Positions 1 to 64,000 of a stretch of 64,000 nucleotides of DNA are shown here, piece by piece. Each line of letters opens with the position of its first letter. Position 1 is the stretch's first letter. The notes under the pieces are model-generated. The model was not told the DNA's origin, did not search any database, and saw only the letters and a list, made by a program, of their open reading frames with translations. The stretch comes from Xanthomonas phaseoli pv. phaseoli. Its GTDB lineage: Bacteria > Pseudomonadota > Gammaproteobacteria > Xanthomonadales > Xanthomonadaceae. The stretch is from NCBI GenBank assembly GCA_022749655.1, contig CP094243.1, forward strand, positions 3,162,001 through 3,226,000. Reading direction: 5' to 3'. The position numbers and the translations under genes are program-made.

Positions 1-1866
1 GCGCGTGTCGCCAATCAGCAGGTGCTGGACCTGGGCATGAATTACAAGCCCGACGAGGCGCTCAAGGCACTGATGCAACAGGCCGCACCGGCGAACCAGC
101 AGTGGCAGGACGCGCTCGATGCGTATGCCGCGCGCCAGCGCAGCCGTGGCGCGGCAGCCTATGCCGACGCCAACGCCGCAATGGAGCGTGGCCGGGCATT
201 GCTGATCGCCGGCGGCATTGCGGTCGTGGTGATCAGCAGCCTGCTGGCCTGGTTGATCACCCGCAGCCTGACCCAGCCGTTGAGCCGTGCCACCCGTGCC
301 GCCGAGGCCATCGCCGAAGGCCGCCTGGACAGCGACGTGCACACCACCGCCACCGACGAGCCCGGCCGGCTGCTCAGCGCCATGGCCAGGATGCAGGCCC
401 AGTTGCAGCGTTTCTCCGGCGAAACCACGCGGATGATCGCGCTGCACGCCGACAAGGACGTGACGCACCGTATGCCGCAGGACTTCCCCGGCGTGTACGG
501 CGAGCTGAGCAAGGGCATCAACACGATGATGTTCGAGCACCTGGACGCCATCGTCGATGCCATCGAAGTGCTCAACGAATACGCCCGCGGCGATCTGCGC
601 CGCGATGCACGGCGCCTGCCGGGCAGCCGCGCGGTACTGCACGAATCGATGGATGCGGCCAAGGCCAGCCTGCTGGCGATCAATACCGAGATCCAGCGCC
701 TGGCCAGCGCGGCAGCGGCCGGCGACTTCAGCGCGCGCGGCGATGCGCAGCGCTTCGAGCACGATTTCCTGCGCATGGTGCAGGACCTCAACGCGATGAT
801 GGAGGTCAGCGACACCAGCCTGGGCAGCTTGTCGGCGCTGTTGCAGTCGATCGCCGCCGGCGATCTCACCGCCCGCATGCACGGCAACTTCCACGGTGTG
901 TTCGCCACGATGCGCGACGACGCCAACGCCACCACCGAACAGCTCACGCGCATCGTGATGCGGATCCAGGGCGCGGCCGGCAACATCAGCGCAGCCACCG
1001 GCGAAATCGCCGCCGGCAACCAGGATCTGTCGCAGCGCACCGAACAACAGGCCGCCAACCTGGAAGAAACCGCGGCCTCGATGGAAGAGCTCACCTCCAC
1101 CGTCAAGCAGAACGCCGAAAGCGCACGCCAGGCCAACCAGCTTGCCATCGGCGCCGCCCGCGTGGCGTCGCAGGGCGGCGAGATCGCCAGCAAGGTGGTC
1201 CAGACCATGAGCGGGATCGAGTCGTCGTCCAAGAAGATCGCCGACATCATCAGCGTCATCGATGGCATCTCGTTCCAGACCAACATCCTGGCACTCAACA
1301 CCGCGGTGGAAGCGGCGCGCGCCGGCGAACAAGGCCGCGGCTTTGCCGTGGTGGCCAGCGAAGTGCGCACGCTGGCGCAGCGCTCCACCGCGGCGGCCAA
1401 GGAGATCAAGAGCCTGATCGACGATTCGGTGCAACGCGTGGCCGAAGGCTCGCTGCTGGTGCACAGTGCCGGCACCACCATGGCCGAGATCGTGTCCAGC
1501 GTGCAGCGCGTCACTGACATCATGGGCGAGATCTCCGCGGCCTCGCAGGAGCAGTCGGCCGGCATCGAGCAGGTCAACCAGACCGTGACCCAGATGGACG
1601 AAACCACCCAGCAGAACGCCGCGCTGGTGGAAGAAGCCACCGCCGCCGCACGCGCACTGGAAGAACAGGCGCTCGGATTGACCGAGGCAGTGGCGGTCTT
1701 CAAGACCGACAGCAGCGACGCATCGCAGGCATCGCGTGCAGCATCACGGCGCCCGGCAGCAACGCCCGCGCTTGCGGCCGAGGCGACGGCAACCGGCCGC
1801 GCTCCCGCCAAGCTGCGCGCCGTGGTCGCCGCGCCAGGCAACGACAGCAGTTGGCAGGAGTTCTGA
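1..1866 (+). CDS. Methyl-accepting chemotaxis protein 1, 5'-truncated by window edge
   Basis: Inner-membrane chemoreceptor that signals to CheA/CheW. The frame is open from base 1, so the true start lies upstream; alignment with the paralogue at 5033 suggests about 125 N-terminal residues (first membrane segment and most of the four-helix ligand domain) are missing. Visible in order: end of the periplasmic helix bundle, TM2 ([20 protein letters not shown]), HAMP, then further HAMP-like repeats ([25 protein letters not shown]), and the cytoplasmic signalling hairpin ([20 protein letters not shown]). The tip reads [13 protein letters not shown] where the paralogues have [13 protein letters not shown]. 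The protein ends in SWQEF, a pentapeptide of the type that tethers CheR and CheB. The ligand is unknown. Confidence 0.93.
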
Positions 1867-1919
1867 ACAGATCGCCAGCACTGACTGAACCGGACGGGTC
1901 GGCAGCGCTGCCGGCCCGC

Positions 1920-1947
1920 TAAAGGCGTGCACGTCGTTAGCCGATAG
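1920..1947 (+). promoter_or_regulatory. Candidate sigma-28 (FliA) promoter of MCP2
   Basis: TAAA, 16 bases, then GCCGATAG, compared with the enterobacterial sigma-28 pattern TAAA-N15-GCCGATAA. It lies 27 bases before the ATG of the next chemoreceptor. The -10-like element is strong; the spacer is one base longer than the consensus. Confidence 0.55.
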
Positions 1948-1973
1948 CCTGCTTACATCCATGAGACGCATCA

Positions 1974-4448
1974 ATGACCACCTCACCCGCGCTGTCGCCG
2001 CAGACCATTCCAGCTTCGCCACGCCGCTGGACCAGCCGTTGGGACGACCTGGCCATCGCCAGGAAACTCGGCAGCATCGGCGTGCTTGCGTTGGTGGGGC
2101 TGGTCATTCCGGTGCTGCTCTATAGCGGCAAGCTCAACGAAAGCGTTGCCATCAGCAGCAACGAATTGCGCAGCTATGCGCCGCTTGGCCAAATGCTGGG
2201 CCTGATCACCGACCTGCATGCAGCCCACGTAGATCGCGGCAGCGCCGCCAAAGACGCCGCGCAGCGCGCCGAGCGCGATCTCGCCCAACTACTCGCCACC
2301 ACGGCCGGCATGCCCGGCTTCGAGCGCAGCCAGAAGCAATTGCTGGCCCTGCAGCAGCGCCATGTATCAGGGGCCGCCGCGGAGGGCTACGCCGCCGTGA
2401 GCGAACAGGCCTTTGCCGCGCTCGATGCATTGCGCGACGACAGCCAGCTGGTCTACACCCCGTACATCGAGAGTTACCACCTGGTGGTGTCCACGCTGAT
2501 CTACAGCCCCGAGACCACCGAATCGCTGACCCGTCTGGACGCCGCCAGCGACCCCTCGCAGGCGGGCGACAGCCGCGCCATGCTGCGCGAGCAGCTCGAT
2601 CAACTTGCTCGAAACCATGTGCGTTTCCGCCATGAGCTGGACAAGGCGATGGGCTTGCTGGAACAGCCCGACCCCGCGCTGGCCGATGCCGCCAAGGCCG
2701 AAGCCACCCAGGCAAGCGCCGCACTGGCCGCACTGGGGTCCGCCCTGCACGGCAGCGATGCCAAGGCGGACGCCCAGTGGAATGCCGCGCTCGATGCGCT
2801 GGGCCAGACCATGCGTGACCTCAGCAATGTCTCGCTGCAGGCGCTGCAGCGGCAATCCGAACGTCACCTGGTCGACGCACGCAACGCGATGTGGCAAGCG
2901 ATCGCCGGCCTGTCGGTGCTGGCGCTGCTGATCGCCGCGCTGTGCTGGTACACCTTGTCGCGCCTGACGCGCAATGTGCGCCGCGCCGCGACGGTGGCCG
3001 CCAATATCGCGCAGGGTCGGCTGGACGATCAGGTCAGTGCCGCCGGCCGCGACGAAACCGGTCAATTGCTCGACACCATGCGCCAGATGCAGGGGCAACT
3101 GCAGCGCGTGCTCAGCGCGCAAAGTGAAATGGCGCAGCGCCACGATGCCGGCCAGATCAGCTACCGCATGCAGGCAGACAGTTTCCCCGGTGCCTACGCC
3201 ACCATGGTGCACGACACCAACGCGCTGGTGGGCTCGCACATTGCGGTCAAGATGAAGCTTGCGCAGATCATGTCGCGCTACGCCATCGGCGACCTGAGCC
3301 AGGACATGGAGCGCCTGCCTGGCGAAAAGGCCGTGCTCACCGACACCATGGATACCGTCAAGGCCAACCTGTCGGCGATGAACAGCGAGATCAAGCTGCT
3401 TGCGCAGGCCGCCGCCAATGGCGATTTCAGCGTACGCGGCGACGCACAGCGCTTCCAGTACGATTTCCGCGCAATGGTGGACAGCCTCAATCAGTTGATG
3501 GCCACCGCCGATGCGAACCTGCACGCGCTCTCGACGGTCCTGCAGGCCATCGCGGCGGGCGACCTGACCGCCCGCATGCACGGCGACTTCCATGGCGTGT
3601 TCGCGCGCATGCGCGACGATGCCAATACCACCGTGACCCAGCTGGCCAATATCGTCGGGCGCATCCAGCAGTCCACCAATGCCATCAACGACGCCGCCAG
3701 CGAAATTGCCACCGGCAATCAGGACCTGTCGCAGCGCACCGAGCAGCAAGCGGCCAATCTGGAAGAAACCGCTGCCTCGATGGAAGAACTCACCTCCACC
3801 GTGCGCAACAACGCCGAACATGCGCGCCGCGCAAACCAGCTCGTGGTCGGTGCGGCCACGGTCGCCTCGCAAGGCGGTGCGGTGGTGGGTGAGGTCGTGG
3901 GCACCATGGCCGGCATCCAGGCAGCATCCAAAAAGATTGCCGACATCATCAGCGTCATCGACGGCATCGCCTTCCAGACCAATATCCTGGCCCTGAACGC
4001 AGCGGTGGAAGCGGCACGTGCCGGCGAACAAGGCCGTGGTTTTGCCGTGGTGGCCAGTGAAGTGCGCACGCTGGCGCAACGCTCGGCCGGTGCGGCAAAA
4101 GAGATCAAGCAACTGATCGAGGATTCGGTCAGCCGGGTCGAACACGGCAGCCAGCTGGTGGGCCAGGCCGGTCGCACCATGCAGGACATCGTCGATTCGG
4201 TGCAGAACGTCACCACCATCATGCATGAGATCAGCGAGGCCTCGCAGCAGCAGTCGCAAGGCATCGAACAGGTTGGCCAGACCGTCGCGCAGATGGATCA
4301 GGCCACCCAGCAGAACGCCGCGCTGGTGGAAGAAGCCACCGCCGCCGCCCGTTCGATGGAAGAGCAGGCGCAGCAATTGCGCGATGCCGTTTCGGTGTTC
4401 CAGTTGCAGGCCGAGCCTGCGCGCAGCCGCCTGGGCCACGCCGCCTGA
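1974..4448 (+). CDS. Methyl-accepting chemotaxis protein 2
   Basis: Transmembrane chemoreceptor of 824 residues. TM1 is near residues 35-52, an unusually long periplasmic domain (about 250 residues) follows, and TM2 is near 308-327. HAMP and additional HAMP-like repeats ([26 protein letters not shown]) lead to the signalling domain with the conserved tip ([20 protein letters not shown]). Unlike four of its neighbours it ends in GHAA and has no WxxF pentapeptide, so it probably depends on other receptors for methylation and demethylation. The ligand-binding part differs from the other receptors while the cytoplasmic half is nearly the same. It starts 107 bases after MCP1, behind a sigma-28-like site. 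Confidence 0.95.
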
Positions 4449-5032
4449 GGCAACGCCTGGCGGCAGGCCTGCCTGGGACGCGGCGCGCACGCCCGCGTCC
4501 CACCTGATTCAGTCCCCGCTGCCTGCATCTGTCAGGCAACGGCGTAGCGTTTGCACATCACCAACGCGCACGCGTTTGGCCCAGTGCCATCAGCAGCTCT
4601 CCCGCGAGTGCGCCGGTATCGATCGGCCCTGCGCGATGGCGCGGATGCAACCACACGCCAAGGCATCCGTCCTGTATCCAACTGCCTGAGCGGCTGTCAC
4701 GCCCGTGAGCAGGAAGTGAAGACGCGATCTTCCGGAGCCATCGGGATGCCCCTGCTGACAGGCATTTCCAGGCGGTTGTGCACGCCAGGCTCACCTCGGT
4801 GACGCCGAACCATACGCGTGGGGCCTAGCGAGTTCAGCAGCAGTGTCGGTGCGCCGTTACCAACCTCAAGCACGCGTACCTGCCCTGCAATCGCTGGCGT
4901 TGCGACCTTGGATGTCGCAACGCTCGATGGATCGGCTCGACGCGCGCCCGCTTCGGCGCCATCCGCGTACTCCGTACGCCTCGCCGCTCAGCGCACTGCC
5001 CCTTTCCTGCCCATCGCTCTCGAGATCCCAAC
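4449..5032 (+). other. Intergenic region between MCP2 and MCP3
   Basis: 584 bases without a credible gene. Short open frames on both strands lack family motifs. I found no clear sigma-28-like site and no strong terminator here, so how MCP3 is transcribed is not visible. Confidence 0.5.
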
Positions 5033-7294
5033 ATGACTGCTCTTCTTCAACGCTACAACGTCGGCAAGCGCCTGGGCTTTGCCTTCGGCACGCTGATCCT
5101 GCTGTCCTGCGCGCTGGTCGTCGCTGGCCTGTACACGCTGGCGCAGGCGCGCCAGACCCTGGATACGCTCACCAACCGCAACATGGTGATCGTCCAGCGG
5201 CTGCAGGAAATGAACAACGCGGTGTCGGTGATTGCCGTGCAGTTGCGCAATATCGTGTTGCCGACCAGCGATGCGGAGAATCGCCGCTTCGCTGCGATCA
5301 TCGAAGAGCAGCGCAGCATCTACAAGGAAGCACGCGACAAGCTCTACACCTTCTCGGCAACGCCTGCGGCCCAGGCGCTGCGTGAGAGCATCGACGCGAA
5401 CAACAAGGCGGCCCGCGCGCTCAACCAACAGGTGATCGACCTGGGTCTTGCCAACAAGAACGAAGAAGCCATGCCGTTGCTGTTGCAGCGTGCCGCACCG
5501 GCCACGCAGGCATGGCAGGACAAACTGCTGGAATATTCGGCGCTGCAGCGCCAGCGCGCCCAGGAAGCCAATGCGCTGGCCACCACGGCGATGGCCCGCG
5601 GCCGTGCCATGTTGATCGGTGGCGGCCTGGCGGTGGTGCTCATCAGCAGCGTGCTTGCATGGCTGATCACCCGCAGCCTGGTGGTTCCGCTGACGCGCGC
5701 CACCCGCGCCGCCGAAGCCATTGCCCAAGGCAAGTTGGACAACGACGTCAGCACGCACTCCAACGACGAAACCGGCCGCCTGTTGCACGCCATGGACGGC
5801 ATGCAGGGCCAGCTGCGCAACCTGATTTCCGCACAGCTGGGCATGGCCAAGCGCCATGAAGAAGGCCAGATCAGCTTCCGCATGGATGCCGGCGCATTCC
5901 CGGGCGATTTCGGCCGCATGGCCAACGACACCAACGAGCTGGTGGCCGCGCACATCAAGGTGAAGATGCAGACCATCCACCTGATCGAGCGTTATGCCAT
6001 CGGCGACCTCTCCGAAGATATGCAGCAGTTGCCCGGCGAGAAGGCGGCCATCACCGCGGCGATGAGCCAGGTCAAGCACAATCTGTCGACCATGAACACC
6101 GAGATCAAGCAGCTGGCGCACGCGGCGGCCAATGGCGACTTCACCGCGCGCGGCAATGCCGAGCAGTTCCAGTTCGATTTCCGCGTCATGGTGGAAAGCC
6201 TCAACACCTTGATGGCCACCGCCGACGGCAACCTGCAATCGCTCTCGGGCTTGTTGCAGTCGATCGCTGCCGGCGACCTCACCGCACGCATGAGCGGCCA
6301 GTACCTGGGTGTGTTCGCGCAGATGCGCGACGACGCCAATGCCACTGCCGAACAACTGGCCAGCATCGTCGGCCGCATCCAGGTCGCGGCCGACGCGATC
6401 GGCCTGGCCTCGGGCGAAATCGCCTCCGGCAATCAGGATCTGTCGCAGCGCACCGAACAGCAGGCCGCCAACCTGGAAGAAACTGCCGCATCGATGGAAG
6501 AGCTCACCTCCACCGTCAAGCAGAACGCCGAACACGCCAGCCAGGCCAATCAGCTCGCCATCGGCGCCGCTGCGGTGGCCTCGCAAGGCGGCGATGTGGT
6601 GGCAAAGGTGGTCACCACCATGTCCGACATCCAGGGCTCGTCCAGGAAGATCGCCGAGATCATCAGCGTCATCGACGGCATCGCGTTCCAGACCAATATC
6701 CTGGCCTTGAACGCAGCGGTGGAAGCGGCGCGTGCCGGCGAACAGGGCCGCGGTTTTGCGGTGGTCGCCTCTGAGGTACGCACACTGGCGCAGCGTTCGG
6801 CCGCTGCTGCCAAAGAGATCAAGCACCTGATCGACGACTCGGTCGAAAAGGTCGCGCAAGGCGCAACCCTGGTCGATCAGGCCGGTACCACCATGGCCGA
6901 TATCGTCGCCAGCGTGCAGCGCGTCACCAACATCATGGGCGAGATTTCCTCGGCCTCGCAAGAGCAGTATGCGGGTATCGAGCAGGTCAACCAGACCGTG
7001 ACCCAGATGGACGAAACCACCCAGCAGAACGCCGCGCTGGTGGAAGAAGCCACCGCCGCCGCACGTGCGATGGAAGAACAGGCGCAGCAGCTGACCGAAG
7101 CGGTGGCGGTCTTCAAGGTGGCTGCGCAGGCACCGGTGGCGCGCCAGTTGTCGGCCATTGCCAGGGCACCGGCCAATGCCCGCTTCGCACCGCGCCAGGC
7201 AGCACGCGTCACTCCAGCGGCCGCGTCACCACCTCGCAGTACTGCGAGCAACGCCACATCGGCCGCAGATCTGGGCGATTGGCAGGAGTTCTGA
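5033..7294 (+). CDS. Methyl-accepting chemotaxis protein 3
   Basis: Chemoreceptor of 753 residues. TM1 is near residues 14-36; a four-helix-bundle periplasmic ligand domain runs to about 190; TM2 ([20 protein letters not shown]) is near 194-214. HAMP and HAMP-like repeats ([25 protein letters not shown]) precede the methyl-accepting domain with a canonical tip. It ends in DWQEF, a CheR/CheB-tethering pentapeptide. The periplasmic region is clearly homologous to that of MCP1 and MCP4. The gene is followed by a strong rho-independent terminator, so it is probably a separate transcription unit. Confidence 0.95.
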
Positions 7295-7313
7295 TCGCAA
7301 AGACAGCGTCACG

Positions 7314-7349
7314 CACGACAGTCGGTTGCGAACGACTGTCGTGTTTATT
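7314..7349 (+). terminator. Rho-independent terminator of MCP3
   Basis: Perfect 11-bp inverted repeat, CACGACAGTCG at 7314-7324 and CGACTGTCGTG at 7333-7343, with an 8-base loop and a following TTTATT. It lies 20 bases after the MCP3 stop. Confidence 0.85.
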
Positions 7350-7384
7350 CCTGAGACCCAACTGTATCAAACATCCGAGCTCAC

Positions 7385-7411
7385 TCAATCGATTGCAGGC
7401 AGCGCCGATAA
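7385..7411 (+). promoter_or_regulatory. Candidate sigma-28 (FliA) promoter of MCP4
   Basis: TCAATCGA, 11 bases, then GCCGATAA. The -10 element matches the enterobacterial sigma-28 consensus at all eight positions and the spacing is canonical. It lies after the MCP3 terminator and about 90 bases before the MCP4 start. Confidence 0.7.
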
Positions 7412-7501
7412 CGCTGCTTTGGCGGCAAGCAAAGTGAGCGCCATGCGTCTTTCCAGCCTGTCAGCACAACCGCAATCCAACCTTCAGAGCCGAGCGATTT
7501 C

Positions 7502-9763
7502 ATGAACTCTCTTTTGCTGCGTTTCAACGTCGGGCCGCGCCTGGCTGCTGCCTTCACTGTGCTGATCTTGCTGTCCGGGTTCATCGCCTTCATCGGCTAC
7601 CGGGGGCTGACCTCTGCACGTGCGCTTGTGGATGCCTTGGTGCACCAGAACATGACCAAGATCCGCCTCTCCAACGACATGATGAATGCCAATTACGTCA
7701 TCGCCTCGGAGCTGCGCAATGTCGTTTTGCCGACCAGCGCCGAAGACAACCTGAGATTCATAGAATCCATCAAGCAGGCACGCGCCGACTACACCAAAGC
7801 GCGCGATGCGCTGTACGCCATTCCTTCTTCGCCGCAGGGCGTTGGCATCCGTGAGGAGATCGATCGCCTCGGGCAGCCCGTGCGCGACTTGAACAACAAG
7901 GTCGTCAACCTGGTGATGTCTGGCCACAGCGATGAAGCATTGCCGCTGATGCTCACCCAGGCCGCACCTGCGATGCAGAAATGGCAGGACAAGATCGGCG
8001 AGAACATTGCCCTTCAGGACAAGCTCGCCTCCGAAGCAGCCGAAGTGGCGCTGCAGTCGATGGACGATTCGCGCAAGTTGCTGGTCGGCGGTTCGCTGCT
8101 GGTGGTAATGCTGAGCGGCACGCTGGGCTTGCTGATCACCCGCAGCCTCACCCGGCCACTGAGCCGCGCCACCCGCGCCGCCGAAGCGATTGCCGAGGGC
8201 AAGCTCGATAACGCCGTGCATAGCGATGCCGGCGACGAAACCGGCCGCCTGTTGCAGGCCATGGACACGATGCAGTCGCAGGTGCGCAACCTGATCACCG
8301 CCCAGCTGGACATGGCCAAGCGCCACGATGCCGGCCAGGTGAGCTTTCGCATGGATGCCGGCACGTTTCCGGGCGACTATGGCCGCATGGCCGGCGACAC
8401 CAATGCGCTGGTCGACAGCCACATCCAGGTCACCGCGCGCCTGGCGCAGATCATGGGCCGCTATGCGATCGGCGACCTCAGCGACGACATGGACGCCCTG
8501 CCCGGCGAACAGGCCAAACTCACTCAGACCATGGCGCAGGTCAAACACAACCTGGCCGCGATGAATCGGCAGATCAAGCAGCTGGCGCAGGCCGCTGCGG
8601 CCGGCGACTTCAGTGCACGCGGCGACGCAGCGCAGTTCCAGTACGACTTCCGCATCATGGTCGAGAGCCTCAACCAGCTGATGGCCACCGCCGATGGCAG
8701 CCTGCAGGCGTTGTCGGGCATGTTGCAGGCCATTGCTGCGGGCGATCTTACTGCGCGTATGGAAGGCCAATTCCAGGGCGTGTTCGCGCAGATGCGCGAC
8801 GATGCCAATGCCACGGTCACGCAACTGGCCGGTATCGTCGGGCACATCCAGACCTCGGCCGTCTCGATCAATGCGGCTGCCAGCGAAATTGCCGCCGGCA
8901 ACAACGACCTGTCGCAACGTACCGAACAGCAGGCCGCCAACCTGGAAGAAACCGCGGCCTCGATGGAAGAGCTCACCTCCACCGTGAAGCAGAATGCCGA
9001 AGGTGCACGCCAGGCCAATCAACTGGCGATCGGTGCGGCCAGTGTGGCCTCGCAAGGCGGCGAGGTCGTCGGCAAGGTCGTCGACACCATGGCTGGCATC
9101 CAGGCTTCGTCGAAGAAGATCGCCGACATCATCAGCGTCATCGACGGCATCGCCTTCCAGACCAATATCCTGGCCTTGAATGCGGCAGTGGAAGCGGCAC
9201 GTGCCGGCGAGCAAGGCCGCGGCTTTGCCGTGGTGGCCAGTGAAGTGCGCACGCTGGCGCAGCGTTCCTCGGCCGCCGCCAAGGAGATCAAGGATCTGAT
9301 CGGCGACTCGGTGCAGCGCGTCACCGACGGCTCGCAGCTGGTGGACCAGGCTGGCCGCACCATGGCCGAAATCGTCTCGTCGGTGCAGCGCGTCACCGAC
9401 ATCATGGGCGAAATTTCCGCCGCCTCGCAGGAGCAATCGGCCGGCATCGAACAGGTCAACCTCACCGTGACGCAGATGGATGAAGCCACCCAACAGAACG
9501 CGGCCCTGGTGGAAGAAGCCACTGCCGCCGCGCGCGCGATGGAAGAACAGGCACAGCAACTCACCGAAGCGGTGGCGGTCTTCAAGGTCGATGCGAACGC
9601 GCCGGTGGCACGCAGGTTATCGGCCATCGCCGGCGCCGCGCGCCACCAGCGGCCGGCAACGCGCCCAGTTGCACGTGCCGCCATGGCCGCGGCGACACCG
9701 CAGCGCGTGGCAGTCAGTGCAACCACGTCGACCGTTGGCGATGGCCATTGGCAGGAGTTTTAA
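7502..9763 (+). CDS. Methyl-accepting chemotaxis protein 4
   Basis: Chemoreceptor of 753 residues, the same length as MCP3. TM1 is near 12-34, a four-helix periplasmic domain follows, TM2 ([20 protein letters not shown]) is near 193-214, then HAMP, HAMP-like repeats and the signalling domain. It ends in HWQEF. It is collinear with MCP3 over its whole length, so the two probably arose by tandem duplication and diverged mainly in the ligand domain. A consensus-like sigma-28 promoter precedes it and a strong terminator follows, so it looks monocistronic. Confidence 0.95.
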
Positions 9764-9965
9764 GCGGCGGCGCCCGCGCCCACCGGTCGCCGGCAGTGGC
9801 GGGCGACCGGTACAGACACCGGGATCGTGTTTGGTCCCTGTAGTGCAACCGGCCGCCTTGCGCATCGTCACCCGATCGCAGCTGCCCATGCGCGTTTCAC
9901 GCAACACCGTTGTCCAGCAACACACACGTTTCGAGAGCCTTTGATCCGCGCTCCGCAGATCTTGT

Positions 9966-10005
9966 GGGCCGCTTCCCTTGCGAGGGGAAGCGGCCCTTTT
10001 TTTTT
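9966..10005 (+). terminator. Rho-independent terminator after MCP4
   Basis: Perfect 12-bp stem, GGGCCGCTTCCC at 9966-9977 and GGGAAGCGGCCC at 9985-9996, a 7-base loop and a run of nine T residues. It is the strongest terminator in the window and lies about 200 bases after the MCP4 stop. The 10006-10338 stretch holds no recognisable gene. Confidence 0.92.
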
Positions 10006-10338
10006 GCTGCAGTCCCGGGCACGACACACAGACCGCACGCGCGATCTTCAGGCAGAACGTTGCGTCCACCCCGAGGATAGGTGCGAACGCCGACTCCGGC
10101 TGCAAGCGCTTGGCGGCTGCGCAGCCATCGCATTGGCTGGCCAAGATTTCGCTGCGATCGGGCGGCAGCAAGGCATGCTTTTCGCCCGCCTGACGCAACG
10201 GGTTACTCGCCTCGTGGGCGCGCCAAATTTCACCCGATATTTACAATCGCTAGCGATCACGCGAGCGTTGTGAAACCGCTTTCAGCCACCGATTGCTGAA
10301 TGAAACGCCCAATTTTGTGCTGATTTCAACGGCAACAA

Positions 10339-10365
10339 TCAATTTCGAGCATAAACGGCCGCTAC
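10339..10365 (+). promoter_or_regulatory. Candidate sigma-28 (FliA) promoter of MCP5
   Basis: TCAATTTC, 11 bases, then GCCGCTAC. Six of eight -10 positions match the sigma-28 consensus with canonical spacing, 46 bases before the MCP5 start. Weaker than the MCP4 site. Confidence 0.45.
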
Positions 10366-10411
10366 CAAGCTCACGCATTCGTAACGCCCTCCCGGGCAAG
10401 GTCGATTCCTC

Positions 10412-13085
10412 ATGCATTCCTTCAACCGCCTTTCGGTCGGTACGCGGCTCTCCGCACTGCTCACGCTGGTCATTGCCATCTCGCTGGGTCTGTTGGCCCT
10501 GACCATCTACCGCCAGTCCGCTGGCGATATCGAATCGCAGGTCAAGGCCGAGCTGCGCTCCAGTACCCGGCTGATGCAGCAGTCGGTGGCGATGTACGAC
10601 GTCACCCTCAGCGAAGGCACCCAACGTTTGGGCAGCGTGTTCGACGACATGCTCCCGGCCGGGACGCGCGAACTCGATAGCGCCAGCACGGTCACCATCG
10701 GCGAACAGAACACGCCGTCGCTGCGTGCCGGCAAGCAGGCCTTGAATCTCAATTTCGACGCCGTGGACCGCTTTGCCAAGGCGACCGGCGGCGTTGCCAC
10801 GATCTTCGCCCGTACCGGCGACGACTTCGTGCGCATCACCACCTCGCTGCGTAACAAGCAGAACGAACGTGTCATCGGCACCCTGCTCGATCGCAAGGGC
10901 AAGGCCTACGCCGCCCTGTCGCAGGGCAAGAGCTTCACCGGCCAGGCGCAGCTATTCGGCGAGCAATACATGACCCATTACCAGCCGCTGCGCGATGCCG
11001 CCGGCGAGGTCATCGGTGCGCTGTTCGTCGGGCGCAACTATACCCAAGGCCTGGCCGCGCTCAAGGCCCAGGTCAGCACCACCAAACTGGGCCAGGACGG
11101 CTATTTCGTCATCGTCGACATGGCGCCGGGCGATCACCAGGGCCAGATCATTGCGGCCCCGGCCGGCACCCCGGCCACGTTGGCGGCACTGGTGCCGGCC
11201 GAACAGCAGGCCCTGTTGCAGGCGGTGCTGGACGGCAAGCAGCCCAGCGCCAACCTGCAGCTGCTGCGCGATGCCAAGGGCGCCAGCCAGGCGTTCGAAG
11301 TCACCGCACAGCGTTACGCGCCGTGGCAGTGGGCGGTGATCGGCGCGCAGCCGCGCAGCGCCATCGACGGCCCGCTGGATGCACTGATGGGCAGCATGCT
11401 GCTGTTCTCATTGGTGGTGCTTGCACTGTGCATCGCGGTGGTGTTCATTGCCGCGCGCAAGATGGTCACCCGCCCGTTGCTGGCAGTGGAACGCGTGCTT
11501 GGCGACGTGGCGGCCGGTCGCCTGGACAACCCGATTGAAATCGACCGGCATGACGAACTCGGCCGCCTGCTGCTCAACGCGCGCACCATGCGCGATGACC
11601 TGCGCGCGCGCCTGGAACGCGACCACCTGATCGCCAGCGAAGCACTGCGCGTGCGCACCGCCTTGGACGACGTCAGCACCAATGTGATGATCGCCGACGC
11701 CGAGCGCCGCATCATCTACGTCAATCGCCCGCTGCAACGCATGCTGTCGGAAATGCAGGACGTCCTGCGGCACGACCTGCCCGATTTCGATGCCACCGCA
11801 CTGGGCAATACCCGCATCGACCAGTTCCATCGCAATCCCGAGCACGCGCGCCTGCTGGATCAACTCAAGAACGCGCACACCGCACAGATCGAAATCGGTG
11901 GCCGCATCGTGCAGGAAGTGGTCAGCCCGGTCGTGGCTGCCACCGGCGAGCGCATGGGCTACGTGGTCGAATGGAGCGACCGTACCCAGGAAGTGCAGGT
12001 GGAACAGGAAGTCGCGCACGTGGTGGAAGCCGCCGCGGCCGGCGACCTCAGCGAGCGGATCGACGTGCGCGGCAAGCAGGGCTTCCTGTTGCTGCTGGCC
12101 CAACAGCTCAACACGCTGCTGGACAACAACGCCGACGGCCTGTCGCGCGTCTCCGCCCTGCTCTCCTCGCTGTCGCAAGGCGACTTGACCGCACGCATGG
12201 ACGGCGCGCTGCAGGGCGTCTTCGCCACCATCCGCGACGACGCCAACGCCACCGCCGACCAGCTCGCCGGCATCGTGCGTCGTATCAAGGACTCCTCGCT
12301 GACGATCAATTCGGCCGCCACCGAAATCGCCACCGGCAACGGCGACCTGTCGCGTCGCACCGAACAGCAGGCGGCCGCGCTGGAGGAAACCGCAGCCTCC
12401 ATGGAAGAACTCACTGCCACCGTCAAGCAGAACGCCGACAATGCCGACCAGGCCAATCGTCTGGTGCTGGATGCTGCCGGTGTCGCGGCAAAGGGCGGCG
12501 ACGTGGTGAACCGCGTGGTCACCACCATGGCCGACATCGACGCCTCGTCGAAAAAGATTGCCGAGATCATCAGCGTCATCGACGGCATCGCCTTCCAGAC
12601 CAATATCCTCGCATTGAACGCGGCGGTGGAAGCGGCGCGCGCCGGCGAGCAGGGCCGTGGCTTTGCCGTGGTGGCCTCGGAGGTCCGCACGCTGGCACAG
12701 CGCTCGGCCGGCGCAGCCAAGGAGATCAAGCACCTGATCGAAGACTCGGTGACCCGCATCGGCAACGGTGCGGCACTGGCTTCCGAAGCCGGCAGCACCA
12801 TGCAGCAGGTGGTGACCTCGGTGCAGCGCGTCACCGACATCATGGGCGAAATCACCAGCGCTTCGCGCGAACAGGCCGCAGGCATCACCCAGGTCAACCA
12901 GACCGTGACCCAGATGGACGAAACCACCCCAGCAGAACGCTGCGCTGGTGGAAGAAGCCACCGCCGCCGCACGCTCGATGGAAGACCAGGCCGCGCAGCT
13001 GGTCGATGCGGTCGCAGTGTTCCGCCTGGAGCCGCAGGACCGCCTGAGCACCTTGCTGGCCAACGCACGCCACGCCTACAGCTGA
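10412..13085 (+). CDS. Methyl-accepting chemotaxis protein 5 (Cache type), frameshifted near the 3' end
   Basis: Chemoreceptor, about 890 residues when restored. TM1 is near 11-33, a large Cache-like periplasmic sensor of nearly 300 residues follows, TM2 is near 330-350, then HAMP, a cytoplasmic PAS-like domain near 410-530, a HAMP-like repeat and the signalling domain. At 12927-12930 the sequence reads CCCC where every paralogue has CCC. The uncorrected frame gives an Arg-rich tail ending at 13126. Removing one C restores the usual [16 protein letters not shown] segment and an end HAYS at 13085. The restored protein lacks the WxxF tether. The indel is probably a sequencing error because the rest of the gene is conserved. 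Confidence 0.9.
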
Positions 13086-13129
13086 GACGGCAACGGCGAC
13101 GCATTGCAGCCTATTCACAGCGGTGAGGG

Positions 13130-13660
13130 CGCGGTGCCCTCGCCGCCCGCGGGATACGCCGTGAAGCCATCCATGGGGCTCGATGGCGGCATCCATGCCG
13201 CCAACGGTCGCGCAAGCAGCCAGGACACCGCACCAAAGCGCTGGCTGGCGGTGTGTTGACGAGCGAGGAACACCGCGTCGGCGGATGTTGGCTGCTTTGA
13301 AACCCCTGCACCGACCAAGGCGAATGGTCCTTGCCTGCCCACCGTCGCGGGACCCTTGGCGGCATGCATGCCGCTAGGGAGCTGACATGGACGTATTTGC
13401 AGCGTGTCCTGCGATGGTGGGCGGGCAAGGCCTTGCAGCAAGCGCGAAGACGTCGTGGGCGCACCGCTCGCCGCAGGCGCCGTAGACCCGTCCATCGATC
13501 GCACAAGCGGCGAGGACACCGCCCCACACAGCTGTCTGGTGGCGCGACTGAACAACGCGGACCGCGCCCGTGGCCTGCTGGTCGCCTGTCGAAACGCCGC
13601 ACACCGACCAACGCGACGGGCACTTGCCCGCACACGCTCGCGGGGCACGCAGACGAGTTT
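13130..13660. repeat. Diverged duplicated intergenic sequence
   Basis: The gene-free stretch between MCP5 and ycgR contains two related segments, about 13208-13350 and 13498-13645. They share ordered blocks, for example AGGACACCGC, then CACCGACCAA, then a TCGCGGG block, in matching order and similar spacing. Neither copy has a convincing open frame. It is probably a degenerate intergenic repeat rather than a gene. Confidence 0.5.
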
Positions 13661-13672
13661 CGTCAGCCGCCT

Positions 13673-13698
13673 TAAAGATTTGGCGTTGCCGCCGATAT
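13673..13698 (+). promoter_or_regulatory. Candidate sigma-28 (FliA) promoter of ycgR
   Basis: TAAAGATT, 10 bases, then GCCGATAT. Both elements are close to the sigma-28 pattern; the spacer is one base short. It lies about 60 bases before the YcgR start, which fits a flagellar-class gene. Confidence 0.6.
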
Positions 13699-13756
13699 CA
13701 AGGCGACGCCAGGACAACCCGCCAGGCGCCTTCCCGCTTCCACTGTGCTTGTGCCC

Positions 13757-14542
13757 ATGTCCCAAGGCGATACCTCAGAGCTGGACCACGACGCCGATCA
13801 CCTCGCCGAAGGTGACGAGCGCTACCTGCTGCGCAACAAGCGGCAGATCCGTGGATTGCTGCGCCAGCTGCTCGACCAACGCGCCATCGTGACCATGCAT
13901 GTGGCCGGCCGCGACATGGCCGTGCCCACCGCCGTGCTGGAAGTGGACGAAGACGACGACTGCGTGATCCTGGACGGCAGCCATAACGACGCCTCCAACC
14001 GCGCCATCGAAGGCGCCAAATACCTGCTGTGCTACGCCCAACTGGAACGGGTGAACATCCGCTTCCGCCTGGAAAAGGCCGAACGGATCGAGCGCGACAT
14101 CCACGTCGCCTTCCGCGTCGACCTGCCTGCTGCGATGTACCACATGCAGCGGCGCGAATCGTACCGGCTGGAAACGCCGATCACCGATTCGCCCGTCTGC
14201 ACCATCCGCCAGGAAGCCGCGCAGGGAAACGAGTTCAACCTGCAGCTGCGCGTGATCGACATCAGCAGCGGCGGCCTGGCGGTGTCGCTCACCGACGGCA
14301 TGCCCTTGCTCGAACCGCAACGCACCTACCGCAACTGCATCCTGCAATTGCCCGACACCGCCCCGATCACGCTGCCGCTGACGGTATGCAGCCAGCACAA
14401 GCAGACCCTGCCCAACGGCAGCGAAGGCTTCCGGATCGGCATGCAGTTCAGCGACCTGCCGCGCGGCGCCGACGAAACCATCCAGCGCTACATTTTCCGT
14501 GTCGACCGCCAGCGCAATGCGCGCAAGAGCGGCGTGTTCTGA
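13757..14542 (+). CDS. ycgR: Flagellar brake protein YcgR (PilZ domain)
   Basis: Cytoplasmic c-di-GMP receptor of 261 residues that in other bacteria slows the flagellar motor. The N-terminal half is the YcgR domain. The C-terminal half is a PilZ domain with both c-di-GMP-binding signatures: an RRESYR motif (RxxxR) near residue 133 and DISSGG (DxSxxG) further on. The start at 13757 (MSQGDTS) is preferred over one four codons upstream. It sits between two chemotaxis genes behind a sigma-28-like promoter, so it links c-di-GMP levels to motility in the same island that encodes an EAL-domain protein. Confidence 0.88.
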   Translation: MSQGDTSELDHDADHLAEGDERYLLRNKRQIRGLLRQLLDQRAIVTMHVAGRDMAVPTAVLEVDEDDDCVILDGSHNDASNRAIEGAKYLLCYAQLERVNIRFRLEKAERIERDIHVAFRVDLPAAMYHMQRRESYRLETPITDSPVCTIRQEAAQGNEFNLQLRVIDISSGGLAVSLTDGMPLLEPQRTYRNCILQLPDTAPITLPLTVCSQHKQTLPNGSEGFRIGMQFSDLPRGADETIQRYIFRVDRQRNARKSGVF

Positions 14543-14676
14543 ACCCTCATCTACCACGCGGGGCCGGCACCTAAAGTTGCCGCCGACCCCGCCGATGTTG
14601 CTAGGGCATCCCGCATCCGTCTCTGCTGCCGCAGTCCTGCCTAACCTGACACTTAGCCGCAACGCCCGGAGTTTCC

Positions 14677-15158
14677 ATGAACGACAAAAGCACTGCCACC
14701 GGCACCGGTGGTGAATTCCTCAGCTTCGCCCTGGGCGAAGAACACTACGGCGTGGATATCCTGAAAGTGCAGGAAATCCGCGGCTACGATTCGGTCACCC
14801 GCCTGCCCGACGCGCCGGATTACATCAAGGGTGTGATCAACCTGCGCGGCACCATCGTGCCGGTGATCGACCTGCGCCTGAAGCTGCGCCTGAAAGAGGC
14901 GCGCTACGACGCCTTCACCGTGATGATCGTGCTCAACGTCGAAGACCGCGTGGTCGGCATCGTCGTGGACAGCGTGTCCGACGTGATTCCGCTCAACGAC
15001 GACCAGATCCGCCCCACCCCGAATTCGGTGCGTCGGTCGACACCCGCTTCATCTCCGGTATCGGCACCCAGGACGATCGCATGTTGATCCTGCTGGATAT
15101 CGAAACCTTGCTCGACAGCACCGAGCTGGGTCAGCAGCTGGTGGAAGAAGCCGCCTGA
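14677..15158 (+). CDS. cheW: Chemotaxis coupling protein CheW, frameshifted in the last third
   Basis: Adaptor that couples receptors to CheA, about 160 residues when restored. The sequence opens MNDKSTATG and carries the CheW signature region (GVINLRGTIVPVIDLR, then VVDSVSDVIPL). At 15017-15020 the run reads CCCC; the uncorrected frame then gives a foreign tail ending at 15087. One extra C gives ASVDTRFISGIGTQDDRM, then the usual ILLDIE segment, ending QQLVEEAA at 15158. A GGAG ribosome-binding site lies just before the ATG. The break is most likely a homopolymer error. Confidence 0.9.
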
Positions 15159-15524
15159 TTCAAACGGCTGCGTTGCCTCGCCTGCGGTCGCCGGAGAGGT
15201 GTAGAGGAATGCAGGAGCCGCCGTCTACGACAGGCGGCTACCAAACGACTGCCAAGCCGCCAGAAGGCGCGTGGTCGGCGCACTGAATCCTGATGTCGCA
15301 TGCGTGCACTCCGGCTTCTGTGCCCCGCGCCCCACCTGGTGGCCGACTTGCTCCGTTTCGGTAGCCGCTTTTGGGCGTATGCGGCATGTTCCTGCACCCA
15401 TTGCACCGCTCCGGCGGCCGCAACGCGTCTGTGCAACCGCATCTACGACCATCGCGTGTCGGGATGCTCCCGACACGCGACGCACCACTCGATAGAACTG
15501 AGATAAAAATCACGTTTTCCGGAT
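15159..15524. other. Intergenic region with a perfect 13-bp hairpin
   Basis: No credible gene. A near-ideal inverted repeat lies at 15452-15480 (TCGCGTGTCGGGA, loop TGC, TCCCGACACGCGA). It has no T-run on either side, so it may be a processing or stability element or a weak terminator for cheW rather than a classical terminator. Confidence 0.55.
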
Positions 15525-15551
15525 TCAAGTTGAACGGCGGCTAGCCGATAG
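15525..15551 (+). promoter_or_regulatory. Candidate sigma-28 (FliA) promoter
   Basis: TCAAGTTG, 11 bases, then GCCGATAG: canonical spacing and seven of eight -10 positions. It lies about 60 bases before the small exported protein at 15614 and may also serve MCP6. Confidence 0.65.
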
Positions 15552-15613
15552 CTGAATGAAGCCCGCGTCCACACAACGGGTCACCGTTCGACTTTTGATT
15601 TCTGGAGAATCCT

Positions 15614-15997
15614 ATGAAGTTCCTGCTCTCGCTCCTCCCCGTCGCTGCTCTCGTGATCGTTGCTCCCACGCTGTCGGCCCAGTCGCAGGAAATGATTCCG
15701 CCGGAAATGGCGACGCGCTTCGTCGGCAAGGACGGCATGGTGTGCGGCAAGGTCGAAAAGGCCAAGTACGCGCAGAGCTCTGAAGGCGAACCCACCTTCC
15801 TGTACATGGGCGGCATGTTCCCGCGCCACACCTTCTCCGCACGCATCGACGGCGCCAACCGCGGCAAGTTCAGCTTCGCCCCGGAAACGCTCGAAGGTAA
15901 GGACGTCTGCGTCCTGGGCAAGATCCAGCGCGACAGTTCGCGCGCCGAAATCGAAGTCAGCTCCCCGGCCAGCCTGAAGCTCGCCACCATCAAGTAA
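15614..15997 (+). CDS. Small exported protein of unknown function
   Basis: 127 residues. A Sec-type signal peptide is visible at residues 1-22 (LLSLLPVAALVIVAPTLSA), with likely cleavage after SA. The mature part (about 105 residues) is rich in short beta-type segments with two Cys (MVCGK and DVCVLGK), which could form a disulfide in the periplasm. The pattern suggests an OB-like or small beta-barrel fold but I do not recognise the family with confidence. A GGAG ribosome-binding site precedes the ATG. Its position between chemotaxis genes and behind a sigma-28-like promoter suggests co-regulation with motility. Confidence 0.75.
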   Translation: MKFLLSLLPVAALVIVAPTLSAQSQEMIPPEMATRFVGKDGMVCGKVEKAKYAQSSEGEPTFLYMGGMFPRHTFSARIDGANRGKFSFAPETLEGKDVCVLGKIQRDSSRAEIEVSSPASLKLATIK

Positions 15998-16004
15998 TCG
16001 CTTC

Positions 16005-16038
16005 GCACATCGCCACGCCCTCGCGCGTGGCGATGTGC
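16005..16038. terminator. Hairpin between the exported protein and MCP6
   Basis: Perfect 14-bp inverted repeat (GCACATCGCCACGC and GCGTGGCGATGTGC) with a 6-base loop, 8 bases after the stop of the exported protein. The tail is only TGTTG, so termination may be partial and MCP6 may be read through. Confidence 0.5.
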
Positions 16039-16080
16039 TGTTGCGGCTATGCGGACTGACTTCTATGGGGAATCGTGTCA

Positions 16081-18462
16081 ATGCAATGGATCAACAATCT
16101 GAAACTGATGCCCAAGCTGATGCTGGCGTTCGGCATCGTGCTGCTGATCATGCTCGTCCAGGGCGTCATCGCCTATTCGGGCCTGGCCTCGCTCAATAAC
16201 GTCACCCGCGACCTGGCTGGCAACACCATGTCCAGCGTGCGCGAGGCAGGCGATCTGCGCGGCATGCTCGGCGAATACCGGAATGCGGCCTACCAGAACC
16301 TGGTGCGCGCCAGCGACTCGGTCAAGCAGGAAGCCAAGGTCCGCGCCAAGAGGCTCAATGGCGAGATCGAAGCCACCATCAAGGGCTACCCGCGCCTGAT
16401 CGAAAGCCCGCAACAGAAGAAGCTGTTCGATGTGTTCGTGGCGGACTGGAAGAAGGCGTCGGCCTCCTATGCCAGCGTCGACGAAATGATGGAGCTGAAC
16501 CTGCCCGACGACGCCATCGACACCTTCGTCGGCGAGACCCGTACCCTGCATAACAAGGCCAAGGATTCGCTGGCTGCCTTGATCGCCGAAGACAACCTGC
16601 TCGCGCAGGCTGCCAAGACCAAGGCCGAAAAGGTCCACGCCACCTCCGTCACGCTGACCCTGGTGGTGCTGTTGATCGGCATCGCCGGCGGCCTGGGCCT
16701 GGCCTTCCTGTTCGCCCGTTCCATCGTCAAGAGCATGCGCAGTGCGGTCACCACGGCCACCGAAATTGCCGGCGGCAAGCTGGACGGCCAGATCAACGTG
16801 CAGGGCCAGGACGAAGTAGGCGAATTGATGCGCTCCATGCAGCGCATGCAGCGCGACCTGAAGGAACGCATCGAACGCGACCAGGAGATTGCCGACGAAA
16901 ACCTGCGCATCCGCACCGCGCTGGACAAGTCCTCGACCGGCACCTTCATCACCGATCCCGAGCGCGTGATGATCTACGCCAACGACGCCTTCAAGAAGAT
17001 CGTGGCGCAGTACGAAAGCAGCATCCGCCTGGCATCGCCCGAGTTCGATGCGAGCAAGGTCATCGGCCAGCACATCAGCTACCTGGGTTTGTCGGATGCG
17101 ACCGTGCGCAAGGCCATTGCCGCACTGGAACGCGATGGCGTCACCAGCTTCGAAGAGCGTTTTGGCGAAGTGGTGCTGGCGCAGACCGTCACCTCCATCA
17201 AGAACGAACAGGGCGAGACCAGCGGCGAAGTCTGCGAATGGCGCGACCGCACCATCGAAGTGCAGGTGGAAGAAGAAGTGGCCCGCATCGTGCGCGCCGC
17301 CGCCAGTGGCGACATGAGCGGGCGTGTGGAAACCGATGGCAAGCAGGGCTTCTTCCTGCAGCTGGCGCAGCAGCTCAACGGCTTGCTGGATGCCAATGCC
17401 GGCAGCCTGGAACAGATTTCGACCCTGCTGTCCGCGCTGTCGCGTGGCGACCTGACCGTGCGCATGCATGGCGAGTTCAGCGGCGTGTTCGCGCAGATGC
17501 GTGACGATGCCAATGCCACCGCCGAGCAGCTGGCCGACATCGTCGGACGCATCAAGCTGTCGTCCACTGCGATCAATTCGGCCGCTGGCGAAATCGCGTC
17601 GGGCAACAGCGACCTGTCGCACCGCACCGAGCAGCAGGCCGCCAACCTGGAAGAAACCGCCGCCTCGATGGAGGAGCTCACCTCCACCGTCAAGCAGAAT
17701 GCCGAAAGCGCCCGTCAGGCCAACCAGCTTGCCATCGGCGCCACCGGCGTGGCCTCGCAAGGCGGTGAAGTGGTGTCGCAGGTGGTCACCACCATGTCCG
17801 GCATCGAAGCCTCGTCCAAGAAGATCGCCGACATCATCAGCGTCATCGACGGCATCGCGTTCCAGACCAATATCCTGGCGTTGAATGCCGCAGTGGAAGC
17901 GGCACGTGCCGGCGAACAGGGTCGCGGTTTTGCCGTGGTGGCCTCCGAGGTGCGCACGCTGGCCCAGCGTTCGGCCGGTGCGGCGAAGGAGATCAAGGGC
18001 CTGATCGACGACTCCGTGCACAAGGTAGCCGAGGGCTCGGCACTGGTGCGCAAGGCGGGCGCCACCATGGCCGACATCGTGGCCAGCGTGCAGCGCGTGA
18101 CCGACATCATGGGCGAGATCTCTGCCGCTTCGCAGGAGCAGTCATCCGGGATCGAGCAGGTCAACCAGACCATCACCCAGATGGACGAAACCACCCAGCA
18201 GAACGCCGCGCTGGTGGAAGAAGCCACTGCCGCCGCCCGCTCGATGGAAGAGCAGGCGGGTCATCTGGCCGAAGCGGTGTCGGTGTTCAAGCTGGACGAC
18301 TCGGCGACGCAGGCGCCGCAGAGTGCGCGCGTCCGGCCGATCGCCTCGCGCCCGGTTGCAGTCAAAAGCGCCGCCAAGCCGGTGGCACGCGCAGCGGCAA
18401 GCGCGTCGAGGCCAGCCCAATCCCAGGCCGCGCTGGCCGACGGTAACTGGCAAGAGTTCTGA
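16081..18462 (+). CDS. Methyl-accepting chemotaxis protein 6 (with PAS domain)
   Basis: Chemoreceptor of 793 residues from the ATG at 16081. A GTG two codons upstream is less likely because the GGGGA ribosome-binding site is then too close. TM1 is near 10-31, a four-helix periplasmic domain of about 155 residues follows, TM2 is near 190-214, then HAMP, a PAS-like domain near 280-410 ([20 protein letters not shown]), another HAMP-like repeat and the signalling domain with a canonical tip. It ends in NWQEF, closest of all the receptors to the enterobacterial NWETF tether. The PAS region is related to that of MCP5. Confidence 0.95.
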
Positions 18463-18477
18463 TTCACCGCTGTCACC

Positions 18478-18512
18478 CAACGCCCCGGCTTGCCGGGGCG
18501 TTGTGCATTTTG
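18478..18512 (+). terminator. Rho-independent terminator of MCP6
   Basis: Perfect 11-bp stem (CAACGCCCCGG and CCGGGGCGTTG) with a CTTG loop, followed by TGCATTTT, 15 bases after the MCP6 stop. Confidence 0.8.
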
Positions 18513-18652
18513 GCCAGGCACCTGGGGTGATCCTCGTAGGTAGATGCCGGGACACCTGGCGGTCGTCCTTGCCCTCTGAGCGGCCCACCACCAGCCGCCG
18601 CCCCATCGCACGCGCCAGCGAACCCAACCGCTTCCAATCCACGCATTGGCGC

Positions 18653-18680
18653 TTCAGTTGCGCGACTCCGTGGCCGATAT
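18653..18680 (+). promoter_or_regulatory. Candidate sigma-28 (FliA) promoter of cheRDB
   Basis: TTCAGTTG, 12 bases, then GCCGATAT, 22 bases before the cheR ATG. The -10 element is strong and the -35 element is weak. Confidence 0.55.
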
Positions 18681-18702
18681 CCAGTTATAGCTCACGACGC
18701 GT

Positions 18703-19563
18703 ATGGATATGACGACTACGATTCCCGCTTCAGACACACGCGAATTTGATTTCGGCGACCGCGACTTCAAGCGCGTCTGCGACCTGATCTACCAGCGTGT
18801 CGGCATCGCATTGGCGCCAGCCAAGCGCGACATGGTGTATGGCCGCCTGTCGCGTCGTCTGCGCGTGCTCGGCCTGCGCTCGTTCCGCGATTACCTCGAC
18901 CAGCTCGAAGCCGGCAACGATGAAGAAGAATGGCAGGCGTTCACCAATGCGCTGACCACCAACCTGACCTCGTTCTTCCGCGAGCCGCACCATTTCGACA
19001 AGCTGCGCGAAGAACTGCAAAAGCGCGCCTCGCAGGCGCCGTTGAAGATCTGGTCGTGCGCCGCCTCCACCGGCGAGGAGCCCTACTCTATCGCCATCAC
19101 CGCCTGCGAAGCCTTCGGCACGCTGACCCCGCCGGTGAGCATCGTGGCCACCGACGTCGACACCCAGGTCCTGGAAACCGCATCGCGCGGCGTCTATGCC
19201 ATCGACCGCGTCGCCTCGCTGGATGCAGCGATCAAGCGCAAGTACTTCCAGCGCGGCAGCGGCCCCAACGAAGGCAAATGCCGGGTCATTCCGGCGCTGC
19301 GCCAGCTCATCGAATACCGCCAGTTGAATCTGCTGGCGCCGCGTTACGACGTCGGCGGTCCGTATGCGGCACTGTTCTGCCGCAACGTGATGATCTACTT
19401 CGACAAGCCCACCCAGCGCGGCATCCTGTCGCGCCTGGTCAGCCACATGGGCGAGGACGGTCTGCTCTACACCGGGCACTCGGAGAACTACCTGCACGCG
19501 GCCGACCTGATCCAGCCGTGCGGGCGCACGCTGTATCGGCGCGCACCGCGCGCAGGAGCCTGA
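18703..19563 (+). CDS. cheR: Chemotaxis protein methyltransferase CheR
   Basis: Transfers methyl groups from S-adenosylmethionine to glutamates of the chemoreceptors. 286 residues, the usual length. The N-terminal all-helical domain is followed by the SAM-binding domain with [27 protein letters not shown] and the terminal FCRNVMIYF motif. ATG at 18703 is used; a second ATG two codons later is possible. First gene of the cheR-cheD-cheB series. It probably docks on the WQEF tails of MCP1, 3, 4 and 6. Confidence 0.95.
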
Positions 19564-19565
19564 GC

Positions 19566-20162
19566 ATGAGTACTGCCGTGCAAGTCGACGACGTCATGCG
19601 CTACCGCGATTCGCGGTTCCAGACCATTGCCGCCAAACTGCTGCCCACCCAATACCTGGTGGTGGACGACGACACCGCATTGACGACCACCTTGGGATCG
19701 TGCGTTGCAGCCTGCCTGCGCGACCCGGTGCTCAAGATTGGTGGCATGAACCACTTTCTGCTGCCCGAAGGCCAGGTCGGCGATGGCGCACCCACGCGCT
19801 ACGGCAGTTATGCCATGGAGCTGCTGATCAACGACATGCTCAAGCGCGGCGCGCACCGCAAACGCATCGAGGCCAAGGTCTTTGGCGGCGCCAACGTGCT
19901 GAAGGGCTTCACCAGCAACCCGGTCGGCACCCGCAACGCCGAGTTCGTGCGCCAGTACCTGCAGGCCGAACATATTCCCATCATCGCTGAAGATCTGTGT
20001 GGCATCCATCCGCGCAAGGTATGGTTCTTCGCGACGACTGGCCGCGTCGTCGTGCAGCGTTTGCCGCACGCGCACGAAGCCGAAGTCGCCGCCACCGAAT
20101 CGGCCGTGCGCGCCCGTCTGTCCAAAGCACCGGTTACCGGTGGAGTGGAGTTGTTCGAATGA
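19566..20162 (+). CDS. cheD: Chemoreceptor glutamine deamidase CheD
   Basis: 198 residues. CheD converts specific receptor glutamines to glutamate, creating methylation sites. The catalytic Cys lies in [10 protein letters not shown] and the His in GGMNHFLLP; both family residues are intact. It begins 2 bases after cheR ends, and its stop overlaps the cheB start by 4 bases (ATGA), which implies translational coupling. Confidence 0.95.
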
Positions 20163-21235
20163 CGTTGGAAACTCCTGTGCGTGTATTGATCGTCGACGAT
20201 TCGGCGGTCGTGCGTCAGATGCTCACCGAAATCTTGTCGCGCGACGCCGGCATCGAAGTGGTCGGCTCGGCCGCCGACCCGTTGCTGGCGCGCGAAAAGA
20301 TCAAGCGCCTCAATCCGGACGTCATTACGCTGGATGTGGAAATGCCGCGCATGGACGGCCTGGTGTTTCTGGAAAACCTCATGCGCCTGCGCCCTACCCC
20401 GGTGGTGATGATTTCGTCGCTGACCGAGCGCGGCGCCGACACCACCTTGCAGGCCCTGTCGCTGGGCGCCGTGGACTTCGTGTCCAAGCCCAAGATCGAC
20501 GTCGCACGCGGGCTGGAAGGCTACGCCGAAGAGATCGTCAGCAAGGTCAAGATGGCCGCCAAAGCCAAGGTCAGCGCACTCAATCGCCCGAGCGCGCCCA
20601 AAGTCACGCTGGATATGCAATCGGCACCGGTGGCCGGCAGCGCGCTGCGCTTTCGCACCACCGACCGCCTGATCGCCATCGGCGCCTCGGCCGGCGGGAC
20701 CGAAGCGCTGCGCGTGGTGCTTGAACACATGCCTGCCGATGCGCCCGCGGTGGTGATGACCCAGCATCTGCCCGCCAGCTTCAGCACCGCATTCGCCGAG
20801 CGCCTCAACCGCCATTCGGCCATGTCGGTGCGCGAAGCCACCGATGGCGAGGCGATCCTGCCGGGTCATGCGTATCTACCGCCGGGTGGCCAGCATCTGC
20901 GCATCATTCGCGACGGTGCGCGTTGGCGCTGCCGCATCGACGATGGCCCGCCGGTCAATCGCCACAAGCCGGCAGTGGACGTGCTGTTTCGTTCCGTTGC
21001 CGCCAATGCCGGGCCGAATGCGGTGGGCGCCATCCTCACCGGCATGGGCGACGACGGCGCGCGCGGCCTGCTGGAAATGCTGCAGGCCGGCGCGCCGACG
21101 CTGGTGCAGGACGAAGCCAGCAGCGTGGTCTGGGGCATGCCCGGTGCGGCGTACAAACTTGGCGCCGCACAGGAAGTGGTGCCGCTGGACCGCGTGGCCG
21201 AGCGCTTGCTCGCATTGTCGGCGCAGGCGCGCTGA
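20159..21235 (+). CDS. cheB: Chemotaxis response regulator / protein-glutamate methylesterase CheB
   Basis: 358 residues. An N-terminal receiver domain with phospho-acceptor Asp (DVEMPRMDG) and Lys (SKPK) is joined by a linker to the methylesterase domain. The Ser-His-Asp triad is visible: [20 protein letters not shown] and [12 protein letters not shown]. It removes methyl groups placed by CheR and completes the adaptation pair. It overlaps cheD by 4 bases and is followed after 6 bases by the GGDEF-EAL gene, so all four probably form one operon. Confidence 0.96.
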
Positions 21236-21241
21236 CCCGGC

Positions 21242-23591
21242 ATGGCCGCGCATCCCTCGCACCCGACCAACCCAACGCTTCCTCCAGGAAGCGCGACGGG
21301 CGCTGGCGTGGATGCAGCGGTGGACCGCACGCCGCTGACGTCCGAGCCGATCCATGCCGACGTACCAAGCGCCGGGCAGATCAGGCCCGGCCCGGTCACC
21401 GCCGGCATGGCCAAGGACGGCGAGCAACCCGAGCAGCGCCGTGCGCGCCTGCTCGCAGAAGCACTCGATGGCAGTAGCAGCGCCATCCTCATCTGCGACC
21501 TGCAATCACGCCTGCTGTACGCCAACGACGGCTTCCAGCGCATGTTCGGCTACACCGAAGCCGAGCTGGTCGGTCTGCGTCCTTCCGATGTCTTGACCCG
21601 CGCGCAAAGCGACCAAAACGAGGTTGCCCGCGTTCGCGATCGCGCAGACGCCTTGCAGCACACCCGCGCCGACTTGCTGGTCTATCGCAAGGACGGCACC
21701 CCGCTGTGGATCTCGCTCAACTTCAACCCGATCTACGACACCAACAATGCTCCCTCGCATTACGTGGCGGTATTGACCGACATCACCGACACCAAGATGC
21801 ACGAGGTATTGCAGCACCGCGTGCTGGAGGCCTTGGTGCAGGAACGCCCGTTGATCGAGGTGATGACCCTGATTTGCACCGAGGTCGAACGCATCGCACC
21901 GGACGTGCTGGCCACGGTGATGAGTGCGGACAATCAAGGCCGCCTGCATTCGCTGGCTGCGCCCAGCCTGCCGCCCGAATACGCCGATGCGGTCAACGGC
22001 TTGAAGATCGGCCGGGCACAGGCGCCTGCGGCACCGCGGCCTGGCGCGGTCGCGCGGTGATGGTGGAAGACATCGCCACCGACCCCTTGTTCGAGCCGTA
22101 TCGAGACACGCTCCTGCCATGGGGCCTGCGCGCCTGCTGGAGCACACCGATCCGCTCCAACAGCGCGCGCGTGCTCGGCACCTTTGCGCTGTACTACCGC
22201 AAGCCGCAACGTGCAGATGCCTGGCATATGCGGCTCACCGATTTGTGCCAGCAGCTGTGCACCTTGGCGCTGGAACGCGAGCAGATCCGCCAGCGCGTGC
22301 ATCAACTGGCGTTCTACGACACGCTCACGGGCCTTCCCAACCGCATCATGTTCAGCGCCCGCGCCGAGCAGGCGCTGACGCAGGCCGAATACGCGGGCGA
22401 ACCGGCCGCGTTGATGTTCATCAACATCGACCGCTTCAAGCTCATCAACGATAGCCAGGGTCACGCCGCAGGCGATGGCCTGCTGCGCGATATCGCCTTG
22501 CGCGTCAATGAGCAGGTCAGCGCCACGGCAATGCTGGCGCGACTGTCCGGCGACGAGTTCGCGCTCGCGCTGCCGCAATGCAGCGCAGAGCAGGCCAGCG
22601 CCGCCGCCGAGCGGTTGCTGGTCAGCATCGCCAGCCCGCTGCCGGTCGGCCATATGACCGTGCATCCTCGGCCAGTATCGGCGTGGCGATGTTTCCCGAA
22701 GATGGGCAGGACATCAACATCCTGCTGCGCCATGCCGACCTGGCGATGAATCGCGCCAAGAAGGAAGGCGGCGGGCGCTTTCGTTTCTTCAGTTCAGACA
22801 TGAACCGCATGGCGCAAGAACGCGTTGCGCTGGAAGCAGAACTGCGCCAGGCCATCGAACGCAATCAGCTGCAACTGCACTACCAACCGCAGATGCACAG
22901 CGCCGCCCCGCACACGCTCTATGGCGTGGAAGCGCTGCTGCGCTGGAATCACCCGCAGTTGGGCGCCGTGTCGCCGGCGCGGTTCCTGCCCGTGGCCGAA
23001 GAGCAAGGCATGATGCCGCAGATCAACGCATGGGTCCTGCGCAGCGCGTGCCAGCAGGTTGCCGACTGGCGCCAGCGTGGCGTGCCGGTCGCACGCGTGT
23101 CGGTGAACCTGTCGGCGAGCGGTTTCGAAAGTCCGCGCATGCTGTCGGACCTGCTCCGGCTCATCGCCGAGATGGGCGTACAGCCCTCCGACCTGACCCT
23201 GGAACTGACCGAAAGCGTGATGCTGTCCGGGCAACCAGGCGTGCTGGAAAACCTGCACGCCATTCGCGAAGCCGGCATCTCGCTGTCGCTGGACGATTTC
23301 GGCACCGGCTATTCCAGCCTGAGCCATCTGCATCGCCTGCCGATCGACGAACTCAAATTGGACATGAGCTTCGTGCGCGACATCGAACACAGCGAAGACG
23401 CGCGCGCACTCACCACCTCCGTGCTGCGCATCGGCGAGCACCTGCGCAAGCACGTGGTCGCCGAAGGTGTGGAAAACGAAGCGCAGCGCCTGTTCCTGGC
23501 CGACCTGGGCTGCGAGGTGCTGCAGGGCTACCTGTTCTCGCGGCCCCTACCGGCCCCGGCACTGGAAGCCTGGCTGGGCACGCAACCGTAG
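21242..23591 (+). CDS. PAS-GAF-GGDEF-EAL c-di-GMP signalling protein, two frameshifts
   Basis: About 783 residues when restored. Order: a Pro-rich N-terminus, PAS (about residues 75-185), GAF, GGDEF, EAL. The EAL part looks competent for c-di-GMP hydrolysis (VEALLRW, LELTES, DDFGTGYSSL, ELKLDMSF, EGVEN). The cyclase domain looks degenerate: the signature is SGDEF and the usual metal-binding Asp in the FxDxDxFK region reads FINIDRFK. Frames break at 22012-22013 (CC, needs CCC) and 22666-22667 (CC, needs CCC); restoring both gives continuous GAF (IGPGTGACGTAAWRG) and GGDEF (HPSASIGVAMFPEDG) segments. It starts 6 bases after cheB. It is probably a phosphodiesterase tuning the YcgR brake. Confidence 0.88.
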
Positions 23592-23707
23592 ACGCAACCG
23601 CCGCACGATCACAGCGTCGAACTCCGTTCCATCCAGGAAAGGCGGGCCACGACGTGGCAAGTCATGCGCCCCTCATGCGGAGAGCAACGCAGCAAGCGCT
23701 CCCCGAA

Positions 23708-24047
23708 AGCGCCTCAAGCTCCCCGCCTGCGAGGACAGTGCTTCAAGCCCCTAGCCTGCGAGAAAGTGCTTCAAGCCCCTCTCCCAGCGGGAGAGGGGTT
23801 GGGGTGAGGGCACGGTGGCGAAGCCAATCACACGTCAAACAGCACGTGGCCGCGCCCGAATTATCATCCCCCTGCAGGCACCCTCTCCTCCACAAAGGAG
23901 AACAAAGATCCCGGTGGAAAAGGGAAACATCATCCTGACAACTGCAGCGCTTCAGCCCCTCTCCCACGAGAGAGCGCTTCGAGCTCCTCCGCTGCGAGAG
24001 TCCTCCTTGCGAAAGAGAGTGCCTCAAGCTCCTCTCCTGTCAGTAAA
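23708..24047. repeat. Array of degenerate 27-29 base repeats with an embedded hairpin
   Basis: Six related units begin near 23708, 23737, 23765, 23946, 23973 and 24018, with the loose pattern AGTGCTTCAAGCCCCT then C/T-rich, then GCGAGAG. Unit 3 runs into a perfect inverted repeat (CCCCTCTCCC AGC GGGAGAGGGG at 23776-23798) followed by TTGGGGTGAGGG. A related CCCCTCTCCC element recurs near 63750. The whole 23592-24110 stretch holds no credible gene. Confidence 0.65.
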
Positions 24048-24110
24048 GAAGTGAGAAGTTGAGAGGGAACCACGCACCTAATCCCACGTCAGGCGAGCCC
24101 ACTACCCTCA

Positions 24111-24959
24111 TCACGCACGCATCAGTTCCACCTCGGCCTCGGCTACCGTCCGCTTCAACCAGCCCAGCAACTGCGCATTGACAAAGGCCGGGTTTTCCAG
24201 CGAGGCGATATGGCCTGCGTCCGGGATCAGCTCGTAATCGCAGCAGATGGCCTCGGCCATCATCCACACCTCTTCGGGCGGGCGCGGAATGTCCTCGGCG
24301 CCACCGAGCAGGAACGTGTTGGCCGGATCCAGTCCAGACAGGGCATCCAGTCGATCGGCTCGACCGAAGATCAGCCGGCCCAGTGGCACGACGGACGCGC
24401 GCAACTGCTCGGCCGACATCGCCGCCAGACGCTGCGCAAAGGCGGCCGGCAATGCCGATCCCAGGTCGATGCCGGGGCGGAAGAAGATCGGAACGATCGC
24501 CTCGATCAGCGCAGGCGTCACCTGCCCGGCCGTCTCGATCGCATCGAGCAAGCCGAAATAACGCGCACGCGTGGCGGCCGGCTCGGCACCCAGGAAGGTG
24601 TCCATCAACACCAGGCTGCGCACGCGCTCCGGCGCCATCAGGGCAAGCTCGGCGGCCCACATGCCGCCCACCGACAGGCCGACCACCGCGCACTGCGGCA
24701 ACTTCAGTGCGTCCAACAGGGCCAGCATGTGCCGGGCAAGATCGCCGATCTGCTGCGTGCCGTGCGGCAACGGGCCTGACTGCCCGTGTCCCCACAGCTC
24801 GGGAACGATGACCTGGTAGTGCTGCGACAGTGCCTGGATCTGCGGCTCCCACATCGCAGCGTCCCAGAGATAACTGTGGCCAAGCAGGACCGGGAAACCG
24901 CGGCCATGTTGCGTGTAATGCAGGGTTTGACCGGAGATTGTGCAAGTGGGCATGGGCAT
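24111..24959 (-). CDS. Alpha/beta-fold hydrolase
   Basis: 282 residues from the start MPMPTCTISG; an ORF extension of 22 residues upstream looks unlikely. Alpha/beta-hydrolase features: LLGHSYLWDAAMW (oxyanion region), nucleophile elbow GLSVGG with the catalytic Ser, acid region near FGRADRLDALSG, and a C-terminal His in PDAGHIASLENP. Substrate unknown; the family includes esterases, lactonases and C-C hydrolases. No signal peptide, so cytoplasmic. Transcribed away from acnB's end and separated from it by a terminator-like hairpin. Confidence 0.85.
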   Translation of the reverse strand: MPMPTCTISGQTLHYTQHGRGFPVLLGHSYLWDAAMWEPQIQALSQHYQVIVPELWGHGQSGPLPHGTQQIGDLARHMLALLDALKLPQCAVVGLSVGGMWAAELALMAPERVRSLVLMDTFLGAEPAATRARYFGLLDAIETAGQVTPALIEAIVPIFFRPGIDLGSALPAAFAQRLAAMSAEQLRASVVPLGRLIFGRADRLDALSGLDPANTFLLGGAEDIPRPPEEVWMMAEAICCDYELIPDAGHIASLENPAFVNAQLLGWLKRTVAEAEVELMRA

Positions 24960-25089
24960 CAACGGGCAGTGGTGGAGCGGCGGGACTCTAGACCTGCCGA
25001 CTTCAGATTTTTGTTGCAATGCCACAATCCAGTCAGCTGGTATTTGCTTTAACGCCGGGCATCGTGACTACAACGCGAAGCTATTGCCC

Positions 25090-25124
25090 GAAAAGCGAAA
25101 TGCCGGGCAGTGCCGGGCATTTCG
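25090..25124 (-). terminator. Rho-independent terminator of acnB
   Basis: Inverted repeat CGAAATGCC at 25096-25104 and GGCATTTCG at 25116-25124, followed on the minus strand by GCTTTTC. It lies 24 bases after the acnB stop. Confidence 0.7.
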
Positions 25125-25148
25125 GGGGCAACAAACCTGCTGGACGAA

Positions 25149-27740
25149 TCAGGCGGCGACGGTCTCTGCCACGTTCTGATACTCCTGGATCTGATCGAAG
25201 TTCATGTAGCGGTAGATCTGCTCGCCACTGGTCTTGATCACGCCCACATCGGCCATGTACTCCTCCTTGGTCGGAATCCGGCCCAGGCGCGAGCAGATCG
25301 CCGCCAGTTCCGCCGAGCCCAGGTACACATTGGTATTGCGGCCCAACCGGTTGGGGAAGTTACGCGTGGAGGTGGAGAACACCGTGGCGCCCTCGCGTGC
25401 CTGCGCCTGGTTGCCCATGCACAGCGAGCAACCGGGCATTTCCATGCGCGCGCCGGCCGCGCCGAAGGTGCCGTAATGGCCTTCCTTGGTCAGCTCCGAA
25501 GCGTCCATCTTGGTCGGCGGTGCCACCCACAGGCGGGTCGGGATGTCGCGCTTGCCTTCCAGCAACTTGGCAGCGGCACGGAAGTGACCGATGTTGGTCA
25601 TGCACGAACCGATGAACACTTCGTCGATCGCCGCACCGGCCACGTCCGACAGCGTCTTCACGTCGTCCGGGTCGTTCGGGCATGCCACGATCGGCTCATG
25701 GATGTCGGCCAGGTCGATCTCGATGACCGCCGCGTACTCGGCGTCGGCATCGGGCTGCAGCAGCTGCGGGTCGGCCAGCCAGTCTTCCATCTTCTTGATG
25801 CGCCGGCCCAGCGTACGCGCATCGGCGTAACCCTCGGCAATCATCCAGCGCAGCAGGGTGATGTTGCTGGTCAGATATTCGATGATCGGCGCCTTGTCCA
25901 GGTGCACGGTGCAACCGGCCGCCGAACGTTCGGCCGAGGCATCGGACAATTCGAACGCCTGCTCCACCTTCAGGTTCGGCAAGCCTTCGATTTCCAGGAT
26001 GCGGCCGGAGAAGATGTTCTTCTTGCCCTGCTTGGCCACGGTCAGCAGACCGTCCTTGATCGCGTACAGCGGGATCGCGTTGACCAGGTCACGCAAGGTC
26101 ACGCCCGGCTGCATTTCACCCTTGAAGCGCACCAGCACGCTCTCGGGCATGTCCAGCGGCATCACGCCGGTGGCGGCGGCGAAGGCCACCAGGCCGGAGC
26201 CGGCCGGGAACGAAATGCCGATCGGGAAGCGGGTGTGCGAGTCGCCGCCGGTGCCCACGGTGTCGGGCAGCAGCATGCGATTGAGCCAGCTGTGGATCAC
26301 GCCATCGCCCGGACGCAGCGACACGCCACCGCGGGTGGAGATGAATTCCGGCAAGGTGTGGTGGGTCTTGACGTCAACCGGCTTCGGATAGGCGGCGGTG
26401 TGGCAGAACGACTGCATCACCAGGTCGGACGAGAAGCCCAGGCAGGCCAGGTCCTTCAGCTCGTCGCGGGTCATCGGGCCGGTGGTGTCCTGCGAGCCCA
26501 CCGAGGTCATCTTCGGTTCGCAGTAGGTGCCCGGGCGCATGCCCTGGCCTTCCGGCAGCCCACAGGCGCGGCCGACCATCTTCTGCGCCAGCGAGAAGCC
26601 CTTGCCGGTGTCCGGCGGGTCCATCGGCAGGCGGAACAGGTCCGAGGCCGGCAGGCCGAGGAGCTCGCGCGCCTTGGCGGTCAGGCCACGGCCAACGATC
26701 AGCGGAATGCGGCCACCGGCGCGCACTTCATCGAACAGCACGTCCGACTTCATCGCGAACTCGGCGATCACCTGCCCATTCTTCAGCGCCTTGCCGTCGT
26801 AGGGACGCAGTTCGACCACGTCGCCGTGCTCCATCTGCGACACGTCCAGCTCGATCGGCAATGCGCCGGCGTCTTCCATGGTGTTGTAGAAGATCGGGGC
26901 GATCTTGCTGCCCAGGCACACGCCGCCGAAGCGCTTGTTCGGGATGTACGGAATGTCTTCGCCGGTCCACCACAGCACCGAGTTGGTGGCCGACTTGCGC
27001 GAGGAACCGGTACCGACCACGTCGCCCACATAGGCGACCAGGTGGCCCTTGTCCTTGAGGTCGGCAATGGCCTGGATCGGGCCGCGCTTGCCGTCTTCTT
27101 CCGGCTCGAACGCCGCGCCATCGCGCTTGTTCTTCAGCATCGCCAGCGCATGCAGCGGGATGTCCGGGCGGGTGGTGGCGTCCGGCGCCGGCGACAGGTC
27201 GTCGGTATTGGTTTCGCCCGGCACCTTGAACACGGTGACGGTCAGGCTCTGCGGCACTTCCGGCTTGCTGGTGAACCACTCGGCATCGGCCCAGCTCTGC
27301 AGCACGGCCTTGGCGTGCGCATTACCGGCTTGCGCCTTTTCCTGCACGTCGTGGAACGCATCGAACACCAGCAAGGTGTGCTTGAGCGCTTCGGCGGCGG
27401 TAGCGCCCAGCTCGGCGTTGTCCAGCAGGTCGATCAGCGGCTGGATGTTGTAGCCGCCCAGCATGGTGCCGAGCAGTTCGGTGGCGCGGGTCGGGCTGAT
27501 CAGCGCGGTGGTCTCGGTGCCGAAGGCCACCGCGGCCAGGTACGAGGCCTTGACCTTGGCGGCATCGTCGACGCCGGCCGGTACGCGCTGGCTGAGCAGT
27601 TCGACCAGGAACTCCTCTTCGCCGGCAGGCGGCGCCTTGAGCAGCTCGATGACCTCGGCGGTCTGCTGCGCGGTCAGCGGCAGCGGCGGGATACCAAGCG
27701 CGGCGCGCTCTGCAACGTGGTGGCGATAGGCTTCCAACAT
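25149..27740 (-). CDS. acnB: Aconitate hydratase B
   Basis: 863 residues, the normal AcnB length. Isomerises citrate to isocitrate in the TCA cycle through a 4Fe-4S cluster; the family also includes 2-methylisocitrate activity. The sequence begins with the HEAT-like N-terminal domain characteristic of AcnB ([20 protein letters not shown]) and carries the cluster cysteines in the [11 protein letters not shown] and CSLCMGNQ motifs near the C-terminus, plus [12 protein letters not shown] in the swivelling domain. The frame is intact. The vapC-like gene ends 51 bases upstream on the same strand. Confidence 0.97.
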
Positions 27741-27791
27741 GCGGGTTCTCCAAAAAAACAGCGGTGAAGGTGATAAAGCGCGAAACGTGGA

Positions 27792-28202
27792 TCAGGGTGC
27801 GGGTTTGGGAACGACGATCTTCAAACCCTTGAAGTAATCGCGGAAGAAGCCCTCGTCACGGGTGATCAACCCGTCGCACTGGAGCATGGCGTGGGCGCCG
27901 ATCAGGAAGTCGGCCACCACCCGCTCACGCTTGCCGCCGCGCGCGCGAAAGCGCTTGTTCATATGGCCGGCGCGGACTGCGGCCGCTTCCTGGGTGGCTT
28001 CGTAGCGCACGCCGATCGAGGCCAGGGTTTCCATCAGGTCGACCTGGGTGTCGAGCATGGCCAGAACCTCGGCCACCACCGCATCGCAGACCACCACTTC
28101 GTCGCGCGCCAGGGCGTCGCCGATGCAGACCTCCGACACTTCGCCATAGACCGGATCGCCGATCAGGATGTCCAGCAGAACCGAGGAATCCAGGGCGATC
28201 AT
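27792..28202 (-). CDS. VapC-like PIN-domain toxin
   Basis: 136 residues from MIALDSSVLL at 28202; an earlier in-frame Met at 28232 lies inside the antitoxin gene and is less likely. PIN-domain acidic residues are visible: D in ALDSSVLLDIL, E in VVAEVLAML, D in ADFLIGAHAML and D in ITRDEGFF. PIN toxins are ribonucleases, usually acting on tRNA or rRNA. The ATG overlaps the upstream antitoxin stop by 4 bases (ATGA), the classic toxin-antitoxin arrangement. The pair sits between two aconitase genes. Confidence 0.87.
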   Translation of the reverse strand: MIALDSSVLLDILIGDPVYGEVSEVCIGDALARDEVVVCDAVVAEVLAMLDTQVDLMETLASIGVRYEATQEAAAVRAGHMNKRFRARGGKRERVVADFLIGAHAMLQCDGLITRDEGFFRDYFKGLKIVVPKPAP

Positions 28203-28446
28203 GGGTCGAACGGGTCTCGGGGGCGCGGCCACGGATGGCGCGCATGGCCTCGTCGGTGCTGGTCAGGCCGTCGACCAACTTGAACTTGCCGCGCACCTTG
28301 CGCAGCGCTTCGCTGACGTCCTTGCGCAAGATGATGCGTCCGCCGTCGAGTTCGATCTTCAACGTCGTGCCCTTGGTCAGGCCCAGGGCATCGCGCACGG
28401 CCTTTGGCAGCGTGATCTGTCCACGTTCGGCAACGGTGGCTTCCAT
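28199..28446 (-). CDS. VapB-like AbrB-family antitoxin, frameshifted near the end
   Basis: About 82 residues when restored, starting MEATVAERGQITLPKAV. A swapped-hairpin AbrB/SpoVT DNA-binding domain occupies residues 1-45. ATG at 28446 has a GGAG ribosome-binding site at proper distance. At 28219-28223 (plus strand GGGGG) one base appears missing. Without correction the frame runs far into the toxin gene as an Arg/Gly-rich tail. With one more base the protein ends RAPRDPFDP and its TGA overlaps the toxin ATG. Confidence 0.82.
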
Positions 28447-28461
28447 GAGCATGCTCCAGAA

Positions 28462-28484
28462 AGTATGCACGCATGATACGTACT
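28462..28484. promoter_or_regulatory. Possible operator upstream of vapB
   Basis: An imperfect palindrome, AGTATGCA at the left and TACGTACT at the right (six of eight positions pair), lies just upstream of the antitoxin start. AbrB-type antitoxins commonly bind such sites to repress their own operon. Weak evidence. Confidence 0.28.
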
Positions 28485-28593
28485 TGCGCCGTCCTACTCA
28501 AGTCGGCAGATCGGCCTGGACACACCGTACGTACACACTGAATCGCTCAGAATGTGCGCCTACCTAAAGCCTTCGATGCCATAGGAGTGATGC

Positions 28594-31362
<2,769 letters not shown>

Positions 31363-31394
31363 CCGTAGCGCGCATCGCGCTGCAACGATGCACC

Positions 31395-31425
31395 CCACTC
31401 CCGCCGCTCGGCGGGAGTGGCATTT
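31395..31425 (+). terminator. Probable terminator of acnA
   Basis: Perfect 11-bp stem CCACTCCCGCC / GGCGGGAGTGG with a GCTC loop, followed by CATTTCC, about 30 bases after the acnA stop. The T-tail is short. Confidence 0.6.
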
Positions 31426-31466
31426 CCGGCCTCTTGGACAACGGCGATTACGCCCTAGCGAACAAA

Positions 31467-31632
31467 GGGCGCGTGCATCCCGACGTCGAACGGAATTACC
31501 TGGCTTCCGGCCGTTGGTGGCGAGCATGCCATCTCCGGCACCATGGACATCGGTCCCACCACCAAGATGGGTGGCGGAAAAGAAGGCGGCAACACGCCGT
31601 ATTACCCAGCCAACGGCGGCCAGCCGGATGCG
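31467..31632 (+). pseudogene. Decayed fragment of an acnA duplicate
   Basis: Directly downstream of acnA the sequence encodes, in two frames, GRVHPDVERNYLAS and AISGTMDIGPTTKMG, followed by GGGKEGGNTPYYPANGGQP. The matching segments in AcnA are GRVHPEVKMNYLAS, AIAGTTDIDLTTEPLG and GGEEGGNTLYYPAGGGQP. The three blocks are in the same order but an internal section of about 150 codons is missing. It looks like the remnant of a tandem duplication with internal deletion. No start codon or full domain survives, so it is not expected to make a protein. Confidence 0.8.
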
Positions 31633-31773
31633 CCACCCGCTAACTCAGCGCCATGCACCGTCATCACCGGGCAACCCGCGCTTCGGCCAAATGCCTGACG
31701 CCCCCATCCATGCACTGGCGCCATGCGTCCGGCCGTAACAAGCAGCCAGCCGCACCCCACCGCATCGGCGCGG

Positions 31774-32223
31774 TCAACGCGCTGCCGGCACCCATTGCGC
31801 GTGATACAGCTGCCAGTCGCTGTCCTGCAATCGCCAACCGGTGGTGACCTGATAGGTCTGCGCCTGATCGGGCACCCAACGCCCGTTGCCGCCGGTCAAC
31901 AACGCGGTAAAGCGCACAGTGGCCGTATCGCCGCGCAGTGCCACATCGACTGGCCCCATGGTCACGCCGACCTGTTGGTTGCCCAACATCTGCACTTGCA
32001 TCAAGCGCCGTAATCCGGCGGCGTCCAGCCCGTTTTCGCCAACAAAATCCTCGGCCACCGGCGCCATTGCATCGCCGATCTGGCGCGCTTCGATTGCCTG
32101 ATGCATCTGCTCCAGCGTGGCGCGCAGACGTTGCTCGGGCGCAGCACGTGTGCACCCGAGCAAGACCAGCATGCAAAACCCCACCCACACCACGCGCCAC
32201 GGCACTTGAATGCTGCTCTGCAT
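31774..32223 (-). CDS. Lipoprotein with NTF2-like fold
   Basis: 149 residues. A lipoprotein signal peptide with lipobox LLGC at residues 21-24 follows a hydrophobic segment (VVWVGFCMLVLLG). The mature part has the layout of a small NTF2/SnoaL-like cone fold (helical RLRATLEQMHQAIEA, then beta strands ending in WRLQDSDWQLYHAQW). Family members of this kind are usually envelope proteins of unknown role. It is divergent from rpfB, with its start 96 bases away. Confidence 0.8.
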   Translation of the reverse strand: MQSSIQVPWRVVWVGFCMLVLLGCTRAAPEQRLRATLEQMHQAIEARQIGDAMAPVAEDFVGENGLDAAGLRRLMQVQMLGNQQVGVTMGPVDVALRGDTATVRFTALLTGGNGRWVPDQAQTYQVTTGWRLQDSDWQLYHAQWVPAAR

Positions 32224-32319
32224 CACGCTTCGCCTTTTCCATGCATGACGGTATGCTGCCAGCTGTTGTAGCGCCGTGGAACACACTGCGGCGCGTCGAG
32301 AACACCCTGGAGGGGGCAG

Positions 32320-34002
32320 ATGAATCAGGCACGTCCTTGGTTGCAAAGTTATCCGGCCGGCGTTGCCGCCGAAATCGATCTTGAGCAGTTCCGCACGGTG
32401 GCCGAGGTGTTTGCCACCTCCGTGAAACGCTTCGCCGACCGGCCTGCGTACCACAGCTTCGGCAAGACCATCACCTACCGCGAGGCGGATCAGCTGGTCG
32501 AGCAATTCGCAGCCTACCTGCTTGGCGAGTTGCAGTTGAAGAAAGGCGACCGCGTCGCCTTGATGATGCCCAACTGCCTGCAATACCCCATCGCGACCTT
32601 CGGCGTGCTGCGTGCCGGCCTGACCGTGGTCAATGTCAATCCGCTGTACACCCCGCGCGAACTCAAGCATCAGTTGATCGACTCCGGCGCCAGCGTGCTG
32701 GTGGTCATCGACAACTTCGGCACCACCGTGCAGCAGGTCATCGCCGACACGCCGGTCAAGCAAGTCATCACCACCGGCCTGGGCGACATGCTGGGCTTCC
32801 CGAAGGCGGCGCTGCTCAACTTCGTGGTCAAGTACGTCAAGAAGCTGGTGCCCGATTACCGCATCAACGGTGCGATTCGCTTCCGCGAGGCGCTGGCGCT
32901 GGGCCGCAAGCACCGCGTGCCGACGCTGCAGATCGAACCCGACGACATCGCCTTCCTGCAGTACACCGGCGGCACCACCGGCGTGGCCAAGGGCGCCATG
33001 CTGACCCACCGCAATCTGGTCGCCAACATGCAGCAGGCGCACCAGTGGCTGGCGGGCACCGGCAAGCTGGAAGAAGGCCATGAAGTGGTGATCACCGCGC
33101 TGCCGCTGTACCACATCTTCGCATTGACCGCGAACGGCCTGGTCTTCATGAAGATCGGCGGCTGCAATCACCTGATCAGCAACCCGCGCGACATGCCGGG
33201 CTTCGTCAAGGAGCTGAAAAAGACCCGCTTCACCGCGTTCACCGGCGTCAACACGCTGTTCAACGGGCTGCTCAACACGCCCGGATTCGATCAGGTGGAT
33301 TTCTCCTCGCTCAAGATGACCCTTGGCGGCGGCATGGCCGTCCAGCGCTCGGTCGCCGAGCGTTGGAAGAAAGTCACCGGCCTGACCTTGGTCGAAGCCT
33401 ACGGCCTGACCGAAACCTCGCCGGCCGCATGCATCAACCCGATGGACCTGAAGGACTACAACGGTTCGATCGGCCTGCCGATTCCGTCCACCGATGCCTG
33501 TATCAAGGACGACGCCGGCGCGGAACTGCCCCTGGGCGAGATCGGCGAGCTGTGCATCAGGGGCCCGCAGGTCATGAAGGGCTACTGGAAGAAACCCGAT
33601 GAAACCGCCAAGGTCATGGACGCCGAAGGCTGGCTGCATACCGGCGACATCGCGCGCATGGACGCACAGGGCTTCGTCTACATCGTCGATCGCAAGAAGG
33701 ACATGATTCTGGTGTCCGGCTTCAACGTGTACCCCAACGAGATCGAGGACGTGATTGCCGAGATGCCCGGCGTGCTGGAAGTGGCGGCGGTCGGCGTGCC
33801 GGACGACAAGTCTGGCGAGATCGTCAAGGCGGTCATCGTGAAGAAGGACCCGGCCCTGACGGCCGAGGATGTGAAGGCACATTGCCGCGCCAACCTCACC
33901 GGCTACAAGCAGCCGCGCGTGATCGAATTCCGCAAGGAGTTGCCCAAGACCAACGTCGGCAAGATCCTGCGCCGTGAGTTACGGGACGCGCCGAAGACGT
34001 AA
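32320..34002 (+). CDS. rpfB: RpfB, long-chain fatty-acyl-CoA ligase (FadD type)
   Basis: 560 residues, intact. An ANL-superfamily adenylating enzyme that activates fatty acids as acyl-AMP and then acyl-CoA. Motifs: P-loop YTGGTTGVAKGAMLTHRN, AMP-binding YGLTETSPAA, GWLHTGD and the C-terminal catalytic Lys in GKILRREL. In Xanthomonas RpfB is implicated in fatty-acid metabolism and turnover of the DSF signal. A GGAGGGGG ribosome-binding site precedes the ATG. A terminator-like hairpin follows, so rpfF probably has its own promoter. Confidence 0.93.
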   Translation: MNQARPWLQSYPAGVAAEIDLEQFRTVAEVFATSVKRFADRPAYHSFGKTITYREADQLVEQFAAYLLGELQLKKGDRVALMMPNCLQYPIATFGVLRAGLTVVNVNPLYTPRELKHQLIDSGASVLVVIDNFGTTVQQVIADTPVKQVITTGLGDMLGFPKAALLNFVVKYVKKLVPDYRINGAIRFREALALGRKHRVPTLQIEPDDIAFLQYTGGTTGVAKGAMLTHRNLVANMQQAHQWLAGTGKLEEGHEVVITALPLYHIFALTANGLVFMKIGGCNHLISNPRDMPGFVKELKKTRFTAFTGVNTLFNGLLNTPGFDQVDFSSLKMTLGGGMAVQRSVAERWKKVTGLTLVEAYGLTETSPAACINPMDLKDYNGSIGLPIPSTDACIKDDAGAELPLGEIGELCIRGPQVMKGYWKKPDETAKVMDAEGWLHTGDIARMDAQGFVYIVDRKKDMILVSGFNVYPNEIEDVIAEMPGVLEVAAVGVPDDKSGEIVKAVIVKKDPALTAEDVKAHCRANLTGYKQPRVIEFRKELPKTNVGKILRRELRDAPKT

Positions 34003-34043
34003 TACCGCTTATGCCGCAGCCCGAAGGCGTTCAGCCTTCTTCG

Positions 34044-34084
34044 ACGCCCGCATTGCCGCAAGGCCTTGCGGGCGTTCGCTTTTG
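34044..34084 (+). terminator. Probable terminator between rpfB and rpfF
   Basis: Stem ACGCCCGCA at 34044-34052 and TGCGGGCGT at 34067-34075, with a self-complementary loop, followed by TCGCTTTT. It lies about 40 bases after the rpfB stop. Confidence 0.6.
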
Positions 34085-34178
34085 CACGCATAGAATCCGG
34101 TGTCGGCGCACGCTCACGCGTTCAACCTCATCTCCGTCCGAAAGGCGGCCGGCCGGACGGTCATCACGGAGAACCACC

Positions 34179-35049
34179 ATGTCTGCAGTTCAACCCTTCA
34201 TTCGCACCAACATCGGCTCGACCCTACGCATCATCGAAGAACCGCAGCGTGACGTGTACTGGATCCATATGCATGCCGACCTGGCCACCAACCCGGGGCG
34301 TGCCTGCTTTTCGACGCGCCTGGTCGACGACATCACCGGCTACCAGACCAACCTGGGTCAACGCCTGAACAACGCCGGCGTGCTGGCCCCGCACGTGGTG
34401 CTGGCATCCGACAGCGACGTGTTCAACCTGGGCGGCGACCTGGCGTTGTTTTGCCAACTCATTCGCGAAGGCGACCGTGCTCGACTGCTTGAATACGCCC
34501 AACGCTGTGTACGCGGCGTGCACGCGTTCCATGTCGGCCTCGGCGCACGCGCGCACAGCATCGCCCTGGTGCAGGGCAATGCGCTCGGCGGCGGATTCGA
34601 AGCGGCGTTGAGCTGCCACACCATCGTCGCCGAGGAAGGGGTGATGATGGGATTGCCCGAAGTGCTGTTCGACCTGTTCCCGGGGATGGGCGCCTACTCT
34701 TTCATGTGCCAGCGTGTCAGTGCGCAACTGGCGCAAAAATCATGCTCGAAGGCAATCTGTACTCCGCCGAAGAATTGCTTGGCATGGGCCTGGTCGATCG
34801 CGTAGTGCCGCGCGGTCAGGGCGCGGCGGCCGTCGAACAAGTGATCCGCGAAAGCAAGCGCACGCCGCATGCCTGGGCGGCAATGCAGCAAGTGCGCGAA
34901 ATGACCACGGCGGTACCGCTGGAGGAAAAATGATGCGCATCACCGAAATCTGGGTCGATACGGCGATGCAGTTGGGCGAAAAGTCGTTGCGCACCATGGA
35001 CCGCCTGGTCCGCGCGCAATCGCGCCGCTCAGGGCTTGACGCCGGCTGA
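34179..35049 (+). CDS. rpfF: RpfF, DSF synthase (crotonase family), frameshifted twice
   Basis: Makes the diffusible signal factor cis-11-methyl-2-dodecenoic acid from an acyl-ACP. The crotonase fold is clear, and both catalytic glutamates described for X. campestris RpfF are present: Glu141 in GGGFEAAL and Glu161 in GLPEVLF. ATG 34179 has a GGAG ribosome-binding site. The frame breaks at 34735-34739 (five A, six expected), giving a false tail to 34805, and again at 34926-34930 (five A; three or six would restore). Corrected, the protein is about 289 residues and ends SRRSGLDAG at 35049. Both breaks lie in A-runs, so sequencing error is likelier than a null allele. Confidence 0.92.
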
Positions 35050-35061
35050 TGGGTCGGCGGG

Positions 35062-37241
35062 CTATTCGCTACTCCGGGGGAGCGCTCGTCGTCGTTGGCG
35101 CCTTGTACGCGCGCGGCGAGTGCGTCCTTTCCGGTCTGCAATTGGTCGCGCAACGCCGACAGCCGCTGTCGCCATTCGGCCTGCAACTGCCAATCGGCCA
35201 TGCGCATCAGCTCACCGCCGCTGCCAGCCAACTGCGCCAGCCCCAGATTGCTGGCAACCCCGCGCAATGCGTGGGCGCTTTCGCGCAGTTGTTCCCAATC
35301 CGAGCGCGTGCCATCGCGCTCGATCGCGCTCACGCAGTTGTGCGCATCATCCAGACACTGCCGGACGAACTGACGTTCGAATTCTTCGCCCATGCCCAAC
35401 GCAGCGAGTTCGTCCAGCACGCTGGCATCGAGCACGCCCTCGAAACTGGTCGATGCCTGCACCACCGTGGCCGGCGTTGCCAACGCACGGGTGCTGACCG
35501 CGAGTTCGGCCAGCGTATCGAGCAGCTTGGCAGCCACGACGGGCTTGGCCAGGAACGCGCGTGCGCCAGCTTGTTCGCAGGCGCGGATTGCGTCAGGCGT
35601 AACGTCGGCACTGAGTACCACCACCGGGGTGTAGCGCATGCCGCTGGCCTGCATCACGCGCAACTGCTTGAGCATGTCCAGACCGCTCATGCCTGGCATA
35701 TGCAAATCCACGATCACCGCATCGAAATCCTCGTCGGCCATCGCGTCCAGCACCTGCTCGGCGCCGTTGACGCACATCACCTTATGCCCCGCCTTTTCCA
35801 GCAATCGCTGCAACACCATGCGATTGGCTTCATGGTCGTCGGCCACCAGCATGCGCATGCTGCGCACGCGCGCGCGGTGACGCAGGAACGGGTTGGAAAA
35901 GGCGATGACGTTGGAGGCTTCCAGCTCGTCGGGAGCCTCCAGCAGCGCCCCGACCGGCGAGCGAGCCGGCGCCGCGGTCTCCAATACGCCGATCTCCAGC
36001 GGTAGCTCGAACCAGAACACGCTGCCGCCGGCTTGATTGGGCGCAAAGCCAATCGCGCCGCCCATGGCCTCGACCAGGCCCTTGGCGATCGTGGTGCCCA
36101 GGCCGGTGCCCTCATAACGGCGCGACAAGCCCACGTCCGCCTGCTCGAACGCCTCGAACAGGCGCGGACGCATGTCCATCGGCACGCCGATGCCGCTGTC
36201 CTCGACCTCGAAACGCAGCCGCATCGTGTCGGCACCATTGCCGGAGACCCGCGCGACCCGCAGCAGTACATGCCCGTGCTCGGTGAACTTGACCGCATTG
36301 CCCAACAGGTTGAGCAACACCTGGCGCAGATGACCGGTGTCGCCCTTGAGCAGGTCCGGTACGTCGGTGGCGACCTCGGTGCCGTAATCCAGACCGCGCG
36401 TCTTGGCCTGCGGCTGCAGAATCATGTTGACCGAGCCGATCATCTCGCGCAGCGAGAAATCGCGGCGATCGATGCGGATCTTGCCCGCCTCGATCGCCGA
36501 AATATCGAGCACCTCTTCCACCAGCGACAGCAGGCTGCGCGCCGAGGCCTGGATGGTATTCAGGCATTCCTTCTGCTCTGCATCCAGGCGCGTGGTGGCC
36601 AGCACTTCGGTCATGCCCGACAACCCATTCAACGGGGTGCGGAATTCGTGACTCATATTGGCCAGGAAGCGGCTCTTGGCCTGGTTGGCATGCCGGGCCT
36701 CGCGTACCGCGCGCGTCATCGCACGCAACAACGAGTCGAAGTACAGCGGCACGGCGATCAAGCCCAGCAACAAACCCCAGCTGAGATAGGGGTTGGCCTT
36801 CCAGTAAGGCGAAATCAGGATGGCACTGAGAAAACTCAGGCTGGCCATCGCGGTGGCGGCACGCAGATAGGGACTGCCGTAGCGCAAGCCATTGCCGATG
36901 GTCACCCACATGCAGACCGCATACAGCGGCGAAGCCGGTTCGCCCTGGATTGCCATGATTGCGCCGGTGCAGGTGTAGTCGAGCACCATGCCGATCAGGC
37001 GCCGCGTGTGCGACACGTGCGGCCGCAGCAGGATGGCCACCATCAGTCCCAGCGACACCACCAGCTCGCCCACCAGGATCAACCAGGTGGCCATCAACGT
37101 GTCGCCATGGGTGTGGTGGTAGCGCCACCCCAGGTAGGAAATGAACAGCGTGGTGATGATGATGCGGATCAGGTTCTGCGCGTGTTCCGAATCCGCCCGC
37201 CCCGAAAGACGCCGCTTCAACCATGGCAATGGAGACTTCAT
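35062..37241 (-). CDS. rpfC: RpfC, hybrid histidine kinase sensing DSF, frameshift at the 3' end
   Basis: Inner-membrane hybrid kinase, 726 residues when restored, equal to X. campestris RpfC. Start MKSPLPWLKRR at 37241. Order: about five membrane segments (residues 20-190), dimerisation domain with His198 (NMSHEFRTPL), ATP-binding domain, receiver with Asp512 (IVDLHMPGM) and HPt with His657 (SAHALRG). At 35076-35080 (plus-strand G5) one base seems missing: the raw frame runs through rpfF's antisense strand to 34740, while one more base yields the ending ERSPRSSE, like the known terminus. It senses DSF, phosphorylates RpfG and restrains RpfF. It converges on rpfF with 12 bases between stops. 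Confidence 0.94.
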
Positions 37242-37248
37242 AGACGCC

Positions 37249-37878
37249 TCAGACCTGCGGTCGCTTCGATGGGGATGAAAGTGGGCCGCGCGGTACTGCA
37301 GCATCGGCGCCAGGGGCGTATGCGGCGATACGCGCAGCGGCATCGGCACTGTCTCGCATCAGCCGCAGCAACGACAGGGGAATCACCACCAGCGCCGCCA
37401 GCAGGGCGATCCCGAGCTCGATCCGCTGTTGCCAGTACGGACTGTTGGCAAGCGTCGCCCCGAAACTGAGCACGGCCATGGCCACCGCCGTGTGCAGTGC
37501 ATGCCTGCCAAAGCGCAGACCATTGCCGATCGTGACCCACATCACCACGACGTAGAGGCAGGCCATCGGCGCGGCGAACCAGGTCATCGCCAGACTGAGC
37601 AGGCCGTAGTCCGACAGCATGCCGAGCGTCCGGCGCAGGTGCGAGGGCCGCGGCCTTGCAACGATCCACGCAAACAGCAGCAATGCCCCAGCGTGCCCGA
37701 TCGCGATCAGGCGCAGCAATCGCTGCAGATGGCCATCGCCCAGTTGCCACTGCGAGGCGCAGACCAGCGTGTAACCCAGGATCAGCCAGAGCATCACGAT
37801 GCGCACCAACGCCTGACCGTGCTCGCTGTCGGGGCGCCGTGCGAGTCGCCGACGCAGCTGGGCAAGCACGGCCCTCAC
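37249..37878 (-). CDS. rpfH: RpfH, membrane protein related to the RpfC sensor domain
   Basis: 209 residues from a GTG at 37878 that lies one base after the rpfG stop. It has about five membrane segments and no kinase or receiver domain. It is clearly paralogous to the RpfC input region: MWVTIGNGLRFG against MWVTIGNGLRYG, and NSPYW with a following LLAALVVIPL against SPYW with LLLGLIAVPL. It lies between rpfG and rpfC and is probably co-transcribed with both. Its function is not established; in X. campestris mutation has little effect on known DSF phenotypes. Confidence 0.85.
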   Translation of the reverse strand: MRAVLAQLRRRLARRPDSEHGQALVRIVMLWLILGYTLVCASQWQLGDGHLQRLLRLIAIGHAGALLLFAWIVARPRPSHLRRTLGMLSDYGLLSLAMTWFAAPMACLYVVVMWVTIGNGLRFGRHALHTAVAMAVLSFGATLANSPYWQQRIELGIALLAALVVIPLSLLRLMRDSADAAARIAAYAPGADAAVPRGPLSSPSKRPQV

Positions 37879-37879
37879 C

Positions 37880-38983
37880 TCACACCCCGGGCCGCGCCGA
37901 TGCGGTGGAGAACTCGCCGCAGATCTGCTCCAACTGCGCACGGCCGCGCAACAGCGCGTCCACGCAGCGCGGGTCGAACAGGCGGCCACGTTGGGCATAC
38001 AGATAGGCCAACGCAGCGTCCATGGTCCAGGCCTCCTTGTACGGGCGCGGCGACAGCAAGGCGTCAAACACGTCCGCCACTGCGACGATGCGCGCTTCCA
38101 GCGGAATCGCCTCGCCGACCAGGCCATCCGGATAGCCGGTGCCGTCATAACGTTCGTGGTGACGCAGCGCAATCAACGCGCCGACCTGGATGAAACGGTT
38201 CTGGCTGCCGCTGAGCAGCTCATAGCCGATGCGCGGATGGCGCCGCATCACGCTCATTTCGTCATCGGTGAGCTTGCCGGGCTTGAGCAGCACCGAATCG
38301 GGAATGGCGATCTTGCCCATGTCGTGCAGCGGTGCGGCCATCTCGATGATGCGCACCTCCTCTTCCGACAGCCCCAGTTGCTCGGCGATCAGGCCGGCCA
38401 CGTGCGACATGCGCTCCAGGAACGCGCTGGTGCCCGAATCGCGATATTCGATCGCGCGCGCAAGCCGCGACAAGGTTTCGCGCTCGCGCTCTTCGACCTC
38501 GTTCATGCTGGCCAGCAGGCGCTGCTCCAGCGACAAGGCGCGTTGCTTGACGCTTTCGCTCTGCTGGCGCAGCTGCAGCAGGTTGGAGCAGCGCGCCCGC
38601 AACTCGCGCGGACGGATCGGCTTGACCAGGAAGTCGATCACGCCGGCTTCCAGCGCCGCCTGACGGATCGGTTCGTCGCCCACGATAGTGATCAGAATGA
38701 TCGGAATATCGCGGTGGCTGGGCAGCCGGCGCAGCCGACGTGCGAATTCCAGGCCGTCCATGCCCGGCATGCGATAGTCCAGCAGCAACAGGTCCACGCG
38801 CCCGGCCTCGCACCAGGCCAGGGCGTCGAGCGGATCGCCGAAGTCGTAGACCTTGAGCTCCGGCGCAATGTCCTCGATGACATGGCGCAGCATCGTCCGC
38901 GCGGACATCTGGTCATCGACAATGACGATGTTCAATCCCAGATCCGCCTTTTCCGCCCAGCTTCCCCATGTATCCGTCGACAA
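37880..38983 (-). CDS. rpfG: RpfG, response regulator with HD-GYP c-di-GMP phosphodiesterase
   Basis: Receives phosphate from RpfC and degrades c-di-GMP, switching on virulence factor synthesis and biofilm dispersal. The receiver domain is near residues 17-135 (IVIVDDQMSARTM, LLLLDYRMPGMDG, LVKPIRPREL). The HD-GYP domain follows with HDMGKIAIPD and HHERYDGTGYPDGL, all catalytic residues present. Start uncertain: 38983 is a TTG (L in ALSTDTW). The X. campestris protein has a Met eleven codons before this; here the in-frame upstream codons contain no ATG, and an out-of-frame ATG at about 39010 would join only if one base of the TTTT/GGGG runs were removed. Confidence 0.9.
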   Translation of the reverse strand: MSTDTWGSWAEKADLGLNIVIVDDQMSARTMLRHVIEDIAPELKVYDFGDPLDALAWCEAGRVDLLLLDYRMPGMDGLEFARRLRRLPSHRDIPIILITIVGDEPIRQAALEAGVIDFLVKPIRPRELRARCSNLLQLRQQSESVKQRALSLEQRLLASMNEVEERERETLSRLARAIEYRDSGTSAFLERMSHVAGLIAEQLGLSEEEVRIIEMAAPLHDMGKIAIPDSVLLKPGKLTDDEMSVMRRHPRIGYELLSGSQNRFIQVGALIALRHHERYDGTGYPDGLVGEAIPLEARIVAVADVFDALLSPRPYKEAWTMDAALAYLYAQRGRLFDPRCVDALLRGRAQLEQICGEFSTASARPGV

Positions 38984-39153
38984 TGCGCCGCCCGGACCCC
39001 TAAAACATCCTGCATAGCCGTTGCTCCTCTATCTCGAGAACGGAAAAGCGATGACGCCGGCCCCTGTGCCGACTCCCCGAACGATACGCCGTCCGGGGCT
39101 CCGCCCTAGCATATGCAGTATCTGTGCCGCCGGCACGCCGCCGACGCAAAAAA

Positions 39154-40670
39154 TCAGGCTTCCGGGCGCATATACGGGAACAGCAGGACATCGCGGATCG
39201 AGGTGCTGCCGGTCAGCAGCATCACCAGACGATCGATCCCGATGCCCAGCCCGCCGGTCGGCGCCATGCCGTACTCCAACGCACGGATGTAGTCGGCATC
39301 GAAATGCATCGCTTCGTCGTCGCCGCCGTCCTTGGCCTGCACCTGCGCCTGGAAACGCGCGGCCTGGTCCTCGGGATCGTTGAGCTCGGAGAAGCCGTTG
39401 GCTAGCTCCTTGCCATTGATGAACAGCTCGAAGCGGTCGGTGTACCCCGGCTCGGTGTCGCTGGAACGCGCCAGCGGCGACACTTCGACCGGGTGGTCGG
39501 TGATGAAGGTCGGCTGCACCAGGGTGTGTTCCACGGTGGCCTCGAAAATCTCCAGCAGCAGCTTGCCCCAGCCATAGGATGGCTTGACCCGGATCTTGAG
39601 GCGCTCGCAATGGCGCAGCAGCGCGGCGCGGTCGGTGCAGTCGGCGGCGCTGATCTCCGGGTTGTGGTGACGGACGGCCTCATCCATGCGCCAGCGCCGG
39701 AAAGCCGGCGCCAGATCGATGTCGGCACCATCCCAGCTCACCTGCGTGGTGCCCAGCACCGACTGCGCGGTGTCGCGGATCACCTGCTCGGTCAGGTCCA
39801 TGATCTGGTGGTACGTGGCATACGCCTCGTAGAGCTCGAGCATGGTGAACTCGGGGTTGTGCCGGGTCGACACGCCTTCGTTTCGGAAATTGCGGTTGAT
39901 CTCGTAGACGCGCTCCAGGCCACCGACCACCAGGCGCTTGAGATACAGCTCCGGTGCCACGCGCAGGTACAGGTCCAGGTCCAGCGCGTTGTGGTGGGTG
40001 GTGAATGGCTTGGCGGTGGCGCCGCCGGGGATGTAATGCATCATCGGCGTTTCCACTTCCAGGAAGCGGCGCGCATCCAGCCAGGCGCGCATGGCGCGGA
40101 TGATCTTGGAGCGCTTGATGAAGACCTCGCGCGCTTCCGGGGTCACGATCAGGTCGACATAACGCTGGCGGTAACGCTGCTCAACGTCCGACAGGCCATG
40201 CCACTTGTCCGGCAACGGACGCAGCGACTTGGTCAGCAGCCGTAGCGCGCTGGCCTTGACCGACAGCTCGCCGGTCTTGGTGCGGGTGAGCCCGCCCTCC
40301 ACCGCCACGATGTCGCCCACATCCCAGCCCTTGAACGCGGCATAGGCATCGCCCAGCACATTGCCCTGCAGGAACAGCTGCACACGCCCGGACTCGTCCT
40401 GGATCTGCGCAAAGCTGGCCTTGCCCATGACCCGCTTGGCCATCAGGCGGCCGGCCATCCGGACCGTGCGCCCGCTGGCTTCCAGTGCTTCAGGGGTCCA
40501 GGTGTCGGCGTCGGCGAATTCGGCCTGCAGGTCGCCGGCGAAGTGTTCGCGCACGAAGTCGTTCGGGTAGGCGATGCCCTGCCCGCGCAACGCGCCCAGT
40601 TTCGCGCGACGCTCGGCGATGAGGCTGTTCTCGTCGGCGGGGATCTGCGGCGCGGGGTCTGCTCGGTCAT
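39154..40670 (-). CDS. lysS: Lysyl-tRNA synthetase, class II; frameshift next to the start
   Basis: Charges tRNA-Lys. About 505 residues. N-terminal OB-fold anticodon-binding domain, then the class II catalytic core: [11 protein letters not shown] (motif 1), [20 protein letters not shown] (motif 2) and [15 protein letters not shown] (motif 3). The expected start MTEQTP is an ATG at 40670, but it is one frame off: at 40654-40657 the run reads GGGG (plus strand) where five G give [15 protein letters not shown]. An uninterrupted frame to 40779 (541 residues) has an atypical, proline-rich N-terminus and is probably spurious. Part of the rpf gene order of X. campestris. Confidence 0.93.
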
Positions 40671-40876
40671 GGCGGGAGTCGATCTGCTGTGGGTCGGGCG
40701 GATGCCCGGTGGGGAATGAGGAACCGGCGGTGCCGGCACGCTGATTTACAACGACGATGTGACGAAGGCACGCGGTCACCGGGTTACCCGAGAGCCGCAG
40801 TCCATCACCACGGCTGCGTCACAGGCACCGCAGCGATGCGCCAGGATACCGTCGCGACGGCGTCCTGGCGCGGCGG

Positions 40877-42001
40877 TCAGGCATCCAGGCGTTTGGAACC
40901 TGCTGCCAGGCCGGCCTTCAGGCTGGCCTCGACGAATTCGTCCAGGTCGCCGTCCAGCACCTTCTGCGTATCGCTGCGTTCGATGCCGGTACGCAGGTCC
41001 TTGATGCGGCTCTGGTCGAGCACATAGTTGCGGATCTGGCTGCCCCAGCCGATGTCGGACTTGGTCGCTTCCAGGGCGTCCTTCTCGGCGTTGCGCTTCT
41101 GCACTTCCAGCTCGTACAACTTGGCGGCCAGCATCTTCATCGCGTTGTCGCGGTTCTGGTGCTGGCTGCGGCCGGTCTGGCAGGCGACCACGGTGTTGGT
41201 CGGGATGTGCGTGATACGCACCGCCGATTCGGTCTTGTTGACGTGCTGACCACCGGCACCCGAGGAGCGATACACGTCGGTACGCAGGTCGGCCGGGTTG
41301 ATGTCGATCTCGATGTTGTCGTCCACCTCCGGCGACACGAACACCGAGGTGAAGCTGGTATGCCGGCGGTTGTCCGAGTCGAACGGCGATTTGCGCACCA
41401 GCCGGTGCACGCCGATCTCGGTCTTCAGCCAGCCGTAGGCGTATTCGCCCTCGATGCGCACGGTGGCCGACTTGATGCCCGCCACTTCGCCACCGGAAAC
41501 TTCCATCAGCTCGGTCTTCCAGCCGCGCGACTCGGCCCAGCGCAGGTACATGCGCAGCAGGATTTCGGCCCAGTCCTGCGCCTCGGTGCCGCCAGCGCCT
41601 GCCTGGATGTCGACGAACGCGTTGGCGCTGTCCATCTGGCCGGAGAACATGCGCTGGAATTCCAGCTTCTCGACATGCGCCTGGTAGCTGTCCAGATCGG
41701 CGATCACCGCCACCGCAGTGTCTTCGTCCTGTTCGCTCTCGGCCAGCTCCAGCAGGTCGCCCGCATCGGCCAGGCCCGACAGCACATCGGCAATGCCGAT
41801 CACGGTCTTTTCCAGCATCGAACGCTCGCGGCCCAGGGCCTGCGCGCGTTCGGCATCGTTCCACACATCCGGGCTTTCGAGCTCCCGGCTGACTTCCTCT
41901 AGACGCTCTTTCTTGGCGTCGTAGTCAAAGATACCCCTGAGCGAGAGCACGCGATCGTTCAGATCGGTGATGCGCTGGCGGATCGGATTGGTTTCGATCA
42001 T
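40877..42001 (-). CDS. prfB: Peptide chain release factor 2
   Basis: 374 residues as read. Terminates translation at UGA and UAA. Shows the SPF codon-recognition motif ([11 protein letters not shown]) and the GGQ catalytic motif ([11 protein letters not shown]). Most bacteria synthesise RF2 through a programmed +1 frameshift at an internal UGA around codon 26. Here the region reads AGGGGTATCTTTGAC, in frame throughout, whereas the E. coli signal is AGGGGGTATCTTTGAC. With one more G (plus-strand C4 at 41934-41937) the frame would end at UGA codon 26 with the exact slippery CTT TGA C. So the natural gene probably uses programmed frameshifting. Confidence 0.94.
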
Positions 42002-42252
42002 GACGGACTTCCGGCAAACAAGCGGGCTAGTTTAGCAAGCGGGCGGCGGCGGCGGCGGAACGCGGTGGAGCCGTGGCCGCGCGTGCTGCAACACCTGCGG
42101 CACGCCAGGCGCCTGGCTGCCACGCGCGACCGCAGGTTCCGCCGATGGCCACCGTTGCGCGTCGATATCGCAGCAGCTGCGACCCGGCGGCGCCTGGGCC
42201 AGGGACGAATTTGGGACCAGACGCCGGTGACCAACGGGCACGCAGCAGGGGG

Positions 42253-43167
42253 TTACGCCACCAGTGCGTCAGGTCTGGGCGCAGCGGCGCCCTGCCCGGC
42301 ATGGGTACGCAAACCAGCCAGGTGGCTGCGACTGCATGGCAACACGCTGGCATCGCGCAGGTGCACGCGCGCGTCGCCGGAATCGGACGGTTCGATCGCC
42401 TGCACCTGCCCCAGATTGACCAGATAGCTGCGGTGGATGCGCACGAATACGGCCGGATCCAGCTTGGCCTCGATTGCCGCCATGGTGCTGCGCAACGGGT
42501 AATCGTGGCCGCGCACATGCAGGTTGACGTAGTTGCCCGAGGCCTGGATCCACTCGATATCGGCGGTCGCGACCAGGAAATCGCGTCCCAGCTTGCGCAC
42601 CAGAAAACGCTCCGGGCGATCCAGCGGCTCCACTGGCGGTCCTTCGTCAGGTGCGGCGAGCAGATGTGCCTCGCCCTGACGGCGCCGTGCTTACCAGGCC
42701 ATTGTGTGCTGCACCGCCACCAGCAACGCAAAGGTGCGCAGGTCCTTGGACAGCTCATAGACCCACTGCAGCCAGCCGCCGAAATCGTAGTGTGCGCCGG
42801 CCAGGGCATAGACCAGCATGCGCAGCACCACCATGCCGGCGACATGCAGCAGCCACCAGCCCAGTGCAGCCATCACATACGCCGGCAGGCGTCGCACCCA
42901 GACGTCGGCATGCAATGGCCAGCGTGCGCAGAGCCACACCACCGCCGGCAACAGCAGCAGCGCTGCAGTGGCGCTGCTCAGCTCCCAGCTCAGCACCTGC
43001 CACACCACGACGGGCTGGCCATCGCGGCGTGCGGCAAGCCAGGCGGTCCAGACATTGCCCAGCGCACTTAAATAGAACACCAGCGACCAGATCACCACCG
43101 CCCAGCGTGTGGCAGCGCGGCTGGCGCTGTCGTGGAGGATTGGCGGGCGCGTCCCGGTCGATTGCAT
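42253..43167 (-). pseudogene. rpfD: RpfD, membrane-anchored LytTR regulator interrupted by TAA
   Basis: Two fragments in the same frame. The N-terminal part (43167 to 42694, 158 codons) has four hydrophobic segments (AVVIWSLVFYLSALGNVW, then LLLLPAVVWL and others) and ends TMAW. A TAA at 42691-42693 follows. The frame continues ARRRQGEAHLLAAPDEGPP into a LytTR DNA-binding domain (about 42633 to 42300; FLVRKLGRDFLVA, YVNLHVRGHDYPLRS, VFVRIHRSYLVNL). A GTG at 42633 could start an independent LytTR protein of 126 residues. Without the stop the whole would be 304 residues. The stop is a base substitution (for example TAC to TAA), unlike the homopolymer indels elsewhere. Confidence 0.75.
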
Positions 43168-43359
43168 GGCACACGTCCGCAGTTGGCAGCTGCCGATCAT
43201 AGAGGCCTGCGCTACAAGGCGAAACCGCCATCCCTGCCGGCCCCATTCGTCCCTGGGTGGGCACAACTGGTCACCGCGGGCCGGGCTTTCCGCCCCTGAC
43301 ACCACTGCTGGAGCGGGGCCGCGAGCAGGATGCAGCCACTCCTTCACCAGCCACCGACC

Positions 43360-44576
43360 ATGACCGAGCGCCGCCACGATATCGATGCCTTGCGCGTTTT
43401 CGCCTTCGCCCTGCTGATCCTCTACCACCCGTGGGCATGGCCTATGTGGCCGACTGGGGGTTCCACCTCAAGAGCGTGCACACGGCCGAGTGGTTGCAGT
43501 GGCCGATGATCGTGCTCAACCGGTGGCGAATGCCGTTGCTGTTCATGATCTCCGGCATTGCGATCGGGTTGTCGCAGCCGCAAGCCGCGCCCTGGCGCTT
43601 CGCACTGCGTCGCTGCGGGCGGTTGCTGCCGCCCCTGCTGTTCGGCATGTTCGTGGTGGTGGCGGTGCAGGCCTACTGCCAGGGCGTGAGCAACGGCAAG
43701 GTCGCCACCGGCTTCGGCAGCTTCCTGCTGCGCTACTGGCAGGTGCGCCCGTGGCCGGCCGGCAGTTTCGATGGCTGGGAACACGGCATCACCTGGAATC
43801 ACCTGTGGTACCTGGCCTACCTGCTGCCCTACACCGTGGCCTTGATGGCGCTGGTGTCGCTGGCCAAGCTGGTGCGGCTGCCGGCCTTACCGCCGCTTCC
43901 CGCCACAGTGGTGGTGCCGGCCCTGCTGGTGGTGCCGATCTTGTGGGAAGCGTTCTGCGTGATGTGGGTGATGCCGCGCCATCCGCCGACCCATGCGTTG
44001 GTCGGCGACTGGTTCGTGCATGCCGAATCGTTCCCGCTCTTCCTCTTGGGCTACCTGCTGGCACGCAGCGAGCGCTTCTGGCAGTTGGCCGTGCAACTGC
44101 GCTGGCTCACCCTGGTCACTGCGGTGCTGGCCATCACCACCGAGTTGGGCATTCGTTTTCTGGGCATGCAGGTGCAGCCGGCGCAGCTGCCGCCGGCACT
44201 GGCCGCACTGCCATGGCAAAACCTGGAACACGTCGCACGCGCGGCCTATACCTGGCTGGCGCTGCTGACCCTGCTGGGCTGGGCCAAGCAGCGTTTGAAC
44301 CGGCCGTTCCGCTGGCTGCCTTATTGCACGGACGCGGTGTTTCCCTGGTACATCCTGCATCAGAGCCTGATCATCGTGGCGCTGTACTGGGTGATGCCGT
44401 TGCAGTTGAACGCCTGGCTGGAACCGGCGCTGGTGATTGCCGCCACGGTGGTCGGCTGCCTGGCACTGCATGAGTACGTGATTCGGCGGGTGGGTTGGCT
44501 GCGGCCGTTGTTCGGCTTGCGTGGACGCACGCAAGCGGTCAGCCGCCGGCTCGGTGCTATGGCCGTTGCGTCGTAA
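43360..44576 (+). CDS. Membrane acyltransferase family protein, frameshifted near the start
   Basis: About 405 residues when restored. Acyltransferase-3 family: N-terminal DIDALRVFAFALLILYH with the conserved His after the first membrane segment, then roughly ten hydrophobic segments (PLLFMISGIAIGL, LLPPLLFGMFVVVAVQA, VVPALLVVPILWEAF, and near the C-terminus FPWYILHQSLIIVALYWV). Such proteins transfer acyl groups to envelope sugars. The frame breaks at 43428-43430 (CCC); one more C gives YHPVGMAYVADWGFHLKS. It corresponds in position to the unnamed ORF between rpfD and recJ of the X. campestris rpf cluster. Substrate unknown. Confidence 0.82.
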
Positions 44577-44900
44577 CAATCTGCGGGACGCACGTCGCTT
44601 GCAACGTGCGCTTCATTCGGCGGGCCATCTCAGGACGCGCCATCTGGCGCAATCCAGGTTGCGCGTCGCGGTGCGCTTGGAACCACCACTTGCCCCGCCC
44701 TGCTCGCGCCGCCGTACTGCTTGCCCCGAGCACTGCTTCGCTGATCAAGTGGCTAGCAGCAGGCGCGCTCGAAACGCTGGGCCGATGCCTGATCCGCTAT
44801 CGAGTTGCCCAGCGATCGCGTTCGGCAGCCTCCAGCGTATTTGCATGGGGATAACGTCAAGTACGAATGTCACCAACCTGGGCGGCGCCAGGACCGCAGA
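44577..44900. other. Convergent intergenic region
   Basis: 324 bases between the convergent acyltransferase and recJ. No gene, promoter or clear terminator was recognised. Confidence 0.5.
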
Positions 44901-46639
44901 TCAGTCGGTGACTGTCGCCGGCTCGCAATGCTCGACGATCAACTGCACCGCCGTGCCGCCGCGGTAGTCGTCGGCCACCAACCGATACGCAAGCCGCACC
45001 AGGCGCGCGGGGTCGCTGCCGCGCCAGCCATTGAACTGGATGGCATTGAGCGGTTCCGCGCGTCCGGGGCACCGCAGGGTCAACTTGAGGTGGCGTTCCT
45101 TGAGCACGCGGTGCTGCAGCACCTCGAACTGACCATCGAACAGCGGCTCGGGGAAGCCCTGCCCCCACGGACCGGCCACGCGCAGCGCTTCGGCATGCAG
45201 GTGATCGAGTTCGTGCGCGGCCAGTTCGCCGTCGCTGTGCAATTGGGCATGCAGCAGCGAGGCATCCACCATCGCCGTCACCTGCGCCTGGAAGGCCTGC
45301 TCGAACGTGGCCAATGCCGCATGCTCGATACTCAAGCCGGCTGCCATCGCATGGCCGCCGAACTTCTGGATCAATCCGGGATGCCGCGCATCCACCGCCG
45401 CCAGCACATCGCGGATATGCAGGCCGGGAATCGAGCGCGCCGAGCCACGCAACTGGCTGCTGCCCGGCTCGGCCGGCGCCAGCGCGATCACCGGACGGTG
45501 CAGGCGGTCCTTGAGTTTGAGGCCACCAGGCCGATCACGCCCGGGTGCCATTCGGCATCGAACAGGCATGCGGCGATCGGCAATGCGCCATCGCCATCCA
45601 GCACCACCTTGGCGACAGCGTGCTCGGCATCGTCGGTCATCAACTGCTGCACCGCGCGGCGTTCGGCGTTGATCTCTTCCAACGTGCCGGCGATCTCGCG
45701 GGCCTGGCTCCAGTCTTCACTGAGCAACAGTTCGATACCCAGCGCCATGTCCTCGAGCCGACCGGCCGCATTGAGGCGCGGCCCGAGCGCAAACCCGATA
45801 TCGCTGGCGCTCAGACGCGCCACATCGCGGCCGCTGGCATCGATCAAGGCACGCAACCCGATGCAGCCCTTGCCCTCGCGCAGGCGACGCAATCCGGCCG
45901 ACACCAGCGCACGGTTGTTGGTATCCAGCGGTACCAGATCGGCAACGGTACCGACTGCGACCAGATCCAGCAGCACCGGCAGGTCAGGCTCGGCGCGCTC
46001 GGCAAAGGCGCCGCGCGCGCGCAACACTTTCCGCAGCGCCAGCAACACATAGAAGATCACCCCGACCCCGGCCAGGGTCTTGCTGGGGAAGGTGTCTTCG
46101 GCCAGGTTCGGGTCGACGATCGCATCGGCCGGCGGCAGCGCCTCGCCCGGCAGATGGTGGTCGGTGACCAGCACCGTCCAGCCGCGCGCCTTGGCTGCGG
46201 CCACGCCGGCGTGACAGGCGATGCCGTGATCGACGGTGACCAGCACATCCGGCTGCAACGCTGCCAGTTCGTCGACCAACGCAGGCGACAAGCCATAGCC
46301 ATGCACCATGCGATTGGGCACGGCGTGGTGCACATCCAGCGCGCCGAGCATGCGCAAGCCACGCACGCCGACGGCGCAGGCAGTGGCGCCATCGCAGTCG
46401 AAATCGCCCACCACCAGGATGCGCCGTTGCTGCGCGATCGCATCGGCCAATAGCTCGGCGGCCACGCCGCTGTTGTGCAGCAATTCCGGCGACAACAACT
46501 GGGCCAGTCGCGGCTGCGCGCCTTGCGCATCGGTGACACCACGCGCTGCATAGATGCGGCGCAGCAGCGGCAACATGGTCTCGGGCCAACTGCCGGCCTG
46601 CCCGGCGGGGCGCCGGACGATCCGTGGAGGCGACGTCAT
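44901..46639 (-). CDS. recJ: Single-stranded-DNA-specific exonuclease RecJ, frameshifted
   Basis: 5'-to-3' ssDNA exonuclease of recombination and repair, about 579 residues when restored. DHH phosphoesterase motifs: VGDFDCDGATA, VTVDHGIACH and VTDHHLPGE. DHHA1 motif: KFGGHAMAAGLS. The frame breaks at 45516-45518 (plus-strand TTT; four expected): the raw reading ends NSRTACTVR at 45488, while one more base gives LVASKLKDRLHRPVIAL and continues to the end PATVTD. Its ATG overlaps the stop of rpfE by 4 bases, so the two are coupled. Part of the X. campestris rpf region. Confidence 0.92.
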
Positions 46640-47556
46640 TGCGCCAGCTGCACCCGCGGCGTGCGCCAGAAACGCCAGCGCTGCGCATGGGTGAGCGCTA
46701 CGCTCTCGCCGTCCTGGAAGTCCAACACCAGCCGATCCAGTTCGCCGCGCGCCATCGCCGCCAACAGCGGCGCCACCGCATCGTCGCTGAACTGCTGCAG
46801 CGAACGCAGATGACGCAGATCCACCAGCGCATCGACGCGTTGTTCGCCCTGCGCATCGGCGCCTGCCGCCAGCGCCAGCGCCCGCAGCAGCGATTCGCGG
46901 CTGCGCACCTGCCGATGCGGCGAACTCACCGCGTGCGGCAGCACGCCGCCGCCCCAGAACCACAGCGAATTGATGGCCGGCTTGCCGCTGGCGACGCGGC
47001 CCTCGTTCCACGGATGTTGATGCAGCAGCACCTGCGCTTCGGTCAGCAAGGCGCGCCAGCGGCGCCCGCTGTCGCCGGCCGGCAGGTGCTCGAACAAGTC
47101 GTCGCCAATGGCGACATCGGGCGGTGCGAAGTCCGGCAATTTCGCATCTGGCGACAGGCGCAGATACCAACGCGACGGCGTGGGCGCATCCAGCAAAAAG
47201 CCGGCATCGCCGAACATCGGCTTGAGGATGGGCAAGAGCACCGCCAGATCGTCGGCGGTGGGACCGAGCGCCTCGCCGTAGCCCATCAACCGCGCACCCT
47301 GCATGTCCGGCACCACGTAGGCCGGATCCGCGCGCACCCAGGTGGCGCCGGCGGCATCGCCGGCATCCAGCTGGCGCGTCAACGCGGCCACCGGCCAGTG
47401 CGCCGGGGTCAGGCTGAAATGGCGCTGCAATTGCGCCACTTCGCCGGCATCGGCGGTGTGCCCGTCGGCGCGCGCAAGCGCACGCGCCACTGCCGTGTCG
47501 CCCAGGGTTCCGGGCAGGCGGCGTTTTTCCGGCAGCAGCAGCGTGGCGGTGGTCAT
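46636..47556 (-). CDS. rpfE: RpfE-like regulatory protein, phosphoglycerate-mutase-like
   Basis: 306 residues from MTTATLLLPEKRR at 47556. Conserved in Xanthomonadaceae next to recJ; similar proteins are annotated as RpfE, or as phosphoglycerate mutase-like because of patches such as NSLWFWGGGVLP, resembling the metal-dependent alkaline-phosphatase/mutase superfamily. I cannot assign catalytic residues and do not infer activity. In X. campestris rpfE mutation alters extracellular enzymes and polysaccharide. Overlaps recJ by 4 bases and follows greA by 16. Confidence 0.7.
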   Translation of the reverse strand: MTTATLLLPEKRRLPGTLGDTAVARALARADGHTADAGEVAQLQRHFSLTPAHWPVAALTRQLDAGDAAGATWVRADPAYVVPDMQGARLMGYGEALGPTADDLAVLLPILKPMFGDAGFLLDAPTPSRWYLRLSPDAKLPDFAPPDVAIGDDLFEHLPAGDSGRRWRALLTEAQVLLHQHPWNEGRVASGKPAINSLWFWGGGVLPHAVSSPHRQVRSRESLLRALALAAGADAQGEQRVDALVDLRHLRSLQQFSDDAVAPLLAAMARGELDRLVLDFQDGESVALTHAQRWRFWRTPRVQLAQ

Positions 47557-47572
47557 CGCGCAGTGATGCCGG

Positions 47573-48045
47573 TCAGTCCAGGTAGGCGACGCTGACGACT
47601 TCGTACTCGCGCTGGCCGGCCGGCGCATCGATGGTGACCGAATCGCCTTCCAGCTTGCCGATCAACGCACGTGCCAGCGGCGAGGAGATCGCGATCAGGC
47701 CCATCTTGATGTCCGCTTCCAGGTCGCCGACGATCTGGTAGCGCTTCTCTTCGTCGGTTTCGGTATCGGCCAGCGTCACCGTGGCGCCGAACACGATCTT
47801 GTTACCGGCCGACAACTTGGTGATGTCGATGATTTCGGCATGCGAAAGCTCGCTTTCCAGCTGCTTGATGCGGCCTTCGATAAAGCTCTGCTGCTCGCGC
47901 GCAGCGTGGTATTCGGCATTTTCCTTCAGGTCGCCGTGCGCACGCGCTTCGGCGATGGCATTGATCACCTCCGGGCGCTTGACCGACTTCAAATGCTCCA
48001 GCTCTTCGCGCAGGCGCTGCGCGCCCTTCGATGTCATGGGTGCTC

Positions 48046-48049
<4 letters not shown>
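47573..48049 (-). CDS. greA: Transcription elongation factor GreA
   Basis: 158 residues, the standard length. Rescues backtracked RNA polymerase by stimulating transcript cleavage. The N-terminal coiled coil has the catalytic acidic tip ([17 protein letters not shown]); the C-terminal FKBP-like domain ends with [12 protein letters not shown] and DSVTIDAP. Start MRAPMTSKG at 48049, which overlaps the carB stop by 4 bases. The usual bacterial gene order carA-carB-greA is kept. Confidence 0.96.
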
Positions 48050-51288
<3,239 letters not shown>

Positions 51289-51296
51289 GGGGGTCC

Positions 51297-51740
51297 TCAG
51301 TAAAGTCGGTCCTGCCACGCCGTAGCGGCGAGCCAGGTGATTTGGTCGGGCGATCGGGCATCGATCGCGCCATGGTCGACCGCGGCGCGAACCTCTCGCT
51401 GCATCGCGGCCCAGCTGGGAGCGGCGGCGCCGATGCGCGCGCCGATCCGGTTGTTATGCGCATCCATCGCGCGGCTCGGCGTGCCAACGCCACCGCGTTC
51501 CATCACGGCAGTCACCCAATCCACGCAACGCGGAGACAAGTTGTAGGCGACGATGGCACTCGCAAGGCTGTGCCGGTAGGCATCGGCCGGGCCGTTGCGC
51601 CCGCCGGGCAGGCCCGAACCCAACCACTGCGAATACACCGCAATCAACACGAACGCCGGATACGCAAGCAGCGCCAGCATCGCCAACGCAAACACCCGCC
51701 AGTGGCGTGCGCGCGGCAGCGAGGCCAGCCCTGTTTTCAT
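51297..51740 (-). CDS. Small membrane-anchored protein of unknown function inside the car operon
   Basis: 147 residues. One N-terminal hydrophobic segment ([20 protein letters not shown], residues 16-35) suggests a signal anchor. The outer part has [15 protein letters not shown] and a later [13 protein letters not shown] motif. These patterns resemble DUF6973-like phospholipase-related domains, but I give that only as a suggestion. Its ATG shares one base with the carA stop, and it ends eight bases before carB, so it is translated as part of the car operon. Its role there is unknown. Confidence 0.78.
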
Positions 51741-52915
51741 CAGGCGCGTGCCGCCATCAGATCCACGAACCGGTCGAACAGCGGCCCCACATCGCGCGGT
51801 CCCGGCGAGGCTTCCGGGTGGCCCTGGAACGAGAATGCCGGTGCGTCGGTGAGCGCGATGCCCTGGTTGGTGCCGTCGAACAACGAGCGGTGAGTGACCC
51901 GCACATTGGCCGGCAAGGTGCTTTCATCCACTGCAAAACCGTGGTTCTGCGAGGTGATCATCACCCGGCCGCCGTCCAGATCCTGCACCGGGTGGTTGGC
52001 GCCGTGGTGGCCGGTGGTCATCTTGAGCGTCTTGGCGCCGGCAGCCAGCGCCAGCAACTGATGGCCCAGACAGATGCCGAAGGTCGGCACCTTGTGCGCC
52101 ACCAACTCCTTGATCGCAGCGATCGCGTAGTCGCACGGCTCCGGGTCGCCCGGGCCGTTGGACAGGAACACGCCATCCGGGTTCATCGCCAGCACCTCTG
52201 CCACCGGGGTCTGCGCCGGCACCACGGTGACATCGCAGCCGCGCTCGGCCAGCATGCGCAGGATGTTGAGCTTGACGCCGTAGTCGTAGGCCACGACCTT
52301 GAATGCGAGTCCCTCGCCAGAGCCGGTACTTCCCTGCGCGGACTTTCCACTATTCAACGCACCCAGACCCGGAAAGCTGTCCGAGTTCAGATCCAGCGAA
52401 CCTTCCTTCCAGTTGTAGCTGCTCTCGGTCGAGACCACCTTGGCCAAGTCCATGCCTTTCAGGCCGGGGAACTTGCGTGCGGCTTCCAGCGCTTTTTCGA
52501 CGTCGATCTCCCCGGCCATCAGCGCGCCGTTCTGGGCGCCCCTCTGCCGCAGCAGGCGGGTCAGCTTGCGGGTGTCGATGCCGGAGATGGCAACCACACC
52601 GCGGGCCTGCAGCCATTCCGGCAAGGCCACCTGGCTGCGCCAGTTGCTGGGGCGGCGCGGCACATCGCGCACGATCAGGCCGGCCGCCCAGATCTTGCGG
52701 GCTTCGTCGTCCTGATCGGTAAAGCCCGTGTTGCCGATATGCGGATAGGTCAGCGTGACCATCTGGCGGGCGTAGGAGGGATCGGTCAGGACTTCCTGAT
52801 AGCCGGTCATGGCGGTGTTGAACACCACTTCACCGACGGAAAGCCCGTTGGCGCCTACGGATTCGCCCTCGAACACGGTGCCGTCTTCGAGGACAAGGAT
52901 TGCGGGTTGGGTCAC
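51740..52915 (-). CDS. carA: Carbamoyl-phosphate synthase small subunit
   Basis: 391 residues from a GTG at 52915 ([19 protein letters not shown]). Glutamine amidotransferase subunit that supplies ammonia to CarB. The class I GATase site is intact: [13 protein letters not shown] (nucleophile Cys) and [10 protein letters not shown] (His and Glu). An insertion of about 20 residues, Gly/Ser-rich, lies between the N-terminal and GATase domains near residues 175-200 ([19 protein letters not shown]). It makes the protein longer than the 375-382 residues typical of the family. Confidence 0.95.
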
Positions 52916-53154
52916 GTGGGGGTCTCGCTCTGGCTGCCTGGGACTCCGATGCGCTCCCGGCCAAATTCCGGTTGCAGCAAAGCGCGGACGCGGTGCTGGG
53001 GACCGGTCCGACGCTGGTTCGGGCAAGCGAGAATTGTAAAGGCAACTGCCCTGCCATGCCAGTCTGAAGAGCATCGGATGCAGGCGCGGCGTCAACGCCG
53101 AGGCATGAATGGCCGCGACGTGCGGCTACCGTTCATGCATGGCTGCGGGCGTGC

Positions 53155-53870
53155 TTACAGCACCAGATCGCGCACGCGGTAGCTGCCTGCCGGCTTGCCG
53201 ATCAGCCGCTTGGCCGCATGCAAGGCACCACGCGCGAAGATGTCGCGGTTGGTCGCGCGATGCACCAGCTCGACCCGCTCGCCCAGCCCGGTGAACTGCA
53301 CGGTGTGTTCGCCGACGATGTCGCCGGCGCGCAGGCTGACATAGCGCGGCTGTGCGCCGCTGCCGGTCGCCGCTTCGCCCAGCGTCAACGCGGTGCCGGA
53401 GGGCGCGTCCTGCTTGTGCACGTGATGCGCTTCGAGGATGTCGCAGTCCCAACCCGGCAAGGTGCCGGCCGCGCGCTCCACCAGCTCCGTCAGCACCGCA
53501 ACGCCGAGACTGAAGTTGGACGCCCACACCAGCGCAATCTGCTGGGCGGCATCGCGCAAGGCCGCACGCTGCGCCTCGTCGAGCCCGGTGGTGCCGGACA
53601 CCAGCGGCTTGCCCGCTGCGCGCACAACGCCAGGATCGGTGCAAAGCCCTGCGGCAAACTGAAATCGATGGCCACATCGAACGCAGGCGCGCCACCGAGT
53701 TCGCTGGCAGCGAAGAACGGCACCCCATCGACCACGCGCTGGGAGGGCGAGCGACCCACCACGGCCCCGACCACCTGCAAGGCCTGGTCTTCGGCGGCCA
53801 ATCGCAGCAAGGCCTTGCCCATCCGCCCGGAGGCGCCGTGGATCAGAACTTTCACAGCAGAGGTTGTCAT
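53155..53870 (-). CDS. dapB: 4-hydroxy-tetrahydrodipicolinate reductase, frameshifted
   Basis: Reduces HTPA to tetrahydrodipicolinate in lysine and diaminopimelate synthesis. About 238 residues when restored. N-terminal nucleotide-binding HGASGRMGKALL, then SGTTGLDEAQ, NFSLGVAV and the substrate motif HHVHKQDAPSGTAL with catalytic His and Lys. The frame breaks near 53617-53623: the raw frame from the start ends at 53490, and the rest resumes one frame away. One extra base gives a continuous LALCA-AAGKPLVSGTTG segment. Start MTTSAVKVLIHG at 53870. Confidence 0.9.
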
Positions 53871-54276
53871 GGCGGCGGCTGGCTTGGCGATGTGGGGGTA
53901 CACGATAGCCGGGATTGGGGAGTTGGGATTAGCGATTCGTCGCCGCAGTGCCGCACTGCGCACGATGCGGCGTTGCGGGGTCGCGCGACTGGTCGCTTTC
54001 GTGGCGGGCGACGAGGCGTGGCGAAGGGTTCTTGGATAGGTAGCGAGGAGTGGAGAGCCGCAGGAATGCAACTGGACTCTGCCGACTTCGCGAGCTGCAC
54101 GCCCACCTATATAAAGCAGTGATGTCGGCCGCTCTAAGCATGGCTATCGCAAGGAGCGTACATCTTTCATCCCGGCGTGGGAGACGCCCGGCGCAAGCGC
54201 CTATACGTGCCGCACCAGCCGACGCAAGCAGCGACCACATCCGCCTGGCACTGCGCAGCAGCTTTGTTTGCCGCGC
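53871..54276. repeat. Intergenic region with a GGGATTGGGG-type repeat
   Basis: 406 bases without a gene. It contains GGGATTGGGGAGTTGGGATT near 53911-53930 followed by AGCGATTCGTC, a short G/T-rich element related to the one at 62552 and found in intergenic spacers. Nothing else recognised. Confidence 0.55.
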
Positions 54277-54963
54277 TTAATCGCCGATACCCTCCAGCCG
54301 CTTGCTCCAGCTTTCCACTTCGCTGCGCTGCAGGCGGCGTTCGAAAAGCGTGCGCCAGGACGGCACCAGCGGCAGCTGCAGTACCGCGGTGACGGCTGCA
54401 ACGTCGACCTGGCGCGCGTACAGTACCTGTTGCAGACGGGACAGCGGCCAATCCGGATGCGGCCGCGTCTGCAGGGTCAGCAGGTCGCCCGCCGCAACGC
54501 TGCCCGGCTGCAACACGCGGTAATACCAGCCGGTACGGCCGGTTTCCTGCACGCGCCGCGCCAGCTCGCGCACGCCAAAGCGGTCCGACAGCTTCCAGCA
54601 CGGTTGTCGCAACTGCGACACCTCCACCACTGCCGTGCCCAAGGTGAAGCGATCGCCGAGACAGACATCGGCTTCGGTCACGCCCACGCTGCTGAGGTTT
54701 TCGCCGAAGGCACCTGCCGCCTCCAGCAACATGTGCGGACCAAGTTCCTCGCGCCAGGCAGCGTAGTGATCGCGCGGGTAGTGATGGATGGCCTTGTCCG
54801 GCCCGCCATGCACGCGCCGGTCGCCCTGCTCGTCGCCCTCCAGGCCTTCGATGCCCACCTGCACCGCCCCCTGCAGCGGACGTTTGTCGATCGCGCTGCG
54901 GCTGCCAGGGCGCGTGAAGTCGCGCGCGCTGCCGATGGCGACGTGGTCGATCCTGATCGCCAT
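54277..54963 (-). CDS. MOSC-domain protein, YiiM type
   Basis: 228 residues from MAIRIDHVAIG at 54963. YiiM-like MOSC domain: GLEGDEQGDRRVHGGPDKAI, HHYPRDHYAAW, FGENLSS and the conserved Cys in RQPCWKL, where molybdenum cofactor could bind. E. coli YiiM reduces N-hydroxylated compounds; the same role here is inference. It ends with a 3-alpha-type tail (WSKRLEG). Starts 29 bases after the aminotransferase end on the same strand, so possibly co-transcribed. Confidence 0.88.
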   Translation of the reverse strand: MAIRIDHVAIGSARDFTRPGSRSAIDKRPLQGAVQVGIEGLEGDEQGDRRVHGGPDKAIHHYPRDHYAAWREELGPHMLLEAAGAFGENLSSVGVTEADVCLGDRFTLGTAVVEVSQLRQPCWKLSDRFGVRELARRVQETGRTGWYYRVLQPGSVAAGDLLTLQTRPHPDWPLSRLQQVLYARQVDVAAVTAVLQLPLVPSWRTLFERRLQRSEVESWSKRLEGIGD

Positions 54964-54992
54964 CGGCGCACCCTGCTCCGCCGTCGCCCCTG

Positions 54993-56195
54993 TCACGCGC
55001 CCTGGCCTGGCAATTCGGCCAGCGCCTCGCGCAGCAACTCGCCCAGCACCTGGATGCCGGCATCGATCTTCTCGCCGGGGACGGTGACGAACGACAGGCG
55101 CAGCGTATTGGTCTGCGGCAAGGTGGCGTAGAACGGCGCGCCGGGTACGAACGCGACATTGCGTGCGATGGCTCGCGCCAGCAACGCGGTTCCATCCAGC
55201 CCCGGTGGCAAGGTCACCCACAAGAACATGCCGCCCTCCGGGCGATTCCACTGCACCTGCGCCGGGAAGTGCCGGTCCAGTGCCTCCAGCATCAGGCTGC
55301 ACTGACGCGCGTACAGCGCCCGGATCTGCGGAATATGGGTCTGGAGAAAATCGTCCTGCAAGGTCTGGTACACCACGCGCTGGGTGAACGATGGCGTATG
55401 CAGATCGGCTGCCTGCTTGGCCTGGATCAGCTTGCCCAGCACTGCCTCGGGCGCCACCACGTAACCCAGCCGCAGGCCGGGCGCGAGCACCTTGGAAAAC
55501 GAGCCCATGTAGATGACGCCTTCGGAGTTCATCGACAACAGGCTCGGCAGCGGCTCACCGCTGTAATACAGCTCGCCGTACGGGTCGTCTTCGACTACCG
55601 GCACGCCTGCCTCGGCCGCACGCGCCACCAAGGCCTGGCGACGCGCCAACGGCAAGCGCCGGCCGGTGGGATTTTGAAAATTCGGCAGGCAGTACAGAAA
55701 GCGCGCATCGGCCAGCAACGACGGATCCAGCGCATCCACCACCACGCCATCCGCGTCCGAGGGCATGCCGACGAATGCCGGCTGGAACAACGAAAATGCC
55801 TGCAACGCGCCCAGGTAGCTCGGCGTTTCCACCAACACCTTGCTGCCTTCGTCGATGAAGACCTTGCCGAGCAGGTCCAGACCTTGTTGCGAGCCGGTGG
55901 TGATCAGCACCTGGCTGGGGCGGATGCTGGCGCCATCGCGACTCAGCCGCGCAGCCACCCATTCGCGCAGCGGCGCATAACCCTCGGTGGGGCCGTATTG
56001 CAAGGCCGCCTGCGGGGCGTCGCGCAGCACCTGGTCGCTGGCAGCGCGCATGCGCTCCACCGGAAAGGTAGCTGGCGACGGCAGGCCGCCGGCGAAGGAA
56101 ATGACCTCCGGCCGTTCGGTCACCTTGAGAATTTCGCGAATCGCCGAACTGGTCAGCGCCTGCGCACGTCGGGAGATCTGGAAGGAGGTCGTCAT
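54993..56195 (-). CDS. PLP-dependent aminotransferase (fold type I, 2-aminoadipate/LysN-like)
   Basis: 400 residues from MTTSFQISRRAQ at 56195, with a GGAGG-like site before the ATG. Fold-type-I motifs: SFAGGLPSP, LITTGSQQGLDL, LPNFQNPTGRR (Asn), DDPYGELYY (Asp, Tyr) and the PLP-binding Lys in SFSKVLAPGLRLGY. Close to 2-aminoadipate and aromatic transaminases. Substrate not determinable. No helix-turn-helix, so not a MocR regulator. Confidence 0.9.
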   Translation of the reverse strand: MTTSFQISRRAQALTSSAIREILKVTERPEVISFAGGLPSPATFPVERMRAASDQVLRDAPQAALQYGPTEGYAPLREWVAARLSRDGASIRPSQVLITTGSQQGLDLLGKVFIDEGSKVLVETPSYLGALQAFSLFQPAFVGMPSDADGVVVDALDPSLLADARFLYCLPNFQNPTGRRLPLARRQALVARAAEAGVPVVEDDPYGELYYSGEPLPSLLSMNSEGVIYMGSFSKVLAPGLRLGYVVAPEAVLGKLIQAKQAADLHTPSFTQRVVYQTLQDDFLQTHIPQIRALYARQCSLMLEALDRHFPAQVQWNRPEGGMFLWVTLPPGLDGTALLARAIARNVAFVPGAPFYATLPQTNTLRLSFVTVPGEKIDAGIQVLGELLREALAELPGQGA

Positions 56196-56422
56196 GGCGC
56201 AAGCATAGCGAACGCCAGTGGTTGCGGCGCTGTGCAATGCAGCGACGCATCGCTGGCCGCCCGTCTTGCCCGGTACGGAGTCCAGAGGCCAGCGGCACGT
56301 CGCCGGCAATCATCAGCCAACCGTGGAGGGCGCACTGCACCTGTCCTGTCCGCATCGCACAGGCCGCACCCAGCGCCGACCGCGCCGCCGGGCAGCAAGC
56401 GCAGACGCCTGGCTAGCGGCGC

Positions 56423-56923
56423 TTATTGGTACGCCGGGCCGACCCAGGCGGTGCCTTCGCTGTGGGCGATGAGCGTCTTCCAGCGCTTGCGGATCACCTT
56501 GTCGCGGGTGCGAAAGGTCATGCGCACGCCCGGCAGACCGAGCGTGACGCGGGTTTCGACCATCGCCGAGTGTTCGTCTGCGGCGATGTCGATCTTGGTG
56601 ATCGACTGCTTGTAGTCGATCAGCTCTTCCGGATCGGCCACGTGGCTCATCTGCCGCAGCACCTGTGCCCATTCGCCGTTGGATTTGCAATATTTCTCGC
56701 GGGTGGCGGTTTGCCGCTGCTGATGCGAATCCATGCGGTACAGCACCACCATTTCGAATTCCGGCGCGGTCATCGCGCAGAGCGCCTCGCCGTCCTGGCT
56801 CAACATCGCCTTGTCGTGCGCGGCATAGAAATCGCGCACCTGCTTCTCGTCGAGCGCGTTGCCGCCATAGTTATAAAGGCCCGCAACGGCGGCCAGCACC
56901 GCCAACAACACCAGCAATCGCAT
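56423..56923 (-). CDS. Exported NTF2-like protein of unknown function
   Basis: 166 residues from MRLLVLLAVLAAV at 56923. A hydrophobic N-terminus (residues 1-17) acts as signal peptide or anchor. The mature part has an NTF2-like layout (AHDKAMLSQDGEALCAM, then alternating strands) with a conserved WVGPAYQ end. Function unknown. The ATG shares one base with the stop of the small protein upstream, so it is coupled to the feo operon. Confidence 0.75.
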   Translation of the reverse strand: MRLLVLLAVLAAVAGLYNYGGNALDEKQVRDFYAAHDKAMLSQDGEALCAMTAPEFEMVVLYRMDSHQQRQTATREKYCKSNGEWAQVLRQMSHVADPEELIDYKQSITKIDIAADEHSAMVETRVTLGLPGVRMTFRTRDKVIRKRWKTLIAHSEGTAWVGPAYQ

Positions 56924-57237
56924 CACCGCCCCATTGTCTTGCCGCGTCCTGCGGCCGCGCAAGTGTAGACCAGACGACGTATGTCAGTGGCTGCGGGCGG
57001 GGTCGGGCCACAGCTGTCGCAACCGCCGCAGGCCGAGACGTTTTGGCTGGCCGGCGGTGCCACCCGGCGCCCCAGCGCCTGCATCCACGCCGGTCGCCCG
57101 CGACGCACCAGCCCAAGCGCAAGCGCGCCACGCAGGCGACGCAGCACACCGGGAAACTGTTTCTTCATCACCACCCACAGGCTGACCAGCACGGCGATGG
57201 CGATCACCAGGTATTGCAGCGTGAGCGAAAGCGTCAT
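56923..57237 (-). CDS. Small FeoC-like/DUF6587 protein of the feo operon
   Basis: 104 residues. One N-terminal membrane segment (LQYLVIAIAVLVSLWVV) and a cytoplasmic tail with a CGGCDSCG cluster, which could bind iron or a 4Fe-4S cluster. It lies directly after feoB (one base between stop and start), where other bacteria have feoC. Related small proteins are listed as DUF6587. I infer a role in ferrous iron transport from position and Cys motif only. Confidence 0.75.
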   Translation of the reverse strand: MTLSLTLQYLVIAIAVLVSLWVVMKKQFPGVLRRLRGALALGLVRRGRPAWMQALGRRVAPPASQNVSACGGCDSCGPTPPAATDIRRLVYTCAAAGRGKTMGR

Positions 57238-57238
57238 C

Positions 57239-59098
57239 TCAGCCAGCTCCCAGCAGCACGGCCAGCTGGTAGGTCACCAGCGAGGCCAGGTAGGCCAGCG
57301 CGAACAGGTACACCGCGCTGATGGTCATCTGTTTCCACGAGTTGGTTTCGCGCTTGATCGTGGCCAGCGTGGAAATGCACATCGGTGCGTAGATGTACCA
57401 GACCAGCAGCGACAACGCGGTGGCCAGCGACCACCCGTCGCTGATCAGCGGCGACAACGCCTGCGCTGCCGCGTCATCGTCGGCTGCAGACAACGCGTAC
57501 ACCGTGGCCAGCGAGGCCACCGCCACTTCGCGCGCGGCCAGGCCGGGAATCAACGCGATGCAGATCTGCCAGTTGAAGCCCAGCGGTGCGAAGAACACCG
57601 CCATTGCGTGGCCGATACGACCGGCGAAGCTGTAGTCGATTGGCGGCAAGGTGGCGTTGGCCGGCGCCTCGGGAAACGACAGCAGGAACCACAGCAGGAT
57701 GGTCAGCGCCAGGATGATGCCGCCCACGCGCTTGAGGAAGATCCAGGCGCGCTCCCACAGCCCCAGCGCCAAGTCGCGTACCTGCGGCACGCGGTAGGAC
57801 GGCAGCTCCAGCATCAACGGGTGCTCGCTCTTGTCGCGCCGCCATTTCTTCATCGTCCACGAGACCAGCAGCGCACTGACGATGGCCGCAGCGTACAGAC
57901 CGAACAGCACCAGCCCCTGCTGGTTGAAGATGCCCCACACCGTCTTCTGCGGAATGAAGGCGCCAATCAACAACGCATACACCGGCAGCCGCGCCGAACA
58001 CGTCATCAGCGGCGCGACCATGATGGTGGCGAGCCGGTCGCGCGGGTCCTGGATGCTGCGCGTGGACATGATGCCCGGCACCGCACACGCAAAACTCGAC
58101 AACAGCGGAATGAACGAGCGCCCCGACAAACCGGCCACCGACATCATGCGATCAAGCAGAAACGCCGCACGCGGCAGATAGCCGGATTCTTCCAATGCCA
58201 GGATGAAGGCGAACAGGATCAGGATCTGCGGCAGGAACACGATCACCCCGCCCAGCCCGGCGATGACGCCATCCTTGAGCAAGCTGTTGAGCGGACCTTC
58301 CGGCAACGTCGCGCCGACCCAATCGCCCAGGGCAGCGGTGCCGCCGTCGATCAGGTCCATGACCGGCGCGGCCCAGGCATAGACCGCCTGGAAGATCAGG
58401 AACATCACCACCGCCAGGGTGACCAGGCCCCAGACCGGATGCAGCAGCCAGCGGTCCAGCGCGTCGTCCACCCGCGAGGTGCGGGTGGGCATGGTCACCG
58501 CTGCGCCGAGGATCTGCCGCACCAGCGCGTGATAATTACCGTCGGCCGGCGGATTGGCGGCGGGCGCCGCCAGGCGTGCCGCCTGTGCATCGAGCCGCTC
58601 GACCAGCACCTTGGCACCACCGCGCCGCACCGCCACCGTTTCGACCACCGGCACGCCGAGCGCCTGCTCCAGTGCCGGCAGGTCGATGACGATGCCGCGC
58701 CGCTGCGCGGCATCCATCATGTTCAGCGCCACGATCATCGGCCGGCCGAGCTCGCGCAACTCCAACGCAAAGCGCAGATGCAGGCGCAGATTGGTCGCAT
58801 CCATTACATAGACCAGCACGTCCGGCGCCGGCTCGCCCGGATAGAAGCCACGGCACAGGTCGCGGGTGATCGCCTCATCCAGGCTCGCCGGTTGCAGGCT
58901 GTAGGCGCCGGGCAGATCCAGCACCGCAAACTCGCGTCCGGAGGGTGCGCGGAAGTGCCCTTCCTTACGCTCGACGGTGACGCCGGTGTAATTGGCCACC
59001 TTTTGCCGGCTGCCGGTCAGCTGGTTGAACAGTGCGGTCTTGCCGCTGTTGGGGTTGCCGACCAGCGCCAGGCGCAGCGGGACGGTGGCCGCGCTCAT
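57239..59098 (-). CDS. feoB: Ferrous iron transport protein B
   Basis: 619 residues, shorter than E. coli FeoB (773). N-terminal GTPase domain: GNPNSGKTALFN (G1), DLPGAY (G3) and NMMD (G4 region); then a GDI-like helical stretch and two Gate domains with membrane segments (LATIMVAPLMTCSARLPVYA carries the conserved Cys). Imports Fe2+ across the inner membrane. Overlaps feoA by 4 bases (ATGA). Confidence 0.95.
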   Translation of the reverse strand: MSAATVPLRLALVGNPNSGKTALFNQLTGSRQKVANYTGVTVERKEGHFRAPSGREFAVLDLPGAYSLQPASLDEAITRDLCRGFYPGEPAPDVLVYVMDATNLRLHLRFALELRELGRPMIVALNMMDAAQRRGIVIDLPALEQALGVPVVETVAVRRGGAKVLVERLDAQAARLAAPAANPPADGNYHALVRQILGAAVTMPTRTSRVDDALDRWLLHPVWGLVTLAVVMFLIFQAVYAWAAPVMDLIDGGTAALGDWVGATLPEGPLNSLLKDGVIAGLGGVIVFLPQILILFAFILALEESGYLPRAAFLLDRMMSVAGLSGRSFIPLLSSFACAVPGIMSTRSIQDPRDRLATIMVAPLMTCSARLPVYALLIGAFIPQKTVWGIFNQQGLVLFGLYAAAIVSALLVSWTMKKWRRDKSEHPLMLELPSYRVPQVRDLALGLWERAWIFLKRVGGIILALTILLWFLLSFPEAPANATLPPIDYSFAGRIGHAMAVFFAPLGFNWQICIALIPGLAAREVAVASLATVYALSAADDDAAAQALSPLISDGWSLATALSLLVWYIYAPMCISTLATIKRETNSWKQMTISAVYLFALAYLASLVTYQLAVLLGAG

Positions 59099-59328
59099 GC
59101 CGATCCTCCTGCATGGCGCACCTGTACGCGCGCAGCCTCGCTGCGCCGCAGGGCAAAGCGCGTATAGCCCACCTGCACCAACAACGGCTCGCGGCCGACC
59201 GGCCCGGTGGCCAGCACCGTGACTTCCTCGCCAGCGACGAACCCCAGCTCCCGCAAGCGCCGGGCGATCGTGTCGTTGGGGAGACGATCCTCCACGGAGT
59301 CCACGATGGCGGCGCGATGCAAAGGCAT
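59095..59328 (-). CDS. feoA: Ferrous iron transport protein A
   Basis: 77 residues from MPLHRAAIVDS at 59328, an SH3-like protein that assists FeoB. A longer frame starts at 59385 (96 residues), but its first codons overlap a Fur-like box, and 75-80 residues is the normal FeoA length, so the later ATG is preferred. Conserved features: RRLRELGFVAGEEVTVLA, then VQVGYTRFALRRSEA. First gene of feoA-feoB-small protein. Confidence 0.87.
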   Translation of the reverse strand: MPLHRAAIVDSVEDRLPNDTIARRLRELGFVAGEEVTVLATGPVGREPLLVQVGYTRFALRRSEAARVQVRHAGGSA

Positions 59329-59357
59329 GTCGGACAGCGTCACAAAGACGGCCTGAT

Positions 59358-59383
59358 TGTTAGGAATGGTTCTCAATTCTAGC
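59358..59383 (-). promoter_or_regulatory. Fur-box-like site upstream of feoA
   Basis: Minus strand: AATTGAGAACCATTCCTAAC, an imperfect inverted repeat (TTGAGAA and TTCCTAA) like Fur boxes, in the feoA-liuC divergent spacer. Fits iron repression of feoAB. Confidence 0.55.
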
Positions 59384-59457
59384 ATCGACGCACCGCGTCA
59401 TGGCTCCGGCGACCCGGCCCGCTATCATGGTTCGCATCCCATTCATGGACGTACGCA

Positions 59458-60254
59458 ATGCAGGACACCGGCTTGATCGTCGAAGACCACGGAGCGGTCC
59501 GTACCCTGCGATTGCGTCGCCCCGCAATCCACAACGCCTTCGATGCGACGCTGATCGCCGCGCTGACCGATGCATTACGCGAGGCGGGCCGGGCGTCCCA
59601 GACCCGGGTGGTCGTGCTGACCGGTGATGGCGCGGCCTTTTCGGCCGGCGCAGACCTGAACTGGATGCGTGGCATGGCCAGCGCCAGCGAAGCCGAGAAC
59701 GCCGCCGACGCACTGGCGCTGGCGCAGCTGATGCGCACCCTGGATGAACTGCCCAAGCCCACCATCGCGCGCGTCAACGGCGCCGCCTTCGGCGGCGGTG
59801 TCGGCCTGGTGGCGTGCTGCGATATCGCCATCGGTTGTACCGAGGCGCGCTTCGACTGACCGAAAGCAAGCTCGGCCTGCTGCCGGCGGTCATCTCGCCC
59901 TATGTGGTTGCAGCAATCGGCGCGCGCCAGGCGCGGCGCTGGTTCGCCACCGCCGAGATCTTCGATGCCGGCACCGCGCAGTTGCTGGGTCTGCTGCACC
60001 AGCTGGTGGCTGCCGATCAGCTGGATATCGCCGTGGAGCGCCAGGTTCGCCTGCTGCTGGCTGCGGCGCCGCTGGCCGCTGGCAACGCCAAGGCGCTGGT
60101 GCGCTCGGTGCTGCCAGCTGCCGACCGCGATGCCATCGATGCCGCCAATGCGGCGTTGATCGCCCGTCTGCGCGTGTCCCCCGAAGGCCAGGAAGGCCTG
60201 GATGCGTTTCTCGACAAGCGCAGCGCCGCGTGGATGCCGGAGAGCCTGGCGTGA
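59458..60254 (+). CDS. Enoyl-CoA hydratase/isomerase family protein (LiuC-like), frameshifted
   Basis: Crotonase-family enzyme, about 265 residues when restored. Motifs: LTGDGAAFSAGADLNWM (oxyanion hole) and NGAAFGGGVGLVACCDIAI. Next to HMG-CoA lyase this suggests methylglutaconyl-CoA hydratase of leucine catabolism, an inference from context. The frame breaks near 59857: the raw reading stops at EARFD (59859), while one extra base gives continuous FxLTESKLGLLPAVISPYV to the end at 60254. The TGA overlaps the GTG of the next gene. Confidence 0.85.
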
Positions 60255-60640
60255 GCGCCATCGACCATATCGGCCTGGCCTGCAGCGATCTGCAAACCAG
60301 CACCGCCTTCTACCGGGCCGCGCTTGCGCCACTGGGCATCACGCTGCTGGTGGAGTTGACGGCCGCGCAAACCGGCGGCCACGCGCATGCCGGTTTCGGC
60401 ACCGAGCGCCCGTTTCTCTGGCTGGGCTCCCACGCGCAGACGCCGGGCAGCACCCATGTCGCGCTGACGGCGACCGACCGCGACAGCGTCGATGCGTTTC
60501 ATCGCGCTGCGCTGGCCGCCGGTGGCCGCGATCACGGTGCACCCGGCCTGCGCCCGCATTACCACGCCCACTATTACAGCGCTTTCGTGCTCGACCCTGA
60601 CGGCAACAATTGCGAAGCGGTCTGCCACCTCCCCGCATGA
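60251..60640 (+). CDS. VOC-family (glyoxalase/dioxygenase-like) protein
   Basis: 129 residues from a GTG at 60251 that overlaps the previous stop (GTGA). Single vicinal-oxygen-chelate domain: IDHIGLACSDLQTSTAFYRA at the start with a first metal-ligand His, HVALTATDRDSVDAFHRAA mid-domain, and YYSAFVLDPDGNNCEAVCH with the acid ligand near the end. Substrate unknown. Placed in the acyl-CoA catabolic series. Confidence 0.85.
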   Translation: MSAIDHIGLACSDLQTSTAFYRAALAPLGITLLVELTAAQTGGHAHAGFGTERPFLWLGSHAQTPGSTHVALTATDRDSVDAFHRAALAAGGRDHGAPGLRPHYHAHYYSAFVLDPDGNNCEAVCHLPA

Positions 60641-60746
60641 GTCTCTTTCCGATGTCCCTGGTTTCCTTGTTCGCGCATTCGACCGCCACCTTGCATGAGG
60701 TTGCGGCGATGTCTGCACGCCGTCATGCGCACAGCGATGTAAGCGC

Positions 60747-61643
60747 ATGAGCCACTTCGTCCGCATTGTCGAAGTTGGCCCACGCGATGGCCTGCAAAAC
60801 GAAGCGCAACCGATCGCCACTGCCGACAAGATCGCGTTGATCGATCAACTCTCGGCCACCGGGCTGCGCACGATCGAAGCGACCAGCTTCGTCAGCCCAC
60901 GCTGGGTACCGCAGCTGGCCGACGCCGCCGCGGTGTTTGCCGGCATCGCGCAGGTGCCGGGCATCGCATATCCGGTGCTGGTGCCCAACCTGCAGGGCTA
61001 CGAACGCGCACGCGCGGCCGGGGCGCAGGAAGTGGCGGTCTTCACCGCCGCGTCGGAGGCGTTCAATCGCACCAATACCAACGCCGGCATCGACGAATCG
61101 ATCGAACGGTTCCGGCCGATCCTGCAGCAGGCCGCGCTCGACGGTGTGCGCGTGCGCGGCTACGTCTCCACCGTGCTGGGCTGCCCGTACCAGGGCGAGG
61201 TGCCGGTGGCCGATGTGGTCGATGTGGCGCAACGTCTGCACGCGCTCGGCTGCTATGAAATCTCGCTGGGCGACACCATCGGCGTGGGCACGCCGCTCAA
61301 GGCGCGTCAGATGCTGGCCGCAGTGGCGCAGGCGGTGCCGATGCAGGCGTTGGCGGTGCATTTCCACGATACCTATGGGCAGGCGCTGGCCAATATCGCT
61401 GCATGCCTGGAGCAAGGCGTCCGCGTGATCGATGCGGCCGTGTCCGGTGCGGGCGGCTGCCCGTATGCCAAGGGCGCCAGCGGCAACGTTGCCAGCGAAG
61501 ACGTGGTGTACCTGTTGCACGGGCTGGGCATGCCCACCGGCATCGACCTGCCCGCCCTGGCCCGCACCGGCCGCTGGCTGGCGCAGCTGCTCGGTCGCGA
61601 CACCGGCAGCAAGGTCGGCAAGGCGCTGGCTGCCGCCGACTGA
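60747..61643 (+). CDS. Hydroxymethylglutaryl-CoA lyase
   Basis: 298 residues, the family length. Cleaves HMG-CoA to acetoacetate and acetyl-CoA, the last step of leucine degradation. Motifs: VEVGPRDGLQNE (metal-binding Asp and catalytic Arg), HFHDTYGQALAN (metal His pair) and the signature loop SGAGGCPYAKGASGNVASED with catalytic Cys. Equivalent to LiuE/YngG/MvaB of other bacteria. Third gene in the catabolic series. Confidence 0.94.
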   Translation: MSHFVRIVEVGPRDGLQNEAQPIATADKIALIDQLSATGLRTIEATSFVSPRWVPQLADAAAVFAGIAQVPGIAYPVLVPNLQGYERARAAGAQEVAVFTAASEAFNRTNTNAGIDESIERFRPILQQAALDGVRVRGYVSTVLGCPYQGEVPVADVVDVAQRLHALGCYEISLGDTIGVGTPLKARQMLAAVAQAVPMQALAVHFHDTYGQALANIAACLEQGVRVIDAAVSGAGGCPYAKGASGNVASEDVVYLLHGLGMPTGIDLPALARTGRWLAQLLGRDTGSKVGKALAAAD

Positions 61644-61779
61644 GGGATTGCTGCCCGCGCAATCGTGCATCACCTACCACCGCGATCACGCAGGGGCTTC
61701 GGCTAGAATTGCCGCCCGCTCCGCCGCTCGTTCGTTTGCCGCTACCACCGGCCATCAACGTTACTCAGGGAACCACCGC

Positions 61780-62550
61780 ATGCAGCCATCTTCTGTTCTT
61801 GCCATCGTGACCGGCGGCGTTTCCGGCCTCGGCCTGGCCGTCGCACAGCGCCTGGTGGCCGACGGCGGCAAGGTCGCGCTGTTCGACGTCAACGCCGACA
61901 GGGCCGAGGCGGCGCTGGCGCTGCTCGGTGCCGGCAACGCGCATTACCTCGCCACCGACGTCACCGATGAGGCCCAGGTCGCGGCCAATGTGACGCAAGC
62001 TGCGCAGGCGCTGGGCGGATTGAATCTGGTGGTCAATTGCGCCGGCATCCTCGGCGCCGGCCGCGTGTTGGGCAAGGAAGCGCCGATGCCGTTGGCCACC
62101 TTTCGCAACACCGTGCTGGTGAATCTGGTCGGCAGCTTCAATGTGGCCAAGGCTGCGGCCGATGTCATGCAACACAACACCACCGGCGATGACGGCGAAC
62201 GCGGCGTGATCGTCAATACCGCCTCGGTCGCCGCATTCGAGGGCCAGATCGGCCAGGCCGCGTATGCGGCCAGCAAAGGCGGCGTGGTCGGCATGACCTT
62301 GCCGATGGCACGCGAACTGGCGCGCTTCGGCATCCGCGTGATGACGATCGCGCCGGGCGTGTTCTGGACCCCGATGGTCGACGGCATGCCCGAGGCCGTG
62401 CAGCAATCGCTGGCCGCCTCCATCCCGTTCCCCTCGCGCCTCGGCCAGCCCGACGAATACGCCGACACCGTCGCCTTTATCCTGCGCAACCGCTACCTCA
62501 ACGGCGAAGTGATCCGCCTGGACGGCGGCGTGCGGTTGGCACCGAAGTAG
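61780..62550 (+). CDS. SDR-family dehydrogenase (3-hydroxyacyl-CoA dehydrogenase type II-like)
   Basis: 256 residues from ATG 61780, with AGGGA 9 bases upstream. Short-chain dehydrogenase: TGGVSGLG nucleotide motif, NCAG, catalytic Ser in NTASVAAFEG and YAASK. Resembles human HSD17B10-type 3-hydroxyacyl-CoA dehydrogenases, which fits branched-chain acyl-CoA breakdown. Cofactor is likely NAD, from Asp in LFDVNAD. Confidence 0.88.
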   Translation: MQPSSVLAIVTGGVSGLGLAVAQRLVADGGKVALFDVNADRAEAALALLGAGNAHYLATDVTDEAQVAANVTQAAQALGGLNLVVNCAGILGAGRVLGKEAPMPLATFRNTVLVNLVGSFNVAKAAADVMQHNTTGDDGERGVIVNTASVAAFEGQIGQAAYAASKGGVVGMTLPMARELARFGIRVMTIAPGVFWTPMVDGMPEAVQQSLAASIPFPSRLGQPDEYADTVAFILRNRYLNGEVIRLDGGVRLAPK

Positions 62551-62551
62551 C

Positions 62552-62665
62552 CGGGATTGGGGGTTCGGGAGTGGGGATTCGTCACAGCGAGAACCCCGTG
62601 CCCTCCCCGCCTCCTGCAATCCTGTTCTTGCCAATCCCAAAATCCCCAATCCCTAATCTCTGACT
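62552..62665. repeat. Inverted pair of GGGATTGGGG-type intergenic repeats
   Basis: After the dehydrogenase, GGGATTGGGGGTTCGGGAGT then GGGGATTCGTC runs forward, and about 50 bases later CCAATCCCAAAATCCCCAAT runs in the opposite orientation. The two halves can pair. It resembles the element at 53911 and a class of short repeats in Xanthomonas spacers. Confidence 0.6.
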
Positions 62666-62671
62666 CAGCCC

Positions 62672-63238
62672 ATGAAAGCCAACGACATCAAGAAAGGCAA
62701 CGTCGTCGAATACAACGGCGGCATTTACCAGATCCGCGACATCGAACGCAGCTCGCCGCAGGGCCGCGGCGGCAATGTGCGCTTTCGTTTCATCATGTAC
62801 AGCGTGCCGGGCGGGATCAAAACCGACGCCAGCTTCGATGCAGACGACAACCTGCCGGAAGTCGAGCTGCTGCGCCGACAGTCCACGTTCTCGTACAAGG
62901 ACGGCGAAGCGTTCGTGTTCATGGACGATGAAGACTTCACCCCGTACACGCTGGATGCGGACGTGATCGGCACCGACGCCGGCTACATCACCGATGGCCT
63001 GACCGGCATCTATGTGCAAGTGATCGACGACCAGCCGGTAGCCGTGCAACTGCCGCAGACGGTGACGCTGGAAGTGGTGGAGACTCCGCCGGAATTGAAG
63101 GGCGGCACCGCCACCAAACGGCCCAAGCCGGCCAAGCTCAACACCGGCATGGAAATCATGGTGCCCGAGTACATCACCAACGGCGAACGCGTGCTGGTCA
63201 ACACCACCACGGGCGAATTTGCCGGTCGCGCCGACTGA
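62672..63238 (+). CDS. efpL: Elongation factor P-like protein EfpL (YeiP)
   Basis: 188 residues. Three-domain EF-P fold. The N-terminal KOW-like domain starts [20 protein letters not shown], with a tip loop [14 protein letters not shown], unlike the Lys/Arg tip of EF-P proper, and the C-terminal OB domain ends TGEFAGRAD. EfpL relieves ribosome stalling at proline-rich and some other motifs. The stop shares one base with the ATG of the next gene (TGATG). Confidence 0.92.
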
Positions 63239-63623
63239 TGCGTCGCCTGCTCGCAGCCCTGTCGCTGGGGCTGCTGGCTGCCTGCACCGCCAGACCGGTA
63301 CCGACGCCCGCGGCGGCGCCGGCTGCGGCAACCTGCACCGACCCCAAGGTGGAGGAAGAATGGCTGCAGCACCCGGCCGGCCTGTGCGGCATGCCCGACG
63401 ACGTACGCGCGCTGGTGGACGACTACGACACCTGCGTGCATTTCGCTGGCGAAGAACCTACGACGCCGATCGCCGCCACGAGATCGAAGTGGCAGTTGCG
63501 CAGTTCTGCACGCCTGCACCGGCACGTCTGGCCAAGCTGATGCAGCAGTACCGCAACGATGCGCACATCAGCCAGTGGCTGCGCCAGTATGCGGTGCAAG
63601 CGGAGCTGCAACCCGCCGGCTGA
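63238..63623 (+). CDS. Small lipoprotein, frameshifted
   Basis: About 128 residues when restored. Lipoprotein signal [16 protein letters not shown] with lipobox LAAC. The mature part is Ala/Pro-rich at first, then has a compact domain. The frame breaks at 63457-63458 (CC, three expected): the raw frame ends at 63540, while one more C gives GEEPYDADRRHEIEVAVAQF, continuing to QPAG at 63623. Function unknown. Coupled to efpL by a one-base overlap. Confidence 0.75.
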
Positions 63624-64000
63624 GGTATCCCTTCTCCACTCGGGACATTGGTCACTTCATGGGAGACGGTGGCGCTTAGCGCCGTATGAAAGTAAGGCGA
63701 AGCCTCGTGCAGTTGGACCTGCACGATAGCGTCGAGCCGTACCCTGACCCCACCCCTCTCCCGACGGGAGAAGCGCTCGCCGCACGTACTGAGGTGCGCG
63801 CGGTGTATCCCGTCTCCCATCACCTTGATAAGGGAGAAGATGGAGCGTAGCGCCAGATGAGGGGCGCCGCAGAGAACTGTCAGTAGCCGCGATGATGAAC
63901 GTGTCGCCACGCGTCGTCAGAGGTGAATCATCACCGACGGCTTCACGCACTACCCCGCACCCCTACCCGCGCCTGCAATGCGGGCGCACGAAGGCCTGCG
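63624..64000. repeat. Intergenic tail with CCCCTCTCCC-type repeat fragments
   Basis: 377 bases without a credible gene. ACCCTGACCCCACCCCTCTC then CCGACGGGAGAAG at 63740-63772 is the reverse orientation of the hairpin repeat at 23776. GTATCCC(T/G)TCTCC is found twice (63626 and 63806). It is spacer sequence with decayed repeats. Confidence 0.5.

Follow-up and report, generated by a model that had tools for sequence, protein, structure and literature searches.

A prfB reading frame left open by a four-G run in a Xanthomonas phaseoli pv. phaseoli assembly is probably a homopolymer artefact at an ordinary RF2 frameshift site

Autoregulation of peptide chain release factor 2 (RF2) by frameshifting within its own gene, prfB, is an established mechanism, as set out in the part of PMC12421855 available to us. 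That text counts an interrupted prfB in 64% of 12,753 genomes and describes uninterrupted genes as being without the SD-like and slippery elements. Loss by a single base is also on record: in P. fluorescens SBW25, 2/34 suppressor isolates of a prfB mutant that frameshifts poorly had gone from (G)5 to 4, which eliminated autoregulation (Table 1 of PMC13245932, a source likewise available in part). These two recent studies differ on why RF2 autoregulation is retained or lost. Very young natural losses in which the slip site is kept would be the best material for that question, but they look identical to a one-base homopolymer undercount. The word Xanthomonas is absent from the main text of both papers, and searches of the PMC open-access literature found no paper on prfB frameshifting in Xanthomonas, two matches being off the subject to judge by their titles.

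The window, meaning the whole 64,000-nucleotide stretch of DNA analysed here, belongs to a genome that we label G000. Besides a 5.19-Mb contig, this genome has two small contigs, whose first 20 kb are closest to X. phaseoli plasmid records (99.5 to 99.8%). The prfB locus of the window is laid out as follows.

40877..42001, minus strand: prfB, peptide chain release factor 2, 374 codons, uninterrupted as assembled
41939..42001, minus strand: prfB leader, codons 1-21, near-identical in 30 aligned Xanthomonas loci
41934..41938, minus strand: AGGGG, SD-like element of the RF2 frameshift signal, one G fewer than in relatives (G run 41934-41937)
41924..41930, minus strand: CTTTGAC, slip site and shifted stop, letters intact but here read ATC TTT GAC

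The product is RF2: it matches the NCBIfam prfB model TIGR00020 with 504.7 bits (cut-off 370), and it is the sole above-cut-off match in G000. From 41945 to 41925 the minus strand reads CTCGCTCAGGGGTATCTTTGA, and base 41924 is C, giving AGGGGTATCTTTGAC. Because the run at 41934-41937 holds four G, below the five-G length usual among relatives, the 374-codon frame is open, and the in-frame stop that would interrupt it ahead of the slip is absent as assembled. Every other letter of the signal is kept; the frameshift elements are not degraded. A sequence-only reading of this DNA had reported the four-G run, the retained CTTTGAC and the open frame, and both the letters and the ORF bear it out. It had likened the site to the E. 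coli signal, and the E. coli prfB that we fetched contains AGGGGGTATCTTTGAC and carries the annotation 'programmed frameshift'. It had also held that one extra G would place UGA at codon 26, in agreement with the five-G Xanthomonas rows, which read R-G-Y-L-UGA when codons are counted by eye from the conserved ATG. The 349 codons 3' of the frameshift site are open in 30/30 Xanthomonas loci compared.

With the E. coli-type RF2 +1 frameshift, the window thus has in common the gene, the leader length, the TAT spacer and the CTTTGAC letters; it differs, as assembled, in having four G rather than five, and hence no in-frame stop and no required shift. The SBW25 suppressor Iso-PRF-1, as described in the available part of PMC13245932, lost the same one base from the SD-like run, with the frame fused and autoregulation ended. 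That isolate, however, came out of laboratory selection on a prfB-CUA mutant and was directly sequenced, whereas the window keeps an intact slip codon and may owe its missing base to an assembly error. In long-established lineages such as Actinomycetota prfB is uninterrupted, like that of the window as assembled, but PMC12421855 describes those genes as devoid of the SD-like and slip elements, whereas the elements in the window are intact except for one G.

Among 35 Xanthomonas genomes, 33 carry the five-G form CTCAGGGGGTATCTTTGAC; the exceptions are G000 and one other, G381, and both read AGGGGTATCTTTGACTA. In this genus, then, five G is what is normally found and four G is exceptional. Five G also stands at 79/80 of the loci fetched across the family, the one four-G locus being that of Arenimonas daejeonensis (L031, NZ_CP042453.1, site about 1561-1578), whose contig position coincides with that of the match in genome G328. 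Of the four-G patterns searched, which detect one form of loss only, HGGGGTWTCTTTGAYTA (TA after GAY) matches 2/395 family genomes, G000 and G381, and the TT version matches 1/395, G328. In all, four G turned up in three genomes of the family, and the two besides G381 are of low completeness. In G328 (A. daejeonensis), completeness is 86%, prfB lies on a contig of more than 2 Mb, the four-G prfB is fused, and the fetched locus shows no frame break in prfB or the next ORF.

These comparisons bear on the idea of an old loss, by which an open frame would be normal for all or much of the genus and the frameshift never needed. The open frame taken alone fits this idea. Against it stand the five-G signal in 33/35 genus genomes and 79/80 family loci, and also the report that uninterrupted genes are without SD-like and slippery elements (PMC12421855, as available), both of which the window keeps minus one G. 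The five-G relatives refute an old loss, and we give it practically no credence.

Beyond the family, a census of the class with MGGGGTNYCTTTGAC returned matches in 17/369 genomes, with RF2 at only 2/17 loci, the window's own and that of G640. By eye, the G640 locus (L149) has AAGGGG in place of AGGGGG, with AAG GGG TAT CTT TGA kept and the frame interrupted. In E. coli, the prfB start was located in 5375/5426 genomes, and the weakest match in a 73-base ranking was BH100 MG2014, with four G, a single record from which no frequency follows. This complete genome (NZ_CP024650.2, L178 about 329-348) has the same fused four-G letters as the window and is annotated as a single-piece CDS. Searches for other copies of the window's prfB found none in plasmids (4 records, 0 Xanthomonas) or in viral contigs (7 pattern matches, 0 relatives).

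We then asked how well the assembly writes homopolymers in general. Runs were scored where the flanks match and where G381 and a second relative, G243, agree on length, over three regions (the whole window, G000:C1:1000000-1059999 and 2000000-2059999). The prfB run itself was left out of these counts, since relatives disagree on it (four G in G381, five in the other four relatives). At consensus lengths of at least 5, G000 is too short in 15/51 runs, compared with 0/35 in G381 and 0/35 in G243. G/C fives are short in 5/17 cases (4 by one base, 1 by two) and right in 12/17, A/T fives are short in 2/23, A/T sixes in 3/6 with one further run longer, and G/C sixes in 5/5. Short runs are nearly all right, with differences in 4/1735 threes and 1/238 fours. 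When the window only was compared with five relatives, 6/16 runs were short in the window versus 0/35 summed over the relatives, with one run longer in G303. G000 has a completeness of 90.46% and a contamination of 3.29%; 17 bean-blight Xanthomonas genomes are given as more than 99.6% complete, 13/17 of them short-read corrected, in the part of PMC8340869 available to us, whose table lists Illumina reads for the X. phaseoli strains CFBP 412, 6164 and 6546R.

ORF breakage agrees with this bias only in part. For ORFs of G354 that are intact in G303 (n=15), 3 are broken in the window, 0 in G381, 0 in G243 and 1 in G118. For ORFs of G381 intact in G354 (n=11), the window has 2 broken and 1 partial, and G243, G118 and G303 have 1 broken each; for ORFs of G243 intact in G354 (n=10), the window has 0 broken and 1 partial, G381 has 0 broken, and G118 and G303 have 1 each. 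A first count of split ORFs (10/31 one way, 8/34 the other) was set aside as confounded by spurious ORFs. Since 15/51 homopolymers are shortened, frame-based findings elsewhere in G000 are suspect.

The reading that we favor, and consider probable, is that the four-G run in the window is a homopolymer artefact and that the strain has an ordinary five-G site. Relatives carry the five-G signal and the assembly is biased toward short runs; we infer that the bias hit the prfB run itself. The source strain would have the five-G RF2 frameshift site usual for the genus, and the assembly would have written its G run one base short, as it did with many homopolymers of at least 5. Autoregulation of RF2 would in that case follow the E. 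coli pattern, with ribosomes stopping at the UGA of codon 26 when RF2 is plentiful and slipping +1 at CUU-U when it is scarce. An artefact is the likelier explanation because the assembly shortens 15/51 homopolymers of this length, and we place it where we do because a true five G has about a 1/4 chance of being written as four here and natural four G is rare (1/34 other genus genomes). Our weights for an artefact and for a real loss are judgements, not a computed posterior. In favor of an artefact are the 90.46% completeness of G000, the five G of 33/35 genus genomes and the 86% completeness of the four-G G328. Against it are a clean genome, G381, with the same four G in the same supported four-species prfB group (96/100), whose closeness would be coincidence if the window base were an error, as well as the 12/17 G/C fives that G000 has right and the 0/10 ORFs of G243 broken in the window. 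The sequence-only reading had offered a homopolymer artefact or a recent real loss; this was the right pair of options, and the shortened runs (15/51) tilt the weighting toward the artefact.

The second of these options holds that one G was lost recently in the lineage of the window, fusing the prfB leader to the body while the slip letters have not decayed. Synthesis of RF2 would then need no frameshift and be free of feedback; judging from P. fluorescens, the RF2 level would go up at little cost. We regard such a loss as possible but rather unlikely. The window prfB has an open frame that is otherwise perfect, a clean genome (G381) is in the same four-G state, SBW25 suppressors acquired an identical (G)5 to 4 change (PMC13245932, as available), and the E. 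coli BH100 MG2014 record has identical fused letters; opposed to these are the homopolymer bias of the G000 assembly and derived sites that join G381 to the five-G G243 (276) rather than the window to G381 (192) or to G243 (177). A real loss retains its standing mainly because G381 is close in the prfB tree.

Because G381 is 100% complete and shows no shortening (0/35 homopolymers), its four G in prfB is probably real, which would make it a natural case of one base lost while the slip letters stayed intact. Over the three regions, both G381 and G243 have about 94% identity to G000. In the window region, identity between G381 and G243 (94.16 or 94.5 in two comparisons) is not cleanly separated from that between the window and G381 (94.38); in the other two regions the corresponding values are 94.71 versus 94.21 and 95.27 versus 94.47. 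Near the site, derived sites for window+G381, window+G243 and G381+G243 number 1, 1 and 8 within 500 bases, 5, 3 and 11 within 1000, and 7, 15 and 17 within 2000; over the whole window they are the 192, 177 and 276 given above. Because derived sites pair G381 with G243, a loss in the window would be separate from that of G381, or would have been reversed in relatives.

A prfB tree of 30/35 Xanthomonas genomes, with the G run excised and the five genomes without a fetched locus omitted, requires two changes for the four-G state. In this tree G000 adjoins G092 (80/82), and G000, G381, G243 and G092 form a group (96/100). A tree constrained to hold G000 and G381 as a clade is 6.29 log units worse, and the AU test does not reject it (p 0.259). 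Common descent of four G in G000 and G381 is thus unsupported by the derived sites or the best prfB tree, with the clade itself not rejected. Because G381 is ungrouped with G000 in the best tree (a grouping that is not rejected), it cannot vouch for the window base. Should that base be genuine, its most likely origin is a loss independent of that in G381, or else a tract that has changed length in both directions. A further reading, which we hold to be very improbable, makes the G run of the small G000/G381/G243/G092 group a reversible slippage tract: natural lineages would switch from five G, with RF2 self-limited, to four G, with RF2 unrestrained, and back, the slip site staying ready, and the group would have been caught in losing or toggling autoregulation. 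The comparison with other Xanthomonas proposed from the sequence alone did turn up four G in one clean related species, G381; it also turned up five G in 33 other species, and G381 is not the window's neighbor in the best prfB tree.

Among the three four-G genomes of the family, G381 alone is a credible candidate for a young loss, the other two being at most about 90% complete, and surveys of uninterrupted prfB need to screen their assemblies for homopolymer bias. If the loss in the window were real, its mechanism would be one already known, and a natural case with the slip letters in place would serve as a helpful instance of it, without adding a new category.

Two further features of the gene were considered. 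In the 80 family loci, codons close to the site (those of the motif excluded) show no less synonymous variation than the rest of the gene, and a hidden constraint on the leader was rejected. A search for a compensating change in RF2 found no amino-acid change exclusive to G000 and G381; A75S occurs also in G092 and others besides the two four-G genomes.

At about 44001-46000 of the window, identity to G243 drops to 89.2% while that to G381 stays at 94.3%, and derived sites in common number 27 with G381 and 7 with G243. This stretch is likely a recombination tract near prfB. Elsewhere, at about 400-9700 and 17200-18300, several stretches of the window each have multiple counterparts on the G381 contig, at about 75-86%, a pattern that related genes in tandem would give.
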